Translations under genes and position numbers: made by a program | Notes under the pieces: model-generated | Database searches by the model: none | Seen by the model: only the letters and a program-made list of their open reading frames with translations | What the model was told of the DNA's origin: nothing | Shown: one piece after another, positions 1 to 64,000 of the stretch | Layout of the letters: each line of letters opens with the position of its first letter | How positions within the stretch are numbered: the stretch's first letter is position 1 | From: Planctomycetota bacterium | Lineage (GTDB): Bacteria > Planctomycetota > Phycisphaerae > Phycisphaerales > UBA1924 | Direction of reading: 5' to 3' | Length of the DNA: 64,000 bases | NCBI GenBank assembly: GCA_018242605.1 | Contig: JAFEBP010000014.1 | Coordinates: 1 to 64,000 of the forward strand

Positions 1-420
1 CCCGGCTACTGGCCTGCACCGTTTCGCGGTGGGGGAGGTTGGCATCACGGCTGTGGGGGCGGTCGACGGCGGAGCGGTGGTGGGAGTTAGCTGGGGGTAG
101 CCGGGACTGCGGTGGAGTGCGGGTGGCGCGGCGGGCGCTACCTGCATCGCTTCGCGATGCGCAACATTTGTGGCACGGCTACCGGGGGTGCGGCTTCGCC
201 GCGACCCCCGGCTACTGGCCTGCACCGCTCCGCGGTGGGGGAGGTTGGCATCACGGCTGTGGGGGGTGCGGCTTCGCCGCTGCCCCCGGCTACTGGCCTG
301 CATCGCTTCGCGATGCGGAAGATCTGTGGCACGGCTACCGGGGGTGCGGCTTCGCCGCGACCCCCGGCTACTGGCCTGCACCGCTCCGCGGTGGGGGCGG
401 AGGCGTGCGGCGTCGCACGG
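1..420. repeat. Tandem array of ~78-bp hairpin-forming repeats
   Basis: The phrase GGCTACTGGCCTGCA recurs at about 4, 210, 288 and 366, spaced 78 bp apart in the last three. Two unit types alternate, giving a 156-bp higher-order period. One carries the hairpin CACCGC-TCC-GCGGTG, the other GCATCGC-TTC-GCGATGC. Between them sits a third hairpin, GCGGC-TTC-GCCGC flanked by GGGGG and CCCCC (about 184-209, 263-287 and 339-365). The stretch from about 60 to 140 looks like a degraded unit. Open frames across the array are simply unbroken by stops and are not called as genes. It continues beyond the left edge. A REP/BIME-like intergenic repeat family is the closest description. Confidence 0.85.
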
Positions 421-534
421 TAGTTCGATGTCACTTGCCTGTGGTGGGGTGGCCGGTGGTTGGGTGGGCCGGTGGGTTCGCGGGCGCTGGTTTAGCTCGG
501 GCGGTGTGATGGGGTGGGCGGGTACGGTTGGGGC

Positions 535-1095
535 ATGAGATTGCGAAGGCAGAGTGTGGTGCGGGTGCGGGCGCTGATGGTGGCGGGGGTGGTGTTGGTG
601 GTGCTGGGGGCGCTCGCGGCGGGTGGGCATGGGCAGTGGACGGTTGGGGGGCCGTCGGGGATTCGGGGGAGGGGGGTGGGGTTTGACGCGGCGGGGAACG
701 CGGCGTGGCGCGAGGCGGGGGTGTCGCTGTTTCGCGGGGCGGCGGGGGTGTGGGTGGCGGAGCGGTCGGTCGCGAAGGTGTCGTTTGATTGGGGCGGCGG
801 CGGGGCGGTGTTCTTTGGGGTGGATGATGAAGTTGGAGGGCCGCGGGGGAATGATTCGTCGGTGTGGTGGCGGCCCAACGCGGGGCTTGGGAGTGTTCAG
901 AAGGGGGCGGGGGGGCGGTCGTGGTTTGTGACGGTTCCGCTGTGGCCGCTGGCGGGGCTGGTGCTGGTGTGGGCGGCGGTGGAGTGGCGGCGCGGGAGGA
1001 TTGGACGCGGGGCGTGCCAATGGTGCGGGTATGAACGGACGGGGCTGGGGGGCGGGGTTGCGTGCCCGGAGTGTGGGCGGGGGGAAGGGGGGTGA
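535..1095 (+). CDS. Small membrane protein with C-terminal zinc ribbon
   Basis: A 186-residue protein. The N-terminus (MRLRRQSVVRVRALMVAG...) is a positively charged stub followed by one hydrophobic helix at about 14-32. A second helix lies at about 130-147 (LWPLAGLVLVWAAVEW). The protein ends in a treble-clef-like ribbon, CQWCGYERTGL...ACPECG, close to the CxxCGY(D/E)-L...CPECG ribbons common on planctomycete membrane proteins. The ATG at 535 was chosen over a longer frame because the signal-anchor begins there. The middle region is unlike anything I recognise. Function is unknown. The last ~85 bp of the gene plus ~40 bp downstream are duplicated at 2632-2758, beyond the next gene. Confidence 0.7.
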   Translation: MRLRRQSVVRVRALMVAGVVLVVLGALAAGGHGQWTVGGPSGIRGRGVGFDAAGNAAWREAGVSLFRGAAGVWVAERSVAKVSFDWGGGGAVFFGVDDEVGGPRGNDSSVWWRPNAGLGSVQKGAGGRSWFVTVPLWPLAGLVLVWAAVEWRRGRIGRGACQWCGYERTGLGGGVACPECGRGEGG

Positions 1096-1134
1096 GGCGG
1101 TGGCCAGTTGCCGAGGCATGACTTCGATGACACC
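1009..1134. repeat. Direct repeat copy 1 (3' end of zinc-ribbon gene)
   Basis: This 126-bp segment covers the zinc-ribbon codons and stop of the preceding gene plus ~40 bp downstream. It matches 2632-2758 in the same orientation at roughly 87% identity by eye (about 15 mismatches and one 1-bp indel). Both copies end in a TTCGATGnCACC motif. The two copies bracket the HEPN gene, as target-site or recombination duplications would. Confidence 0.85.
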
Positions 1135-1145
1135 CGCCCTAATCT

Positions 1146-2585
1146 ATGCCCGTGACATCAACTGACTCCTCAAGCGGCGTTTCCCAAGAGCTCTTTGGTT
1201 CACCGATTGATCGCTTTACGAAGCGAGTGAAGGCATTTTCCGGCGTCATTCCATCGGTCATGACGGTTTTGGGCTTTGGCGCAGAGACGGAATCCAGGGC
1301 CATCGATGCATTCATGAAGGCACACGGGTCGCCTGATGAACGAAATCCTACGAAAACACGTATCGATGTTCACAAAGTGGCGGTACTGGACGATTTCATG
1401 CGTCGGATCGAAGAAACGTTAATCGCGGTGACGCACCTTCCCCCGACCATGCTTGTATCGATGGTGAGCGAGTATGACGTATTGCTTGGCCGTCTTATAG
1501 ACGCAATGTTCCGAAGCAAGCCGGACGTTTTGAATAGCTCAGGCCGCACCCTGACCTTCTCTGAAATTAGTCGACTTGGAGATATCGAAGCCGCGAGAGC
1601 GTTCCTGATTGAAAAAGAAATTGAGTCGGTTCTTCGCGACAGCCATGCTCTGCAATTTGACTGGCTCGAGAATAAGCTCAAAATTCCGTTGCGTAAGGGA
1701 TTGCAGCGATGGCCCCAGTTCATTGAGTTGACGGAGCGGCGAAACCTTTATGTTCACACGGACGGTGTAGTCTCGTCGCAGTACATTGACGTCTGTAGGA
1801 AACACGGAGCCCCGCTGGGTGACAAGATCCAAGTGGGCACAAAGCTCAATATCGACCACGATTATCTGATATCGGCACGCGATGTTTTAATAGAGATAGG
1901 CGTAAAGCTCGGCCAAGTAATGTGGCGAAAGCTAGTGCCTGCTGAGATCGATCGCGCAGAGGACCATCTGATTGCTTGTACCTACGATCTGCTTCAAGCA
2001 GGGCACAACCGCTGCGTCGCCTCGATTCTGCAGTTCTTTGTGGAAGAACTAAAGACGAATGATGCTAATAAGCGCATGGTATTGACAGTCAACTACGCTC
2101 AGGCTCTGAAATGGAGTCGTCAATCTGACAAAATGCGAACCCTTGTCAGTAATATTGATGTATCTATCCTTGCACCGAAGTTCCAGCTCGCATTCGCCGT
2201 TCTGCTCGATGATTACGTCAAGGCGGCGAGCCTCGTCCGCGAAATCGGATCCAGAGGAGCAATCGGAATGGTAGAGTACCGCGACTGGCCTCTATTCAAG
2301 GAATTGAGGGATCAACCGGAGTTTCTTGCTAGCTTTGAGCAGGTCTTTGGTCGTCCGTTCCAACCGTTCCTGGAAGAGAAACTCAAATTGGCCCGAGAGG
2401 CACGAGACCATGCTGGCAAAGCGATGATGGACCAGTTACCCAAACAGGTCGAGGAGCTAAAAGCAAGCAAACGATCTGCCGACCAAGAACAGGCTCGACA
2501 TCCAAACAAGGAGACGCCGCCTACGAATCCAATCGCTTCACTGCAAATTTCCCCAGAGCTTGAAACTCGCCATCCTCAGGAGTAG
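1146..2585 (+). CDS. HEPN-motif protein, putative defence gene
   Basis: A 479-residue soluble protein whose base composition (roughly 50% GC) is far below the ~70% of the flanks. It has no signal peptide or membrane segment. At residues 194-204 it reads ELTERRNLYVH, which fits the RX4-6H catalytic motif of HEPN ribonucleases (R199, H204) and the common RN..VH form. The surrounding region (about 70-260) is predicted to be mainly helical, as in HEPN domains. The rest (about 270-430) has helical-repeat character, and the tail (about 410-450) looks coiled-coil with many Lys and Glu. HEPN proteins are typical RNases of toxin and abortive-infection systems. No ribosome-binding site is obvious before the ATG. 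The gene sits alone between two direct repeats and faces the NACHT gene. Family assignment beyond the motif is inference. Confidence 0.6.
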   Translation: MPVTSTDSSSGVSQELFGSPIDRFTKRVKAFSGVIPSVMTVLGFGAETESRAIDAFMKAHGSPDERNPTKTRIDVHKVAVLDDFMRRIEETLIAVTHLPPTMLVSMVSEYDVLLGRLIDAMFRSKPDVLNSSGRTLTFSEISRLGDIEAARAFLIEKEIESVLRDSHALQFDWLENKLKIPLRKGLQRWPQFIELTERRNLYVHTDGVVSSQYIDVCRKHGAPLGDKIQVGTKLNIDHDYLISARDVLIEIGVKLGQVMWRKLVPAEIDRAEDHLIACTYDLLQAGHNRCVASILQFFVEELKTNDANKRMVLTVNYAQALKWSRQSDKMRTLVSNIDVSILAPKFQLAFAVLLDDYVKAASLVREIGSRGAIGMVEYRDWPLFKELRDQPEFLASFEQVFGRPFQPFLEEKLKLAREARDHAGKAMMDQLPKQVEELKASKRSADQEQARHPNKETPPTNPIASLQISPELETRHPQE

Positions 2586-2859
2586 CGGAGGTAGGTCGCC
2601 CGCCGGACTCATCATTTCGATGCCGCCTGCCGGGGCGTGCCAATGGTGCGAGAATGAAGGGAAGGGGCTCGGGGGGCGGGGTGGCGTGCCCGGAGTGTGG
2701 GCGGGGGGAAGTGGGGTGAAGCGGTGACCACCTTCCCAAGCACGACTTCGATGCCACCAGACAAGTGACCCGATCTGGACAATGAGTTAAGAAACTTCTT
2801 AATTGGCTCGATACCAATTGTTTTCGATGCCACCAGCCCATCCATCTGATGCTCACAAC
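2586..2859. other. Intergenic junction with repeat debris
   Basis: A 274-bp gap between the convergent HEPN and NACHT genes. It holds the second copy of the zinc-ribbon repeat and three occurrences of a TTCGATGCC(A/G)CC motif (2616, 2747, 2823). The last two share 14 identical bases. The piece between 2760 and 2820 is AT-richer and has no recognisable feature. Confidence 0.7.
2632..2758. repeat. Direct repeat copy 2, frameshifted gene remnant
   Basis: 127-bp copy of 1009-1134 in the same orientation. In the zinc-ribbon frame it begins CQWCENEGKGL, as in copy 1. An extra C at about 2670 (CTCGGGGGG against CTGGGGGG) then shifts the frame, so the second CPEC knuckle is lost. It is therefore a decayed pseudogene fragment and not a functional alternative 3' end. 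Confidence 0.85.
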
Positions 2860-5136
2860 TCAAAGGAGTTTCTGGATTGTCTCGATAACGCGGCCAATTC
2901 TGCCGGTAGTTTGGTTATTGTCCATAAATCGCTGCACCTCGCTATCCGCTTCCTTCCTGAGTAGCAGCCCGCCCTCAGCCACACCACTAATTGTGATTTC
3001 TTCGATGATGCCCGCACTGACCAATGCGTGCAGAATGCTCATGCACAATTTGTGACGGCCGAGAATGCCGCGCTTCCAATTTGGTGCGGCGAATGAGCGC
3101 ACGATTCGACCCGATCGCCAGAACTTGCAAAGCGCCAGCTTTACCAATTCGTTTGCCACTCTTTGGGAAGAATTCCCACGGCCAATCAAGAGCTGCGCGG
3201 GGATGTCGAGCTCGCACTTTTCAACGGTTACCTGTTGCCAAGCATCTCGTGAAGCGTCGGAGAGGTCGAAGTCGCCTTCAAATCTACACTGTCTGAAGAT
3301 TGTGCTGCTGTCGACGTCGCAATCGGCGAAAACTACATCACTGAAGGTACAACTCTGGAATGTGATTCCTCGCAAATCAAGTCGGCCGGCCGCGCCCTTA
3401 ATGTAAAGTCCCTTGGCTGTCGAACCGCTCGAGAGTCCCAGCTCGCTTAGAGTTTTCTCAAGACGCTCCTTCTTTGTGATGTTAGCGTCTCGTTTGGTTA
3501 TCAAATCTCTTGCCAGGTGGAAGAGAAAGCTCCTGGCTTTCACATTCTTCTCCGGGACAGCGCAATACGCCTTTGCAAGGGCGTTCGCGAGATCTACGTC
3601 AGGTAAGAACGACAAGACGTGATCGATAAGCGCGCCGCCCGCATATTCTTCCATAATTGACAGGGCGCACCGATCATCTGCCAGCGTCGCTCCGACGATC
3701 CCCTTTAGCACTCGTCTTGCCTTGAACTGCAGTGGCAAGAAGGTGTATCTAAACCGATAAGCACTGGCGTTCCCTTCTACGTCCGCTTTCTCAATCAATG
3801 GGTGTACACTCAGCTTACTCGTGTCCTCGCTCGAATAGCCAGCCATGATTAAGTCATCGATGTCAAAGGTCGTTGCCAGCTCTGTTGCGACGATCTCAAA
3901 TGCGCAAAGCTGCTCATCTGGAGACGTCTTCAGTCGTTGCCTACTTTGCTCTCTGCTGCAAAATGCACGAAGAATCGAGTACATGTCATTCGACAGCGGG
4001 TCGGAATGCTGCGAAAGTTGAGCGTCCGATTCGACGGCGCCGGCTATTAGACCGATAACGAATGGGTGGTAGAGTATTTGAGTGCGGCCGCCGGGAGTGG
4101 GTGGCTGGTTCAGTGGACGAATTTTATTGAACCAATCCAGTGCTTTCGAGCGAAGGTCGCGCTCCTTTGAGAACCGACGGTCCAAGTAATCGAGGGCCTG
4201 TTGTCTTGTAAAGGGGGCAAGCCGTTCTTGACGGATGCCGTTGACTTTGTCCCCGATTTCCGCGGACCAATAGAGACTTCGGCTAGTTAACAACACGCGA
4301 GCATCGGATGCTTGGGCAGTTTCGAGGAGGCGATTGAGTGTATCTCGGGCGTTAAACTGGCTCCCGCCATTGGCACAGAGTTCATCAAAACCATCGATAA
4401 TGAATGCTACTGCGCCAACTCTTACTAGGTAGGTTAAGAGTTCGCTAGACACGGTTAACGAGGAATCGAAGTGCCTGATTGAGTGCAGAGTGATATCCCA
4501 CACGTCATCAAATGACTCTCGCGCCTTCGCCCATTGGCCTGCTTCGAGGTAAACTGGAATTACGCGAGTTTCAAGGGCAGCCTTCGCGAGGCGCTTGGCG
4601 ATTGCTCTTGACACTGTTGTCTTGCCGATTCCCGCATCGGCGAGCAGGGCAATAACATGATCGGTCGTCTCCTGTCTCGACGCCATCCATGAATATATAT
4701 TATCGTCTAGGTTCTCCTTTGCCTCTCTCTCTGGACGAGGTGTCACGTAATACGCTTCTTCCGGCAAGGATGTGACGACCTTGTCCAAATACCCCTTGAA
4801 TCGGCCGTAGGTTGCTTCCCAGACTGTCTTCTCCAGTTCAAGAACTTTCACAGTAGCCCCCAAGTCTACTTGAATCTGGGCAAGCCGTGGGGACATGCTG
4901 TTTGGAAGAAGTAAGTATTTGTGGTCGGCATTCCTAGACATTGCCCTGCGGGCTTCTCGCACATCTGCGGATGTTGCGGCCGCATGTAGGTAACCAAAAA
5001 GTGCCCTAACTTCCGAGAGCCCCGCCGTCGCCTTAGCTTCGTACAGCTGAAAGGCTTGACTTGTGGGAATATCGATCTGGGTGATGTCGCGGTACCCCAG
5101 AAGTTCTAAATCGTTTCTTGAGAAGGTTCTGGCCAT
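2860..5136 (-). CDS. NACHT-type NTPase, putative anti-phage protein
   Basis: A 758-residue STAND NTPase of low GC. Residues 1-150 form an N-terminal domain I cannot classify. The NTPase core has Walker A ADAGIGKTT (about 166-174), Walker B VAFIIDGFDEL (243-253) with the D..DE pattern of NACHT proteins, and a sensor LLTSR (282-286). At about 595-645 there is a short pentapeptide-like beta-helix (LDLRGITFQSCTFSDVVF...). The last ~110 residues look like a winged-helix module. Bacterial NACHT proteins are known phage sensors, with the C-terminal part usually sensing and the N-terminal part acting as effector. The start has a good Shine-Dalgarno (AGGA, 8 bp upstream). It lies 45 bp downstream of icd on the same strand, so it may be co-transcribed with it. 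Confidence 0.85.
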   Translation of the reverse strand: MARTFSRNDLELLGYRDITQIDIPTSQAFQLYEAKATAGLSEVRALFGYLHAAATSADVREARRAMSRNADHKYLLLPNSMSPRLAQIQVDLGATVKVLELEKTVWEATYGRFKGYLDKVVTSLPEEAYYVTPRPEREAKENLDDNIYSWMASRQETTDHVIALLADAGIGKTTVSRAIAKRLAKAALETRVIPVYLEAGQWAKARESFDDVWDITLHSIRHFDSSLTVSSELLTYLVRVGAVAFIIDGFDELCANGGSQFNARDTLNRLLETAQASDARVLLTSRSLYWSAEIGDKVNGIRQERLAPFTRQQALDYLDRRFSKERDLRSKALDWFNKIRPLNQPPTPGGRTQILYHPFVIGLIAGAVESDAQLSQHSDPLSNDMYSILRAFCSREQSRQRLKTSPDEQLCAFEIVATELATTFDIDDLIMAGYSSEDTSKLSVHPLIEKADVEGNASAYRFRYTFLPLQFKARRVLKGIVGATLADDRCALSIMEEYAGGALIDHVLSFLPDVDLANALAKAYCAVPEKNVKARSFLFHLARDLITKRDANITKKERLEKTLSELGLSSGSTAKGLYIKGAAGRLDLRGITFQSCTFSDVVFADCDVDSSTIFRQCRFEGDFDLSDASRDAWQQVTVEKCELDIPAQLLIGRGNSSQRVANELVKLALCKFWRSGRIVRSFAAPNWKRGILGRHKLCMSILHALVSAGIIEEITISGVAEGGLLLRKEADSEVQRFMDNNQTTGRIGRVIETIQKLL

Positions 5137-5181
5137 TCGTATGTCCTAATCGCTTGGCGCGGTTGCCACATTGCGATGCAA

Positions 5182-6657
5182 TTACATATTTCCAATAACC
5201 GCGTCGCCGAACTCGGAGCACTTGACCTTCTTGACCTGGGTGTCGCCCTCGGCCTTCATGAGGCGTTCGAAGTCGTAGGTGACGGTCTTGGCGGAGATGG
5301 CGCCGTCCATTCCCTTGATGATGAGGTCGGCGGCTTCGGTCCAGCCCATGTAGCGGAGCATCATTTCGCCGGAGAGGACGACGGAGCCGGGGTTGACCTG
5401 GTCGAGGTTGGCGTACTTGGGGGCGGTGCCGTGGGTGGCTTCGAAGATGGCGTGGCCGGTGACGTAGTTGATGTTGGCGCCGGGGGCGATGCCGATGCCG
5501 CCGATTTGTGCCGCGAGAGCGTCGGAGAGGTAGTCGCCGTTCAGGTTGAGGGTGGCGATGACGTCGAAATCCTTGGGGCGGGTCAGGACCTGCTGGAGGG
5601 TGATGTCGGCGATGGTGTCCTTGATGAGGAGCATCTTCTTCCACTTTGACTGACCTGTGGAGTCCGGGCCGTGGGAGGCCCAGATGGAGGAGAGGACGCC
5701 GGTGACTTCGGCGACGATGTCGGCCTTCTGCTTGGGCGTCATCATGTCGTAGCCGGGGTCGATCATCTTGGCGTTGTCTTCGGCGGAGAGGTTGGGGTTG
5801 GCCTCCTTGTTGCCGAGGATCCAGGTTTCGCGCTCGGTGACGGTCTGGTTGCGGAAGTAGGTGCTGGCGACCTTGTAGCCCCAGTCCTTGAAGGCGCCTT
5901 CGGTGAACTTCATGATGTTGCCCTTGTGGACGAGGGCGACGGACTTGCGCTTCTCTTTGAGGGCGTAGGCGATGGCGCTGTGGACGAGGCGTTCGGTGCC
6001 CAGGGCGGAGACGGCCTTGATGCCGATGCCCACGGCGGTGCCGGCGATGTCACGCTTGGGGCCGCCGACGGATTCGAGCATGGCCTGCCAATCCTTGCCG
6101 GCCTTCTCGGTGCCGAAGCGGATCTTGGCGAACTCCTTGGGGAAAGTGGCCTGCCAGAAGTCGAGGATTTTCTGGGATTCGGCGGTGCCCGCGGCGTATT
6201 CGATGCCGGCGTAGATGTCTTCGGTGTTCTCGCGGAAGATCACCATGTCGCAGTCCTGCGGGCGCTTGACGGGGCTGGGGACGCCCTTGAACCAGCGGAC
6301 GGGGCGGAGGCAGACGTAGAGGTCGAGCATCTGGCGGAGGGCGACGTTGAGGGAGCGGATGCCGCCGCCGATGGGGGTGGTGAGCGGGCCCTTGATGCCC
6401 ACGAGGCACTTGCGGAAGGCGGCGAGGGTTTCTTCGGGGAGCCAGTTGCCGGTCTTGTTGAAGGCTTTTTCACCGGCGAGGACTTCCTGCCAGGTGATCT
6501 TGCGCTTGCCGCCGTAGGCCTTGGCGACGGCGGCGTCGAAGACGCGGACGGAGGCGCGCCAGATGTCCGGGCCGGTGCCGTCGCCCTCGATGAAGGGAAG
6601 GATGGGGTCGTTGGGGACGTTGAGGCCGGAAGGGGTCATCGAGATGGTGCTGGGCAT
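5182..6657 (-). CDS. icd: Isocitrate dehydrogenase, NADP-dependent
   Basis: A 491-residue TCA-cycle enzyme that oxidatively decarboxylates isocitrate to 2-oxoglutarate. Clear family blocks are [20 protein letters not shown] (the substrate and phosphorylation-site loop), [33 protein letters not shown] (metal and substrate aspartates) and [17 protein letters not shown], where the Lys-Tyr pair is that of NADP-preferring enzymes. It is ~70 residues longer than the E. coli enzyme, mainly through insertions in the middle. The start ATG at 6657 follows a GGAGA ribosome-binding site; the frame stays open further upstream only because GC-rich sequence lacks stops. The last codons (GTT ATT GGA AAT ATG TAA) are strikingly AT-rich compared with the rest of the gene and adjoin the low-GC island. 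Confidence 0.97.
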
Positions 6658-6851
6658 TGGGGGTCTCCGGGTGCTCGCCGCGGGGCGGCGGAAGGGGGAT
6701 GAAGTGTCGCGGCGTGTGTGCCGCGGCGGAAAAACAGGGTAGGGGGTGGGAGGGCGCGCGGGGAAATGTGCGCGGGGGTGTGGCCGCGGGGGGCGGGGGT
6801 GCGTAGGGGGAGTGGGTTGCGGGGCGGGCTTGGAGTGGAAGTACCGGGTGT

Positions 6852-7427
6852 TCAAGACGCAGGCGATTGCCGCCAGCGGTCGAGTTGAGCGACGAAGTTT
6901 CTGAACGACGGGCACTTTCGCTCGAGTACGTCCAGACGAAGGACGCCGGCGACGCGCTCGTTCACGAGATCTGGAACGTATCGTGGCTGGACTTTTGCAG
7001 CGCGGAGCTGAGCTTTCAGCCATTCTTTGGGCTGCGCGAGGGATTCGGGATGGCCGTGCCCTTTGAATCCGGGCGCATTGGCGATGCTCTGGATGGCGGT
7101 CTCGTCGGCGATGAGCCACGACTCGATTTCCTGAACGGGCACGGCGATGCAGCAGGATTCGGACACTCCGGCCGGCTTGATGATCTCACGGGCGACGAGC
7201 TCTCGGATCGACTCCGGGGAGCGGCCGTCCGCGTCGTGGCAGATGATGAAGCGGAGGACGCCGGCATTGATCCAGGCTCGGATATCGCGGGCACCCTTGG
7301 CGCGGAGGTTTCCGCAGCCGTCGTAGCCCTTTTTCTTGATGGTGATTGGTGCCGCGAGGCGGCGGCGGGTGATGGAGGCGAGTACGTCGGCGTCGGAGGC
7401 GTGTTCCGCGAGGATTGCGTACATCAT
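6852..7427 (-). CDS. TOPRIM-fold protein (DUF4276-like), ATPase partner
   Basis: A 191-residue protein. It starts [16 protein letters not shown], with Glu8 in the first TOPRIM strand-loop, and has the second acidic motif ICHDADG (D65, D67), the layout of TOPRIM nucleases. Overall it resembles the DUF4276 family (later EIESWLIAD and P...K..L segments). It lies 6 bp downstream of the AAA ATPase stop, so the two form an operon. A GAGG lies 4 bp before the first ATG and 7 bp before a second, so the true start may be at 7424. ATPase plus TOPRIM pairs (OLD/Gabija/PARIS-like) are anti-phage systems in which the TOPRIM subunit is the effector. PARIS itself uses DUF4435, so this would be a relative and not PARIS proper. 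The defence role is inferred from the pairing. Confidence 0.75.
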
Positions 7428-7433
7428 TGCGCC

Positions 7434-8630
7434 TCAGAGCAGTTCCAGGTATTCGGCGAGGGTGCCTTTGTCGTCGAGATAGTCGTCAACGGCGGAGCGT
7501 TGGGAGTCGTTGAGTTCGGTCACGCTGGTGCGGCCGTCGGCGGCGGCGACGAGTCTGAGGCCCTTGGCGCCGATGAGGTTGATGACCTGCGGTGAGTGCG
7601 TGGTGCAGATGAGTTGGGTTCGGTCCGAATAGGCTTCGAGCACCCCAATGACTTTGGCGAGCAAGCCCGGGTGGATGCAGTCTTCGGGTTGCTCGACCAG
7701 CATGCAGGATGACTTGTCGAACACGAGGTGGGTGAGCAGTTCAACCACTCGGCGCGTGCCGGTGGAGAGGCCGGTGAAGGGGAAGTACCGGTGCGAACCG
7801 GCGATGTCGGGGCCGGGCATGAAAGAGATGGCGTAGCGCTTTTCGAGCGTGTCGGGCGCGGGCGATGGGGAGTGACGCGGCGCGATCTCGACGATATTGA
7901 TTTCGTCGATTAATCCGAGGCCGCCGGGCCCGAGGAGAGACCGGAGTTCATCGAGTCTGGAAGGGTCCTGCAGGTGCATGTGCAGCAGCCTCATCGACAC
8001 CGAGCGGCCGGGGTTCCCCTGCCAGAGTTCACCGAGCCAGGCTTGGTACCGGGTCTGGTCGACGACGTCCGATTCGTTTGAGAAGCGGCTGACAAAAGGG
8101 GGTGCGTGCTCCTGAACATTCTGCAAGAGCGGCAGGTAGCGGATCGCGCTCAGATAGTTTCGGACGCGGGTGAGTGGCTGCAGCACGGGATGCTCGCTGG
8201 GCAACCAGGAGCACAGTGTCGGCAACGCGTAGCCGGTAGCTCCCAGACGGGTCGCGAGCGGCAGATCGGTTCCGGGAGCGCTGATTTGTTCGTCAACCCG
8301 GCTGAACAGGGTCTCGTCATTTCTAGTGAGGCGTTCCTCCAGCTGAATGCGGGGAGCGCTGCGAGGCCGTTCTGTCAGAACGTATTCAAAGTCGGCGCCG
8401 TCGAGAGTGAACCTGATGCCCAGTTCCGTGGGGAGCTTTGCTTGCCGCGGCGCGAAACCGATCGACAACTCCGGATCGCCGACGCACGTGCTGGCGACGA
8501 TCTGTATGGCGTGCAGGATGTTGGTCTTGCCCGCGCCGTTCTTACCTACGAACGCCACGACGGGCTCGCCGAGGCGGATACGAACGTCTTCGCAGGACCG
8601 GAAGTTCTTGATTTCAATCGCTTGCAGCAC
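7434..8630 (-). CDS. AAA ATPase (OLD/ABC-like), TOPRIM partner
   Basis: A 398-residue SMC/ABC-type ATPase starting MLQAIEIKNFRSCEDVRI, the usual opening of OLD and RecF-like ATPases. Walker A is GKNGAGKT (29-36). An ABC-signature-like LSTGTRR is at about 288. Walker B is MLVEQPED (about 310-317), followed by the switch TTHSPQ (His ~345). The frame is open far upstream but overlaps the glycosidase gene. The GTG at 8630 sits directly before the conserved beta-strand and is the best start, although no Shine-Dalgarno is visible. GC content is lower than the flanks, especially near the 5' end. It forms a two-gene unit with the TOPRIM protein 6 bp downstream. The likely role is an ATP-dependent sensor or regulator of the TOPRIM effector. 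Confidence 0.8.
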   Translation of the reverse strand: MLQAIEIKNFRSCEDVRIRLGEPVVAFVGKNGAGKTNILHAIQIVASTCVGDPELSIGFAPRQAKLPTELGIRFTLDGADFEYVLTERPRSAPRIQLEERLTRNDETLFSRVDEQISAPGTDLPLATRLGATGYALPTLCSWLPSEHPVLQPLTRVRNYLSAIRYLPLLQNVQEHAPPFVSRFSNESDVVDQTRYQAWLGELWQGNPGRSVSMRLLHMHLQDPSRLDELRSLLGPGGLGLIDEINIVEIAPRHSPSPAPDTLEKRYAISFMPGPDIAGSHRYFPFTGLSTGTRRVVELLTHLVFDKSSCMLVEQPEDCIHPGLLAKVIGVLEAYSDRTQLICTTHSPQVINLIGAKGLRLVAAADGRTSVTELNDSQRSAVDDYLDDKGTLAEYLELL

Positions 8631-8722
8631 GATGAGTTTGTCCGACGCCGGAGTGCATTCGTTCGCACGAAGAAAGTAGCGCTTCGCTTCAAATTCTAGG
8701 TGCGATCGGGGAACGCCGCGGT

Positions 8723-10954
8723 TCAGGGGTCCGACGCGTGGCCGTTGACTTCGTCGCCGACTTTGAGTTCGACGGTCCAGTCGCCGCCGACGAGCTTGAC
8801 ATCTTCGCGGTTCCACTTGACGGTGCGGCCGGGGAAGGGGTCGCGGAGGTGGAGGATTCCGGGGGCTTCGGCGAGGATGGTGACGGAGACGGTCTGGGCG
8901 GCGCGGCGGGTGGCGCCGATGCGGAAGCCGCCCTGGGCGGAGAGGTTGTCGAAGGAGACATCGGCCCAGGAGGGGTCGACGGCGGGGAAGACGCGGACGA
9001 CGCCGCCCCAGGATTGCAGGAGCATCTCGTGCATGGCCTCCATGGCGAGGAAGTTGCCTTCGAGCGTGAAGGGGCGGTAGGTGAAATCGGAGAGGCCGGA
9101 CTTGGACTGGTCGCCGTTCAAGTGGAAGCCGTTGGGGCCGGTGAAGGCGCGTTCGTAGTCGCGGAGGTACTTGAGGGCGCGCTGGGGCTGGCCGGCGCGG
9201 GCGCACATGGCGCTGAACCAGGCGAAGGAGTATCCGCACCATTGCTTGGTGCCCTTGGCTTCGATCTGGTCGAGGGTGGCGGCGATGGTCTTGCGGTCAT
9301 CGTCGGAGCCTTCGATGGTGATGAGGCCCAGGGGGTGGATCGCCATGGCGTGGCTGAAGTGGCGGTGGGACTGGTCGAAGGGCTGGCCCTTGGCGAAGGT
9401 GAGGGCGTGGGTGGTGGGGTCGATATCGAGGGGGGCCAGGAGTGCGAGGGTTTTGCGCCAGCGGTCGGCGGCGGCGGGGTCGCCGGTGGCGTCGGCCATT
9501 TCGGCGTTGATGGAGAAGAGGAAGCGGAGGAGAGCGCCGTCGTAGTTGCTGTTGGGGGGGAGCCAGGCGGCGTAGGAGTTGTCGTGGATTTCGGGGGAGG
9601 AGGAGAGGGGGAGGGTGCCGTCGGGATTGAGGAGCGCGGCGAGGGCGTTGCCGACTTCGCTGCACCAGGGGTACGCGCGTTCGCGGAGGAACACGGGGTC
9701 CATGGTGTGCTTCCAATGGAGGTAGAAGGTCTGGGCGATCCAGGCGCTGTGTGTGGGGGAGAGGGAGTACTGGCCCCAGCCGCCCAGGGGGTTGCCGGCG
9801 AGGGACATGACGCCGGGGACGACAGCGCCGTCGACGTTGTAGAAGTCTTTGGCGAACTTGCGGTAGCGGGGGAGGAGGTTCCAGTTGTAGTTGATGAAGG
9901 AGAGGCCTTGATCGCGCAACGCCGCGGCGTGGTAGGCGAGGTAGGTCATCTGGGTGTTGAGGTCGTTGTGGTAGTCGCCCTTCCACGGAGGGAGGCCGCC
10001 TTCATCGGCGGTCCAGAGGCCCTGGAGGGGCATGGGTGGGCTGAGGGGTTCGGAGCCGGCGATGTAGAGGTGCTTGCAGAGGTTGTACTGGCGCTGGAGG
10101 CGTGCGTCGGGGATGGTGATGGAAGAGGCGCTCCAGGCGCCGGGGCGGGTGTGGGAGGGGTCGGGCTCGGGGGTGGAGTAGTGGACGATGCGGGAGGAAT
10201 CGGGCGGCGGCGGGGGCTTGGGGGCGAGGGCGGGGATGGGTCCGGCGAGGTTGGACCAGGGGAACATGATGACGGCGGTGTCCTGGGCGCGGTGGTACCA
10301 GACAGCGCGGAGGGCGTACTCCAGGTTGTTGGAGCACTTCTGGATGAACTGCATCGCGGTCTTGTTCTCTTCCCACTTGCCGGGCTGGTAGCCGAGCCTG
10401 TCCAGGCCGGTGGGGCGCAGGAGGCGGATGATGGGCTTGTTGTCGCCGGGGATGCGGGCGGAGATCATGGGCCCGCTGGCCTTGAACTGCACGGGAGTCG
10501 GGAAGCCGGCGAGGGTGACGTAGACGGTGCCGGTGACCAGGTCGAGGTCGAAGCGCTGGATGGTGTTGGCGGCGGGGAACTCGAGCTCGACGCGGCCGAC
10601 GGGGAGCTTGGTGGGGTAGGGGATGGTGTCGTAGGGCTCGTCGAAGAGCTTGACGTGCGCGGCGTGGTCCTTGGCCTCCTTGAGGGCGATCATCTTGGCG
10701 TAGGTGAAGTCGGGGGAGGTGAGGGCTTCGGGGAGGCGTTCGTCCCAGAGTTCGCCGCTGTCGATGCTGACGTAGATGACGTTGTTCTTGCCCCAGATGA
10801 GCGCGCCGACGACGCCGCTGCCGATGGGCATGGCTTCGTCCCAGCGCTCGATAGCGCCGTCGCGGGTGATGTGGGTGGGATCGATGGGGGGCTCGGGCTG
10901 GGCCAGGACAATCAACGCCGCGGCGAGGAGACTGAGCATGAGGAGATGGTACAC
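8723..10954 (-). CDS. Exported GH95-like glycoside hydrolase
   Basis: A 743-residue protein with a signal peptide (MYHLLMLSLLAAALIVLAQ). The pattern follows GH95 alpha-L-fucosidases and galactosidases: an N-terminal beta-domain with RWDEAMPIGSG...GELWDE, then the (alpha/alpha)6 barrel with LQGLWTADEGG (310-320), HNDLNTQM (about 329-336), SSSPE with candidate catalytic acid Glu455, and RHFSHAMAIHPLG. The usual asparagine-rich NxNxQMNYW block is altered here (NDLNTQMTYLA), so substrate preference may differ from true 1,2-alpha-fucosidases. The product probably acts in the periplasm or outside the cell on plant or algal glycans. It is upstream of the ATPase/TOPRIM pair on the same strand, 92 bp away. 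Confidence 0.8.
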   Translation of the reverse strand: MYHLLMLSLLAAALIVLAQPEPPIDPTHITRDGAIERWDEAMPIGSGVVGALIWGKNNVIYVSIDSGELWDERLPEALTSPDFTYAKMIALKEAKDHAAHVKLFDEPYDTIPYPTKLPVGRVELEFPAANTIQRFDLDLVTGTVYVTLAGFPTPVQFKASGPMISARIPGDNKPIIRLLRPTGLDRLGYQPGKWEENKTAMQFIQKCSNNLEYALRAVWYHRAQDTAVIMFPWSNLAGPIPALAPKPPPPPDSSRIVHYSTPEPDPSHTRPGAWSASSITIPDARLQRQYNLCKHLYIAGSEPLSPPMPLQGLWTADEGGLPPWKGDYHNDLNTQMTYLAYHAAALRDQGLSFINYNWNLLPRYRKFAKDFYNVDGAVVPGVMSLAGNPLGGWGQYSLSPTHSAWIAQTFYLHWKHTMDPVFLRERAYPWCSEVGNALAALLNPDGTLPLSSSPEIHDNSYAAWLPPNSNYDGALLRFLFSINAEMADATGDPAAADRWRKTLALLAPLDIDPTTHALTFAKGQPFDQSHRHFSHAMAIHPLGLITIEGSDDDRKTIAATLDQIEAKGTKQWCGYSFAWFSAMCARAGQPQRALKYLRDYERAFTGPNGFHLNGDQSKSGLSDFTYRPFTLEGNFLAMEAMHEMLLQSWGGVVRVFPAVDPSWADVSFDNLSAQGGFRIGATRRAAQTVSVTILAEAPGILHLRDPFPGRTVKWNREDVKLVGGDWTVELKVGDEVNGHASDP

Positions 10955-11078
10955 CGGCGCGGCGGAGAGAGGGCCATTTTCGGACGTGCGGCGGGGGCTG
11001 GAGATGGGGCGCGGTTGCTAAGATTTTGCGATGCGGAACGCTCGTTCGAGCGGCATCGACAGGAGAGGGAGATTCAAC

Positions 11079-12146
11079 ATGTGCGCAGCGCGATTCGTTG
11101 TGGTGCTCGGCGGCTTGCTCGGCGTGGCGGCGGCGTCGGGGCAGGTGATCTTCGCGGATCAGTTCACGGGCGGGGCGTCGCCGCTGTGGAGCAACTTTCG
11201 GGGCAACTGGATCGCGTCGGGCGGGGAGTACTTTGCGCAGGCGCCGAACAACAACCCGATCACGCTCACGACGGTGCCGTTTGTGCTGACGGACTTCATG
11301 GCGGAGGTTGATGTTCGCGCGGTGAGCGACGGGGGGATCTGGATTCACAGCGACGGGGTCGCGAACAACGGCGTGCTGCTGGTGACGGGAGGGTCGGGTC
11401 ACACGGGGCGTGGGTTCTACTGGCACACGGTGACGAACGGGGGGTTCAGCCCGGCTTTGGCGCAGACTCCGGCGTTGTTCAACCAGGGCGACAACCTTCA
11501 TCTGACCGTCAACGTGACGGGCTCGGTGTACGAGGTGTACATGAACGGGTCGGCGGAGCCGGTGGCGCTGCTCAACGTCGGGGGATTCCCGCAGGGGCAG
11601 TTCGGGCTGTACGACTTCACGAGCCCGGGGCAGCGGTTTGACAACGTCGAGGTGCGGTGCCTGGGGCTGATCGTGCCGTTGACAGCGCAGAGCACGTGCC
11701 CGGGGGGCGGGGGCGAGTTCAATGTGCGTGCGGGCGGGCAGGGGCCGTTCACGTTCGGGTGGGAGTACGCGATTGCGGGCGATGAGCCGCGGGTGTACCG
11801 GCCGTTGCTGCAGGGTGAGAATGCGCCGGACGGGGATGTGCTGTTCACGGCGGCGGTGACGCTTGCGGGCCGCGACGCGCGGGTGGTGATCGAGGGGTAC
11901 CAGCGCAAGAGCGATCTGCTGCTGCGGTGCAACCTGGGCGGCGCGTGCGGTGCGGGGCAGTTCGAGGCACCGCTGCGGGTGTGCCTGGGGGAGTACAACT
12001 GCGACGGGGGGATCGACGGCGGGGACGTGAGCGCGTTCTTTGCGGATTGGGAGGCGGGGCTGGGCGCGGCGGACATGAACGAGGACGGGGGGGTGGACGG
12101 GGCGGACGTGCAGGTCTTCTTCGCGAAGTGGGAAGCGGGCTGCTGA
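11079..12146 (+). CDS. Secreted jelly-roll protein with dockerin-like C-terminus
   Basis: A 355-residue exported protein. The ATG at 11079 was chosen because GGAGAGGGAG lies just upstream and a signal peptide begins at once (MCAARFVVVLGGLLGVAAASG). An upstream in-frame ATG at 11031 lacks such a site. Residues ~20-205 resemble a concanavalin-like (LamG/DUF1080) sandwich: DGGIWIHSDG, GRGFYWHTV, LTVNVTGSVYEVYMNG. The tail has two EF-hand-like dockerin repeats, NCDGGIDGGDVSAFFADW and NEDGGVDGADVQVFFAKW, ending WEAGC. A binding or cell-surface role is likely; the ligand is unknown. It converges on the next gene across a perfect inverted repeat. Confidence 0.7.
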   Translation: MCAARFVVVLGGLLGVAAASGQVIFADQFTGGASPLWSNFRGNWIASGGEYFAQAPNNNPITLTTVPFVLTDFMAEVDVRAVSDGGIWIHSDGVANNGVLLVTGGSGHTGRGFYWHTVTNGGFSPALAQTPALFNQGDNLHLTVNVTGSVYEVYMNGSAEPVALLNVGGFPQGQFGLYDFTSPGQRFDNVEVRCLGLIVPLTAQSTCPGGGGEFNVRAGGQGPFTFGWEYAIAGDEPRVYRPLLQGENAPDGDVLFTAAVTLAGRDARVVIEGYQRKSDLLLRCNLGGACGAGQFEAPLRVCLGEYNCDGGIDGGDVSAFFADWEAGLGAADMNEDGGVDGADVQVFFAKWEAGC

Positions 12147-12159
12147 GCGGGAGCGAAAA

Positions 12160-12235
12160 GCCGAACGCGGCGCTCGTTGGGTTCGCGGCGTGCTCTGTGA
12201 GGAGTGCCGCGGACTTGGCGTGCGCCGCGTTCGGC
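12160..12235. terminator. 14-bp perfect inverted repeat between convergent genes
   Basis: GCCGAACGCGGCGC at 12160-12173 is the exact reverse complement of 12222-12235, with a 48-bp loop. It lies between two convergent stop codons (12146 and 12264). There is no T-tract, so it would be a non-canonical bidirectional terminator or mRNA-end stabiliser. Confidence 0.55.
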
Positions 12236-12263
12236 GGGGCTGCGCTACAGGGGTGATGCGGGT

Positions 12264-15200
12264 TCAGCAGCCGCCGTTCTCCCAGGCGATGAAGAAGGTG
12301 ACGACATCGGAGCCGTCGATGCCGCCGTCGAGGTTGACGTCGGCGTCGGAGGTGGCGGCGGACCAGGCCTGCATGAAGGCGTCGACATCGGCGCCGTCGA
12401 CGCCGCCGTCGTTGTTGAAGTCGGCGGGGCAGGGGTCGGAGAAGTTGCAGTGGGAAGCGGTCTGGTAGATCTTGAGGACGTCGGAGGGCGTGAGGACGGA
12501 CTCGAGCCAGACCATTTCATCGAGCATCATGCTGCTGAAGCGCGACGGAGAGGGGGGCAGGATGTAGAGCGGGCCGGTGTTGAAGGCGTCGATGCCGATG
12601 TGGGGGTGGGAGGCGTTGAGGACGCCGTCGATGTAGATGTTCATGACGCCGGCGGCGGAGTCGGCGGTGAAGGCGACGTGGTGCCAGACGCCGGGGGTGA
12701 TGGGCGCGTTGGTGGTGGCGTAGCCGTTGCAGACGCCGAAGGTTCCGCCCGAGCAGAGGATCAGGTTGAGGTTGCCGCCGTTGGAATCCAGGCTGTAGAG
12801 CGCGCCGTTGATCGGGTCGGACTTGCTGAGGATGGGGAAGTTGTCGGCGAGGGATGATTTGTTCATCCAGAACTCGATGGTGAAGTCGTTGGCGTCGAGG
12901 TTGATGTCCTCGGAGTCGGCGACGGTGAGCGAGTCGTTGGGGCCGAAGCGCAGGGCGGAGCCGGGTGCGCCGCCCGCGGCGGGGACGGGGACGGGCGAGC
13001 CGGTCACGACGGCGTCGTTGCCGGAGATCATCTCGGCGACGGCGCGCTGGGGGGTGGGCTCGTCGAAAGTCCAGTAGGCGAGGGGGTCGCCTATGGAGTT
13101 CTCGCAAGGTTCGCCGACGGTGAGGGCGGTGCCGCACTCGCTGCAGGCGGTGTCGATGTTGGGGTCCCAGAGGCCGTTGCGGTTGACGTCAACGACGAAG
13201 TAGTACTGGCCGCGTTGAGGGATGGAGCCCAGGGAGACGTGGTTGAGGGCGCCGGCGGCGCCGGTGTTGAAGGTGTTGGCGCCGTCGGAGGTCTGGTCGA
13301 TGAGGATGGCGCCGGGGGCGCGGAGGGAGCTCTTGCGGGTGACGTAGACATCGACGTTGGTGAGCGGGGGCAGGCTGTCGCCCTGGAAGTAGATGGCGTC
13401 GTTGGGGGCGTAGACGTCGGCGTCCTGGTTGTAGGCGGTCTTGGCGAAACCGTGGGCCTTGTGGTTGCAGAAGAAGCGCTGGGCATCGCCGCCGCAGACG
13501 CCGTCGTCGTCGCCGTCGAGGCGGTTGCCGGCGAGATCGGTGACGGAGTCCAGGACGTTGAGGACGTAGGAGCCGGATTTGAAGTGGCCGCCGCCCTGGG
13601 GCGTGATGAGCGCGGCGGTGTCGCCGCTCTGCATGGTGATCGAGACGGCGACGGTGCCGCCGTGGTCGAGCAGGATGTCGGAAGCGGAGAGGGGCTTGAC
13701 GCGCTCGGAGAAGATGATCTTGATGCCGTCCATGTCGCCGTTGGCGTCGATCTGCTGGGACATGCCGACGAGGCGCGGGCACTCGGCGTCGGTGTGGATG
13801 CTCATGCAGTGGCGGTTGGCGGAGAGGTTGGGTGCGTTGGGGCAGGTGTCGATCTTGGCGGTGGCGTTGTTGTGGTCGAGGACGATCCAGGAAGAGAAGT
13901 TGAAGTTGCCGGGGCACAGGCCGATGCTGGCGATGTCGAGGCCGACTTCGATGCGGTCCTTGTTGGGCTCGAAGTGGAGCACGGGGGATGTGAGGGGCTC
14001 ATCTGTGTTGCCATGGCAGATGGAGAAGAGTTGCACGCTGGATTCCAGGAGGTTGGTGGTTCCTTTGCGCCGCTGGGTGACGCGGCACTCGTAGTCGGCG
14101 CCCAGGTCCCACCAACTGATGCCGCCGGTGGCGGGGTTGGTGTCGATGTCGAAGTAGTAGTGCAGGACGCGGGTCTCGCCGGCGGACATGCCGGGCCAGA
14201 CCTGATCGCACTGGGCGACGCCGGCAAAGATGGCGCGGCAGGCGAGTTCGCTGCCGCTGCGCTGGAAGAACTCGTAGCTGAGGATTTCATCGCCGCCGTT
14301 CTTGCGGCCGATGGCGTCGGCGGGGGAGTCGATGATCTGCTGACCCTGGTAGCCGGAGCCGAGCTTGGTGGTCCAGAGGTACTGGCCCATGGCGTACTTG
14401 TCGTGGGGTGTGTCGCTGAAGAGGAAGTTGACGGTGGAGTCCTGGCCGGAGCCCTCGCAGACGGGGACGGGGTTGCCGTCTTCGGTGGATTCCTTGCAGG
14501 GGGGGTTGGCGTGCGGGAAGGCGTTCACGGCCAATCCGGGGCATTGCTTGCGGGCGATGATGCGGTCGTTGACGGCGTTGAGGTCGTTCTTGAGGAAGAT
14601 GAACCCTTCGGAGAGGTTGACCCAGGTGGGCGGGAACGTGAGCGTGACCACGCTCTCAAAGACATCAAAGAAGGCGCGGACCGCGAGCATGACGGCGTCG
14701 AGGGTCACGAAAAGGAACTTGCGGTCCTGCTCGTGGACCTCGATGTCGAGGTTGATGCGGTTCTCGGTGCGGTTCTGGATGATGTCCTGGTCGTTGGGGC
14801 CGTCGTTGAAGTAGATCTCGTAGCCCAGGTCGTTCCAGCGGTAGGTGTGGCGGCCGGTGCAGTGGCGGTTGCGCTTGGGGTTGCGTTCGATCTTCTTCTC
14901 GATCTGGCCGAGGTTGATCTGCGGGCTGGTGTACTGGTCGATGATGGTGGCGGAGTGCTCGGGGCGGTTCTTCCAGACGATGCGGCCCTCGCCGTCGCCC
15001 CAGAGCGGGTCGCCGTCGCGCGTGAACCAGGCGCGCTTGAGCGTGATGTGCTGCTGCCAGGCGCCCGAGGGCGGGAATGCGCCGCAGAAGTTGCCCTGGG
15101 GCAACTGCGACTGCACGGCGAGACATTGGCCGACGTCGCACTCGTCGGGCACGCCGTTGCGGTTGCAGTCAAAGGAGGTTCCGGAGGCGATGTCGGTGGC

Positions 15201-16523
15201 ATCGTCCACGCCGTTGTGGTTGCAGTCGGTGAGCGTCCAGCGGGCGATGTTGTTGGCCAGGGCGTTGTCGACGGTGCTGAAGCGGCCGGCGGCGTAGAGG
15301 CCGGGGTCCGTGGGGACGGTGCGGGGCAGGAGGGCGTAGACGCGGCCGTTGGCGCCCAGGCGGAGCTGGTCCCACACGCCGGCGTGCCAGCGGGCGATGT
15401 GCGAGGCCGAGACGCCGCCGGCGTGCGTGAAGTCGCCGCCGAGGTACAGGGAGTTGGTGTTCGGCGCCGGCGAATCGGCGTACGAGACGAGGGAGTAGAC
15501 GCCGCCGTCGACGCCTTCGCCTGAAGCGCCGGCGAGCTTGGACCATGTTGTTCCGTTCCACGCGCCCACGTGGGTCATGTTTCCCAGAGCACCGCCCAAG
15601 GGCTGGATGAACTTGCCGCCGGCGTAGAGCTTGTCGCCGGCGCCGTCGTTGTGGACGGCCAGGGCCCACACATCATCGTTAAGACCCGGGCCGACGGCGG
15701 ACCACGCGCCGCCCTGCCACTTGGCGATTCTCGTCGCGAGAACGCCGCCGGGGGTGGAGGTGGTGATGCCGACGTTAAAGAACGTGCCGCCGGCGTAGAG
15801 CGCGGCGGGATGGGGCCCCGCGCCGTCATCGTCGTAGCTCGCGAGCGCGTAGACGGTGCCGCCGACATCGCCGCCGACGGGGGTCCAAGAGACCGTGTCC
15901 CACTTCGCGAGGTTTTTGTAGGGCAGGGTGCTGATCGTGTTGAAGGTACCGCCGGCGTAGAGCTTGGGCGGGTTGGGGCCTGATCCGTCATCGTCAAAGA
16001 CCAGCAGGGTCTGCACGGTGCCGGTGGCCCCGGCGCCGGCGGTTCCGACGCTCGTCCAGGCCGATCCGTTCCATCGGGCGATGCCCGGGATCGCCGCGGT
16101 GCCGATCTGCGTGAACGATCCGCCGATGTACAGATCGCCGTTGTAGACGGCCAGGGCCTTGATCGCGCCGTTGAAAGTGATGTTGCTTCCGAACGTGGAC
16201 CACGAGGTGCCGTTCCACTTGGCGATGCGGCTGGCGCTGGTTCCTCCGGCAGAAGTGAAGAGGCCGGCGGCGACGAGGTACCTGGTGCCGCCCGAGGTCC
16301 ATTCGACGAGCGCGTTGATCTCGCTGTTCGCGGGGCTCTGGGGGATTGTGACGCCGGGGTAGGCCGCTTCGTAGTGCCAGGCCTGCTGTGCGCCGCAGAG
16401 ATTGACGGCGAGGGCGGTGCCGGCGGCGGCGAGGAGGACGGCGGCGCGGCGGACGGGGCGGCCGGGCGTGACGCCGCGGCGATGGGAGCGGAGGGGGGCG
16501 CCTAGTGAGGACTGGATGGTCAT
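12264..16523 (-). CDS. Giant secreted multi-domain protein with dockerin-like end
   Basis: 1419 residues. After a long basic N-terminus and a hydrophobic stretch (AVLLAAAGTALAVNLCGAQQ, about 27-47), residues ~50-455 carry propeller-type repeats of the form GG.FT..G......ARW.G..W (kelch/RCC1-like). Then come calcium-type DCNHNGVDDATD / DCNRNGVPDECD motifs, a long region I do not recognise (~480-1150), a LamG/concanavalin domain (AYWTFDE...FTIEFWMNK...GVWHHVAFTAD, about 1160-1360), and two dockerin-like repeats (NNDGGVDGADVDAFMQAW, NLDGGIDGSDVVTFFIAW) ending in Cys. It is probably extracellular and adhesive or carbohydrate-binding. The Shine-Dalgarno is weak (AAGGG). Long open frames on the opposite strand are shadows. 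Confidence 0.8.
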   Translation of the reverse strand: MTIQSSLGAPLRSHRRGVTPGRPVRRAAVLLAAAGTALAVNLCGAQQAWHYEAAYPGVTIPQSPANSEINALVEWTSGGTRYLVAAGLFTSAGGTSASRIAKWNGTSWSTFGSNITFNGAIKALAVYNGDLYIGGSFTQIGTAAIPGIARWNGSAWTSVGTAGAGATGTVQTLLVFDDDGSGPNPPKLYAGGTFNTISTLPYKNLAKWDTVSWTPVGGDVGGTVYALASYDDDGAGPHPAALYAGGTFFNVGITTSTPGGVLATRIAKWQGGAWSAVGPGLNDDVWALAVHNDGAGDKLYAGGKFIQPLGGALGNMTHVGAWNGTTWSKLAGASGEGVDGGVYSLVSYADSPAPNTNSLYLGGDFTHAGGVSASHIARWHAGVWDQLRLGANGRVYALLPRTVPTDPGLYAAGRFSTVDNALANNIARWTLTDCNHNGVDDATDIASGTSFDCNRNGVPDECDVGQCLAVQSQLPQGNFCGAFPPSGAWQQHITLKRAWFTRDGDPLWGDGEGRIVWKNRPEHSATIIDQYTSPQINLGQIEKKIERNPKRNRHCTGRHTYRWNDLGYEIYFNDGPNDQDIIQNRTENRINLDIEVHEQDRKFLFVTLDAVMLAVRAFFDVFESVVTLTFPPTWVNLSEGFIFLKNDLNAVNDRIIARKQCPGLAVNAFPHANPPCKESTEDGNPVPVCEGSGQDSTVNFLFSDTPHDKYAMGQYLWTTKLGSGYQGQQIIDSPADAIGRKNGGDEILSYEFFQRSGSELACRAIFAGVAQCDQVWPGMSAGETRVLHYYFDIDTNPATGGISWWDLGADYECRVTQRRKGTTNLLESSVQLFSICHGNTDEPLTSPVLHFEPNKDRIEVGLDIASIGLCPGNFNFSSWIVLDHNNATAKIDTCPNAPNLSANRHCMSIHTDAECPRLVGMSQQIDANGDMDGIKIIFSERVKPLSASDILLDHGGTVAVSITMQSGDTAALITPQGGGHFKSGSYVLNVLDSVTDLAGNRLDGDDDGVCGGDAQRFFCNHKAHGFAKTAYNQDADVYAPNDAIYFQGDSLPPLTNVDVYVTRKSSLRAPGAILIDQTSDGANTFNTGAAGALNHVSLGSIPQRGQYYFVVDVNRNGLWDPNIDTACSECGTALTVGEPCENSIGDPLAYWTFDEPTPQRAVAEMISGNDAVVTGSPVPVPAAGGAPGSALRFGPNDSLTVADSEDINLDANDFTIEFWMNKSSLADNFPILSKSDPINGALYSLDSNGGNLNLILCSGGTFGVCNGYATTNAPITPGVWHHVAFTADSAAGVMNIYIDGVLNASHPHIGIDAFNTGPLYILPPSPSRFSSMMLDEMVWLESVLTPSDVLKIYQTASHCNFSDPCPADFNNDGGVDGADVDAFMQAWSAATSDADVNLDGGIDGSDVVTFFIAWENGGC

Positions 16524-16742
16524 GGAGTGTGCCCTTGGGGAGCGTGGGCGGACGAATCCCGTTCATGCACGCGATGAGGGGTTCATCCTTCCCGGCTCAG
16601 GCACTTCGTTGCGTGTGCGCGGGCATTTCATCGGAATGATGAGTTATTATTTTGTGCAGCGCCGGTGAAAGAACTGGCGCGAGGGATTTGGGGGCGGGAG
16701 CGAGCCGGGGCGGACGCGGGGCGGTGCTCCTATCGTCTTGGC

Positions 16743-16979
16743 GTGCAGGACAACACAGAGAACACGGTGCGCGAGGTGAAGGGGTGGGCGGTGGCGTCCA
16801 ACTTCGCGTTTACGGTGGCGGGGGGCGTGGTGCTGGGGTGGGCGCTAGAGCGGTGGGTGTGGCCGAAGGCGACGCCGTGGCTGATCCTGTCGTTCGCGTT
16901 CGTGGGGATGATGAGCGGGGGGATCCGGTTCGTGAAAGAGGCGATGGCGATCAACAAGGAAGCCGGCAAGAAGCGGTGA
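16743..16979 (+). CDS. AtpZ/AtpI-like membrane protein
   Basis: A 78-residue protein with two transmembrane helices (about 19-38 and 46-66) separated by a short loop containing ERWVWPKATPW. This matches the AtpZ/AtpI pattern (GG...G..L.......PW........G...G...). AtpZ-like proteins are encoded with ATP synthase operons and are linked to c-ring assembly or Mg2+/Ca2+ transport. The GTG at 16743 is preferred because the conserved region begins there; an ATG at 16665 would add an unrelated Gly/Arg-rich leader. No ATP synthase genes follow within the window, so this copy is detached from an operon. Confidence 0.6.
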   Translation: MQDNTENTVREVKGWAVASNFAFTVAGGVVLGWALERWVWPKATPWLILSFAFVGMMSGGIRFVKEAMAINKEAGKKR

Positions 16980-17036
16980 CGGTCCGGCCGGCGTGTTCGC
17001 AGTTGCGGAACGGTCTTACAGGAAGGATGGATCGCG

Positions 17037-17204
17037 ATGCTGTACACGGTGTTGAGCGTTGTTCATCTGGTTCTGTTCGTGATCGCGGCGGTGGAGATAC
17101 TGGGGGGTTCAAAGCCGCTGGGGCAGAAAGTGCTGTGGCTGGTGCTGATCCTGCTGCTGCCGGTGATCGGGCTGATCCTGTACTTTGTGGTTGGGCGGCG
17201 GTAG
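17037..17204 (+). CDS. Small PLDc_N-type membrane protein
   Basis: A 55-residue protein, MLYTVLSVVHLVLFVIAAVE...LPVIGLILYFVVGRR. It has two hydrophobic helices separated by GGSKPLGQK. The second helix ends LPVIGLILYFVVGRR, the hallmark of the phospholipase-D-nuclease N-terminal (PLDc_N) anchor domain, here without any nuclease domain. Stand-alone PLDc_N proteins are common in bacteria and of unknown function. A strong Shine-Dalgarno (AGGAAGGA) precedes the ATG. It sits between the AtpZ-like gene and clpS on the same strand. Confidence 0.75.
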   Translation: MLYTVLSVVHLVLFVIAAVEILGGSKPLGQKVLWLVLILLLPVIGLILYFVVGRR

Positions 17205-17235
17205 CGGGGGCGGGGCGGCGTGCTAACAATTGGGC

Positions 17236-17571
17236 ATGGAAGGCAAGCCGCAGACATCGACGCTGGTGGAAGCGTCGCCGGTGGTGGAAGAACTGCCGCC
17301 GTACAACGTCGTCCTGCTGGACGATGACGACCACACGTACGAGTACGTGATCGAGATGATGATGCGCCTGTTCGGGCACCCGCTGGAGCGTGCGTTCGAG
17401 ATGGCCAAGACCGTCGACAAGACGGGTCGGGTCATCTGCTGCACGACGCACAAGGAGCACGCGGAGCTGAAGCGCGAGCAGGTGCACGGCTTCGGCCGTG
17501 ACCGGCTGCTGATGCGTTCGATGGGTTCGATGTCCGCGGTGATCGAGCCGGCGCAGACGCCGGGCGCGTGA
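17236..17571 (+). CDS. clpS: ClpS adaptor of the ClpAP/ClpCP protease
   Basis: A 111-residue protein with the ClpS fold motif YNVVLLDDDDHTYEYVIEMM (about 25-44). The Asp pair corresponds to the N-degron pocket residues. A conserved HKEHAELKREQVHGFGRD segment follows (pocket His). ClpS hands N-end-rule substrates to ClpA or ClpC. The variable N-terminal tail (~22 residues) is typical. An ATG at 17236 is used; a TTG two codons upstream is possible. It begins a run of plus-strand housekeeping genes. Confidence 0.92.
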   Translation: MEGKPQTSTLVEASPVVEELPPYNVVLLDDDDHTYEYVIEMMMRLFGHPLERAFEMAKTVDKTGRVICCTTHKEHAELKREQVHGFGRDRLLMRSMGSMSAVIEPAQTPGA

Positions 17572-17586
17572 GCCGCAGTTTTCAAC

Positions 17587-18546
17587 GTGAGCCAATCTAC
17601 CCCCAAGCCCCTCGTTGTGGTCGCCGAGCACCTCGACGCGGCCGCGTTCGCGTGGCTGGGAGAACGCTGCGAGGTGGTGGCGTGCGCGGCCAACGAAAAA
17701 GAGCGGTTTGCGGGGCTGCTGGCGCGGGCGAGCGGGCTGGTGGGGCGGACGTACACGCGGGTGGACGCGTCCTTGCTGGCCAAAGCGCCCAAGCTGCGGG
17801 TCGTCGGTCGGGCGGGCGTGGGGCTTGACAACATCGACGTGGGCGCGTGCCGCGGCAGGGGCGTGGAGGTAGTGCACACGCCCGACGCCAACACGCAGGC
17901 GGTGGTGGAGTACGTGTTTGCGATGCTGCACGACGCGGTGCGGCCGCGGGTGTTCCTGGATCAACCGCTGGCGAACGCGGAGTGGGAGCGGGTGCGTCGG
18001 GAGTTGATCGCGCCGCGGCAGATGAGCGAGATGACGATGGGCGTGTGGGGGTTGGGGCGGATCGGCAAGCACGTGGCGCGTGCCGCGGCGGGGCTGGGGA
18101 TGGACGTGCTGTACAACGACCTGGTGGAGATCGAGCCGGAGGAGCGGCACGGGGCCACGCCGGTCTCGCGCGAGGAACTGCTGCGGACGAGCGACATTCT
18201 CACGCTGCACGTTGATCCGCGGGAGGCCAACCGCGGACTGCTGGGGGCGGATGCGCTGGCGTTGTGCAAGCCGACGGTGTTTCTTGTGAATACGAGCCGC
18301 GGGATGGTGATTGATGCCGGCGCGTTGGGGGCGTTTCTTTCCGCCAACCCGCGGGCGACGGCGCTGATCGACGTGCACGAGCCGGAGCCGATCGTGGCGG
18401 GGTACCCCTTGCTGGGGCTGGCGAACGCGCACCTGTCGCCGCACATCGCGGCGGCGACGGCGACGGCGCACGCGAACATGTCGTGGGTGGTTCGGGATGT
18501 GGACAGGGTGCTCCGCGGGCAACCGCCGGTGCACGCCGCGCCGTAG
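17587..18546 (+). CDS. D-isomer-specific 2-hydroxyacid dehydrogenase (SerA-like)
   Basis: 319 residues, GTG start. It has GRAGVGLDNID (about 79-89), the NAD-binding GVWGLGRIGKHVA (GxGxxG), VNTSRG with the catalytic Arg region, DVHEPEP with the catalytic Glu, and LSPHIAAAT with the catalytic His. These match phosphoglycerate-dehydrogenase-type enzymes, although the C-terminal regulatory ACT domain of SerA is absent. It could be a short 3-phosphoglycerate dehydrogenase or another 2-hydroxyacid dehydrogenase; the substrate cannot be read from the sequence. It starts 15 bp after clpS. Confidence 0.88.
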   Translation: MSQSTPKPLVVVAEHLDAAAFAWLGERCEVVACAANEKERFAGLLARASGLVGRTYTRVDASLLAKAPKLRVVGRAGVGLDNIDVGACRGRGVEVVHTPDANTQAVVEYVFAMLHDAVRPRVFLDQPLANAEWERVRRELIAPRQMSEMTMGVWGLGRIGKHVARAAAGLGMDVLYNDLVEIEPEERHGATPVSREELLRTSDILTLHVDPREANRGLLGADALALCKPTVFLVNTSRGMVIDAGALGAFLSANPRATALIDVHEPEPIVAGYPLLGLANAHLSPHIAAATATAHANMSWVVRDVDRVLRGQPPVHAAP

Positions 18547-18562
18547 AGGCGGGGAGCGGGCC

Positions 18563-19033
18563 GTGCTGTGTGTCGTTCAACGGGTATCGTCGGCGAGCGT
18601 GGTGGTGGACGGGGTCTGCACTGGCGAAGTGGGCCGGGGTTTGCTCGTGCTGGTGGGGGTGCATCAGACCGATACCGACGCGGACGCGGCGTGGATGATC
18701 CAGCGGCTGGTGAACCTGCGCATCTTTGCGGATGAGGCGGGCAAGATGAACCTGAGTGTGCAGCAGATTGCGCCCGCGGCGGAGAACGGCGTGTTGCTGG
18801 TGCCCAACTTCACGCTGTGCGCCCAGACCGGCAAGGGGAACCGGCCGAGTTTTACCGAGGCGATGGAGCCGGCGCGTGCGGAGGCGATGTTCCGGGCGGT
18901 GTGCGGGGGGATCGCCTCGGCGGGGGTGCGGGTTGCGACGGGCATCTTCGGGGCGGACATGAAGGTGTCGCTGGTGAACGACGGGCCGGTGACGATCCTG
19001 CTTGATTCCGTGCCGGCGCGGCGGAGCGCGTGA
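18563..19033 (+). CDS. dtd: D-aminoacyl-tRNA deacylase
   Basis: 156 residues, GTG start at 18563 (MLCVVQRVSSASVVVDG, the expected DTD opening). The Gly-cisPro motif NDGPVT is present near the C-terminus, as are GLLVLVGV and NRPSF. The usual SQFTL motif reads PNFTL here, a noticeable substitution next to the active-site threonine. DTD removes D-amino acids (and glycine mischarged on tRNA-Ala) from tRNA. It lies 16 bp after the dehydrogenase, probably in the same operon. Confidence 0.93.
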   Translation: MLCVVQRVSSASVVVDGVCTGEVGRGLLVLVGVHQTDTDADAAWMIQRLVNLRIFADEAGKMNLSVQQIAPAAENGVLLVPNFTLCAQTGKGNRPSFTEAMEPARAEAMFRAVCGGIASAGVRVATGIFGADMKVSLVNDGPVTILLDSVPARRSA

Positions 19034-19090
19034 GGCGTCGGCACGCGGATTGCGGTAATCAGGGCGGCCCCGCGAACCGATTCAATACTT

Positions 19091-19375
19091 ATGCCTCCCA
19101 CTCAGGCTGACAACATGTCCCGCATCCTCACGATCGACGTGCCCATCGTGGTGCGGCTGGGATCGTGCGCGATGAAGGTGTCCGACGTCACCAACCTGGC
19201 GCCCGGCTCGATCATCGAGCTGCCCAAGCGGGCGGACGCGGAGCTGGACCTGCTGTGCAACAACAAGGTGATCGGGTGCGGGACGGCGGTGAAGGTGGGG
19301 GAGAACTTCGGGCTGCGTATCACCTACATCGGCGATATCAAGCACCGGATCGGGGCGATGGGAGCCGCGGCGTAG
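19091..19375 (+). CDS. FliN-like SpoA protein
   Basis: A 94-residue SpoA (surface presentation of antigens) domain protein. IDVPIVVRLG...VSDVTNLAPGSIIELPKRADAELDLLCNNKVIGCGTAVKVGENFGLRIT aligns with the C-terminal domain of FliN (ELD...D..VN...IA.GEVV...ENFGIRI). FliN forms the flagellar C-ring, and SpoA domains also occur in type III secretion. No other flagellar gene is in the window, so it is an orphan copy. A second ATG at 19115 is possible. The final residues (KHRIGAMGAAA) are species-specific. Confidence 0.8.
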   Translation: MPPTQADNMSRILTIDVPIVVRLGSCAMKVSDVTNLAPGSIIELPKRADAELDLLCNNKVIGCGTAVKVGENFGLRITYIGDIKHRIGAMGAAA

Positions 19376-19479
19376 CGGCGCAGACAATCTGGGGTGTTCG
19401 CGGGCCACGGCCGCGCCGAGAACGATTCGATCATGTATCCTTGGAGCCGTCGGACGGTTCGGCCTCAGGGTAACGCTTC

Positions 19480-21456
19480 ATGCCAAGAGACATCCCGGTC
19501 GGGAACGGCGATCTGCTGATCACCTTCGATAAACAGTATCGGGTGCGGGATATCTATTACCCCAACGTGGGCAGGTTCAACCACACGGACGGGCACGTGC
19601 AGCGGTTCGGGGTGTGGGCGGACGGGATGTTCGCGTGGATCGAGGACCTGGGGTGGGAGCGGACGCTCAAGTACCAGGCGGACACGCTGGTGACGGAGGT
19701 GGTGCTGCGGAACAAGCACCTGGGGCTGGAGATCGTGTGCAACGACGCGGTGGACTTTCACCACCCGGTGTACCTGCGGCGGGCGATGGTGCGGGACCTG
19801 CTGGGCAAGGACCGGGACATCCGGCTGATCAATCACTGGGACCTGTCGATCCGGGGGACGCCGGTGGGCGACACGGCGTCGTACGACCCGAGCACGAGCG
19901 GGGTGGTGCTGTACAAGGACGACTCGTACTTCATGTTCAACGCGTGCGACGAGAACAAGTGCGGGATCGACAACTGGTCGATCGGCACGAAGCGGGTGCG
20001 GGGGGCGGAAGGAACGTGGCGGGACGCGGAGGACGGGCTGCTGGGGCGCAACGCGATCAGCCAGGGGTCGGTGGACGCGACGATCGGGTTCAACCTGCAG
20101 GTTCCGGCGAACGGCACGGCGCACGTGACGAGCTGGGTGGCGTGCGGGCGGTCGTACCGCGAGGTCAAGACGATCAACCAGCGGATCCTGGAGCTGGGGC
20201 CGGACCGGATGATCGAGCGGACGCACGCGTACTGGCGGCTGTGGCTGAGGTCGGAGGTGGTGGACCGGGCGGGGCTGCCGCACTCGATCTCGGACCTGTT
20301 CAAGCGGAGCCAGCTGGTGCTGCGGACGCAGGTGGACAACGGGGGCGCGATCATCGCGGCGAACGACAGCGACATCACGCAGTTCGGCGGGGATCACTAT
20401 TCGTACTGCTGGCCGCGGGACGGCGCGCTGGTGACGTACGCGCTGATCCTGCTGAACCAGAGCGAGCTGTCGCGGGCGTTCTTCCGGTTCTGCGCGCGGG
20501 TGATCCAGCCGGACGGGTACTTCCTGCACAAGTACACGCCCACGGGCGACATGGCGAGCAGCTGGCACCCGTGGATCATCGAGGGCCAGCGGGTGCTGCC
20601 GATCCAGCAGGACGAGACGTCGCTGGTGGTGTGGGCGCTGCGCAAGCACTTCGAGGCGTTCCACGACGTTGAGTTCATCAAGCCGCTGTACACGCCGCTG
20701 GTGCTGCGGCCGGCGCAGTGGATGCTGGCGTACCGGGATCACAACGGGCTGCCGCAGCAGTCGTGGGACCTGTGGGAGGAGCGGCGGGGCGTGCACCTGT
20801 TCACGGTGTGCGCGACGATCGGGGCGCTCAAGGCGGCGGCGGCGTTCGCGACGGACTTCGGCGAGCACGACTCGGCGATGGCGTTCCGCGAGGGCGCGGA
20901 GAAGATGACGGCGGCGATGCGCAAGCACATGTGGAGCCCGGAGCACAAGCGGTTCGCGCGGAACGTGATCCCCAAGAACGGCGGCTACCGGCTGGACATG
21001 ACGGCGGACGCGGCGAACTACGCGATCTTCGCGTTCACCGGGCTGCCGGTGGACGACCCGATGGTGCGCGACGAGATGGAGAACGCCCGCGAGCGGCTGG
21101 CGGTCAAGACCGGCGTGGGCGGGTACGCGCGGTACGAGCGGGACTACTACCACCAGATCGAGCGGGACAACATCGAGATGGTGCCGGGCAACCCGTGGGT
21201 GATCTGCTCCTTGTGGCGGGCGCAGTGGGTGATCGCCAACGCGAAGAACAAGGACGACCTCAAGGAGGCGATGGACCTGCTGGAGTGGTGCGTGTGGCGG
21301 GCGGAAAAGAGCGGCGTGCTGGCCGAGCAGTTCCACCCGTACACCGGCGACCCGATCAGCGTGAGCCCGCTGACCTGGAGCCACGCGACCTTTGTGATGG
21401 TCGTGATGGAGTACCTCAACAAGCTCAAGAGTTTCGAGGACCGGCGCAAGAGTTGA
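19480..21456 (+). CDS. GH15 glucoamylase-type glycoside hydrolase
   Basis: 658 residues without signal peptide, so cytoplasmic. It has an N-terminal beta-sandwich (1-260) and then the (alpha/alpha)6 catalytic barrel with YCWPRDGAL (309-316), IQQDETSLVVWAL (about 375-387), the general acid site DLWEERRGVHLFT (Glu432/433 region) and the second acid in AEQFHPYTGDP (about 620). These are hallmarks of bacterial GH15 glucan 1,4-alpha-glucosidases and trehalases. Likely substrates are glycogen-derived oligosaccharides. Codon use matches the strong GC bias. It is followed after 28 bp by the M29 peptidase gene. Confidence 0.92.
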   Translation: MPRDIPVGNGDLLITFDKQYRVRDIYYPNVGRFNHTDGHVQRFGVWADGMFAWIEDLGWERTLKYQADTLVTEVVLRNKHLGLEIVCNDAVDFHHPVYLRRAMVRDLLGKDRDIRLINHWDLSIRGTPVGDTASYDPSTSGVVLYKDDSYFMFNACDENKCGIDNWSIGTKRVRGAEGTWRDAEDGLLGRNAISQGSVDATIGFNLQVPANGTAHVTSWVACGRSYREVKTINQRILELGPDRMIERTHAYWRLWLRSEVVDRAGLPHSISDLFKRSQLVLRTQVDNGGAIIAANDSDITQFGGDHYSYCWPRDGALVTYALILLNQSELSRAFFRFCARVIQPDGYFLHKYTPTGDMASSWHPWIIEGQRVLPIQQDETSLVVWALRKHFEAFHDVEFIKPLYTPLVLRPAQWMLAYRDHNGLPQQSWDLWEERRGVHLFTVCATIGALKAAAAFATDFGEHDSAMAFREGAEKMTAAMRKHMWSPEHKRFARNVIPKNGGYRLDMTADAANYAIFAFTGLPVDDPMVRDEMENARERLAVKTGVGGYARYERDYYHQIERDNIEMVPGNPWVICSLWRAQWVIANAKNKDDLKEAMDLLEWCVWRAEKSGVLAEQFHPYTGDPISVSPLTWSHATFVMVVMEYLNKLKSFEDRRKS

Positions 21457-21484
21457 GGCCGGCCGCTCGGCTCTAGAATCCGGC

Positions 21485-22654
21485 ATGCGCGACCCACGGC
21501 TCGACTCGCTGGCGAAGGTGCTGGTTGGCTACTGCGCGGCGGTGAAGAAGGGCGACCTGGTGACGATCGTGGGCGAGCCGGCGTGCATGCCGGCTGTGGG
21601 GGCGCTGTTCGAGCAGGTGCTGCACGCGGGCGGGCACCCGTCGTTCCACCCGCGCAGCGAGGCGCTGCAGGAGATCGTGCTGCGGCACGGGAGCGAGGAG
21701 CAACTGCGGCACGTCTGCCCCTTCGAGGAGTTCCGGCTGTCGCGGTGCGACGTGCTGATGGTGCTGCGGCACCAGGAGAACTCCAAGTTCCTGGGGCGGG
21801 TGGATCCCGCGCGGGCGGCGATGGCGCAGGCGGCGCGGCGGGGGCTGTTCTCGATGTCGTTGCGCCGCGCGGCGGCGAAGGAACTGCGGTACGTGCTCAC
21901 GGAGATTCCGGGCAACGCCGCGGCGCAGGACGCGGAGATGTCGCTGACGGATTACGAGGACTGGGTGTACCGGGCGGGGATGCTGCATCTGCCGGACCCG
22001 GTGGCGGCGTGGCGCGAGCTGCACGCGAGCCAGCAGCGCGTGGTGGAGTACCTGAGCGGCAAGAGCGTGCTGCGGTTCAGATCACCGGCGTGCGACCGGG
22101 GCCCGTGGCGGCACGAGGGGACCGATCTGACGGTTGACGTCTGCGGGCGCACGTGGATCAACTGCGGCGGGGGGGAGAACTTTCCCGACGGTGAGGTGTT
22201 CACGGGCCCTCGCGGTGTGGACGGGGTCGTGAACTTCACGTTCCCGTCCGTGTATCGGGGGCGGCAGATGGAGGGCATCCGGCTCAAGTTCCGGGGGGGT
22301 CGGGTGGTGGAGGCGAGCGCCACGAAGAACGAGGAGTTCCTGATCGCGCTGATCGACCAGGACGAGGGCGCGCGGGGCGTGGGCGAGATCGCCATCGGGA
22401 CGAACTACGAGATCCGCGAGTACATCAACAACACGATGTTCGACGAGAAGATCGGGGGGACGTTTCACCTCGCGCTGGGGGCGGGGTTCCCCGAGACCGG
22501 CAGCACGAACGAGTCGGGGCTGCATTGGGACATCGTGAGCGATCTGCGGCCGGGGGGCGCGTTCCCGGGGAGCCCCGGGGGGACGATCGAAGCGGACGGC
22601 GAGGTGTTCCACAAGGACGGGAAGTTCCTCTTCGGCGGGTGGCCGGGGGTGTGA
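21485..22654 (+). CDS. M29 family aminopeptidase
   Basis: 389 residues. Signatures of the AmpS/AmpT/PepS thermophilic metallopeptidases are the N-terminal GDLVTIVGEP, GGGENFPDGEVFTGP (metal-binding Glu), GEIAIGTNYEI, TMFDEKIGGTFHLALG (Glu and His ligands) and ESGLHWDIV (His, Asp). The enzyme binds two metal ions and removes N-terminal residues from peptides in the cytoplasm. The stop is followed by ~70 bp before the phosphoesterase gene. Confidence 0.93.
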   Translation: MRDPRLDSLAKVLVGYCAAVKKGDLVTIVGEPACMPAVGALFEQVLHAGGHPSFHPRSEALQEIVLRHGSEEQLRHVCPFEEFRLSRCDVLMVLRHQENSKFLGRVDPARAAMAQAARRGLFSMSLRRAAAKELRYVLTEIPGNAAAQDAEMSLTDYEDWVYRAGMLHLPDPVAAWRELHASQQRVVEYLSGKSVLRFRSPACDRGPWRHEGTDLTVDVCGRTWINCGGGENFPDGEVFTGPRGVDGVVNFTFPSVYRGRQMEGIRLKFRGGRVVEASATKNEEFLIALIDQDEGARGVGEIAIGTNYEIREYINNTMFDEKIGGTFHLALGAGFPETGSTNESGLHWDIVSDLRPGGAFPGSPGGTIEADGEVFHKDGKFLFGGWPGV

Positions 22655-22726
22655 GGGCGCGGCCGGGTGCGAGGAGAGGGTGTACGCTCTGGCCTTGCCA
22701 GGAGTGTTCCATTCCAGGAGTGATTC

Positions 22727-23707
22727 ATGCCGCTGAGTTTTTCACGCCGCGAAGTTCTTGAGGCCGGGGTGGTGGGCGCCGGGATGCTGATGATGCCGGG
22801 GGTGGCGCTGGCGGCTCGGCGCGTGCAGGCCGGAGGGGCCAAGCGCGTGCTGCGGTTGGCGCACCTGACGGACCCGCATATCCAGCCGGAACTGAAGGGG
22901 GGCGAGGGCGTCGCGGCGTGCCTGACGCACCTGATGGCCCAGAAGGACCGGCCGGAACTGGTGCTCAGCGGCGGGGATCACGTGATGGACAGCGTCTCGC
23001 AGGAGAACGGGAGGGCGTCGCAGTTGTGGAACCTGTGGAAGACGGTGTGGAAGGACCACTGCACGCTTCCGGTCAGGTCGTGCATCGGCAACCATGACAC
23101 CTGGGGCTGGGACAAGGCCGGGAGCAAGACCTCGGGGAGCGAGCCCAACTGGGGCAAGAAGCGAGCCGTGGAGGAACTGGGGATTCCCGCGCCGTATTAC
23201 TCGTTCTCCCAGGCTGGGTGGAAGCTCATCGTGCTCGACACGGTGCAGCCGATGGGGGAGAAGGACTACCAGGGCGGGCTGGATGATGCGCAGTTCGAGT
23301 GGCTGGGCGGGGAACTGAAGGCCGCGGGGAAGATGCCCGTGCTGGTGCTGAGCCACGTCCCGATCATGCACGCGAGCATGCTGCTGATGAAGGACGACGG
23401 CAAGGCGCGGCAGACATCGCGGGGCAAGGTGTGCATGGACGCGATGCGGATTACGTCGCTGTTCGAGAAGTACCCGAATGTGAAAGCGTGCCTGAGCGGG
23501 CACATCCACGTGCAGGAGCGGATCGACTTCCAGGGCGTGGCGTACCTGTGCAACGGGGCGGTGTGCGGCAACTGGTGGAAGAAGAACAAGAACGACGGCA
23601 CGCCGCACGTGAACCGCGCGGCGGAGGGGTACGCGCTGGTGGACCTGTTCGAAGACGGCACGCTGGCGTGCGAGTATCAGACGTACGGGTGGAATGCGGT
23701 GGAGTAA
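22727..23707 (+). CDS. Exported (Tat-type) metallophosphoesterase
   Basis: 326 residues with an N-terminal FSRREVLEAGVVGAGMLMMPGVALA leader, a twin-arginine signal of the SRRxFL type with Val in place of Phe. The calcineurin-like metal motifs appear in order: LTDPHI, SGGDH, GNHD, LSHVP and SGHIHV. The enzyme therefore binds a dinuclear metal centre and hydrolyses phosphomonoesters or diesters in the periplasm; the substrate is unknown. AGGAG lies 6 bp before the ATG. It converges on the next gene with a large hairpin between them. Confidence 0.9.
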   Translation: MPLSFSRREVLEAGVVGAGMLMMPGVALAARRVQAGGAKRVLRLAHLTDPHIQPELKGGEGVAACLTHLMAQKDRPELVLSGGDHVMDSVSQENGRASQLWNLWKTVWKDHCTLPVRSCIGNHDTWGWDKAGSKTSGSEPNWGKKRAVEELGIPAPYYSFSQAGWKLIVLDTVQPMGEKDYQGGLDDAQFEWLGGELKAAGKMPVLVLSHVPIMHASMLLMKDDGKARQTSRGKVCMDAMRITSLFEKYPNVKACLSGHIHVQERIDFQGVAYLCNGAVCGNWWKKNKNDGTPHVNRAAEGYALVDLFEDGTLACEYQTYGWNAVE

Positions 23708-23718
23708 GAAGAACGAAA

Positions 23719-23781
23719 CACGCGAGGGCGAGGGAGGTGCACGCCTCGTGGCGGCGAGCACCTCGGCTGCGCCCTCGCGTG
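23719..23781. terminator. Triple-nested hairpin, bidirectional terminator
   Basis: An outer perfect 12-bp stem (CACGCGAGGGCG, 23719-23730, with 23770-23781) encloses a 7-bp stem (GAGGTGC, 23734-23740, with 23758-23764). That in turn encloses CGCC-TCGT-GGCG. It lies exactly between convergent stops at 23707 and 23809. It lacks a clear T-tract. Confidence 0.75.
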
Positions 23782-23808
23782 AGCGATTTCATGGACGGTT
23801 CGCGTGGG

Positions 23809-26127
23809 TCAGCAGCCGGCCTCCCAGCGGGTGAAGAAGGCTTCCACGTCGGCGCCGTCGATGCCGCCGTCCTGGTTGAGATCCGAGGCGCTCGCGCCGG
23901 CTTCCCAATCGAGGAAGAAGGACTCGACATCCGCGCCGTCGACGCCGCCGTCCTGGTTGTAGTCGCCGGGGCAGCAGATGTTGACGGTGAGTTCCGCGGT
24001 GTTGCTGGTGGTGTCGCCGCACGAGCCGGAGATGGAGCAGCGCACCAGCATGGTGCCGTCCTTGGGCGTGTGGTTCACATCGTCGTCCACGAAGCCTTCG
24101 AGCGTGAGGTTGGCGGTGGTGGCGCCGGCGGCGGTGAAGTGGGAGAGGTCGGCGTGCTCGTTGGCGCCGTCGTTGATGTTCTGCCAGACGCTCAGGTTGG
24201 GGTTGAACATCTCCCACTGGTACGAGGCGTCGGACGAGGTCGTCGCGACGTCGAACATGGCGGGCACACCGTTGCAGATGTTGAGGCTGTCGGGCTGGTC
24301 GGTGATGGTGGTGCCGCCGCCGGTGGTGAGCTGCGCGGCGTTGGTCATAGCCTCACCGCAGGCTGAGGAGACGAAGCAGCGGAATCCGACGGAAGCGCCG
24401 GGATCGAGGCTGATGGGCGTGAGGTTGAGCAGCGGGTCGGCCGAGCCTGTGGCGTCGAAGGCGTTGAGCCAGGTGGTGGGGTCGATGTTGACGCCTTCGG
24501 TGACGTCGAGCCATGCGCCCGAGCCGGCGGGGGACCACTGCCAGGTGTACTGGGGTGCGCCGTCGGCGAGGGTGGAGAACTGCACGGGGCTGCCGCCGCA
24601 GGACTGGGCGTCTTGGGGCTGGGTGGTGATCGTGGGTGCGCCGTTGATGGTGAGCGTCGCGGGCGTTGTGGGGGCGGAGCCGCAGGCGCAGGTGAGCACG
24701 CAGCGGAACGCCGCGGCGGCGGTCATGGAGATGCCCCCGGGCGGGAGGGAGAGCGTGGGGGAGGCGGCGCCGAGCGCGAGGAAGGCGGGCTGTCCGGAGG
24801 CGGGGTCGAGGTTGGCGCCGTCGATGACGGAGTGCCAGACGGGGTCGGTGGCGGGGCGCCATTCCCAGGCGTAGGTGGGCGGGGTGTCGGACTGGCCGAG
24901 GGCGTCGAACGTGGCGCCGTCGGAGCCGCAGATGGCCAGCGACTGTGGGGCGCGGGTGATGGTGATGCAGGGCGCGGGGCCGCCGGTGTCGCCCAGGTAC
25001 ATGAGGTCGCAGCGGTGGGTGGGGCCGTAGATGTCGATGTTGAGGTAGGAGATGTGCGGCACGCCGTGTTCGTCAACGTCGATGCCGTTGCCGTAGCGGC
25101 CGAGGATCTTGTGCGGGCCGGGGTCGCCGTCGCCGTCGACCCTCACGACCGCCCAGCCGGAGGGGTCGCGGCGGGCGATGTACTGGTCCTCGTTGGCGGT
25201 CAGGCCGAAGGTGGCGAAGGGCTGGTTGGCATCGCTGAGCGTGAGGGCGTTGCCGCTGCCGTTCTCCATGGGCACGAAGGTCTCGAACTGCCAACCGGCG
25301 GCGGTCTTGTGGGCGTAGGTGATTCCCGCGTCGGAGTTAAAGAGCATGTGCGGGGTGTTGTCGGTGCCGATGGCGAGGGAGGGGTCTTCGCCGTTGACGC
25401 CCAGGTTCTCGAAGGTCCAGACACCGTTGCGGAGCGTGGCGTAGCGGATGGGGCCCCAGGCGTTGATGGTGTCGGAGGGTTGCGCGAAGGCGATGTGGGG
25501 GACATCGGCGTTGTCCAACTGCAGCCACGTGTTGGAGAAGCCGATGGTGGGCGTCCAGATGTGCGGGATCACCAGTTCGGCGGCGTCGCGGACCCACTGG
25601 CTGCCGTTCCAGTGCGTGTAACGGATGGCGTAATCGCCGCCGTTGGCGTCGTTCATGTACGCGATATGGGGGCGCTGCTGGGAGTCCAGGGCCATCGACA
25701 TATGCGTCGGGACGACGGCGGGGTCGGTGTCGACGGTGGAGACGGTCCAGCCCGCGGCCGAGCCGATGGCGAAGCCGATGCCGCTCCAGTTGTCGTAGGC
25801 GATCTGGTAGAGGCCGTCGGTGCCGCGGCGCATGGTGGAGTGGCTGCCGGCGCCCTGGTCGACGGTCATCCAGTGCCAGTCGGCGCCGGTGCGCCAGGCG
25901 AAGCGCAGGGTGTACATCTCCGGGGGCGAGCCGGCGTGGTCGTCCTCGCAGTAGTAACTGATACCCACATCGCCGCCGCGGGCGACGATGGAGCTCCAAT
26001 AGCCGACCTTGCCGTTGCGGGCGCTGCCGGCGTTGTCGACGATGACCTGCGCGCTGGCTGCGGCGCCGGCGGCGAGGAGGAGGACGGCGGGGAGAAGGCG
26101 GAGAGAGGTCTGCTGGCGGCGAGTCAT
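23809..26127 (-). CDS. Secreted protein with Ig-like repeats and dockerin-like end
   Basis: 772 residues. The ATG at 26127 follows a GGAG and opens a signal peptide (MTRRQQTSLRLLPAVLLLAAGAAASAQ); an upstream ATG would only add a charged leader. Residues ~30-400 read like a repeated sequence of the bacterial propeller type (YTLRFAWRTG, PHIAYMND, PHIAFAQP, PHMLFNSD, PHISYLN). Then come three Ig-like modules starting ITRAPQSLAICG, ITTQPQDAQSCGG and ITDQPDSLNICNG. The protein ends in two dockerin-like repeats (NQDGGVDGADVESFFLDW, NQDGGIDGADVEAFFTRW) and WEAGC. It is probably extracellular; the function is unknown. Confidence 0.8.
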   Translation of the reverse strand: MTRRQQTSLRLLPAVLLLAAGAAASAQVIVDNAGSARNGKVGYWSSIVARGGDVGISYYCEDDHAGSPPEMYTLRFAWRTGADWHWMTVDQGAGSHSTMRRGTDGLYQIAYDNWSGIGFAIGSAAGWTVSTVDTDPAVVPTHMSMALDSQQRPHIAYMNDANGGDYAIRYTHWNGSQWVRDAAELVIPHIWTPTIGFSNTWLQLDNADVPHIAFAQPSDTINAWGPIRYATLRNGVWTFENLGVNGEDPSLAIGTDNTPHMLFNSDAGITYAHKTAAGWQFETFVPMENGSGNALTLSDANQPFATFGLTANEDQYIARRDPSGWAVVRVDGDGDPGPHKILGRYGNGIDVDEHGVPHISYLNIDIYGPTHRCDLMYLGDTGGPAPCITITRAPQSLAICGSDGATFDALGQSDTPPTYAWEWRPATDPVWHSVIDGANLDPASGQPAFLALGAASPTLSLPPGGISMTAAAAFRCVLTCACGSAPTTPATLTINGAPTITTQPQDAQSCGGSPVQFSTLADGAPQYTWQWSPAGSGAWLDVTEGVNIDPTTWLNAFDATGSADPLLNLTPISLDPGASVGFRCFVSSACGEAMTNAAQLTTGGGTTITDQPDSLNICNGVPAMFDVATTSSDASYQWEMFNPNLSVWQNINDGANEHADLSHFTAAGATTANLTLEGFVDDDVNHTPKDGTMLVRCSISGSCGDTTSNTAELTVNICCPGDYNQDGGVDGADVESFFLDWEAGASASDLNQDGGIDGADVEAFFTRWEAGC

Positions 26128-26415
26128 GGCGGGCTCCAGGTTTGGTGTTCGGCGCGGGCGAATATCGATGTCGATATCCACCATTCAGGAGAGGCGGTGC
26201 GGAGGGCTGATACCAGAGACTCGGTCTCAACTTCACGGATTTGAGGGCGAGGGAGGGGTCTGTCCGGATCGGGTACGGTGGGCGATGCGTTCGGGGCGGA
26301 TTTGGGCGGGGGGGCGAAGGGTGCGGACCGGTGCACTGTTCTGGGCGTCAGTCTCGTGCGCGACTCGGTTTGCGGAGAGTGGGCGTCCGTGGTTAGTGGC
26401 TCCTATCATCCGGGC

Positions 26416-27063
26416 ATGAGCGCACTTCGATCCCGTTCGGTCTGGTTTTCTCCCACGTTCGCCGCGGCGTGCGTGCTGGGTATCTGCTTTGTGGCGGGCA
26501 TGTCCGTCCGCAGCGGCGCGAGGCCGATGCCGGCGCCCACCGCCGCGACGGTGGGTCTGGTGGACATCCGCAAGCTGATGAACAGCCTGGATGAGCTCAA
26601 GGCCCGCAACGAGGGCGTGGCGGCCAAGGGCAAGAGCCTGCAGGACAAGCTGGCCGATCTGGACAAGCAGATCAAGGACATCGACAACGAGATGAAGCTG
26701 CTGCCGGAGAACGAGACTCGCAAGCGGACCGAGAAGGTGGCGCTGAAGTTCGAGCTGCGTGCGACGCTGGAGGCGCGGGCCAAGGCGTACCAGCAGATGA
26801 TCAACCTGGAGAACGGGGAGATCCTGAACGACCTGTACACCAAGGTGCAGAAGGCCGCGGGGCAGTTCGCGGCGCGCGAGGGGTACGACTTCATCGTGAT
26901 CGACGATCGGGCGATCTCGCTGCCGCCGAACGGGACGGACAAGGAGTACAACGAGATCATCCTGACCAAGCGGCTGCTGCACGTGAAGGACGGCTTCGAC
27001 GTGACGGACTCGCTGCTGACCATGATGAACAACGAGTACTCGGCGAGCCTGAAGAAGCAGTAA
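26416..27063 (+). CDS. OmpH/Skp-like periplasmic chaperone (paralogue 1)
   Basis: 215 residues. It has an N-terminal signal or anchor helix (about 11-28), then VGLVDIRKLMNSLDELKARNE, the OmpH start, and a long coiled coil (about 60-140, KGKSLQDKLADLDKQIKDIDNEM). The end GYDFIVIDDRAI... matches the Skp C-terminal strand. Skp-type chaperones escort outer-membrane proteins. The region between the previous gene and this ATG (288 bp) shows no clear feature. A second paralogue is at 44058-44699 and shares the MMNN(E/Q)Y end. Confidence 0.85.
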   Translation: MSALRSRSVWFSPTFAAACVLGICFVAGMSVRSGARPMPAPTAATVGLVDIRKLMNSLDELKARNEGVAAKGKSLQDKLADLDKQIKDIDNEMKLLPENETRKRTEKVALKFELRATLEARAKAYQQMINLENGEILNDLYTKVQKAAGQFAAREGYDFIVIDDRAISLPPNGTDKEYNEIILTKRLLHVKDGFDVTDSLLTMMNNEYSASLKKQ

Positions 27064-27100
27064 GGCGTCGCGCTGGTTCGCGCCGTATGCTCCGGAACGG

Positions 27101-27937
27101 ATGACGGCGCTCGTACTGACACCCATCGTGCTGGTCGGCTCGCTCGGTGCGGGCTTTCTGGGTGCGCTCACGGGGCTGGGCGGGGGCGTGGTGATCGTCC
27201 CGCTGCTGGTGCTGGTCTTCGGCGTTGACATTCATTACGCGATCGGCGCATCGCTGGTGGCGGTGATCGCGACCTCGTCCGGGTCGGCGGCGGCGTACGT
27301 GCGCGACGGGTACACGAATGTCCGGATCGCGATGCTGCTGGAGGTGGCGACGGTGGCGGGCGCGCTGTGCGGGGCGTGGCTGGCGCGGTACACGCCGGGG
27401 CCGACGATCGCGGTGATCTTCGGCATCGTCGTGCTGTACACGGCGCTGTCGGCGCTGCGGCCGCCCGCGCCGCGGCCGCTGGACGAGCGGCCCGATCCGT
27501 TCGCGACGCTGCTCAAACTCAACGGTTCGTACCCGGCCGACGGGGGGATCAAGCGGTATTACCCGCACCGGGTGCCGTGGGGCTTCCTGGTGATGCTCTC
27601 GGCCGGGGCGCTCTCCGCGCTGCTGGGGATCGGCTCGGGGATCGTGAAGGTGCTGGCGATGGACCGGCTGATGCGGCTGCCGTTCAAGGTCTCCACGACG
27701 ACGAGCAACTTCATGATCGGGGTGACGGCGGCGGCGAGCGCGGGCGTGTACCTGCACCGCGGGCAGATCGAGCCGGGGCTTGCGATGCCGGTGGCGCTGG
27801 GCGCGCTGGGGGGGTCGTTCCTGGGGGCCAGGACGCTGCCGCGGATCAAGACCAAGACGCTGCGGATCGTGTTCGCGGTGGTAGTGTCGGTGGCGGCGGT
27901 GCAGATGATGTACAAGGCGGCGACGGGGAAGATGTGA
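27101..27937 (+). CDS. TauE/SafE family sulfite/anion exporter
   Basis: A 278-residue membrane protein with about 7-8 hydrophobic helices and the duplicated motif GALTGLGGGVVIVPLLVLVFG in the first half and SALLGIGSGIVKVLAMD in the second. These are signatures of the TauE/SafE family. It sits 37 bp after ompH and immediately before the DUF1634 gene, the usual partner. Likely function is export of sulfite or a related anion. Confidence 0.92.
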   Translation: MTALVLTPIVLVGSLGAGFLGALTGLGGGVVIVPLLVLVFGVDIHYAIGASLVAVIATSSGSAAAYVRDGYTNVRIAMLLEVATVAGALCGAWLARYTPGPTIAVIFGIVVLYTALSALRPPAPRPLDERPDPFATLLKLNGSYPADGGIKRYYPHRVPWGFLVMLSAGALSALLGIGSGIVKVLAMDRLMRLPFKVSTTTSNFMIGVTAAASAGVYLHRGQIEPGLAMPVALGALGGSFLGARTLPRIKTKTLRIVFAVVVSVAAVQMMYKAATGKM

Positions 27938-27942
27938 ATCGC

Positions 27943-28338
27943 ATGGACGAGACACTGCAACAACACGCTGTTGGACCGCCGAAGCTCGAGGCGATGCTGA
28001 GCCGGGTGCTGTCGCTGGGCGTGTACGCGGCGGCGGGGATGGCGGTGCTGGGCGGCGTGGTGTACCTGGTGCAGCACGGGGGCGAGACGGTGTCGTACAC
28101 GCGGTTTGACGGAGAGCCGGGGGGCCTGACGAACCCGGCGGCGATCGTGAGCGGGGCGCTGGGCGGGGACGGGCGGGCGATGGTGCAGGCGTCGGTGCTG
28201 ATCCTGATCGCGACGCCGATCATCCGGGTGCTGGCGTCGCTGGTGCTGTTCATGGTGACGCGGGATCGGCTGTATGTCGCCGTGACGCTGCTGGTGCTGG
28301 TGCTGCTCTGCCTGGGGCTGTGGGGGGCGATTGAATGA
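27943..28338 (+). CDS. DUF1634 membrane protein, TauE partner
   Basis: 131 residues with three hydrophobic helices (about 23-43, 80-100 and 108-128) and a middle segment, as in DUF1634 proteins, which are found next to TauE/SafE permeases. An ATG at 27943 is used. A GTG at 27934, overlapping the upstream stop, is also possible and would imply translational coupling. Its exact role in transport is unknown. Confidence 0.85.
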   Translation: MDETLQQHAVGPPKLEAMLSRVLSLGVYAAAGMAVLGGVVYLVQHGGETVSYTRFDGEPGGLTNPAAIVSGALGGDGRAMVQASVLILIATPIIRVLASLVLFMVTRDRLYVAVTLLVLVLLCLGLWGAIE

Positions 28339-28886
28339 AGCGGGCGTGCGTGTTCCTGGATCGCGACGACACGCTGATTGAGTGCACGTGCCTGCCTCCG
28401 CCACCGCCTCCGGCGGCGAAGGGTGACCTGGTGGACCCCGCGCTGGTGCGGCTGCTTCCGGGCGTGCTGGAAGGGTGCGCGCGGCTCGCGGGGGCGGGGT
28501 TTGCGCTGGTGGTGGTGACGAACCAGGGCGTGGTGGCGCGGGGCGGGGCGGACACGCGGCGGGTGGAGATTGTGAACGACCGCGTGCGCGAGTTGCTCAC
28601 GGTGGACGGGCGGCCGCTGGTGGAAGCGGTGTACTACTGCCCGTTCCACCCCAAGGGCGCGGTGACGCCGTGGGTGCGGGAGCACGCGTGGCGCAAGCCG
28701 GGCGCGGGGATGATCCTGGCGGCGGCGGAGGACCTGGATCTGGACCTGGAGAAGTCGTGGCTGATCGGCGATGCGCAGCGGGACATCGACGCGGCGGAGA
28801 GTGCAGGGCTGGGCGGGCGCGCGGTCATGGTGGGCGATAGCGTGAGTTTCGCGGCGGCGGTGGAGCGGGTTGTACTCGGCGCGTGA
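28335..28886 (+). CDS. GmhB-like HAD phosphatase
   Basis: 183 residues. HAD motif I is FLDRDDTLIE (8-17), motif II VVTNQG, and motif III/IV RKPGAGMI with LIGDAQRDIDAA. This fits the histidinol-phosphate/heptose-bisphosphate (GmhB) subfamily. The family's zinc-binding cluster is degenerate: the first knuckle reads CPFHP, but the second (normally CxC before RKP) is REHAW. It overlaps the DUF1634 stop by 4 bp (ATGA), so the two are translationally coupled. A different sugar phosphate may be the substrate. Confidence 0.8.
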   Translation: MKRACVFLDRDDTLIECTCLPPPPPPAAKGDLVDPALVRLLPGVLEGCARLAGAGFALVVVTNQGVVARGGADTRRVEIVNDRVRELLTVDGRPLVEAVYYCPFHPKGAVTPWVREHAWRKPGAGMILAAAEDLDLDLEKSWLIGDAQRDIDAAESAGLGGRAVMVGDSVSFAAAVERVVLGA

Positions 28887-28893
28887 GCGGCGA

Positions 28894-31800
28894 TCAGCAG
28901 CCCTGTTCCCAGTGGAGGAAGAAGAAGTCGACATCGGAACCGTCGATGCCGCCATCCTCGTTGACGTCGGCGCCGGGCAGGCCGCGTTCCCAGTCGAAGA
29001 AGAAGGCGTCGACATCGGTGCCGTCGATGCCGCCGTCGTTGTTGTAGTCGCCGGTGGGGTCGACGGAGATAGTGGCGATGGCGCTGGGGAAGCAGCCGCA
29101 GGAATCGCAGACCAGGCAGTCGTAATCGCCGCCGCCGTTACAGTCCACGCCCTGGACGAAGAGGGTGTTGGAGTTGACGTTGTAGTAGATGTTGTTCTGG
29201 CCTTCGGTGAGGGGGATGAACTCGCCCTGGGCGTTGCGTTTGCGCCACTGGAAGGAGAGCGATCCGCTGCCGGTGGCCTGGACGGTCATCTGGAAGAACG
29301 CGCCGGAGTTGAGTGCGCCGCCGACGGGTTGCTCGGTGATGGAGACGCCGGAAGAGCCGAAGAAGATGGAGCCGTTCTGCGAGTTGCCCGCGCTGGGGCC
29401 GTGGTTGGCGGTGATGTTGCCCACGGGCATGGTGATGTTGCAGGCGTAGATGGCGATGCGACCGCCGCCGCCGGGGCCCCAGGTGCCGCTGCCGCCGGTG
29501 GCGCCGTTGGCCTGCACCAAGCCGGAGCCGGCGAGCTGGCCGGCGCGGATGAAGAGGCTTCCGCCTGCGCCTGCTCCGGCGGAGGAGGGGGGCTGGGCGC
29601 CGTTGGCGGCGAGCGTGCCGCCGACGGTGAGGACCTGGGTGACGTTGAGCTGGATGGCGCCGCCGCCGCGGCCGCCGGCGTTGCCGACGTAGTTGCCGCC
29701 GCCGCTGCCGAGATCGAGGGGCTGGGTCGCGGAGCCGTAGGGGAGGCCGCCGCGGAAGGGGTTGGCGTCGCCGCCGCGGCCGCCGTAGCCGCCGCCGGCT
29801 GCGCCGATGCCTCCGTTGGTGCTCGCCTGGCCTGCGCCCGGGCCGGTGTCTGAGGGGAAGCCGCGTCCGTTGGCGTTGATGGTGGAGCCGGTGGGGATGG
29901 TGGCATTGCCGGCGACGTTGATGGTGACCGGGGCGCCGAAGGGCGAGTTGATGGTGCTGTTTCCGGCGAGGGTGATGTTGCCCTCGATGGTGTTGATCCC
30001 TGCCAGTTCGAGGCGAGAGGCGCCCAACACAGAGATGTCACCGTGGACGGTCTGCGAGACGGAACATTCAGCGTTCGCGGAGTTCTGGACGGTGAGCGAT
30101 GCGCAAGAGAGATCGGTGGTGATGGGGGTTGGGGCGCCCAGGGTGGTGGTGTTGTTGTCGAGGATGATGGTGGGGTAGGAGGCCGCGGCGAGCTTTGTGA
30201 GGACAGTGCCCGCCCCGCCACGCGTGGGCGGGCTGTTGGAACTGAAGCCGCCGGTGGCGGCGATGGTGCCGGTGAACGAAGAGGTGTTGAAATACGCGGC
30301 GATGCGGCCGCCGCCGCCGGCGCCCCAGGTGTTCCCGCCGCCGTTGGAGCCGTGTGCGGTGATGGAGCCTGAGCCGGCGAGCGTGTTGGTGTTGATCCAG
30401 ATGGATCCGCCCGAGCCGGAACCGGCGGAACTGAAGCCCACCGCTCCGTTGGCGGCGATCGTGCCGGTGACGGTGAGGGTTCCGGAGACGTCCAGCCGCA
30501 GCGAGCCGCCACCTGCTCCACCGGGGTTGCCGATCCAGTTGCCGCCGCCGCTGCCCAGGTCGGTGGGCTGGGTGATTGAGCCGTAGGCGGTGCCGCCGGA
30601 GAACGGGCCCGAAGAGCAGCCGTTGCCGCCGTACGCCGCTCCTGCGCCACCGAGGCTGCCGTTGTTGCTGGCGATGCCGCGGCCGGGGCCGGTATCGCCG
30701 GGGAAGCCCAGGCCGCTCAAGTTCATGATGGAGCCTGCGCCGATGGTGCAGTTGCCGCCGATGATGAGGCGGAGCGGGGAGGCGGGTGTGTGTGCCAGCG
30801 TGCTGGCGCTGTTGGCCAGGGTGAGATTTCCGCCGATGGTGTTGGCGCCGTTGTACTCAACGCGTGCGCCGCCCGTGATGTCGACATTTCCCGCGACGGT
30901 CTGGGGCACGGAGTAGACGACGTTTGCCGAGGCCGCGATGAGGACGGAGGCGGGGTTGATGTTCACGCCGATCGGGGTGATGGCGCCCAGGGTGCCGCCG
31001 GCGTTCTCGATTCGGAGCGCCGGGTTGGCGTCGGCGGCGCGCTTTGTGAGGATCGTTCCCGCTCCTGCGCGGGGCGGGGAGCTGCTGCCGCCGAATCCGC
31101 CGGTGGCGTCGAGGGCGCCCGAGTAGGTTGAGGAGTTGTAATAGATCGCGATGCGGCCGCCGCCGCCGCCGCCCCAGGAGTTGCCGCCGCCGTTGCCGCC
31201 GCCGGCGGAGATCGCGCCGGCGCCGGCGAAGTTGCCGGTGTTGATCCAGAGCGAGCCGCCCGAGCCGCTGCCGGAGGAACCGGCCGCCTGCGCGCCGTTG
31301 GCGGTGATAGTGCCGTTGACGGTGAGGGTTCCGGAGACGTCCAGCCGCAGAGCGCCGCCGCCCCTACCGGCGGGGTTGCCGACGTAGTTTCCGCCGCCGC
31401 TGCCCAGGTCGGTGGGCTGGGTGATGGAGCCGTACGCGACGCCGCCGGCGAAGTTTGAAGAGGAGCAACCGTTGCCGCCGTACGCCCCGCCGGTGCCGCC
31501 GATGACACCGTTGGTGCTGGGGGCGCCGCGGCCGGGTCCGGTGTCGCCGGCGAAGCCCAGGCCGGTGAAGTTGAACAGCGATCCGGTTCCCACGGTGCAA
31601 TCGCCGCTGATGATGAGCCGCAGGGCGGAGCCCGCGGCGTGCGCCAGGGTGGTTCCGCCGCCGCTGAGCGAGAGGTTTCCGCCGACGGAGTTGACGCCGG
31701 TCAACTCGGCGCGGGATGTGCCGGAGATGTCGACATTGCCAGCGATGGTTTGGGGCACGGAGCAGACGACGTTTGCGGCGGTGGCGATGGTCATGGAAGC

Positions 31801-32778
31801 GGCGTTGAGGTTCACGCCGATGGGAGTGCTCGCGCCCGTCGTTGCGCCGGCGTTTTCGACGCGGAGCGTGGGGTTGGAGTCCGCCGCGAGCTTGGTGAGG
31901 ATGGTTCCCGCGCCCGCACGGATCGGGGCGCTGCTGGCGCTGAATCCGCCGGTGGCGGAGAAAGAGCCGGCGAAGCTTGAACTTGCGTAATACACGGCGA
32001 TGCGTCCGCCGCCGCCGGCGCCCCAGGAGTTGCCGCCGCCGTTGGCTCCGTTGGAAGACAAGGAGCCGGCTCCGGTGAGTGTGCCCGCCGTGATCCAGAT
32101 GGAACCGCCCGAACCGCTGCCCGCCGAGCCCGCGCCCTGCGCGCCGTCGGCGAGGATTGAGCCGCCGGCGGTCAGCGTGCCCGCGACGTCGAGGCGGACG
32201 CATCCGCCGCCCGCGCCGGCGGGGTTGCCGACGTAGTTGCCGCCGCCGCTGCCGAGGTTGGCGGGCTGGGCGATGGAGCCGTACGCGGTGCCGCCGGCGA
32301 AGTTGGACGATGAGCAGCCGTTGCCGCCGTACGCGCCGCCGGTGCCACCGATGGAGCCGTTGGTGCTGGCGATGCCGCGGCCGGGGCCGGTGTCGCTGCC
32401 GCCGCCGCGGCCGGAGACATCGATGCGGCTGGCGACGCCGCCGCTGCTGCTTTGGATGGAGCAGTCGCCGGTGATGATGAGGTGCATGCCCTCAACGACA
32501 TCGCCGGGGCCGTAGGTGAAACTCTGGTTGGCGGAGTGCGTGAGCACGGCGGGGTTGGAGCCGCTGCGTTCGAGCGCGAGGGAGGCGATGGTCTGGCGGC
32601 CGTTCACCGTGAGGGTGGTTCCCCGGACGGTGATCTGCGCGGTGGTCAGGGGCACGCCGGCCACGGTGGTATCGGTGGGGCCGATGGTGGTGGGGGCTGT
32701 AATCAGGACGGGTTGTGCCGACGCGAACGAAGCCGCGGCCGCGACGAGTGCCCACGCCGCCGTGTGTAAGGAACGCAT
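28894..32778 (-). CDS. Giant Gly-rich repeat protein with Ig-like and dockerin-like ends
   Basis: 1294 residues. The ATG at 32778, after GGGAGG, opens a signal peptide (MRSLHTAAWALVAAAASFASAQ). The body is four ~283-residue tandem repeats; each contains SDTGPGRG..S.NG..GG.GGAYGG.G, YGS..QP..LGSGGGNYVGN and a Gly/Ser-rich block ending GGGGRIA(V/I)Y. The same segments recur at ~850-bp spacing in the DNA. A beta-helix or autotransporter-type surface architecture is likely. Then comes an Ig-like segment (ITEQPVGGALN...FQMTVQATGSGSLSFQWRKR) and two dockerin-like repeats (NNDGGIDGTDVDAFFFDW, NEDGGIDGSDVDFFFLHW) ending WEQGC. It converges on the GmhB-like gene with a 7-bp gap. Confidence 0.85.
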   Translation of the reverse strand: MRSLHTAAWALVAAAASFASAQPVLITAPTTIGPTDTTVAGVPLTTAQITVRGTTLTVNGRQTIASLALERSGSNPAVLTHSANQSFTYGPGDVVEGMHLIITGDCSIQSSSGGVASRIDVSGRGGGSDTGPGRGIASTNGSIGGTGGAYGGNGCSSSNFAGGTAYGSIAQPANLGSGGGNYVGNPAGAGGGCVRLDVAGTLTAGGSILADGAQGAGSAGSGSGGSIWITAGTLTGAGSLSSNGANGGGNSWGAGGGGRIAVYYASSSFAGSFSATGGFSASSAPIRAGAGTILTKLAADSNPTLRVENAGATTGASTPIGVNLNAASMTIATAANVVCSVPQTIAGNVDISGTSRAELTGVNSVGGNLSLSGGGTTLAHAAGSALRLIISGDCTVGTGSLFNFTGLGFAGDTGPGRGAPSTNGVIGGTGGAYGGNGCSSSNFAGGVAYGSITQPTDLGSGGGNYVGNPAGRGGGALRLDVSGTLTVNGTITANGAQAAGSSGSGSGGSLWINTGNFAGAGAISAGGGNGGGNSWGGGGGGRIAIYYNSSTYSGALDATGGFGGSSSPPRAGAGTILTKRAADANPALRIENAGGTLGAITPIGVNINPASVLIAASANVVYSVPQTVAGNVDITGGARVEYNGANTIGGNLTLANSASTLAHTPASPLRLIIGGNCTIGAGSIMNLSGLGFPGDTGPGRGIASNNGSLGGAGAAYGGNGCSSGPFSGGTAYGSITQPTDLGSGGGNWIGNPGGAGGGSLRLDVSGTLTVTGTIAANGAVGFSSAGSGSGGSIWINTNTLAGSGSITAHGSNGGGNTWGAGGGGRIAAYFNTSSFTGTIAATGGFSSNSPPTRGGAGTVLTKLAAASYPTIILDNNTTTLGAPTPITTDLSCASLTVQNSANAECSVSQTVHGDISVLGASRLELAGINTIEGNITLAGNSTINSPFGAPVTINVAGNATIPTGSTINANGRGFPSDTGPGAGQASTNGGIGAAGGGYGGRGGDANPFRGGLPYGSATQPLDLGSGGGNYVGNAGGRGGGAIQLNVTQVLTVGGTLAANGAQPPSSAGAGAGGSLFIRAGQLAGSGLVQANGATGGSGTWGPGGGGRIAIYACNITMPVGNITANHGPSAGNSQNGSIFFGSSGVSITEQPVGGALNSGAFFQMTVQATGSGSLSFQWRKRNAQGEFIPLTEGQNNIYYNVNSNTLFVQGVDCNGGGDYDCLVCDSCGCFPSAIATISVDPTGDYNNDGGIDGTDVDAFFFDWERGLPGADVNEDGGIDGSDVDFFFLHWEQGC

Positions 32779-33082
32779 GAGAGCCTCCCGAAAAAAAAAG
32801 AAAGCCGCTGAGATGCGGGGCGGCTGTATCGATGAGCATACCAAAAACGCCGTGGCGTAGCAATCAAAAACGAGTGCATTCACAGGGCGGGAGGCGCTCC
32901 GCGGAGATGCGCCCATAATCCTCGCGTTGTCAGCGCTGCGCACTCTTCGTGCCGGGCAGCGGCGAGTCGGGCGGGGCGCCGCGGAGGACGCGGAAAGCGC
33001 GGATCACTGAGCGAGATGAAGTGACACAGGGCTCGGAGGCGGCAGCCCAGGAAAGCACCAAACTTGTGTTACCCTATCAGAA

Positions 33083-33123
33083 AACATACGAAATTGCCGT
33101 CATGGCGATAATGTTCGTATGTT
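33083..33123. promoter_or_regulatory. Palindromic element with 10-bp arms
   Basis: AACATACGAA (33083-33092) is the exact reverse complement of TTCGTATGTT (33114-33123). The 21-bp spacer itself has GCC...GGC. It sits in a gene-free, relatively AT-rich stretch and could be an operator for divergent promoters or a transcript-end hairpin. Confidence 0.45.
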
Positions 33124-33261
33124 GAACGGTTATTTCAAGGCACAGGCGGCTCTCCCGGTACCTCCGCCACAGCCCTCGCACCCACAATTTTGGGAATTTT
33201 CGGAATAATCGTCAAAAAGAGTTGGCACGGAAAATTCGGTGTGGCATGTTGAAGGTGCTCT

Positions 33262-33403
33262 GACCCGGATAGTCGGTCTATCGGGTCTGGGTGGGTGACG
33301 CAGAAAACCGGGAGCCGTGGTGGGATCTGCCACGGAGCAAGGCGCGTGACACGCGTCCCCGTGGTAACTGCGCACCTGAGGAATCCGCCTTCAGGGAGAC
33401 AGC
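33262..33403 (+). promoter_or_regulatory. Structured 5' leader with Shine-Dalgarno hairpin
   Basis: Four consecutive stems can be drawn. They are GACCC(G)GATAG with CTATCGGGTC (33262-33287), CCGTGG with CCACGG (33315-33335), CGCGT-GAC-ACGCG (33343-33355), and CCTGAGG with CCTTCAGG (33375-33395). The last one overlaps the AGGGAG Shine-Dalgarno (33393-33398) 5 bp before the ATG at 33404, so folding would limit translation. I could not match it to a named riboswitch consensus. Confidence 0.5.
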
Positions 33404-34633
33404 ATGAACCTTCTTCACTATGTCGAGAGCACGGATTCACGCCTGGGCGGCGTGCCGCGATTTGTGCTTGACGCGAGCCGCGTGATGGCGGCCGAGGGTC
33501 ACCCCTCGACGATCCTGACGCTTGACAGCACCGAAACTCCGGCCGAGTGGTTGGGGCAGCACGACGGATCTCTTCCCGCCGTGCAGCGCCTGGACCGTCC
33601 GGCCCTGCTGGGCAAGCTGTTCGGGCCCGCGGAGATGCGCAACATCCGGCGTGAGCTCAAGAAGGCCGATGTGCTGCACCTGCACTGCGTGTGGAGCCCG
33701 ACGAACCTGCAGATCGCGGCGGCGGCGCGGCAGATGGGCGTTCCGTATGTCGTTTCTCTCCACGGCATGCTGGACGACTGGTGCATGGCGCAGCGGAGCC
33801 TGAAGAAGAAGGCGTACATGAGCCTGGGCGGGCGCGTGTTCCTCGAGAAGGCCGCGCGGGTTCACTGCACGGCGACGGCGGAACTGAGCCAGAGCAAGAA
33901 GTGGTTCCCGCACGGGGCGGAAGCGATCATCCCGTACCTGATGGACCTGGAGCCGTACCGCAACCTGCCGGGGCGCGAGCTCGCGGCCAAGCGGTTTGAC
34001 TTCCTGGGCGAGAACAAGGGGGAGCCCACGGTGCTCTTCCTCTCGCGGCTGCACTACAAGAAGGGCCCGGAGTTCCTGCTGCAGGCGGCGTCGATGCTCA
34101 AGTCGCAGCGGATCCGCGGTCAGGTGGCCTTCGCGGGCACGGGCGATCCGGCGTACGTCGAGAGCCTGCGGCAGATGTCGCAGAAGCTGGGGATCGCGGA
34201 GAACGTGCACTTCCTGGGCCAGGTGATCGGCGCCGAGAAGCTCAGCCTGTACCAGAACGCGGACCTGTTCGTGCTGCCCACCAGCCAGGAGAACTTCGGC
34301 CTGGTGCTGATCGAGGCGATGGCGTGCGGCACTCCGCTGATCACGACCAAGGGCGTGGACATCTGGCAGGATGTACAGGCCAGCGGCGCGGCGGAGATCG
34401 TCGACCAGGCCCCGGCGCAGCTCGCGGGCGCGATCGCGAAGCTGCTCAGCGACGAGCGGCTCCGCAAGACGATGGGCGCCAAGGCGCGTCCGTGGGTGTT
34501 CGACACCTACGGGGAGTCGGCGCTGATCGGCAAGTACGAGGATTTCTACACCCAGTGCGCGAATCAGGCCCCCGGTGCATCGGCGGGCGGGGATGAGATG
34601 GCGTCGGTGGGGCAGGCCGCGGCGCTGGTGTGA
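33404..34633 (+). CDS. Group 1 (GT4-type) glycosyltransferase
   Basis: 409 residues, GT-B fold. The N-terminal domain has LGGVPRFVLDASRVMAAEGH (acceptor side), DVLHLHCVWSP and VVSLHGML. The C-terminal nucleotide-sugar domain has LFLSRLHYKKGPEFLLQA, GTGDPAYVESL and the EX7E block PTSQENFGLVLIEAMACGTPLI. This indicates a retaining glycosyltransferase that acts on a surface polysaccharide or lipid-linked glycan; the donor is unknown. A long structured leader precedes it, and a strong intrinsic terminator follows. Confidence 0.9.
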   Translation: MNLLHYVESTDSRLGGVPRFVLDASRVMAAEGHPSTILTLDSTETPAEWLGQHDGSLPAVQRLDRPALLGKLFGPAEMRNIRRELKKADVLHLHCVWSPTNLQIAAAARQMGVPYVVSLHGMLDDWCMAQRSLKKKAYMSLGGRVFLEKAARVHCTATAELSQSKKWFPHGAEAIIPYLMDLEPYRNLPGRELAAKRFDFLGENKGEPTVLFLSRLHYKKGPEFLLQAASMLKSQRIRGQVAFAGTGDPAYVESLRQMSQKLGIAENVHFLGQVIGAEKLSLYQNADLFVLPTSQENFGLVLIEAMACGTPLITTKGVDIWQDVQASGAAEIVDQAPAQLAGAIAKLLSDERLRKTMGAKARPWVFDTYGESALIGKYEDFYTQCANQAPGASAGGDEMASVGQAAALV

Positions 34634-34677
34634 CACAAGCTACGAGTCTCGTGGTGGGAGCGTCTCGCTCTTGCACT

Positions 34678-34703
34678 ACCCGTCGCGGGTGCGGCGGGTT
34701 TTT
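34678..34703 (+). terminator. Intrinsic terminator of glycosyltransferase gene
   Basis: A hairpin (ACCCG-T-CGC, loop GGGT, GCG-G-CGGGT at 34678-34699, one mismatch) is followed by TTTTT to 34703. It lies 45 bp after the stop codon and upstream of the end of the convergent LOG-family gene. Confidence 0.85.
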
Positions 34704-34744
34704 CATTTGGGGGGCGCCTCGTCGGACGCGGCGCGGGGAGTTGA

Positions 34745-35485
34745 TCAGATAGATTTGGCGTCCGATGAAGGGGTTTGTGCCTTCCACTTGGCGTGGAAGT
34801 CGCGGATGGCGGCGATGGCCTGGTCGGCGGTGTCGAGGCAGATGGGGATGTTCAGGTCCTCGGGGTTGGCGAGCGGCAGGCGCGGGTCGAGCATGCTGGT
34901 GCGGGCCCAATCCACCAGGCCTGTCCACATCTTGCCGACGAAGATGAGGGGGACGTTCTCCACGTGGCGCACCTGGAGCAACTGCCAGATCATGAGCGTT
35001 TCGAGCACGGTGCCGATTCCGCCGGGGACGACGACGAATGCGTCGGAGGCGATGACGAAGTGGTGGAGGCGGCTGAAGAAGGTCTTGTGCTCGAAGGCCT
35101 GCTCGACGAACGGGTTGACCTCCTGCTCGAAGGGAAGTTCGACGCGGATGCCCATCGACTGGCCGGCGGAGCCGACGCTCGCGGCGCCCTCGTTGGCGGC
35201 CTGCATGAGGCCGGGGCCGCCGCCGGTGACGATGTCGCAGCCCATCTGCGTGAACGCCGCGGCGGCGCGCTTGACCTCTTCGTACACGAACGTGCCGGGC
35301 TTGGCGCGGGCGGACCCGAAGATGGCGACGCGGTAGCGTTCGCGGCGGCTGGGGCGCAGGCGGGTGAGGTTGTTCACGACCTCCCACAGGTTCATGACCG
35401 TGGAGGCGAGGATCTCTCTGACTTTCTCCTCGTCGGCGAGGCTCACAACCTTGGGTTCGGCGGGGGTCGACGGGTCGCTGGGCAT
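34745..35485 (-). CDS. LOG-family (TIGR00730-like) nucleotide-binding protein
   Basis: 246 residues. VAIFGSAR (about 53-60), the GGGPGLMQAANEGA phosphate-binding motif and PGGIGTVLE place it in the LOG/lysine-decarboxylase-like Rossmann family, which includes cytokinin-type nucleoside-5'-monophosphate phosphoribohydrolases. The N-terminal 45 residues are an extra helical extension. It lies 49 bp downstream of the beta-CASP RNase gene on the same strand, so a two-gene operon is likely. The real substrate in bacteria is often uncertain. Confidence 0.9.
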   Translation of the reverse strand: MPSDPSTPAEPKVVSLADEEKVREILASTVMNLWEVVNNLTRLRPSRRERYRVAIFGSARAKPGTFVYEEVKRAAAAFTQMGCDIVTGGGPGLMQAANEGAASVGSAGQSMGIRVELPFEQEVNPFVEQAFEHKTFFSRLHHFVIASDAFVVVPGGIGTVLETLMIWQLLQVRHVENVPLIFVGKMWTGLVDWARTSMLDPRLPLANPEDLNIPICLDTADQAIAAIRDFHAKWKAQTPSSDAKSI

Positions 35486-35534
35486 GCGGAGGGTCCTTCA
35501 GACGTTGGGACGATTGGAAGAGGGGTGCGTGCGA

Positions 35535-36929
35535 TCAGATCTCGATGGTTTCGAGGTGTTCGGGCATCTGGGCCGTGAGGCCGAAGCGCTTTAGTATGAG
35601 GCCGCGGAGCGTGGTCCGCTGCATGTCTTCGCCGTGGGTCAGGAAGATTCTGGGCTTGGACGGGGCGACCGAGCCGATCCAGGCGAGCAGGTCTTTCTGT
35701 CCGGCGTGCCCGCTGAGGCCGCTGAAGGTGTGGGACTTGGCGCGGACGGGGACGGGCTTGCCGAAGATGCGGACGGACCTGGCTCCGTCGACGATGGCCC
35801 GTCCGATCGAGCCGCGGGACTGGTATCCGACCATGAGCACGAGCGTGGTGGGGTCGGGGAGGTGGTTGATGAGGTGGTGCATGATGCGTCCGCCGGTGCA
35901 CATGCCCGCGCCGGCCAGAACCATCAGCGGGCCTTTCATCGCGGCGATGGCGCGGGAGTCGCCGGGCTTCGGGCACGCCTTGACGGTGCGCAGGTTCCTG
36001 GAGAGCTCGCCGGATTCGAACATGCCGACCGCTTCGTCGTCGAAGAGTTCCTTGTGCTTGCGGTAGATCTGGGTGGCCTCGATGGCCATGGGGCTGTCGA
36101 CGAAGATGGGGAAGGGAGTGAGCGTCTTGCGCTTGAACGCGCCGGCGAGCAGGTACAGCAGCAACTGGGTGCGGCCGATGGCGAAAACGGGGACCAGCAC
36201 GCGGCCGCCCTGTTCGACGGTTTCGCGGACAGCCTCGCGGGCTTCGATCGCGGTTTCGTTCAGGGACGGGTGATCGCGGTCGCCGTACGTGGACTCCATG
36301 AAGACGACGTCGGCGTGCTTGAACGGCGTGGGGTCGGCGTGGAGGGGAACGCCGCTGGGGCCGATGTCACCGGAGAAAACGATGACTTTGCGGACGCCCT
36401 TCTCCTCGACGGTGACCTCGAGGCTTGCCGAGCCGAGCACGTGCCCGGCCTCCACCGCGCGGACGCTGATGCCGGTCGCCACCGGGGTGGGGTGGTTGTA
36501 CTTCATATTCCGGAAGAGCGGGCGCAACTGCTCGATGTGGCGCGCGGTGTAGAGCGGCTCGACGGGCGGCTTGCCCTGGCCGGTGCGGGTTCGGGCTTGG
36601 CGCTTGGCGTCTTCCAACTGGAGGCGCGCGGAATCGCGGAGGATCAGGTCGGTGAGGTCGATGGTCGCGGGGGTGGCGTAGATCGGGCCGGCGTACCCGA
36701 AGCGGGTCAGCAGCGGGAGCCGGCCGGTGTGGTCGAGGTGGGCGTGGGTCAGCACCACGCTATCGAGCTGCTGCAGCGGGCCGCGTCTGGGGAGGCGGTT
36801 GTAGTTTTCGAGCTTGTTCGCCCCCTGGAAGAGGCCGCAGTCGATCAGCACGTTGGCCTGATCGGTCTGGATCAGGTAGGCCGAGCCCGTGACTTCTCCG
36901 CCCGATGCGCCGTGGAGGGTGATCTTCAT
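35535..36929 (-). CDS. Beta-CASP metallo-beta-lactamase-fold ribonuclease
   Basis: 464 residues. MITLHGASGGEVTGS-type opening, then the metal motif THAHLDHTG (about 61-69), EAGHVLGSAS, FSGDIG, the beta-CASP domain (FVDSPMAIEATQIYR...) and the motif-C-like KSHTFSGLSGHAGQKDLL with LTHGE at the end. This is the YciH/CPSF-like RNA-processing subfamily (RNA-specific MBL hydrolases). It processes or degrades RNA; the exact target is unknown. A 239-bp gap follows upstream with no clear feature. Confidence 0.92.
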   Translation of the reverse strand: MKITLHGASGGEVTGSAYLIQTDQANVLIDCGLFQGANKLENYNRLPRRGPLQQLDSVVLTHAHLDHTGRLPLLTRFGYAGPIYATPATIDLTDLILRDSARLQLEDAKRQARTRTGQGKPPVEPLYTARHIEQLRPLFRNMKYNHPTPVATGISVRAVEAGHVLGSASLEVTVEEKGVRKVIVFSGDIGPSGVPLHADPTPFKHADVVFMESTYGDRDHPSLNETAIEAREAVRETVEQGGRVLVPVFAIGRTQLLLYLLAGAFKRKTLTPFPIFVDSPMAIEATQIYRKHKELFDDEAVGMFESGELSRNLRTVKACPKPGDSRAIAAMKGPLMVLAGAGMCTGGRIMHHLINHLPDPTTLVLMVGYQSRGSIGRAIVDGARSVRIFGKPVPVRAKSHTFSGLSGHAGQKDLLAWIGSVAPSKPRIFLTHGEDMQRTTLRGLILKRFGLTAQMPEHLETIEI

Positions 36930-37168
36930 CGCCGGTGCTCCGTGTAGAGTCGCGGCGGCGTGCCGCGGCGATCCGGTGGCTGGGGTTGCGGTGTCGGACG
37001 CTCGATGCGATCCGCGTCGCTACGTTAGGCCGACGCGGGGAGATGTTGCATCGGCGCGGCGGCGATCGTTCAAGCGATGAATCCTGAGCGATCGTGGCCC
37101 GGGCTTCCGTGTAGTTTCCAACGGCGGCCGGAAGGAGCGAAGTCGATCTTCACACAAAGGCGCCGATC

Positions 37169-37915
37169 ATGACATCAGCGAGCGACGGAATGCGGAGCGA
37201 ACGCCAGATTGCGTCGGCGGAGTCGGGTGGACTATCGACCGCTCCGCGGGGCCGGTTTCGGGCGGCGTTGGCGGCGCTGCTGCTCATTCTCCCCGGGCTC
37301 ATGGGCAGCGGCGTTGCGTCGCGGCTGCCGCCGGCGGACACGGTGGAGGGGTACGTCGCGCTGCTGCTCATCAACGAGACGCCCTTCCCGGGAGAGCGGG
37401 CGTGGGTGAGCGAGGAAGAGACCAAGGCGGGGATGCTCGCGATCCTGTGGGTGCTGGAATCGCGGCTGCACCACATCCCCAGCGGGTATCGGCAGGAACA
37501 GATCGCGGCGGAGCGGTGCGAGAACATCATCGACGTGATCACGGCGGGCGGGGAGAAGGGGCAGTGCGACGGGTTCTATCGCGATGATTCGGGGCGGTAC
37601 GTCGCGGTGCGGCGGGTGCACGAGCGGGTGGATTACCTGGTGGCGTGCGCGTCGCGCGGTGCGCCGGGCCGCTTTGCCCGTCTGCTGAAATACGCCGAGG
37701 ATCTGTCGACGGCGTATGTTCGAGGCGGGATCGGAGCGGCCGACCGTTTCGCGGGGCTGTCTGACGTGAACGGGACGTACGTGACGGGGCGGGCGTACTC
37801 GTGGATGACGGATTGCGATGGCTACAACCCCGGGGGCAACTTTGTGCGCATCCCGGATGCGGACGGAGGTTCGCTGGGGGGGAATCGGTTCTTCACGCTG
37901 AAAAAGTTGAAGTAA
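37169..37915 (+). CDS. Exported protein, possible SleB-like cell-wall hydrolase
   Basis: 248 residues. It has an N-terminal leader with a hydrophobic stretch (AALAALLLILPGLMGSG, about 31-47). The core MLAILWVLESRLHH...ENIIDVITAGGEKGQCDGF faintly resembles the SleB/Hydrolase_2 pattern (A...V..NR....P..I..VI.....QF), with a Glu in the right place. I do not recognise it securely. The C-terminal part (NGTYVTGRAYSWMTDCDGYNPGGNF) is unfamiliar. It is followed ~110 bp later by another exported protein on the same strand. Confidence 0.55.
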   Translation: MTSASDGMRSERQIASAESGGLSTAPRGRFRAALAALLLILPGLMGSGVASRLPPADTVEGYVALLLINETPFPGERAWVSEEETKAGMLAILWVLESRLHHIPSGYRQEQIAAERCENIIDVITAGGEKGQCDGFYRDDSGRYVAVRRVHERVDYLVACASRGAPGRFARLLKYAEDLSTAYVRGGIGAADRFAGLSDVNGTYVTGRAYSWMTDCDGYNPGGNFVRIPDADGGSLGGNRFFTLKKLK

Positions 37916-38023
37916 AGCCGAGGGACACGGGATTCGGGAATCCGGATTCGGCCCAGAACTTCGAGTTGGTTCCGTGGGTGTGATCGGATGAGAGGCGTTT
38001 GTCCGCTGGTCAGGGAGCCTGAA

Positions 38024-38893
38024 ATGAAACGTGCGTGTGTGTTGGTGTTCGCGGTGTTGGTGGCGGGGCTGATGGGGTCGGGGCGGCTGACGGGGTCGGG
38101 AGCGGAGGATGAACTCGCCGCCAAGCCGTGGCTGTACGAGGTGGTGCGTCACGCGTACCGGTGGTACATCGACGAGAAGGACATCGACGCGGTGGCGAAG
38201 GCCAACGAGGTGGTGTTCTGGGTGCGGGAGACCAAGCCGAAGCTGGATGAGGGGGATCAGAGCCGGTTCGGCGAGGTGATCCTGCCGCAGTTCTCGCTGC
38301 GCTTCAAGGTGAAGCGGGCGGACTACACGATCCCCGAACTGAACGTGCAGGTGAAGACTGATACGTTCAAGATCGTCAGCGTGAGCGGGGCCGACGCGGG
38401 GGGGCGTGCGCCGGAGGGCTTCACCGAGGTGAAGGCGGGCTACGCGGAGATGCGCGAGCATCTGTTCAAGACCCGCGCCCTGGCCGCGTTCCCCGATGGG
38501 GCGCTGATGGACCGGATGCGGTTGGCGGTGCGTTCCGAGATCGTCAAGGAGTACGCCGACCGCAAGGAAGCGCCGCCCGAGGGGAAGCAGACGGTGTACT
38601 TCTGCTCGCTCTCGCCGGTGGCCAACGAGGCGTGGGTCTTCTGGGAGACGGGCAAGATGCTGATCCGATTCGCGTCGGACATCGACCTGGCGAACCCGTC
38701 TGTGTGGGAGCACGAGAAGCTGGCGGTGCGGACCTATCACCTGGACAGCAAGGTCGTGGTCTCGCTGGACGAGGTGGCGGGGAGCAACGCGTTCATGACG
38801 CGCAACCAGGCGGGCCGGGCCCTGTTCAACTGCATCGTGCTGGGCAAGAAGGTGGAGTTGCAGCCGGGCGTGCCGGTGGAAGCGCCCAAGTAA
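38024..38893 (+). CDS. Exported protein of unknown function
   Basis: 289 residues starting MKRACVLVFAVLVAGLMGSGRLTG, a signal peptide. The ATG at 38024 has AGGGAG just upstream and is preferred to a longer frame that begins at 37988. The mature part is rich in Lys, Glu and Val and alternates beta and helical stretches. No motif or family was recognised. It converges on the DUF2950 gene 33 bp away. Confidence 0.6.
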   Translation: MKRACVLVFAVLVAGLMGSGRLTGSGAEDELAAKPWLYEVVRHAYRWYIDEKDIDAVAKANEVVFWVRETKPKLDEGDQSRFGEVILPQFSLRFKVKRADYTIPELNVQVKTDTFKIVSVSGADAGGRAPEGFTEVKAGYAEMREHLFKTRALAAFPDGALMDRMRLAVRSEIVKEYADRKEAPPEGKQTVYFCSLSPVANEAWVFWETGKMLIRFASDIDLANPSVWEHEKLAVRTYHLDSKVVVSLDEVAGSNAFMTRNQAGRALFNCIVLGKKVELQPGVPVEAPK

Positions 38894-38926
38894 GCGGCGT
38901 CATCGCGGCGGGTCGCCCGCGGGTGG

Positions 38927-39880
38927 TTACTTCACGGGCACTTCGGACGGCTGCCATCCGGCGCCGGGGTCGAAGGACTTCATGGAGCGGGCGATGCGGT
39001 CGGTGTCGTTGCCCAGGTCTTTCTCGTAGACGACGCCGTGGTGGCTCACGATGAAGGTCTTGAGTCCGGAGTTGGCGTACTCGGCGGGCCAGGCGACGAT
39101 GCCGAAGCCGCCGATCATGTGGCCCTGGACGATGAAGTCGAACGCGCCGCCGGGGGCGGAGGGGCCCTGGGCGGTCAGGATGCGGTAGAAATAGCCGTGG
39201 TAGGCGTGTGGGCCGGTGCCGTCCTTGGCGGAGTAGCCCTCGGCGCTGGCCGAGGCCGCGAGCTCTCCCAGAGGGCTCAGCGGTTCGCCGGGGTTGGTGG
39301 GCCAGTAGAGGCCGTTCTTCTTGCCGGCATCGCTGCGGAAGGAGCGTGCGTATTCGCGCCAGCCGTCACCATCAACGTCCGCGGCGGCGAACTCGCGCTG
39401 GGCATCGCAGATGGCCAGGCAGACCTGGATCGCGGCCAGTTCGTTGCGGCCGATGCGGCGGGTGAGCATTTCATCCAGGCCCGCGGCGGTATCGAACTTC
39501 CAACCCTTGTCGTCCTTGACCAGCGGGATGGGGCAGGGCCATGCGGTGGCGCCCACTTCCAAGGTCAACTCGTCGTCGCCGTCGACGCTCTTGAGGGCGT
39601 GGGATTCGTCGTACAACTTCACGAACTCGGCGCGGCCGTTGGCGTCGGCGACGGCGTCGCCCGAGGAGAGCAGGTCGCGCGATTCGGGGCCCAGGATTTG
39701 CTCGAGTTGCTTCTGGTCATCGGCGCGCAGGGCGCTGACGAGCGCATCGACGGCGAGGTTGGGGTTCTCGAAGGTGCGCTGGGGGGCGGAGCAGCCCTGC
39801 ATGAACGCCGCGCCGCACGCGATGATGGCGATGCAGAAGGCGATGGCTCGCTTGCCGGCGGAGTGGGTCTGGGTGGTCAT
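38927..39880 (-). CDS. DUF2950 family lipoprotein
   Basis: 317 residues. The start MTTQTHSAGKRAIAFCIAIIACGAAFMQGC gives a lipobox-like end (MQGC at about 27-30). The core YWPTNPGEPLSPLGELAASA..EGYS, YHGYFYRILTAQGPSAPGGA and F.VQGHMIGGFGIVAWP are the conserved DUF2950 blocks. DUF2950 genes are regularly found next to DUF3300 genes, as here (50 bp away, same strand). The biochemical role is unknown. Confidence 0.88.
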   Translation of the reverse strand: MTTQTHSAGKRAIAFCIAIIACGAAFMQGCSAPQRTFENPNLAVDALVSALRADDQKQLEQILGPESRDLLSSGDAVADANGRAEFVKLYDESHALKSVDGDDELTLEVGATAWPCPIPLVKDDKGWKFDTAAGLDEMLTRRIGRNELAAIQVCLAICDAQREFAAADVDGDGWREYARSFRSDAGKKNGLYWPTNPGEPLSPLGELAASASAEGYSAKDGTGPHAYHGYFYRILTAQGPSAPGGAFDFIVQGHMIGGFGIVAWPAEYANSGLKTFIVSHHGVVYEKDLGNDTDRIARSMKSFDPGAGWQPSEVPVK

Positions 39881-39930
39881 GAATGGTTTCCCGCGGAGTG
39901 GATCGGAGGTGTGGATCGCGCAGTAGAGGA

Positions 39931-41262
39931 TCAGCGACGACCGCCGCCGCCGCGGCCGCCGCCACCACCGCCGCGGGATGCGCCGCCGGAGGATCGGGCG
40001 GGGGCGGAGCGTGCTGCGGAGGAGGTTGTGGAGCGGCTGGCAGCGCCGCGGTTGCTGGCGTCGCGGGCGGATTGGCCGCCCTGAGAAGCGTTGTTGAATG
40101 CGCCGCCGCGGCTGGAGGAGCCGGCGTTGGAGGTGCTGGGGCGGTTGGCGGTGGAGGGGCGGTTGGCGCCCGCGGCGGTGTTGGAGGGGCCGCGGGCGTT
40201 GTTGCCCTTGAAGGCGTCCGCGCCGCCACGGTTGATGTCGGAGCGGCCGGCCTCGGCGCGGCCGCGGTAATCGCTGCGAGCCTGGGTGGCGCGGTTGTTG
40301 GCGCTGGTGGCGCCGACGCGGCTTGCGGAGGCCTGGTTCCTGTAGGAAGCGCCCTGTCGGTGGGCGGGGTCGTGCTTGAAGTTGCCGTTCTGGCCCTTGA
40401 ACTGGTTGCGGTTGATGTTGCCGTTGAAGTTGGTGTTGCGGTTGATGTCGATGTCGACGTCGCCGTGGCCCCAGTTGCAGCCGCCCATGGCGTAGCCCCA
40501 GGCCACGCCGCAGGCCACGCCCAGGCCGAAGGAGACGACGTTGCTCGCGACGTACCCGGGCGGGTAGTAGGGGTAGGGCGGGTAGGAGGGGTAGGGCCAG
40601 GAGCCGTAGACGACCGTGGGGTTGTACTGCGGGACGTAGATGACTTCCGGGCTGGTGGATTCGATCACGATGACCTGCGTGCCGTTGTCCGTCTTGGTGG
40701 AGACGTTCTGTTCCTTCGTTGATTGAAGGTTGCCGGTCTCCTTTGCCTTGGCGCGGAGCTTCTGGACGGTGTCCATCACTTCCTTGGGCTGGCCGATGAA
40801 CGCGTCGCCGATTTTGACGGTGGTGCTCAGGTTTTCGCTCATCATTGCGAGCACCTGCGGGAAGTTCACGAGCGATCGGATGCTGGCGTCCCAGGGCTTG
40901 GTCTCGAGTTCCTTGGCGAGGGCATCGCCCTTGAGGCTGGTGTTGGCCTTCACCCAGCGGTCGGCTTCCACGACCTCGATGGGGTAGGTGGAGGCCATGA
41001 ACACCTGGGCCAGCAGCGAGTCGGGGTACAGCGCCAAGGGCGCGAGCATCTGCTCGAGTTCCTCGGGCTTGAACGCGGGCTGGTCGCCGGCGGGCGGGGC
41101 CGAGTCGGTGGTGGCGGGGGCCAGCGCCGCGTTGGTCGCGGGGGCGGCGGTCGGGGTTGGGGGCGGCGGATCGGGGAGCTTCTGCTGACCCATCGCGATC
41201 GCGGCCATGCCCGCGATGCAGTGAACCACGAGCAGAGCGAACGCGGAACGTGCGATGTTCAT
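39931..41262 (-). CDS. DUF3300 family exported protein
   Basis: 443 residues with a signal peptide (MNIARSAFALLVVHCIAGMAAIAMGQQ). The DUF3300 core is ELEQMLAPLALYPDSLLAQVFMASTYP (about 68-94), ADRWVK, KPWDASIRSLVNFP and SPEVIYVPQYNPTVVYG. It is followed by a Pro/Tyr-rich linker and a long low-complexity tail rich in Asn, Gly, Arg and Ser ending SRGGGGGGRGGGGRR. The tail is unusual for the family and may bind nucleic acids or polyanions. It is probably the first gene of a DUF3300-DUF2950 operon. Confidence 0.9.
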   Translation of the reverse strand: MNIARSAFALLVVHCIAGMAAIAMGQQKLPDPPPPTPTAAPATNAALAPATTDSAPPAGDQPAFKPEELEQMLAPLALYPDSLLAQVFMASTYPIEVVEADRWVKANTSLKGDALAKELETKPWDASIRSLVNFPQVLAMMSENLSTTVKIGDAFIGQPKEVMDTVQKLRAKAKETGNLQSTKEQNVSTKTDNGTQVIVIESTSPEVIYVPQYNPTVVYGSWPYPSYPPYPYYPPGYVASNVVSFGLGVACGVAWGYAMGGCNWGHGDVDIDINRNTNFNGNINRNQFKGQNGNFKHDPAHRQGASYRNQASASRVGATSANNRATQARSDYRGRAEAGRSDINRGGADAFKGNNARGPSNTAAGANRPSTANRPSTSNAGSSSRGGAFNNASQGGQSARDASNRGAASRSTTSSAARSAPARSSGGASRGGGGGGRGGGGRR

Positions 41263-41351
41263 AAGAAGATCCTGTCTGATCAGGCCAGATGTTCCCGATC
41301 TGCGCGGGCATTATATCGCATTGGCGCACCACTCGCCGCGAGCGGGGAATC

Positions 41352-41900
41352 TCATCGCCACAGCAGCGTGACGACGTGGACTTCCACCGCGCGACCTTCG
41401 CCCACGGCGTCCACCTTTTCGTGCGTCTTGCCCTTGATGTTCACGCTGTCGAGGGGCGCTGCGATGAGACGGGCGATGTTGGCCCGCATCGCCTGTTTGT
41501 GAGGGCTGAGCTTGGGGCGCTCCAGGATGACGGTGGCGTCGACGTTGCCGATGTTCCATCCCGCCTGGGCGACGCGCCGGGCGGCCTCCGCGAGGAAGAT
41601 TGACGAGTCCTGCGATTCGTGGCGAGGGTCGGTGTCGGGGAATAACTGGCCGATGTCGGGCTGGGAGATCGCGGCGAGGAGCGCGTCGGTGACGGCGTGG
41701 TAGAGTGCATCGCCGTCGGAGTGGCTGATGGGGCCGTGGGTGTGCTCAAGAATGACGCCACCCAGAATGAACGGTCGGCCCTTTCCCGCCGGGGCCTGAA
41801 CCTCGAGGCGGTGCAGGTCGTACCCATGGCCGACCCTGAACGGGGGGGCTTTGGGGTGGGCGGGGCCACCGATGGCGGGCGAAGGGGTATGATCGGCCAT
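41352..41900 (-). CDS. ispF: 2-C-methyl-D-erythritol 2,4-cyclodiphosphate synthase
   Basis: 182 residues. VGHGYDLHRL (about 23-32) gives the metal-binding Asp and His, HSDGDALYHAVTDALL the third ligand and substrate loop, and GKTHEKVDAVGEGRA the C-terminal loop. IspF converts CDP-methylerythritol phosphate to the cyclodiphosphate in the non-mevalonate isoprenoid pathway; its trimer has the active site between subunits. An ATG at 41900 fits the family; the open frame extends further upstream without conservation. It diverges from the lipoprotein gene at 42020. Confidence 0.96.
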   Translation of the reverse strand: MADHTPSPAIGGPAHPKAPPFRVGHGYDLHRLEVQAPAGKGRPFILGGVILEHTHGPISHSDGDALYHAVTDALLAAISQPDIGQLFPDTDPRHESQDSSIFLAEAARRVAQAGWNIGNVDATVILERPKLSPHKQAMRANIARLIAAPLDSVNIKGKTHEKVDAVGEGRAVEVHVVTLLWR

Positions 41901-42019
41901 GCCGCCCGAGTCTACGCGCCGAAGCGGCGGAAAGTCGATACTGTCCGGTCGAGGGGCCGGACACGTGAAGCGGTCCGAGCGCCTGTTTGGTTTCTGTGAT
42001 GTCTGCACGGAGTGATGTG

Positions 42020-42433
42020 ATGCGATTCTCGAGCGTCAACCTGGCCATGACTGTTCGCGCTGCTTCCCTGGGCGCGGCGCTGCTTGTTCCCTTTGTCGTC
42101 GGCGGATGTCAGTACGACGAGCGGCAGACGTTCGAGAGCACGCCCTACCGGCCAGAGACGGTGACGCTGGTCAACACGGCCACGGGCGAGAAGGTCTGGA
42201 CCTGCGACGTGCCGGTGGGCCAGAAGCTCGAGATCGCGTTCAAGAACAAGGCGCCCCGCGGCCGCGAGCTTGGCTACGACGAGATGACCTGGGTGATCTC
42301 GGGCGCGGCGAGCAAGGAAACCGGGAAGAAGAACTCCGTCAAGGTGCCGCCGGACACCAGCCGCCGGTTGGATGTCTCGCTGCGGCCGATCCCCGAGGCG
42401 TACCCGGCGCCCGCGGCGCCGACGACGAAGTGA
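42020..42433 (+). CDS. Small putative lipoprotein
   Basis: 137 residues. MRFSSVNLAMTVRAASLGAALLVPFVVGGC is a lipoprotein signal with Cys at about 30. GGAG sits 7 bp before this ATG, which decides the start over two upstream ATG/TTG codons. The mature domain (QTFESTPYRPETVTLVNTATGEKVWTCDVPVGQKLEIAFK...) is small and beta-rich. No family recognised. It may be under shared control with the divergent ispF. Confidence 0.65.
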   Translation: MRFSSVNLAMTVRAASLGAALLVPFVVGGCQYDERQTFESTPYRPETVTLVNTATGEKVWTCDVPVGQKLEIAFKNKAPRGRELGYDEMTWVISGAASKETGKKNSVKVPPDTSRRLDVSLRPIPEAYPAPAAPTTK

Positions 42434-42462
42434 TCGGGTGAACGAGCTGGCGATTCTGTGAG

Positions 42463-42975
42463 TTAGACGGCACGCACAAAGGTGCCGCGTTCCCGGTCTT
42501 TGACGACCCCGGGGAAGGCCAACGCGCGCCCGTGGGCGACGCAGTAGACGCCGGGGGGCATCGCGCCGGTGGCGAAGAGGGCCTCGGTCAGGTTCTGGAG
42601 GGCGTCGGACCGCTTCATCTCGAATGGGCGCATCGCGCCTGTGAGCACGACGGGCACGGTCGGGGAGATCTCGCGGCAGAGCAGCTCGCCGGTTTTGTCG
42701 AGGGTGTCGGTGCCGTGGAGGATGACGATGCCGTGGACGCGGGGCGTCTGGGCGAGCGTGTCGCGCACGGCCTGCACGACCCGGGCGCGGTCGTCGTCGG
42801 TCATGAACAGGCTGTCCTTGCTCATGAGTTCGGTGATGGAGATGGCCAGGCCTTCCAGGCGCAGGCGCTGGAGCATGCGGCGCACGAGGGAGTGGCGGTT
42901 GACGAGCGCGCCGGTGGCTTCGTCGTAGACTTTTTCGATGGTTCCGCCCGTGGTGAGCAGGGCAACGTGTCGCAT
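42463..42975 (-). CDS. One-domain L-asparaginase-like protein
   Basis: 170 residues. MRHVALLTTGGTIEK carries the first catalytic Thr motif (TGGTI, about 9-13), and HGTDTLDKTGELL (87-99) carries the second (Thr-Asp). VPVVLTGAMRPFE and QNLTEAL follow. Normal bacterial asparaginases are ~330 residues with a second, C-terminal domain that is absent here. The stop follows directly after FVRAV. The ATG at 42975 is chosen because it starts at the conserved strand. Whether it hydrolyses Asn or another amide is open. Confidence 0.85.
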   Translation of the reverse strand: MRHVALLTTGGTIEKVYDEATGALVNRHSLVRRMLQRLRLEGLAISITELMSKDSLFMTDDDRARVVQAVRDTLAQTPRVHGIVILHGTDTLDKTGELLCREISPTVPVVLTGAMRPFEMKRSDALQNLTEALFATGAMPPGVYCVAHGRALAFPGVVKDRERGTFVRAV

Positions 42976-43019
42976 CGGGCAACGGTAGTCAGGCGCGAAT
43001 CGCGCGTGCCCGCGGCGTC

Positions 43020-43730
43020 TCAGGTGCCGGCGAGAGATTCGACGCTCAGGGGCGTGGCGCACTCGGGGCAGGCGGTGCCCCGCGCGCCGCGGAGGTTATA
43101 GCGGCATTTGGGGCAGGGCAGATCCCGGTCGGAGAGGTAGCGGGCCAGGTGCTCCTCCGGTGCGAGCTGGCCGGTCTGCCACCAGGCCCGGGCCTGGGTG
43201 ATGAACGCGTCGGCGTCATGCGGTGATGAGAAGGCGCGTCTGGGTATGATCGCGCCGTCGGCGCCGCAGGAGAAGACGAACGAGCCCGCGGCTTCGCGGA
43301 TCGTGACCATGCGCCAGGCGATGCGGAGCGATTTTGACTCGTGGGCGATGTCGATTCCGCCGGGATCGATGCCGACGGTGACCCCGCCCACGTAGCTGGA
43401 ATAGTCGGCGCGTTCCACCCTCGAAAGTTCGTTCTGTTTGGCGAGTTTGTGCGTGTTGGTGGTGGTTGTTGCCAGCGCGATGAACGCCCAGAGCAGCAGG
43501 CCGATGGCGGCGCCCTCGTAGTACATCCCGGAGGTGCTCGCGGCGCGGCCGATGAACAGAGACACTCCCGCGATCGTCAGCGGGAAGGCGGCGATCAGGA
43601 AGCGGTTGCGTTGGCGGCGGTATTGGCGATCGAGCTGGGCCCAGTGCGGGCTTTGCTCGATGAGTGCGCGGTTCACTTCGATCCAGTCGGATCGTTGAAT
43701 CTGGGCCTGGATCACCGATCGCTGGTGCAC
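43020..43730 (-). CDS. Membrane protein with YcxB-like domain and zinc ribbon
   Basis: 236 residues. Two hydrophobic helices at about 43-60 (FLIAAFPLTIAGVSLFIG) and 72-88. Then comes a ~85-residue soluble beta-rich domain (GVTVGIDPGGIDIAHESKSLRIAWRMVTIREAAGSFVFSC...IIPRRAFSS) of YcxB type. The protein ends in a zinc ribbon CPKCRYNLRGARGTACPEC (204-222), like that in the gene at 535. Function unknown. It lies between the small protein at 43789 and the asparaginase-like gene, probably in one operon. Confidence 0.75.
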   Translation of the reverse strand: MHQRSVIQAQIQRSDWIEVNRALIEQSPHWAQLDRQYRRQRNRFLIAAFPLTIAGVSLFIGRAASTSGMYYEGAAIGLLLWAFIALATTTTNTHKLAKQNELSRVERADYSSYVGGVTVGIDPGGIDIAHESKSLRIAWRMVTIREAAGSFVFSCGADGAIIPRRAFSSPHDADAFITQARAWWQTGQLAPEEHLARYLSDRDLPCPKCRYNLRGARGTACPECATPLSVESLAGT

Positions 43731-43788
43731 GCGCGGGGAGGATACGGCGGTGGGGGGGGTCGGTGGGCGTGGTCGGCCGTGGCGGTTC

Positions 43789-43980
43789 TCAGTGGTCCTT
43801 GTCGTAGTCCGCGAACGCGCCCTTGGCGGTCTGCTCTTCCATGTACTTCTGGAACTCGGTCATCTTGTAACTGATGAAGCAGAAGGCGTGGTGGAGCGCG
43901 AGCCATTCGATGTCGGTGGGGTCATCGCCAACGTCTTTGCGCAGCCGGTTGAGTTCAGCGAGGATGGGTTCGGCTTTCAT
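43789..43980 (-). CDS. Small hypothetical protein
   Basis: 63 residues, MKAEPILAELNRLRKDVGDD...EWLALHHAFCFISYKMTEFQKYMEEQTAKGAF. It is charged and helical with no membrane segment; composition and codon use fit real coding sequence. Unrecognised. It begins a run of three minus-strand genes with 44-58 bp gaps. Confidence 0.6.
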   Translation of the reverse strand: MKAEPILAELNRLRKDVGDDPTDIEWLALHHAFCFISYKMTEFQKYMEEQTAKGAFADYDKDH

Positions 43981-44057
43981 GATGAAAGATAGTCTGGCGG
44001 TGGGGGGGCGGTGGGGGAGCGGCGGTGGGGCGGGGCGTCCGGGGGTTACGATGCGGC

Positions 44058-44699
44058 ATGACTATCTCACCGCGCCGTTCGATTTTCTGGTCGCCCACGT
44101 TCGCCGCCCTAGTGCTGGGGGGGTGCTTCGTGATGGGCATGACGCTCCCGACCGGGGCGAAGAGCGCCGCGCCCCAGCCCACGCGGGTGGGGCTGGTGGA
44201 TACGCGTCGCCTGCTCAAGGGCCTGGACGAGGCCAAGGCCCGCAACGAGACGATCGCGACGCGGCGCAAGTCGATGTCCGACAAACTCGCGGAGATCGAC
44301 ACGCAGATCAAGGAGATCGACACGCAGCTGCAGGTGATCCCCAAGGACGACACGGCCAAGCGCACGGACCTGATGGCCAAGCGGTACGAGCTGGGCAGCA
44401 CGCGCGAGGCGCGGGCCAAGGCGTTCGAGCAGGTATTCTCGCTGGAGATCGGCGGGCTGCTCACCGACGTGTACAAGCACGTGCAGGCGGCGTGCGAGGA
44501 GCTGGCCAAGCGCGACGGCTACGACCTGGTGCTGGTGGATGACCGGGCGATTCAGCTGCCGGAGAACGGCAACGACCGCGAGGTGACCGAGATCATCCAG
44601 AACAAGCGGATCATGGCGGCGCAGGGCGGCATCGACGCGACCGAGGCGCTGCTCACGATGATGAACAACCAGTACGCCGCGGGCCTGAAGAAGCCCTGA
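44058..44699 (+). CDS. OmpH/Skp-like periplasmic chaperone (paralogue 2)
   Basis: 213 residues. It has the same plan as the gene at 26416: an anchor helix (FWSPTFAALVLGGCFVMGMTL), VGLVDTRRLLKGLDEAKARNE, a ~75-residue coiled coil with KEIDTQLQVIPKDDTAKRT, and GYDLVLVDDRAIQLPENGNDREV. The two are clearly related along their whole length. The anchor ends ...VLGGCFVMG, so it could also be a lipoprotein. It lies 20 bp before cysS. Confidence 0.85.
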   Translation: MTISPRRSIFWSPTFAALVLGGCFVMGMTLPTGAKSAAPQPTRVGLVDTRRLLKGLDEAKARNETIATRRKSMSDKLAEIDTQIKEIDTQLQVIPKDDTAKRTDLMAKRYELGSTREARAKAFEQVFSLEIGGLLTDVYKHVQAACEELAKRDGYDLVLVDDRAIQLPENGNDREVTEIIQNKRIMAAQGGIDATEALLTMMNNQYAAGLKKP

Positions 44700-44719
44700 G
44701 CGTACGTACGATTGGCCCC

Positions 44720-46348
44720 ATGCCCCTGCGCCTGTACAACACGCTGACGAAACAGAAGGAAGACTTCGTTCCCGCCGACCCGACGCGGGTGACGTTCTAC
44801 ACGTGCGGGCTGACGGTGTACGACTACGGGCACATCGGCAACTTCCGCTCCTTCCTCGCGGCCGACGTGCTGCGGCGCTGGGTGGAGAGCCCGCTGTGCG
44901 ATCTTTCCGACGGCCGCGGCGGCGTCAATCACGGCCCCCGCGCCGTGGTGCACGTGATGAACGTGACCGACGTGGGCCACATGACCGACGACGCCGAGGG
45001 GGGCGAGTCGGGCGAGGACCGCATGGCCGTCGCGGGCAAGCGCCTGCTCGAGGCCAAGAAGAGCGGCAAACTCCCCGCGGGCGTGGAGATCGACCCGCGT
45101 GATCCGTACGCGATCGCGAAGTTCTACACCGACTGCTTCGTCGCCGACGCCAAGAAGCTCGGCCTCAAGGTGGTGATCGACGCCGAGAAGGACCCCACGC
45201 TCATGCCCCGGGCGACGGCGAACGTCGCGGGGATGATCAAGGTGGTGGAGCGGCTGATCGCCCGCGGGCACGCCTACTGCGTCGGCGAGCCCGGATCGCG
45301 CGTGGTGTACTTCCGCGTCAAGAGCTTCGCGCCCTACGGCCGGCTCTCGGGCAATACGCTGGACGCCCTGCGCGAGGGCGAGGGCGGGCGCGTGAGCTCC
45401 GCGAACCAGTCGAACAAGGAGCACCCGGCGGACTTCCTGCTGTGGAAGGAGGACCCCACCCACATCATGAAGTGGGATTCGCCCTGGGGGGCGGGCTACC
45501 CCGGCTGGCACATCGAGTGCACGGTGATGAGCGCGAGGCGGCTGCTGGGCGACGGCGTGTTCGAGTCGCTGCTGGCCAGGCCCACCGCGGGCGACGCGAT
45601 CATCGATCTGCACAGCGGCGGCGAGGACAACATCTTCCCGCACCACGAGTGCGAGATCGCGCAGAGCTGCGGGGCGTTCTGCGCGGACCCGTCGCACGGC
45701 ACATTCTCAAGATCGTGGTTTCACCCTCGCTTCCTGATGGTGGAGGGCGCGAAGATGAGCAAGAGCAAGGGCAACTTCTTCACCGCGCAGGACATGTTCG
45801 CCAGGGGCATCTCCGCCGCGGCCCTGCGGCTGGAGCTCATCAAGACGCACTACCGCAGCAACGCGAACTTCACGATGCAGGGGCTGGCCGACAACCAGCG
45901 CATCATCGACCGTTGGCGCCGCGTCGCCGACGCCGGCCCAGCGGGCGGGCCGGAGTTCCTGGAGCAGGCGCGGGGCGATGAGGCCGCCAGGGCCTTCGCG
46001 GATGCGCTCAACGACGACCTGAACATCGCGTCGGCGATCGCGACGGTGAACGGCTGGATCAACCAGATCGGCACGCCCACGCCGCGGCACGCCGCGTTGA
46101 TGCGGATGTTCGACGGCGTGCTGGGCGTGGTGGATCTGGACCGCGGGCAATCGACGCAGACGGAACTGGCCTTGTTCGCGCCGGGCGTGGAGCCCAGCGC
46201 GAAGGTGGAGGAGTTGCTGCGTCGCCGGCGCGAGGCCCGCGCGGCCAAGGACTTCAAGGCCAGCGACGCCATCCGCGATGAACTGGCGGCGATGGGCTAC
46301 GCGATCAAGGATGCTCCCGGCGGCAAGGTCGAGGTCCGCCGGGCGTAG
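44720..46348 (+). CDS. cysS: Cysteinyl-tRNA synthetase
   Basis: 542 residues. Class I signatures are FYTCGLTVYDYGHIGNFRS (zinc Cys and HIGN) and KMSKSKGN near residue 345. The zinc site is completed by GWHIECTVMS and FPHHECEIAQ. It attaches Cys to tRNA-Cys. It is ~80 residues longer than the E. coli enzyme through an insertion at about 60-80 (DLSDGRGGVNHGP...DDAEGGESGED). The final ~40 residues (EELLRRRREARAAKDFKASDAIRDEL) are the usual C-terminal anticodon-side helix. It ends 5 bp from the convergent pirin gene. Confidence 0.97.
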   Translation: MPLRLYNTLTKQKEDFVPADPTRVTFYTCGLTVYDYGHIGNFRSFLAADVLRRWVESPLCDLSDGRGGVNHGPRAVVHVMNVTDVGHMTDDAEGGESGEDRMAVAGKRLLEAKKSGKLPAGVEIDPRDPYAIAKFYTDCFVADAKKLGLKVVIDAEKDPTLMPRATANVAGMIKVVERLIARGHAYCVGEPGSRVVYFRVKSFAPYGRLSGNTLDALREGEGGRVSSANQSNKEHPADFLLWKEDPTHIMKWDSPWGAGYPGWHIECTVMSARRLLGDGVFESLLARPTAGDAIIDLHSGGEDNIFPHHECEIAQSCGAFCADPSHGTFSRSWFHPRFLMVEGAKMSKSKGNFFTAQDMFARGISAAALRLELIKTHYRSNANFTMQGLADNQRIIDRWRRVADAGPAGGPEFLEQARGDEAARAFADALNDDLNIASAIATVNGWINQIGTPTPRHAALMRMFDGVLGVVDLDRGQSTQTELALFAPGVEPSAKVEELLRRRREARAAKDFKASDAIRDELAAMGYAIKDAPGGKVEVRRA

Positions 46349-46353
46349 GGCGT

Positions 46354-47052
46354 TCAGGCCAGGTCGAAGACCACCAATTCAGACTCCTGGGCCGCGGCGA
46401 TATCGAGCCGCGGCTCTTCGGAGAGGCCCGCGCCGTCGCCGGCGCGCAGGGTCTGTCCGTTCACGGTGATCTCGCCTCGGGCGACCTGCACCCAGGCGTG
46501 GCGGCCGGGCGCGAGCGGCAGGGAGACTTTGGCGCCGGCGTCGAGGATGGAGCCGTAGAGCCGGGCGTCCTGGTTGATGAGGATCGAGCCTTCGGAGGCG
46601 TCGGGAGAGACGAGCAGTTGGAGGCGGTTGCGGCGGCCCTCCATGGGGAAGAGCTTCTGGTCGTAGCCGGGGGTGAGGCCGCGGGAGGCGGGGCGCAGCC
46701 AGATCTGCATCAGGTGCACGGGCTCGGTTTTGGAGGCGTTGAACTCGCTGTGCTGGATGCCGCTGCCCGCTGTCATGCGCTGCACCTCGCCGGGCGAGAT
46801 GGTGGCGACGCCGCCGGTGGAGTCGCGGTGAGCGAGGGAGCCCGAGAGCACGTAGGTGATGATCTCCATGTTCTCGTGGGGGTGGGTGGGGAAGCCCCCG
46901 CCGGGGGCGACGACATCCTCGTTGATGACGCGCAGGGAGCGGAAGCCCATCCACTCGCGGTCGTGGTAGTGGCCGAAGGAGAAGGTGTGGTACGTGTCGA
47001 GCCAGCCGAAATCAAAGTGGCCGCGCTGGGCTGATGGTCTCAGGGTGATCAT
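46354..47052 (-). CDS. Pirin-family (YhhW-type) quercetinase
   Basis: 232 residues, bicupin fold. GHFDFGWLDTYHTFSFGHYHD, FPTHPHENMEIITYVLSGSLAHRDS (metal-binding His/Glu) and GSGIQHSEFNAS are the pirin/quercetin 2,3-dioxygenase blocks. These enzymes open flavonol rings or act in redox sensing. An operator-like palindrome matching that before marR lies 22 bp upstream of the start, so it is probably part of the same quinone-stress regulon. Confidence 0.92.
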   Translation of the reverse strand: MITLRPSAQRGHFDFGWLDTYHTFSFGHYHDREWMGFRSLRVINEDVVAPGGGFPTHPHENMEIITYVLSGSLAHRDSTGGVATISPGEVQRMTAGSGIQHSEFNASKTEPVHLMQIWLRPASRGLTPGYDQKLFPMEGRRNRLQLLVSPDASEGSILINQDARLYGSILDAGAKVSLPLAPGRHAWVQVARGEITVNGQTLRAGDGAGLSEEPRLDIAAAQESELVVFDLA

Positions 47053-47073
47053 GGTGTTCTCCGTTGCGTGCGG

Positions 47074-47095
47074 AATAGTTGTTTCAACAAGTATT
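47074..47095. promoter_or_regulatory. MarR-type operator upstream of pirin gene
   Basis: AATAGTTGTTTCAACAAGTA contains the palindromic core TTGTT-TC-AACAA (47079-47090). It matches the element before marR (48258-48276) at nearly every position and in the same orientation relative to the gene start. Confidence 0.65.
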
Positions 47096-47151
47096 GTACG
47101 AAAATGAAACGCCCGCGGTTCGCGCCGGGCGTGTGTGTTCGCGTCCCTGGT

Positions 47152-47745
47152 TCAGGCCTTGCCGGAGGCCCAGCGTGCGGCGGCGGCGGCCACGCGGGCG
47201 CCGAACGCCTCGGCGGTGGCGCGGTCGCTCACGGGGGGCGTCACGTCGGCGCCGGCGTTGTCGGCCTGGGTCATGAGGCCCAGCCAGGAGCCCAGGCGGT
47301 TGATGGTCTTGGGATCGTCGGGGGAGCCCTGGGTGTAGAACAGGCCCTGGCTCACCCAGATCATGCTGTGCTGGCCGGCGAAGACCGCCAGGTCGGTGAG
47401 GGCGTTCAACTTGTCGCCCGAGAGGCCGCCGCTGTTGGTGAATCCCGCGGCGAGCTTGTCCTTCCAGCCCTGCGTGAACCAGACGCCGCTGGAGGTTTCC
47501 ATGAACTCCTTGAACTTGGCGGAGACGGTGCCCATGTACGTGGGCGTGCCGAAGATGATCGCATCGGCGGCGGCGAGGGTGGGCCAGGACCCGCCCAACT
47601 GGCGGTTGGCGTCGGCGGGGGGCAGGTCGGCGACGGGGACGAGGTGGACGGCGGCACCGGCGGCGCGTGCGCCCTTGGCGACGTGCTCGGCGATGGCCTT
47701 GGTGTGACCGAATCCGCTGTGGTAGACGATTGCGATGGTTGCCAT
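47152..47745 (-). CDS. WrbA-like flavodoxin NAD(P)H:quinone oxidoreductase
   Basis: 197 residues. The flavodoxin phosphate loop is VYHSGFGHTKAIAEHV (about 7-22), followed by FGTPTYMGTVSAKFKEFME and KLAAGFTNSGGLSGDK. It matches the WrbA/NQO family (FMN-dependent two-electron quinone reduction that avoids semiquinones). A C-terminal VTPPVSDRATAEAFGARVA helix is family-like. It lies 21 bp downstream of marR on the same strand, in an operon. Confidence 0.9.
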   Translation of the reverse strand: MATIAIVYHSGFGHTKAIAEHVAKGARAAGAAVHLVPVADLPPADANRQLGGSWPTLAAADAIIFGTPTYMGTVSAKFKEFMETSSGVWFTQGWKDKLAAGFTNSGGLSGDKLNALTDLAVFAGQHSMIWVSQGLFYTQGSPDDPKTINRLGSWLGLMTQADNAGADVTPPVSDRATAEAFGARVAAAAARWASGKA

Positions 47746-47766
47746 GGTGGTTTCCTGTGTGCGGTT

Positions 47767-48240
47767 CTAGTGGGCCGCGGGAGCGCTGCGGGCCTTGACG
47801 AGCAGCTTCGACAGCGTGTTGAGTTGCGATTCACTCATGTGGGCGAGTTGGGAGTTGTGCAGGTCGGTGATGGGCTGGTCGAGATCGGCCAGGCGGGCGA
47901 GGCCCGCGGCGGTGATGCTGACGCGTACAGCGCGCCGATCGCTTCCCTCTCGCCGGCGGCGCGCCAGGCCGGCTTTCTCGAGGCGGTCCACCAGGCGGGT
48001 CACGTCGGGGACGCGGGCGACGAGCTGGGCACCGATCTCGTTGCACAGCCGCCCCTGGGCGCCAGCCGCCCGCAGGATCCGCAGCGCGTTGTACGTCGCC
48101 TCGCTCAGCCCGGCGGAGTCGAAGAGGTGCGCAAAGGGCGCGGAGAGAACGCTGGCGGTACGGAGGATGTTCAAGTAGGCCTCCTGCGAGGGGGATTCGA
48201 AGGGGCGCTGCTTACCGATTTCCTGGGCGAGGGTGGGCAT
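47767..48240 (-). CDS. MarR-family regulator, likely quinone/redox sensor
   Basis: 157 residues. The winged helix-turn-helix region is YNALRILRAAGAQGRLCNEIGAQLVARVPDVTRLVDRLEKAGLARRRREGSDRRAVRVSITAAG, with the DRR wing of MarR proteins. A single Cys in the recognition area (GRLCNEIG) could be a redox switch, but this is inference. A palindrome 18 bp before its start codon and another before the pirin gene suggest autorepression and control of wrbA and pirin. Confidence 0.92.
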   Translation of the reverse strand: MPTLAQEIGKQRPFESPSQEAYLNILRTASVLSAPFAHLFDSAGLSEATYNALRILRAAGAQGRLCNEIGAQLVARVPDVTRLVDRLEKAGLARRRREGSDRRAVRVSITAAGLARLADLDQPITDLHNSQLAHMSESQLNTLSKLLVKARSAPAAH

Positions 48241-48257
48241 GGTGTATCCGTATCAAC

Positions 48258-48276
48258 AATAGTTGTTTAAACAGTA
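48258..48276. promoter_or_regulatory. MarR-type operator upstream of marR
   Basis: AATAGTTGTTTAAACAGTA contains the perfect palindrome TGTTTAAACA (48264-48273) and repeats AATAGTTGTTTnAACAnGTA seen before the pirin gene. It lies 18 bp before the marR start. Confidence 0.65.
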
Positions 48277-48469
48277 AACAGCCGGCCGGGCCGGGTCAAG
48301 CGGGCACGGGGCCGGGGCCGTCGTTGGGTTATGGGCCCCAGGGAGGGATGGCGGGGGCGGGAAGAAATCGCGTGATGAGCGCGTGAGCGGCGGCAGGATC
48401 CTTCGTTGGCGAGTGTGGAAGCGGACACCGATTCGCTCGCAGCAACCCAACCCACACGAGGAGATGGTC

Positions 48470-49459
48470 ATGAAACGCACGCAGACAACCAAGGTTCTTT
48501 CCCGCACGCTCGCCGCCGGCCTGGGGCTGCTCGCGCTGGCCCAGTCCGCCGCGGCGCAGGTCAGGGGCGTGGGAGACATGTCGTTCGAGTTCAACGCGCC
48601 GCGCCGGGCCGGCACGGTGCGGGTGCAGTTCTTTGATTTCAGCGGCAACTCGCTGATCGACATGCCGCGGCTGAACATCGCGATCCCGTACGACGCCACC
48701 AAGACCCCCGACCAGAACCTGGTGATCAAGCGCAACGCGATCCGGGCGGCGGTGCAGGCGCAGTTCGGCGGGTACACCGACGCGACCGAGCCGGTGGTGC
48801 AGGCCGGGGTGAGAGCCACGGCCTTCGCAAACCGCGACGGCAACGCGAACGCCGGCTTCCGGGGGTTCAACATGACCAACGTGCCCTTCGACGTGCAGCG
48901 CAACCCCAACAACGCCCGGGCCATCGACCGCATCATGTGGGGAGTGACCATGACCGGGGGCAACACCGGCGAGCTCTTCGACACGGTGATCAACCGCGCA
49001 CCGCTCCGCGTGGACCCGCTGGGCGGCAACTGCGGCCACTCGCGCGTGTCGTTCGAGAACCCCCGGTTCAACCCGCTCACGGCCGACGGCATGCCCGCGC
49101 AGTGGCACGCGGGCATCGTCGTGAACGATACCGAGATGGGCGCGGTGATCGGCCTCTCTGACCTGCCCATCGTCAACGGCGTTCCCGACACGAGCGGCGC
49201 GGCGATCGCGGCGACGCTCTACCAGCATCTGCCGTCGTCGGTCTTCTCTTTCGCGACCGTGGCCAACCCGGCGCTCACGGGCGCTCACGATTTGAAGTTC
49301 GATTTCACGTCGCTCGTGCCCGACGGGGTGACCACGTGCGGCGTGGCGTTCGGAACGACTTCGGACAGCGAGGGCGTGTACGGCACGTACGCGTTGCCCA
49401 CGCCGGGCTCGTTCGCGCTGCTGGGAGCCGCGGCGTTGGTGCTGCGTCGCCGCCGCTGA
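48470..49459 (+). CDS. Secreted PEP-CTERM-like protein
   Basis: 329 residues. GAGGAG lies 7 bp before this ATG, which decides the start over an ATG 6 bp upstream. It has a signal peptide (LSRTLAAGLGLLALAQSAAAQ), a beta-rich mature domain (GDMSFEFNAPRRAGTVRVQFFD...) with two or more internal Cys, and the tail LPTPGSFALLGAAALVLRRRR. That tail has a short Pro motif, a transmembrane stretch and an Arg cluster, the exosortase PEP-CTERM type as seen in planctomycetes. Function unknown. It is followed by a hairpin terminator. Confidence 0.75.
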   Translation: MKRTQTTKVLSRTLAAGLGLLALAQSAAAQVRGVGDMSFEFNAPRRAGTVRVQFFDFSGNSLIDMPRLNIAIPYDATKTPDQNLVIKRNAIRAAVQAQFGGYTDATEPVVQAGVRATAFANRDGNANAGFRGFNMTNVPFDVQRNPNNARAIDRIMWGVTMTGGNTGELFDTVINRAPLRVDPLGGNCGHSRVSFENPRFNPLTADGMPAQWHAGIVVNDTEMGAVIGLSDLPIVNGVPDTSGAAIAATLYQHLPSSVFSFATVANPALTGAHDLKFDFTSLVPDGVTTCGVAFGTTSDSEGVYGTYALPTPGSFALLGAAALVLRRRR

Positions 49460-50045
49460 CGCGACCTTGACACTCGCACACACACGGAACGTGCGGCCCG
49501 CGAGAGCGGGCCGTGCGTGTTGAAGGAGACGGCAAGGTGCGTCGCGGCCGTCGCGTGCCTGCTCGCCCGAGAATGAAGGCCGTGGACGGTCCGCCGCTCG
49601 CGTTCAGGACTTGCTGTGCGCTAAAGGGTGGAACAAGGGTCATTCTGGCGTGAGGGGTGAACCTGGCCTGTGGAAAGCCCGTCGGTTGCGCCGGGGTGTG
49701 TACGGCCCGGTCCGGGGGGTGTGCTTGACTTGTTGCCGCAGGTATGCTCTGATTACCCGTGTGGGAGCCACTTCGGGGCGCGCCGACGACGGCGAATACG
49801 CCCGACGCTGGAGCTTCCGCGGACGAGTTGAAAATCTGGGTTCGGGTTTTGGTGCGGATGTGGCCTGCGTGACGCGCAGGGCCGCAATCGCGTTTGATCT
49901 CGGAGGGTTGGTCGCGTTGGCGAGTGTTTCGCCGCGGCGCCCCGAACCTGTGGAATCGTGAGAGTTCGAATCGGCCCGGCGCTTTCGCGCTGGGCGTTGC
50001 TTGGTGTTTCGGCCCTGCGCTCACGCGTAGGGCAGGAGTCAGCGG
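49460..50045. other. Gene-free region upstream of rho
   Basis: 586 bp holding a terminator hairpin at 49494-49513 and then the probable rho leader. Near 50012-50033 the bases GCCCTGCG...CGCGTAGGGC can form a further hairpin 13 bp before the rho start. I see no coding frame or convincing sigma-70 promoter. Confidence 0.5.
49494..49513. terminator. 8-bp perfect hairpin terminator
   Basis: CGGCCCGC (49494-49501), loop GAGA, GCGGGCCG (49506-49513). It lies 34 bp after the PEP-CTERM gene stop. Only a short T-run follows, so it is a weak or Rho-assisted terminator. Confidence 0.65.
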
Positions 50046-51284
50046 ATGGAATTCTACAATCACGGGCAAGGACAGGGGCAGGGCCGCAGGAGACGCCGGC
50101 GCGGTCGGCGCGGCCGCGGCGGTGGAGGTGGGGGCGGCGGAGGGGCTGGCGGGGGAGGCGGTGGGGGCCAACAACAGCAGATGCAGCGCGGGCCTGACGG
50201 GCAGCAGTCGGGCGGGAACTCTCAGCCCTCACGGCCGCCGGTTCTTCCGCTGGACATCGACGGCAATCCGCTCATCATCCCACCCAACGCTCACCGGTTT
50301 GAAGACCTGACATCGATTGATCCGCAGCCGCGGCTCACGCTCGAGTACCCCGGCTGCCCGGCTTCGTGCCGTCTGATCGATCTGTTCTGTCCGATCGGCC
50401 GCGGGCAGCGAGCGCTGATCGTGTCGCCCCCTAAAGCGGGCAAGACGACGCTGCTCAAGGACATCGGCACGTCGATCCTGCGGAACCATCCGACAGTCGA
50501 GCTGGTGGTGCTGCTGGTGGACGAGCGGCCGGAGGAAGTCACGGACTTCCGTCGCCACTTCGCGACGGTGGTAGAGAGCCTGGCGCCTGCTGATTTGATC
50601 GCGCGGGGTGAAGAGGCGGCGCGGGAGCTCGCGGCCGACGGCACCGTCGCGGCGGCGTCGACGACCGAGACCGCGGCCCCGGCGCGGCCGATCCGCTGCC
50701 GCGTGATGGCCAGCAGCAACGACCACAACGTTGACCGGCACATCGAGGTGGCGACGACGACGATCGAGCGCTGCAAGAAGATGGTGGAGGCGGGCAAGCA
50801 CGTGGTGGTGCTGATGGATTCGCTCACCCGCGTGGGCCGAGCGTTCAACAACAGCAAGCGCTACGCGGGCAGCGGCCGCACCATGACGGGCGGCCTGGAC
50901 AGCAAGGCGCTGGAGATTCCTCGTCAGTTGTTCGGCTCGGCCCGCAACACGGAAGAGGCGGGGAGCCTCACGATCATCGCCAGTTGCCTGGTGGACACGG
51001 GCTCCGCCGCGGACCAGGTGATTTTCGAGGAGTTCAAGGGCAGCGGTAACATGGAACTGATCCTGGACCGCCGCATCGCCGAGCGGCGTCTGTTCCCGGC
51101 CATCAATCTGGCCGAGAGCGGGACGCGCAAGGAAGACAAGTTGATGGGAGAGAAGGAACTGGCCACGATGACGGCCCTACGCCGTCGGCTCATGCAGATG
51201 CCCCCGCACATGCAGGTGGAGCAGTTGCTGGCGGCGCTCAAGCGTTACCCGACGAACGCGGCGCTGGTGGGTTCGGGGCAGTAA
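50046..51284 (+). CDS. rho: Transcription termination factor Rho, atypical
   Basis: 412 residues. The ATPase core is clear: PPKAGKTTLLKDIG (P-loop, about 128-141), LLVDERPEEVTDF, VVVLMDSLTRVGRAFN (Q-loop), the R-loop MTGGLDSKALEIPRQLFGSARN and FEEFKGSGNMELILDRRIAERRLFPAINL. The family's N-terminal Rho_N and cold-shock RNA-binding domains are missing. Residues 1-60 are instead an Arg/Gly/Gln-rich low-complexity tail. An in-frame stop at 50028 and AGGAG 8 bp upstream fix the start. A ~40-residue insertion (about 176-217, ARELAADGTVAAAS...) sits before VMASSNDHNVDRH. The protein still appears able to be a hexameric RNA helicase. Confidence 0.93.
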   Translation: MEFYNHGQGQGQGRRRRRRGRRGRGGGGGGGGGAGGGGGGGQQQQMQRGPDGQQSGGNSQPSRPPVLPLDIDGNPLIIPPNAHRFEDLTSIDPQPRLTLEYPGCPASCRLIDLFCPIGRGQRALIVSPPKAGKTTLLKDIGTSILRNHPTVELVVLLVDERPEEVTDFRRHFATVVESLAPADLIARGEEAARELAADGTVAAASTTETAAPARPIRCRVMASSNDHNVDRHIEVATTTIERCKKMVEAGKHVVVLMDSLTRVGRAFNNSKRYAGSGRTMTGGLDSKALEIPRQLFGSARNTEEAGSLTIIASCLVDTGSAADQVIFEEFKGSGNMELILDRRIAERRLFPAINLAESGTRKEDKLMGEKELATMTALRRRLMQMPPHMQVEQLLAALKRYPTNAALVGSGQ

Positions 51285-51474
51285 GCGGCGGGTGCGGGAT
51301 TGCCCGGTGTTTTCTATGGGCCTTGGGATGCGGCGTGCAGCGCGGTCTTTCTGCGCGCTCGATCGGCCACTTGCCGGCGCCGAGGGACCGTGGTAACAAT
51401 CACCCCAAGTTCGGCGGAGCGGCGGGCGCACAGGAGTGCTCGCGCCGTCGGGGGTTCGGGCACGGGGGTTTCTC

Positions 51475-52101
51475 ATGTTCAAGCGGGGATTGGTGGCGAG
51501 CGCAGTTGCGGCGGTGGTGCTGTGCGGGTGCAACGACCCGGAGGCGGGCGAGGTGGAGATGTGCTACAGCGCGATCTATCACTGCTGCGACAGTCGTGAC
51601 GCGGAGTGCGTGCTGAAGCTGCTCGCGCCGGCGTCCATCGCGTACTACGACCGTTTGCTGGGCATCGCCCGCACGGCGAATCGCGAGCAGGTGGAGGCGC
51701 TGCGGCCCACCGAGCGTCTGGAAGTGCTCAAGATGCGGCAGTTCGCGACGCGGCCGGAGCTGGCCGCGTTCGACGCCTCTTCGTACATCCGCTTCATCGT
51801 TTCTCGCGGAGTCTGGGCCGGGGGGGAGAAGCCGCGGATTTCCAACGTGAAGGTGCGGGGCGACACCGCGACGGCGAACATCCGTGATGAGAAGGGCAAG
51901 GCGACGCACCACAAGTTCGACTTCGTCAAGGTCGACGGGATGTGGAAGATCGACTGGAACCGATCGGACGACATGTGGGACGAGTACATCGAGAAGGACG
52001 CGCGGCGCGAACGGATGAGCGTCAACAACCTGCTGTTCTTTATCATCGAGGAGGAATCGGAGATGCCCGTTAAGGCGGACATCTGGGAACCTTCGAAATA
52101 A
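51475..52101 (+). CDS. Putative lipoprotein with NTF2-like domain
   Basis: 208 residues. MFKRGLVASAVAAVVLCGC is a lipoprotein signal with Cys at 19. The mature part (about 20-180) starts MCYSAIYHCCDSRDAECVLKLLAPAS and ends KFDFVKVDGMWKIDW, which is like SnoaL/NTF2-type folds with a final strand W.I.W. This family guess is tentative. The 190 bp before the gene hold no clear element. Confidence 0.6.
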   Translation: MFKRGLVASAVAAVVLCGCNDPEAGEVEMCYSAIYHCCDSRDAECVLKLLAPASIAYYDRLLGIARTANREQVEALRPTERLEVLKMRQFATRPELAAFDASSYIRFIVSRGVWAGGEKPRISNVKVRGDTATANIRDEKGKATHHKFDFVKVDGMWKIDWNRSDDMWDEYIEKDARRERMSVNNLLFFIIEEESEMPVKADIWEPSK

Positions 52102-52315
52102 CTCTCCCGAGGTCGTGCGGTCCTACGCTTGGCCAGCGTCCCCCCGATCGACGGCCGGGCCCGATGCACGGGCTGCACCGTGAACCTGGTCAGGGCTTGA
52201 CCGCAGCAGCCATAAGCGGCGGCGGCCCGGTGCCGTCGGTGTCCTGGCCGTCGATCGCGGGGATGCGTCTTTTGGGGCCGCGAGGCGCGGATCAACTGCG
52301 TAGAGGAGTCGCGTG

Positions 52316-52507
52316 ATGAGCGGAGATCTCAATCTCAAGGCGGGCGGGATCGCGTTCTTGTTCCTGGGCATCGCCCTAGCCGGGATGGTCGCGCTGCTCG
52401 CGCGGGCGCCGGTGGCCATCGCCTTCACGGTGATTCTTGCGGGGTTCATCGTCTTCTCGACGGTGGCGCTTATGAACGCCAAGACCACCGGCGGGCCGAT
52501 CGGCTGA
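52316..52507 (+). CDS. Small two-helix membrane protein
   Basis: 63 residues. Two hydrophobic helices (about 12-30 and 34-51) with a short loop LLARAPVA. GAGGAG lies ~8 bp before the ATG. Unrecognised, but the Shine-Dalgarno and the terminator that follows it suggest a real gene. Confidence 0.55.
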   Translation: MSGDLNLKAGGIAFLFLGIALAGMVALLARAPVAIAFTVILAGFIVFSTVALMNAKTTGGPIG

Positions 52508-52545
52508 GGGGCGCTCGCGGTTCATGCCCCACCGTTGAAAAGAAA

Positions 52546-52572
52546 CACCCGCCGCGAGGGCCGCGGCGGGTG
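52546..52572. terminator. Strong bidirectional terminator
   Basis: An 11-bp perfect stem, CACCCGCCGCG (52546-52556) with CGCGGCGGGTG (52562-52572), and a 5-base loop. GAAAAGAAA precedes it and GTTGATTTAAAG follows, giving some U-rich character on both strands. It lies between convergent genes. Confidence 0.85.
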
Positions 52573-52633
52573 GTGTTGATTTAAAGTTTCTGCCGGCCGA
52601 GCGGGTCCGTTGACCGGTGCGAGACGCGGGCGA

Positions 52634-55087
52634 TCAGCGCGAGAGGCTGTTGAGTTTCGACTCGATCTGGTCCAGGCGTTCGCGCAGTTGGCGGTTTTCC
52701 ATAGTCAGGCGGTCGATCTCTCCCCGGGCTCCGCGGAGCGACTGTTCCGTGGACTTTTGGGCGTTGACGGATTCCTTGAGTCTGGAGTTGAGTTCCTTGA
52801 CTGCCGCGGCGGCGTAGATCGTGAGGGGGTGGGTATCCACCTGCAGGATGCTGCTGCCGTCGGCGAGCTTCTCGCCGCTGGGCTTGACGTGATCGGGGAA
52901 GACTTGTGCGAACTCCTGCGCGATGACGTTGAGATAACGGCGGTGCTCCAAGCCCGGGTGCGCGGCCAGGTATGAGGGTGTGTAGTCGAACGACACGAGG
53001 CGCACCTTGTCGAGCGTGTCGAGGGCGTTGGTGACGGAGCGGACGTTGGTCTTGATCCGAGCATCGGAGTTGGCGAGCCACGAGCCGGACGCGGTCTTGC
53101 TCGCGTTGCCTTCCACCTCCAGCCGGTTCGCGGTGGGAACCCGGGCGATGCCCACGAGGCCGGTGGTGCCGGTGATGATGACGCGATCGCCCACGCCCGA
53201 CTCGGCGATGCGGAACGTGTCGTCGGCGCTGGCGATGCCGATGTGGAAGGACTTGCCGCCGGCGGAGGTGTCCTGCCAGCGAAGGGTGGGGCTCGCTGTA
53301 GACGCCAGGTGCAACAGGGTGGCGGGAGTGACGGTGCCGATTCCCACCGAGCCGTCGACGTAGAGGACGCTGTCGGCGGGGTTGACGGGAGCGAACATCG
53401 AGATGCCCCCGCCCACCGGGTTCAGGCGCAGGTTGTTGGCCGATCCATCGGCCAAGACCGACTGGATGCCCTGGTACGCGAACCTCATTCCCTGACCGGT
53501 GGAGAGGGTGACGGCGAAGTCGCCGCCCGTGACCGCCGCGGTCGTGCCGGTGATCAGGTTCGAACTCAGCACGTGCAGGCGGGTAGTGGGCGTGATGCCG
53601 ACACCGACGTTGCCGGTGGCGTCGACCTGAACAACATCCGCGGGCGAGCCGTCTGAGGCATCCAGAGAGCTGATGCTGTGAGAGTGATCGCTGCGTGCCG
53701 CGGTGTTCGCTACTCCGTTGCCCGCGAACGCCACATTGAGCGTGGCGGTTCCTGAGGTGCTTCCGCCGGTCAGCCCGGTCCCCGCGACGACGGCGGTGAT
53801 GTCGCCTCCGCTGTCGTTGTCGACGCCGTCGGCGAATCCGCTGGGGATGTTGAGCAGTTCGGACCAGTTGTGGGTGTGGTCGCTCCTCGCGGCGGTGGCC
53901 AGCACGCCGCTGGTGCCGAACGCGACGCTGAGCGTGGCGGAGCCGGAAGCGCTGCCGCCGATCAAGCCCGGGCCGGCGACGACGGCGGTGATGTCGCCTC
54001 CGCTGTCGTTGTCGACGCCGTCGGCGAAGCCGGGCGGGATCCCGATCAGTCCGCTCCAGGAGGCGGAAGAGGCGGAGTCTGCGGTGAGGCTTCGGTCGGC
54101 GGTGTAGGAGTGGTGCGCCATCGGCGCGGCTGTGAGGGGCTGGCGGGGGGACAGGGCCGTGAACGAACCGCTCCCCGCCGGCGCCACCTCGATGGCGAGC
54201 CAGCGGGCGTTGCCGTCGAACATCACGCCTTCGAAGGGCAGTTGCACGGTGAATCGACCGTCAACGAGTGCCACGTTTGTCGCGAGCGCTGTCGGGCCGA
54301 TCTGGCTTCCGCCGACGGATGAACTCAACAACCGGAACCGCAGGTCAACCGGCCCGGCGGCGGGCGCGTCGGCTTCCTTGAGCTCGCCCTGGTAGGTGAT
54401 GCCGCCGTTGGTGCCCGAGGCGCGGATCATCTCATACCCCAAGGCCCCGCCCGACGCGTTCCAATCGGTCGGAGGGATCGCGGCGGAGCCGAGGTTGTTG
54501 AGATCGAGCGTCGAGGAACTCACCGCGTACCACAATCTTCCTGCGACATAGGAGGGCTGTGCGTCGATGCGAATGGGGAACTGCGAGGCGTTGGCCGTCA
54601 CGACGAAACCCACAAAGAACTTGCCGTTCACGCTGACCGGCGAGTCGAGCAGGTATTCGTTGAAGATGTTGGAAGACGCATTGGCCCCCACGACGTTTTT
54701 CACCGCCAACAGAACGGCATCGGTCGGGTTGCCGTCGTCGTTTGGATCTTCCCACACACACACGCGGGCCGCCATGCCGTTGCATCCGCCGCCCCAGGCG
54801 ATGGATACCGAAGTGATGTACTCGGCCCCCGGCACCGATGCGTATTGCGCCAACATCGCGTACTCGCCTGTGACATTAAACCGATAGTTGTTCTCCCCCG
54901 CACCGTCGTCCCATTGGTATGTCGCGGCCCGCGACGAGTACCCGCCTCCGCCGGGGACGAAGTTGGGATCAGCCACGACCAACTGCCCGTGCGCGGCGGC
55001 GCAGCACGTGAGGGCGATCAAGGGCGCGGCGGCGCGCCGCCAGGGCCGCAAGACGCGAGCGAGCCGGCAACAGTTCATTGGATACAT
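52634..55087 (-). CDS. Secreted protein with peptidase-S74 chaperone domain
   Basis: 817 residues. The ATG at 55087 has GAGGAG upstream and opens a signal peptide (ending ALTCCAAAHGQ). It has an N-terminal beta domain (~30-270) with Cys pairs, then a segment of fiber-type repeats twice containing FADGVDNDSGGDITAVVAG.GL.GG and ARSDH(T/S)H (about 375-480). Next come VGVG...VGIGT repeats. The C-terminal intramolecular chaperone SDARIKTNVRSVTNALDTLDKVRLVSFDYTP (about 680-710) with a final coiled coil (~760-815) follows. S74 domains help trimerise tail fibers and then cut themselves off. Here the protein is a surface fiber, perhaps adhesive. Confidence 0.85.
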   Translation of the reverse strand: MYPMNCCRLARVLRPWRRAAAPLIALTCCAAAHGQLVVADPNFVPGGGGYSSRAATYQWDDGAGENNYRFNVTGEYAMLAQYASVPGAEYITSVSIAWGGGCNGMAARVCVWEDPNDDGNPTDAVLLAVKNVVGANASSNIFNEYLLDSPVSVNGKFFVGFVVTANASQFPIRIDAQPSYVAGRLWYAVSSSTLDLNNLGSAAIPPTDWNASGGALGYEMIRASGTNGGITYQGELKEADAPAAGPVDLRFRLLSSSVGGSQIGPTALATNVALVDGRFTVQLPFEGVMFDGNARWLAIEVAPAGSGSFTALSPRQPLTAAPMAHHSYTADRSLTADSASSASWSGLIGIPPGFADGVDNDSGGDITAVVAGPGLIGGSASGSATLSVAFGTSGVLATAARSDHTHNWSELLNIPSGFADGVDNDSGGDITAVVAGTGLTGGSTSGTATLNVAFAGNGVANTAARSDHSHSISSLDASDGSPADVVQVDATGNVGVGITPTTRLHVLSSNLITGTTAAVTGGDFAVTLSTGQGMRFAYQGIQSVLADGSANNLRLNPVGGGISMFAPVNPADSVLYVDGSVGIGTVTPATLLHLASTASPTLRWQDTSAGGKSFHIGIASADDTFRIAESGVGDRVIITGTTGLVGIARVPTANRLEVEGNASKTASGSWLANSDARIKTNVRSVTNALDTLDKVRLVSFDYTPSYLAAHPGLEHRRYLNVIAQEFAQVFPDHVKPSGEKLADGSSILQVDTHPLTIYAAAAVKELNSRLKESVNAQKSTEQSLRGARGEIDRLTMENRQLRERLDQIESKLNSLSR

Positions 55088-55414
55088 TAAAATCTCCTCT
55101 TCGTTGTGCCCGCCGATGGGAGTGCGCACCACCACCATGGGCCTGCGGGTGATCCGATTTCAGGCGAGGTTGACAGCACCGGAGCGTGGATGTGAGCCCA
55201 CACGAAGTGGTCGAGCGCCAGCGGGAGCGAGACCACCCCCGTCTGCGCTTGACGCGTTGTAGTCGGCGGATCAACGGACCCGCGCGTAGTAGTTCCAGTC
55301 TTGCGACTTGGGACCCCCGTGTCAATAGAATTTACTGGGTTATGGCCTCAATTTGCGTCCCGGCGGACGCGCCGAGCCGCCCGTTCCGCGTCGACCACCT
55401 ACCCTTTCCCCCAC
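55088..55414. other. Intergenic region upstream of miaB
   Basis: 327 bp between divergent genes. It contains the Shine-Dalgarno of the S74 gene (minus strand) at its left end. No clear promoter or hairpin is seen. The open frame continues upstream of the miaB ATG without conservation. Confidence 0.4.
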
Positions 55415-57127
55415 ATGCCCCGCGAGGTGTATCTTGAAACATTCGGTTGCCAGATGAACGAGCTTGATTCGGAGCTCGTCGGCGGCCAGTTGCGCGCGCT
55501 GGGGTACCGCTTCACGCAGAACCGCGATCAGGCGGACATCGTGCTGTACAACACCTGTTCGGTGCGCGAGCACGCGGAGCAGAAGGTCTGGTCGCGGCTG
55601 GGCGAACTCGTGGAGCGCAAGAAGGCGGAGCCCTCCCTGGTCGTCGGCGTGCTGGGGTGCCTGGCGGAGCGCGACGGCACCGACCTCATGCGGCGCATGC
55701 CCGTGGTGGACGTGATGGTGGGGCCGGGCGAACTCGACAAGCTCCCCGCGCTTCTGGACAACGCCGTCAAGACGCGCGAGTCGATGCTCGCCGAGGGCGT
55801 TGACCCCGGCCGGGGCGTCCCCAAGAGCGCGCGGCTCGCCGCGCTGCAGGGCAACACCTCGCGCCGCAGCGCCACGCTGGCCGCCGCGGCGGACACGCTC
55901 GAGCTGCTCGATCTGTCCCGTGCGGTCTCGCCGCTGGACGACACCCAGGGCCCGCAGCGCTCTGCCTATGTGCGCGTCACGCGCGGCTGCAACAAGTTCT
56001 GTACGTACTGCGTCGTGCCCTTCACCCGCGGGGCCGAGGTGCACCGTCCGCCCGAGCACATCATCGACGAGTGCAAGAAGCTGGCCGACTCGGGCGTGAT
56101 CGAGATCACGCTGCTGGGCCAGACCGTGAACCATTACCGCTTCGAGCACGGCGCCGCCGTGACGGTGAACGGCTTCGTGCAGCCGCAGAAGGGCCGGTCG
56201 TACAGCGGGGGGCACCGGCGCGATCCGTTCGCCGGCGCCAACGTCACCACGTTCGCCGATCTGCTGCGGCGCATCCACGACGAGGTGCCCTCGATCCTGC
56301 GTCTTCGCTTCGTCACCAGCTATCCGCGGGATTTCGGCGATGACGTGCTCGAGGTGATCCGCGATCACCCGCGCATCTGCCGCTACCTGCACGTGCCGGC
56401 GCAGTCGGGGAGCAACCGCATGCTCGCGGCGATGAACCGGGGCTACACGGTGGAGGAGTACACCGAGTTCCTCGATCGCGCCCGCGCCCACCTGCACGAG
56501 CCGCACAAGGGCCGCCCCTGCGAGATCTCCGGGGATTTCATCGTCGGGTTCCCCGGCGAGACCGACGAGGACTTTGAAGCCACCAAGGCGCTGGTGCGCC
56601 GGGCGCGGTACAAGAACGCGTTCATCTTCAAGTACTCGCCGCGACCCGGCACGGTGGCGTTCGAGAAGCTGCCCGACGACATCCCAGACGCGGTGAAGCG
56701 ACGCCGCAACAACGAGCTGCTCGCGTTGCAGGGAGAGATCTCCGCCGAGCAAGCCCGCGCGTACGTGGGGCTGGAGATGCCGATCCTGGTGGAAGGCCAC
56801 AGCGTGCGCGAACGCAAGAAGCAAGCCGCGGCGGGCGCGTGCGGCGATGCGCCCCGGGGCATCTCGCTCACGGTGAACGGCGCGAGCGTCGAGCCGGCCC
56901 ACGGCCACGGCTCGGCCTGCGCCATCGATGACGAGCCCGAGCCCGCTCCCCCGCAAGTTCCCGGGGTGGATGTGCAGCTCAGCGGCCGCACGGATACAGA
57001 CATGATCGTCGTGTTCAATGCGCCCGCGCGTGACGTGGGCGCCATGGTGGGCACGACGATGCGGGTCCGGATCCTTTCCGCGACGGCGTTGGCCCTCGTC
57101 GGTGAGGCCGTCGTTCCCAACCAGTAA
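55415..57127 (+). CDS. miaB: tRNA-2-methylthio-N6-dimethylallyladenosine synthase
   Basis: 570 residues. The N-terminal UPF0004 domain has MPREVYLETFGCQMNELDSE (Cys12), TCSVRE (Cys48) and GCLAE (Cys82). The radical-SAM domain has RGCNKFCTYCVVPFTRG (Cys192, 196, 199). A TRAM domain ends the protein (ALALVGEAVV). MiaB adds the methylthio group to A37 of tRNAs reading UNN codons. It is ~100 residues longer than usual through an insertion at about 240-280 and another, Ala/Gly/His-rich, in the TRAM domain at about 470-530. Confidence 0.96.
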   Translation: MPREVYLETFGCQMNELDSELVGGQLRALGYRFTQNRDQADIVLYNTCSVREHAEQKVWSRLGELVERKKAEPSLVVGVLGCLAERDGTDLMRRMPVVDVMVGPGELDKLPALLDNAVKTRESMLAEGVDPGRGVPKSARLAALQGNTSRRSATLAAAADTLELLDLSRAVSPLDDTQGPQRSAYVRVTRGCNKFCTYCVVPFTRGAEVHRPPEHIIDECKKLADSGVIEITLLGQTVNHYRFEHGAAVTVNGFVQPQKGRSYSGGHRRDPFAGANVTTFADLLRRIHDEVPSILRLRFVTSYPRDFGDDVLEVIRDHPRICRYLHVPAQSGSNRMLAAMNRGYTVEEYTEFLDRARAHLHEPHKGRPCEISGDFIVGFPGETDEDFEATKALVRRARYKNAFIFKYSPRPGTVAFEKLPDDIPDAVKRRRNNELLALQGEISAEQARAYVGLEMPILVEGHSVRERKKQAAAGACGDAPRGISLTVNGASVEPAHGHGSACAIDDEPEPAPPQVPGVDVQLSGRTDTDMIVVFNAPARDVGAMVGTTMRVRILSATALALVGEAVVPNQ

Positions 57128-57180
57128 GCGTCTGTGCGCCATGGCGTGCGCACCCGCGACCAGATCAGACACACTCCGCC

Positions 57181-58137
57181 ATGTCCACGCCAGCAACACC
57201 CCAACCGATGACCACTCCACCCGCACCCGCTCAGCCCGACGGGGCGGAGATCCAGCGCGCCATCGAGGTTCTCTCCGCCGTGGGCCCGCAGAAGCTCCAA
57301 TCCTGGGGCTGGCTCTTCCGGCCGATGAGCTACTACATGCCGCACAACGACACGCGGTTCCTCAACGAGAACCGCGACCTGTGGACGGGCCCGCAGGAGA
57401 CCCGCGACATCGACTGGAACATCGACCACCAGATGTCCGTCGCCGCGGAGGTCGGCCGGCACGTGCTGGAACTGTCGGACATCCCCAAGACGACGGAGAC
57501 GGTCGGCGAGTTCGCCTGGGGCAACCCGTTCTGGAACAACGCCGACGCGCTGGTGCAGTACGGCCTGGTCCGCTCGCGCAAGCCCCGGCGGATCATCGAA
57601 GTGGGCTGCGGATGGTCGAGCCTGCTGCTGGCCAAGGCCGTCACTCGCAATGACACCGAGCGGGGCGGCGAGCCCACGGTGGTCACGCAGATCGAGCCCT
57701 TCCCGCGACGGGCCGTGCTCGCGGCGCTGCCCAACTCGTGGAAACTGCACGAGTCGATCCTGCAGCGGGCCCCGCTCGAGCTCTTCGACACGCTGGAAGC
57801 CGGCGATTTGCTGTTTTATGACGGGTCGCACGTGGCCAAGACCGCCAGCGACGTGAACTGGTTCTTCTTCCGGGTTCTGCCGCGCCTCAAGCCCGGCGTG
57901 CTCATCCACATCCACGATATCTTCCTGCCGTTTGATTACCCCGAGCAGTGGATCTTCGAGCGCGGCCAGACGTGGAACGAGCAGTACGTGCTCCAGGCCT
58001 TTCTCATGAACAACCCGAGCTACCGGGTGGAGATCGCCAACCGGTACCTGTGCACGTACAAGCACAAGGAACTCGAAGCGCTGTACCAGGGCGTCCAGCC
58101 GACGATCGGCTGCTCGTTCTGGATGCTCAAGCGATAG
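57181..58137 (+). CDS. Class I SAM-dependent methyltransferase
   Basis: 318 residues. The SAM-binding motif I is RRIIEVGCGWSSLLLAK (about 136-152), followed by QIEPFPRR, DLLFYDGSHVAKTASDV and VLIHIHDIFLPFDYP. This is the Methyltransf_24 pattern, found in surface-glycan and O-methyltransferases. The N-terminal ~100 residues carry an extra segment (SYYMPHNDTRFLNENRDLW). The substrate cannot be read from the sequence. It lies 53 bp after miaB. Confidence 0.85.
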   Translation: MSTPATPQPMTTPPAPAQPDGAEIQRAIEVLSAVGPQKLQSWGWLFRPMSYYMPHNDTRFLNENRDLWTGPQETRDIDWNIDHQMSVAAEVGRHVLELSDIPKTTETVGEFAWGNPFWNNADALVQYGLVRSRKPRRIIEVGCGWSSLLLAKAVTRNDTERGGEPTVVTQIEPFPRRAVLAALPNSWKLHESILQRAPLELFDTLEAGDLLFYDGSHVAKTASDVNWFFFRVLPRLKPGVLIHIHDIFLPFDYPEQWIFERGQTWNEQYVLQAFLMNNPSYRVEIANRYLCTYKHKELEALYQGVQPTIGCSFWMLKR

Positions 58138-58170
58138 CGCACCCTCGGCCCGCCCTCTACCCTTGCCATC

Positions 58171-59526
58171 ATGCCCCGTACCTGCGTCATTTCCGGTTTG
58201 GGAGTACTCAGCGGCTGCGGCGCCGGCGCCGAGGCGCTCTGGTCCGCCCTTCTGTCGGGCACTTCCGCGATCAAGCCCATGCGGCGCATCGCGGCGGGCG
58301 CGGGCGGCTGCGCCCTGGCCAGTGAAGTCCCCGAGAGCCTGGGGGCCAAGGACTACGTTCCCAAGGGGTACCGCAAGGCGGTCAAGGTCATGGCCCGCGA
58401 CACCGAGCTCGCCGTGATCGCCGCGTCATTGGCCGTGAAGGATGCCGGCCTCACGACGCGCGCGGACGAGACCGGCACGACCACAATTGCCTCCGAGCGT
58501 CTGGGGTGCCAGATCGGCGCGGGGTTGATCCCCGGCGAAGTCCCCGAGCTGGCGATGGCGTTCGCGACGGCGTGCGACCCCGCCGCGGCGAACGAAGCGT
58601 CCCCGCACGGCTTCAGCATCAAGGCCTGGGGCACGATCGGCGAAGAAGCGGGCGCCAAGGGGGGCATGAACAACCTGACGCCGCTGTGGCTGCTCAAGTT
58701 CCTGCCGAACATGCTGGCGTGCCACGTGACGATTTTGCACGGGGCCGAGGGGCCCAGCAACACGCACACCTGCTCGGAGGCGAGCGGCCTGCTGAGCCTG
58801 GGCGAGACGTGCCGCGTGATTGAGCGTGGCGGGGCCGACGCGTGCTTCAGCGGCGGGGCCGAGTCGAAGGTCAACCTCATGGGCACGGTGCGCAACGAAC
58901 TGCTGGGCCGGCTGGCGGCATCCGCCGCGACCGACGCCCCCGGCGACGTGCTGCGTCCGTACGACCCTACTTCGCGGGGGGCGATCCCCGGAGAGGGCGC
59001 GGGGATTCTGATCGTTGAGGAATCAAGCCACGCGAACGCCCGCGGCGCCCGGGCGTACGCCCGTGTGCTGGGCTTCGGTGCGGCGCAGTCCGTGACGGGC
59101 ATCCAGAGCATGCCGGGCAAGGGCGGCCAGTCCGGTCGCGGTTTGGCGCTGGCCATCCGAGCCGCCTTGCGTGACGCGTCCGTCACGGCCGACCAGATCG
59201 ACGTGGTGATTCCCCAGGCCCTGGGCCTTGCGGCGAACGACGCGGCGGAACTCGCGGCCCTGCGCGACGTGTTCGGCCCGCGGCTTGATTCCCTGCCGCT
59301 CGTGCTGCTGACGCCGTTCGTCGGCGACTGCGCTGCCGGCGCGGGCGGGTTGGCCGCGGCGGTCGCGTCTCTGTGCCTGCACCACGGACGTGTGCCTCCC
59401 GTGGCCGTCACGGTGGGTGCGTCGGGCGTGCGGCCGTGGGCCGGGTCCGTGAAGCCCGGGCGTGTGCTCGTGTGCACTTCGTCGTTGGCCGGCCAGAACG
59501 CCGCGATGGTTTTCGGCTCTGTGTAA
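58171..59526 (+). CDS. Ketosynthase-like protein lacking catalytic His residues
   Basis: 451 residues with the thiolase fold of beta-ketoacyl-ACP synthase II. It has MPRTCVISGLGVLSGCGAGA at the start, the nucleophile context THTCSEASGL (Cys201), SGGAESKV and DPTSRGAIPGEGAGILIVEE. The two catalytic histidines are gone: the HGTGT position reads QALGL (about 349-353), and the GH.LGAAG position reads GDCAAGAGG (about 385-393). It therefore cannot do normal Claisen condensation the usual way. It might act as a chain-length-type partner, an acyltransferase or a decarboxylase. It lies upstream of mcsA in the same direction. Confidence 0.85.
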   Translation: MPRTCVISGLGVLSGCGAGAEALWSALLSGTSAIKPMRRIAAGAGGCALASEVPESLGAKDYVPKGYRKAVKVMARDTELAVIAASLAVKDAGLTTRADETGTTTIASERLGCQIGAGLIPGEVPELAMAFATACDPAAANEASPHGFSIKAWGTIGEEAGAKGGMNNLTPLWLLKFLPNMLACHVTILHGAEGPSNTHTCSEASGLLSLGETCRVIERGGADACFSGGAESKVNLMGTVRNELLGRLAASAATDAPGDVLRPYDPTSRGAIPGEGAGILIVEESSHANARGARAYARVLGFGAAQSVTGIQSMPGKGGQSGRGLALAIRAALRDASVTADQIDVVIPQALGLAANDAAELAALRDVFGPRLDSLPLVLLTPFVGDCAAGAGGLAAAVASLCLHHGRVPPVAVTVGASGVRPWAGSVKPGRVLVCTSSLAGQNAAMVFGSV

Positions 59527-59593
59527 CAGCGATCGATCTCCCCCGTTCTTGTGGCCCGGCGCCGGCCCGGCCCGTACGCATAAAGTACTCCGG

Positions 59594-60139
59594 ATGAAGT
59601 GCGACCTCTGCAACAACGAGGCTTCGGTCCACGAGGTCACCGTCCGCAACGGCGTGAAGTTCGAGCGCAACCTGTGCGAGTCGTGCGCGGCGCAGCACGG
59701 GCTGGAATCGCAGGGCGGTGGCCCCATCGCTGAGATCATCAAGCAGTTCATGGCGCCGGGCGGTTCGGCGGTCGCGGTCCCCGTGGTGCCGGGCGGCCAG
59801 CGGGTGGCGGTGTGTCCTTCGTGCCGCATGACATTCAACGAGTTCAAGCAGGGCGGGCTGCTGGGCTGCCCGGAGTGCTACCGCGCCTTTGAAGCACAAC
59901 TGGGGCCGTTGCTGGAGCGGGCCCACGAGGGTGCGATCGCCCACGCGGGCAAGTCGCCGCGGCGGCAGGGCGCGCCGGTGGCGCGCCCCACGGGCCTATC
60001 CCTGGCGGAGCGGGCGATGCGGCTCGAGGCCCTGCACAAGCAGTTGGAGCAAGCCGTCCGGAGCGAGCAGTACGAGATCGCCGCGAAAGTGCGGGACGAG
60101 ATCAAGCGGATGGGCGACGCGCCGGGGGCCCAGCCATGA
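59594..60139 (+). CDS. mcsA: McsA-like activator with UVR motif
   Basis: 181 residues. Four zinc knuckles: MKCDLC, NLCESC, VCPSC and GCPEC. They are followed by a UVR motif (LEALHKQLEQAVRSEQYEIAAKVRDEIK, about 144-171). This is the architecture of McsA, the activator of the protein arginine kinase McsB, which tags proteins for ClpCP degradation. Its last codons overlap mcsB by 4 bp. Confidence 0.93.
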   Translation: MKCDLCNNEASVHEVTVRNGVKFERNLCESCAAQHGLESQGGGPIAEIIKQFMAPGGSAVAVPVVPGGQRVAVCPSCRMTFNEFKQGGLLGCPECYRAFEAQLGPLLERAHEGAIAHAGKSPRRQGAPVARPTGLSLAERAMRLEALHKQLEQAVRSEQYEIAAKVRDEIKRMGDAPGAQP

Positions 60140-61263
60140 GCGATGCGCGGCCGCCCCAGCCCCCGCAGCCGCCCCCACCGGCGGATGTGCTGCCCGAGTG
60201 GCTCAAGAACGAGGGCGACGGGCCCGATGTGGTGCTGTCATCGCGTGTGCGGCTGGCGCGCAACCTCGCCGGCCAGCCGTTCGTCTCCAAGGCGTCACGC
60301 AAGGATCGGCAGTGCAGCCTCGAGCGTTGCCGAGATCGCGCCCTGCACGCGGCGCTGGCCCCGCGGTTGATCTGGTACGACCTGCACCTGACGCCCCCGC
60401 TGGAACGCGCGATGCTGGTGGAGCGGCACCTCATCTCCAAGCAACTGGCCAAGGGCCGGGGCGGTTCGTCGGTCACCGGCGAAGACCCGCGCGGCGTGGC
60501 CATCGCGCTGCCGGACGAGCGGCTCTCGATCATGGTCAACGAGGAGGACCACCTGAGGATCCAGGCGATCCGCAGCGGCCTGGCGCTGGGCGAAGCGTGG
60601 GCGGATTGTGACGCCGCGGATGACAAGATGGAGGCCGGGCTCGACCTGGCCTACTCGCAGCGTTTCGGGTATCTCACAGCGTGCCCGACGAACGTGGGCA
60701 CGGGCCTGCGGATGAGCGTGATGCTGCACCTCCCCGGGCTGCGGGTGACGGGCGAGATCGACAAGGTGAAGCGCGCCGCGGCGGACATGTGCCTGGCGGT
60801 GCGCGGGTTCTACGGCGAGGGATCAGAAGCGATCGGCGACCTGTTCCAGTTGAGCAACCAGACGACGATGGGCAAGACCGAGGCGGCGATCCTGCGCGAC
60901 ATGGAACGGGAGATCGTGCCCCGCATCGTGGAGTACGAGCGTGCCAGCCGCAAGGAGCTGTTGGGCCGTCGACGGGTGGGCGTGGAAGATCAGATCATGC
61001 GGGCCTGGGGCCTGCTGACCCACGCGCGGCTGCTGGCCACCGAAGAGGCGATGCAGGCCCTGAGCCTGGCCCGCCTGGGGGTGCTGATGGGCATCATCCG
61101 CGGCCGCGGCAACGCGCCGGTTGATCCGCGGGCCATCAACCAGTTGATGCTGCTCGTGCAGCCGGCGCACCTGCAGCGTGCGGTGGGGCGCGAGCTTGAC
61201 CAGGAGCAACGGCGGCTGGCGCGGGCCTCGCTCGTGCGGGCGCGGCTGGCGGTGGTGGGCTGA
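60136..61263 (+). CDS. mcsB: Protein arginine kinase McsB
   Basis: 375 residues. The guanido-kinase core has VVLSSRVRLARNL (about 32-44), NEEDHLRIQ (135-143) and CPTNVGTGLR with the active-site Cys183. The size (~370 residues) matches McsB of Firmicutes. McsB phosphorylates arginines in misfolded proteins and marks them for the ClpC protease. It overlaps mcsA (ATGA), so the pair is translationally coupled. It ends 4 bp from the convergent kinase gene. A Pro-rich N-terminal extension of ~18 residues is unusual. Confidence 0.95.
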   Translation: MSDARPPQPPQPPPPADVLPEWLKNEGDGPDVVLSSRVRLARNLAGQPFVSKASRKDRQCSLERCRDRALHAALAPRLIWYDLHLTPPLERAMLVERHLISKQLAKGRGGSSVTGEDPRGVAIALPDERLSIMVNEEDHLRIQAIRSGLALGEAWADCDAADDKMEAGLDLAYSQRFGYLTACPTNVGTGLRMSVMLHLPGLRVTGEIDKVKRAAADMCLAVRGFYGEGSEAIGDLFQLSNQTTMGKTEAAILRDMEREIVPRIVEYERASRKELLGRRRVGVEDQIMRAWGLLTHARLLATEEAMQALSLARLGVLMGIIRGRGNAPVDPRAINQLMLLVQPAHLQRAVGRELDQEQRRLARASLVRARLAVVG

Positions 61264-61267
61264 CGAT

Positions 61268-64000
61268 TCACCCCTGGTGATTCGGATTCTCGCCGCAGGC
61301 GCGTTCGATCGCCTCGACGAGGGCGTCGGGCAGGTAGGGCTTCTGCAGGAACCCCGCGTGGGGCGTTTCCTTGAGGTTCTCGACGACTTCCTGCTCCGCG
61401 TATCCGCTGGTCAGGATCACGGGGATGTCCATACCGAGTTCTCGCATGCGTTGGATCACGGCGGGGCCCGAGAGCCCCGGCATGGTCATGTCGAGCAGGA
61501 TGGCGCCGACCTGGTTGCGCATGGCGCACAGCGTCTGGATCGCGGCCTCGCCGTCGATCGCCTTGAGCGTCGCGAAGCCCGCGCGGGCGAGGGCGGCGCA
61601 CGCCATGTCGCGCACGACCTGCTCGTCGTCCACGACCAGGATGCGGCGGTCGTCCTTGTGCCGGGTGTGATCGCCCCGCGCCGGGGTCGCCGGCGCGGCC
61701 GCGGTGGCGGCGACGGCGTTCTGCGCGATCGGGAAGAGGATGCGGACGGTGGTGCCATTGCCCGGCTGGCTGGAAACTTTGATCGCGCCGCGGTGGCCGC
61801 GCATGATCCCCAGCACCGCCGCCAGGCCCAGCCCGCGGCCGGTGAACTTGGTGGTGAAGAACGGGTCGAACATGCGCTGCATGGTCGGGCCGTCCATGCC
61901 CTTGCCGCTGTCGGCGATCTCGAGGTAGACGTAGCGGCCTTCAGGTTCCTCGCTGGAGACGTAGGTGTTCTTGAGGTAGTCGGTCGTGGCGTTCATCACG
62001 CCCGCGCGGACCACGACGGACCCGGGGCGACCCTCCAGAGCGTCCGCGGCGTTGGTGAGCAGGTTCATGAGAACCTGGCGCACCTGCGTGGCGTCGCCAC
62101 GGATGAGGGGCAGGTCGGGCTGCAACTGGAAATCCACGTTGGCCGTGCGCGAGATCGAGACATCCAGGAGCTGTGCCATCTCCAGCACCAGGTCGGACAG
62201 GCTCAGGGGCTCGGTGCTCAGCCGTCCCTTGCCCGCGTAAGCCAGGAGCTGGCGGGTCAGGTCCGCGGCCCGCTGCGCGGCCTGCTCGATGGTCTTGAGG
62301 ACCGGCCGCAGTTCGGACTTTTCCCCCGCGGCGTTGATCGCGAGCCCGGCGTTGCCCAGAATCCCCACGAGCAGGTTGTTGAAATCGTGCGCGATTCCCC
62401 CCGCCATGACTCCCAGGCTCTCCAGCTTCTGCGCGTGCAGCACGCGGGCCTGCAGCCGGTCGCGCTCCTCCTCGGCCAGCTTTCGGTCGGTGGCGTCGTG
62501 CACGATCGTAAACTGCAGGGTGTGCCCCGCGTAATCCAGCGCGCTGGTGTGGATCTCCACGTGCCTGACGCGGCCGTCGGCCAGACGGTGGCCGCACTCG
62601 AACCGGCGGCTGCCGGGGGCGGCGCCGGCGATGGCCACGCCCGGGTCGCTGCCCGGTTCGCTGACCAGCTCCGCGATGCGCATCGTGCGCAGGCGCTCGT
62701 TGGAGTATCCGTAGAACCGGCTGGCCGCGGCGTTGGCGTCCACGATCTGCCCGGTGCCCTGGTCCAGCAGGAGCATGATGGAATCGTGCCCCTCGAACAT
62801 GGCGCGGAACCGTTCCTCGCTGGCGCGCACGGAGTCCATCGCGCGCCGCTGCTCGGTGATGTCGCGGATGATGGCGTTGATCACCGTGCGATTCCCGATC
62901 GAGGCGACGCGCGTTCCGGCCAGGGCGTCGAACTCGGTGCCGTCCTTGCGGCGCATGCGGGTCTCGAAGACGTCGTTGCCCTCGCGAAGGATCTTCTCGA
63001 TGCGGGCGGCCACCCGCTCGCGGGACCGCTCGGCCTTCACTTCGAAAATCGGTTTGCCCCGCAGCTCGGCGGGCGTGTACCCGAGCATCTCCGCCATGGC
63101 GTCGTTGGCTTCGATGATCGTTCCGGTGGCGTGGTCGGCGATCCACACGCCGTACGGAGACTGCTCGAACAGGATCCGGAACTTGCGCTCCGCCATCGCC
63201 ATCTCTTCTTCAGCGGCCTTGCGCTCGGTCACATCGATCATCGCGCCGCGGAGCCTTGTCGTTCCCTGCGACCTGGCCACGGTGGTGATGTCGTGGATCC
63301 ACACGGTCCGGCCATCGGCCGCGACCATGCGGTATTCCAGCTCGTGATCGACCCCGTTGCCCGCGCACTGTGCGCGGAACTTCAGGGCGTTCTCCCGATC
63401 GTCGGCGTGCAGCGTGCCGGCCCAGAAGCCGGGGGCGTACCACGCATCGAGCGGGTAGCCAAGCAGCGACCTGGCGCGGGCGCTCACGAAGGTGAACCGG
63501 TTGAGCGAGACATCGAACTCCCACGCGATCAGGCCGGTGCCTTCCACGAGCAGACGGAACCGCTCGCGGCTCTCGCTGAGCGTCGCGACCAGGTCGCGCT
63601 TCTCTTCGCTCGCGGTGGAGAGGCACAACGCGGTTCCCGAGAACGCGGCGATGAACGCCCACAGGATGCTGATGCCCTGTGGCACGGTCCGCATGTCGAA
63701 GGGCCCGCGCCCGGTCACGGTGGCCCATCCGGCGATGAGGCACATCAGGAAGGAGAGAGAGGCCGTGTTCCGCGGCCCCAGCCGCATCGCGCCCCAGATG
63801 AGCGCGGGCATCGGCAGGAACGTCAGGGGGTGTTGCTCGCTGCCGGGCATGGTCTTGCGGCCGAAGGCCACGAGCGTCGTCAACGCCAGAACCACGGTGA
63901 CCGCGCCGGTTTCCGCGATGCGGTGGCGGACGATGGTCGGGTCCGCGGCCCACATCACCAGCAACGGCGTGAGCAGCAATATCGACACCGCGTCGCCCGC
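61268..64000 (-). CDS. Hybrid sensor histidine kinase (MASE1-PAS-HK-REC), partial
   Basis: Truncated at the right edge; the coding frame continues past position 64000 (AGDAVSILLLTPLL...), so the visible GTG at 63988 is unlikely to be the start. ~910 residues are visible. An integral-membrane MASE1-like region (up to about 120) is followed by several PAS modules (about 135-510), the HisKA motif GGIAHDFNNLLVGILGN, HATPase with NLLTNAADALEG and GRGLGLAAVLGI, and a C-terminal receiver domain (ILVVDDEQ...LLDMTMPG, phospho-acceptor Asp; Lys in LQKPY). It senses an unknown signal and passes phosphate onward. It is convergent with mcsB. Confidence 0.93.
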   Translation of the reverse strand, partial: AGDAVSILLLTPLLVMWAADPTIVRHRIAETGAVTVVLALTTLVAFGRKTMPGSEQHPLTFLPMPALIWGAMRLGPRNTASLSFLMCLIAGWATVTGRGPFDMRTVPQGISILWAFIAAFSGTALCLSTASEEKRDLVATLSESRERFRLLVEGTGLIAWEFDVSLNRFTFVSARARSLLGYPLDAWYAPGFWAGTLHADDRENALKFRAQCAGNGVDHELEYRMVAADGRTVWIHDITTVARSQGTTRLRGAMIDVTERKAAEEEMAMAERKFRILFEQSPYGVWIADHATGTIIEANDAMAEMLGYTPAELRGKPIFEVKAERSRERVAARIEKILREGNDVFETRMRRKDGTEFDALAGTRVASIGNRTVINAIIRDITEQRRAMDSVRASEERFRAMFEGHDSIMLLLDQGTGQIVDANAAASRFYGYSNERLRTMRIAELVSEPGSDPGVAIAGAAPGSRRFECGHRLADGRVRHVEIHTSALDYAGHTLQFTIVHDATDRKLAEEERDRLQARVLHAQKLESLGVMAGGIAHDFNNLLVGILGNAGLAINAAGEKSELRPVLKTIEQAAQRAADLTRQLLAYAGKGRLSTEPLSLSDLVLEMAQLLDVSISRTANVDFQLQPDLPLIRGDATQVRQVLMNLLTNAADALEGRPGSVVVRAGVMNATTDYLKNTYVSSEEPEGRYVYLEIADSGKGMDGPTMQRMFDPFFTTKFTGRGLGLAAVLGIMRGHRGAIKVSSQPGNGTTVRILFPIAQNAVAATAAAPATPARGDHTRHKDDRRILVVDDEQVVRDMACAALARAGFATLKAIDGEAAIQTLCAMRNQVGAILLDMTMPGLSGPAVIQRMRELGMDIPVILTSGYAEQEVVENLKETPHAGFLQKPYLPDALVEAIERACGENPNHQG

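Follow-up and report, generated by a model that had tools for sequence, protein, structure and literature searches.

What controls a glycosyltransferase gene that is preceded by a folded RNA in a planctomycete: the RNA, or the promoter in front of it? The window analyzed here, the whole stretch of 64,000 nucleotides, corresponds to contig 5 of the draft genome G000 (assembly of 4.98 Mb, 86.6% complete). It carries on its plus strand a gene for a GT4 glycosyltransferase of 409 amino acids (33404-34633; Pfam Glycos_transf_1), whose leader a first-pass annotation had read as responsive to a ligand or to temperature. The closest named relative that we found is Phycisphaerales bacterium UBA2402, with a glycosyltransferase identity of 83-84%. 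Among NCBIfam models, the exopolysaccharide glycosyltransferases HpsP, XYAG1, and EpsE come nearest to the protein, all below cut-off, and the protein itself has no sorting tail of the kind described below.

The surroundings of the gene hold further features. A perfect 10-bp inverted repeat, AACATACGAA...TTCGTATGTT, lies between divergent genes at 33083-33123 and could be an operator or a hairpin. The minus strand encodes at 28894-32784 a very long, repetitive Gly/Ala/Ser-rich protein with a dockerin-like end (DGSDVDFFFLHWEQGC) and no Pfam family, and positions 52153-52252 contain a bacterial small SRP RNA (RF00169, 57.5 bits).

The promoter and the predicted transcription start

A DNA similarity search with the leader returned no copy among 100 relatives, and weak matches at its 5' end pointed to a shared promoter. 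This promoter consists of a -35-like element, TTGGCA (33222-33227), and, 17 bp after it, a -10-like element, CATGTT (33245-33250). TTGGCA-N17-CATGTT is present upstream of the same-genus orthologues, and the -35-like element is common to the glycosyltransferase orthologues L003, L004, and L005 and to other loci. A weight matrix made from 11 promoters of a small RNA (see below), each taken from a different genus other than that of the window, ranked 33213-33256, a match that encloses TTGGCA, first among the approximately 128,000 positions of the window, with a score of 20.7 versus 10.4 for the next. The matrix also placed sites upstream of L003, L004, L005, and L007, ending 148, 109, 114, and 145 nt, respectively, from the start codon; before orthologue L006, the matrix found no equivalent site.

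In other genera, the conserved small RNA begins 7 nt downstream of the -10-like hexamer. The same spacing puts the predicted start of the glycosyltransferase mRNA at 33257, just before the first stem. According to the first-pass annotation, an mRNA starting downstream of the stems would have spoken against a regulatory leader; the predicted start lies upstream of every stem. The computation supports both the sharing of the promoter and this predicted position, which we infer to be the real start site. We consider the promoter the stronger and most informative result of this analysis, in that TTGGCA-N17-CATNTT ties the gene to a surface-protein program and to a new small RNA.

Genes and a tandem small RNA behind the same promoter

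Allowing at most one mismatch, the pattern TTGGCA-N15-GGCATNTT matched 14 times in G000, versus 0 matches for the reversed-pattern control. Promoter sites are found on contigs C3, C5, C7, C11, C12, C26, C27, C28, C30, C31, and C32; across 29 bases, no difference separates the paired sites C5/C26, nor the pair C27/C32. High scores belong to sites in front of the glycosyltransferase gene, the small-RNA array, and the genes for a 214-amino-acid protein without assigned function, for several proteins bearing LDPSGIEFVTVG behind a signal peptide, and for signal-peptide proteins with ends such as VPTPGG...RRRRR, VPAPAT...RRRR, and similar. Signal-peptide proteins with VPxPG...RRRR ends are encoded at a minimum of five loci in G000 and also in related genomes; among 398 background genes, 4 (~1%) encode a tail of this type. 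NCBIfam scores at the tails are below the curated cut-offs, the best being those of MYXO-CTERM, PEP-CTERM, and exosortase-dependent families, and G000 encodes two exosortases well above the Pfam cut-off. Because the promoter is linked to signal peptides with C-terminal sorting tails, and because the genome holds exosortases, we read this set as an exosortase-type surface regulon. The first-pass annotation had suggested that leaders of this kind control surface-polysaccharide genes; control of such genes is plausible, but the evidence favors the promoter, rather than the leader, as the element in common.

Separately, the leader of a conserved secreted-protein gene (L181, L187, L189, and L192, from four species) contains a nearly invariant hairpin, GTGGGTCTGGAACGAGTGTTCGTTCT. 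This hairpin is a second candidate leader RNA, and a better conserved one.

In the small RNA, GUCUUGUCUCUCUCCUCCU leads into a hairpin, after which many genera have a T-run; the RNA occurs in tandem copies behind the same promoter, one to five per array. Its 5' end is a conserved, CU-rich stretch of 19 nt with an anti-Shine-Dalgarno core. The loci in G000 are L212 (C7:64-246, minus strand) and C32:12-308. In the 16 sequences used for its covariance model, 8 of 9 pairs show compensatory changes. At an E value of 0.01, the model recognizes the RNA in 95 of the 163 genomes that represent the family, and in almost none outside it. No Rfam 15 family matches the small RNA, which is a new, previously uncatalogued family.

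Fold and conservation of the leader

From the predicted start, the leader extends over 147 nt (33257-33403). Its predicted fold begins with a 5'-end hairpin, H1 (33257-33292; arms 33257-33260/33289-33292, 33262-33267/33282-33287, and 33269-33272/33278-33281), followed by a three-way junction (33293-33377) that is closed by P1 (33293-33303/33368-33377) and encloses P2 (33315-33323/33327-33335) and P3 (33341-33347/33351-33357). Computed on the full leader plus the start of the coding sequence, predicted pair probabilities are ~0.9 for H1, 0.99 for lower P1, 0.92 to 1.0 for P2, and 0.8 to 1.0 for P3. Hence, of the four stems in ~135 nt described in the first-pass annotation, strong stems do stand directly 5' of the gene (33262-33377), but they are laid out as one 5' hairpin and a three-way junction, not as four stems in series. 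Positions 33262-33403 fold to -61.8 kcal/mol; the z score is -1.77 (of 200 dinucleotide-shuffled sequences, 14 were at least as stable), and that of the whole leader (33256-33403) is -2.3. Since the genome is GC-rich, such mildly unusual stability is by itself weak evidence for structure. A folded RNA in front of the glycosyltransferase gene is nevertheless probably real. An intrinsic terminator, as expected for attenuation, was searched for in 33000-33450 and not found.

An indication of a maintained fold comes from UBA2402. Its leader is only 49% identical to that of the window (70 of 142 aligned positions), yet its pairing ensemble has helices where H1, P1, P2, and P3 lie, with a mean probability of 0.79. 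In a test of this single species pair, framed after both folds were known, the mean helix agreement was reached by 0 of 600 shuffles of the UBA2402 leader and 0 of 800 random window segments, while random mutants of the window leader attained it in 0, 0, and 2 of 300 cases at 50, 60, and 70% identity and in 10 of 300 at 80%. This suggests that the structure was kept while the sequence changed, in this one relative. With the architecture retained in the nearest homologue, the refutation named in the first-pass annotation, no compensatory base changes in homologous leaders, is not borne out. Run unfiltered on 19.7 kb, a single-sequence covariance model of the window leader gave its best match at the predicted start of the UBA2402 leader (14.7 bits, E value of 0.15), with a spurious match within coding sequence scoring almost equally; it did not find the leaders of the three other orthologues, nor any further convincing copy over 40 genomes. 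On a plain MAFFT alignment, which misplaces the arms of H1 and P1, column-shuffled RNAalifold detected no signal for the window/UBA2402 pair (z score of -0.5). The value of -3.8 that it returned for four leaders we distrust, at an alignment identity of 9%.

The three-way junction was not found in the leaders of G001, G002, and G015. Orthologous leaders also start with a hairpin, of unrelated sequence, whose strength against shuffles corresponds to P values of 0.05 in the window, 0.07 in UBA2402, 0.06 in G001, 0.35 in G002, and 0.005 in G015. Together, these results describe a fast-evolving structured 5' untranslated region (UTR) that is probably neither a riboswitch nor a thermometer.

How much of this fold matters? 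It could be that the leader is no more than a GC-rich 5' UTR free of constraint, that the fold common to UBA2402 reflects chance or inherited similarity, and that only the promoter counts. The z scores of merely -1.8 to -2.3 in the window and -0.8 in UBA2402 fit this idea, as do a looser shape test that 5 to 6% of shuffles pass and the lack of a common architecture, other than the 5' hairpin, in the remaining orthologues. We nonetheless doubt it, although it is the alternative that we take most seriously, given that neither shuffles nor window segments reproduced the helix agreement of UBA2402 and that neutral mutants at 50 to 70% identity did so in at most 2 of 300 cases. A different possibility is that the small RNA, which is CU-rich and co-regulated, targets the leader by pairing with the purine-rich start region. 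UCUCUCUCCUCCU in the small RNA is complementary to Shine-Dalgarno sequences, and the predicted duplex energy is -17.0 kcal/mol for the window gene and -22.6 kcal/mol for G002. However, 21% of 43 window genes pair equally well or better (19, 84, 2, and 44% for the other orthologues), which makes such targeting improbable; with predicted start-region pairing at background level, we do not claim the small RNA as a regulator of the glycosyltransferase.

A sensory role of the leader, for a ligand or for temperature, is unlikely. Like the riboswitches and thermometers of Rfam 15, it is a structured leader before a single gene, but it differs from them in that no covariance model matched it at gathering score, and a relaxed threshold yielded two weak, meaningless matches; the first-pass annotation was right that it fits no riboswitch consensus. 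One might still imagine a new, narrow riboswitch-like class whose junction binds a metabolite, e.g., a nucleotide sugar or a second messenger, and thereby exposes or hides the start region. Here, the joining strand GTGGT between P3 and P1 (33361-33365) is suggestive, being unchanged in UBA2402 although the stems differ. The conservation expected of an aptamer core fails across homologous leaders, however: no junction or loop is retained beyond this one relative, the leaders of two other genus members and of G015 are unmatched, no other gene in 40 genomes convincingly bears the fold, and the Shine-Dalgarno sequence is not predicted to be sequestered in a two-state manner, so that we regard this idea as quite improbable. 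Still less probable is an RNA thermometer, in which the last stem would hide the Shine-Dalgarno sequence (AGGGAGA, 33393-33399, 4 nt 5' of the ATG at 33404) and melt on warming. The fourth stem of the first-pass annotation (33375-33395), supposed to pair with this sequence, can indeed be drawn as 6 bp, CCTGAG at 33375-33380 with TTCAGG at 33390-33395, taking in part of the Shine-Dalgarno sequence; its pair probabilities are 0.06 to 0.16, since bases of its 5' arm also belong to P1, the stronger helix. AGGGAGA is predicted to be ~41% unpaired at 37°C, and its accessibility in the energy model stays between 0.41 and 0.48 from 15 to 55°C, with similarly little change predicted for UBA2402; nor does any Rfam thermometer family match the leader. 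Translational coupling to a candidate upstream open reading frame of 38 codons, which runs from a GTG at 33291 to a TGA at 33407 and ends in an ATGA overlap with the glycosyltransferase ATG, is scarcely credible: the frame is open and the overlap is there, but no orthologous leader contains an equivalent peptide and the GTG lacks a clear Shine-Dalgarno sequence.

A proposed mode of control and its relation to known systems

The reading that we favor, and hold to be rather probable, is that 33222-33403 comprises a promoter and a 147-nt structured leader of an exopolysaccharide-type GT4 gene, with transcription as the main level of control and the leader as a passive element. Control would most likely be exerted through the bipartite promoter (T/C)TGGCA-N17-CAYNTT, recognized by a sigma factor or a sigma-activator pair, which would co-induce the glycosyltransferase with the small RNA and with surface proteins that undergo exosortase-type sorting. 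The leader, with its hairpin at the extreme 5' end and the three-way junction after it, would act passively or semipassively; judging only from its position, it may protect the mRNA end, and it would set a fixed level of translation rather than sense a metabolite or temperature. The wider proposition, that this Phycisphaerales family has a promoter class of its own, read by a sigma factor or an activator, for the joint expression of exosortase-sorted surface proteins, a new tandem small RNA, and an exopolysaccharide glycosyltransferase whose mRNA has a structured leader, seems to us evenly balanced. If it is true, a surface and matrix program with an RNA arm, the anti-Shine-Dalgarno small RNA, would exist outside the Proteobacteria.

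The ompA mRNA of E. coli is an example of a structured 5' UTR with a protective 5'-terminal hairpin. The leader described here resembles such UTRs in opening with a stable hairpin that is followed by more structure, and differs in that its three-way junction is specific to the glycosyltransferase gene and one relative. It illustrates how the shape of a 5' UTR may persist between sister species though half of the sequence differs. For the small RNA, a parallel exists in Rhodobacter, where the CcsR RNAs bear C/U-rich stretches. CcsR1-4 are tandem small RNAs under an RpoHI/RpoHII promoter (PMC10253847). Both systems place tandem, C/U-rich small RNAs behind one dedicated promoter, an analogy of working only: sequence and phylum differ, and the Phycisphaerales small RNA has no Rfam match.

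The closest counterpart of the proposed regulon is the PEP-CTERM/EpsH (exosortase) regulon of Proteobacteria, in which a common cis site precedes single genes for sorted proteins and is linked with exopolysaccharide genes (PMC1569441). That site is a sigma-54 element, -24 (GG)/-12 (GC), plus a PrsR box, and pepA is RpoN dependent (PMC1569441, PMC9850573). We considered a sigma-54/PrsR promoter of this type (GG-N10-GC) for the window and rejected it: after the GGs at 33224-33225 and 33243-33244, the GC positions read TC and GT, and as the -12 GC is absent, the element is not a sigma-54 one. In both regulons, a common cis site stands before single genes whose products are secreted and sorted by their C termini, and both have the exopolysaccharide link; they differ in that the site here, TTGGCA-N17-CATNTT, lacks a GC at the spacing required, belongs to a Phycisphaerales family, and is predicted to drive a small RNA as well. 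In the survey by Haft and colleagues in 2006, the PEP-CTERM regulatory site was seen only in Proteobacteria, and further motifs were said to await discovery (PMC1569441). With TTGGCA-N17-CATNTT, a specific candidate for such control is now at hand in planctomycetes. Its start site is predicted, the genes behind it are listed, and the small RNA can serve to report its activity, so that the question of control is directly testable.
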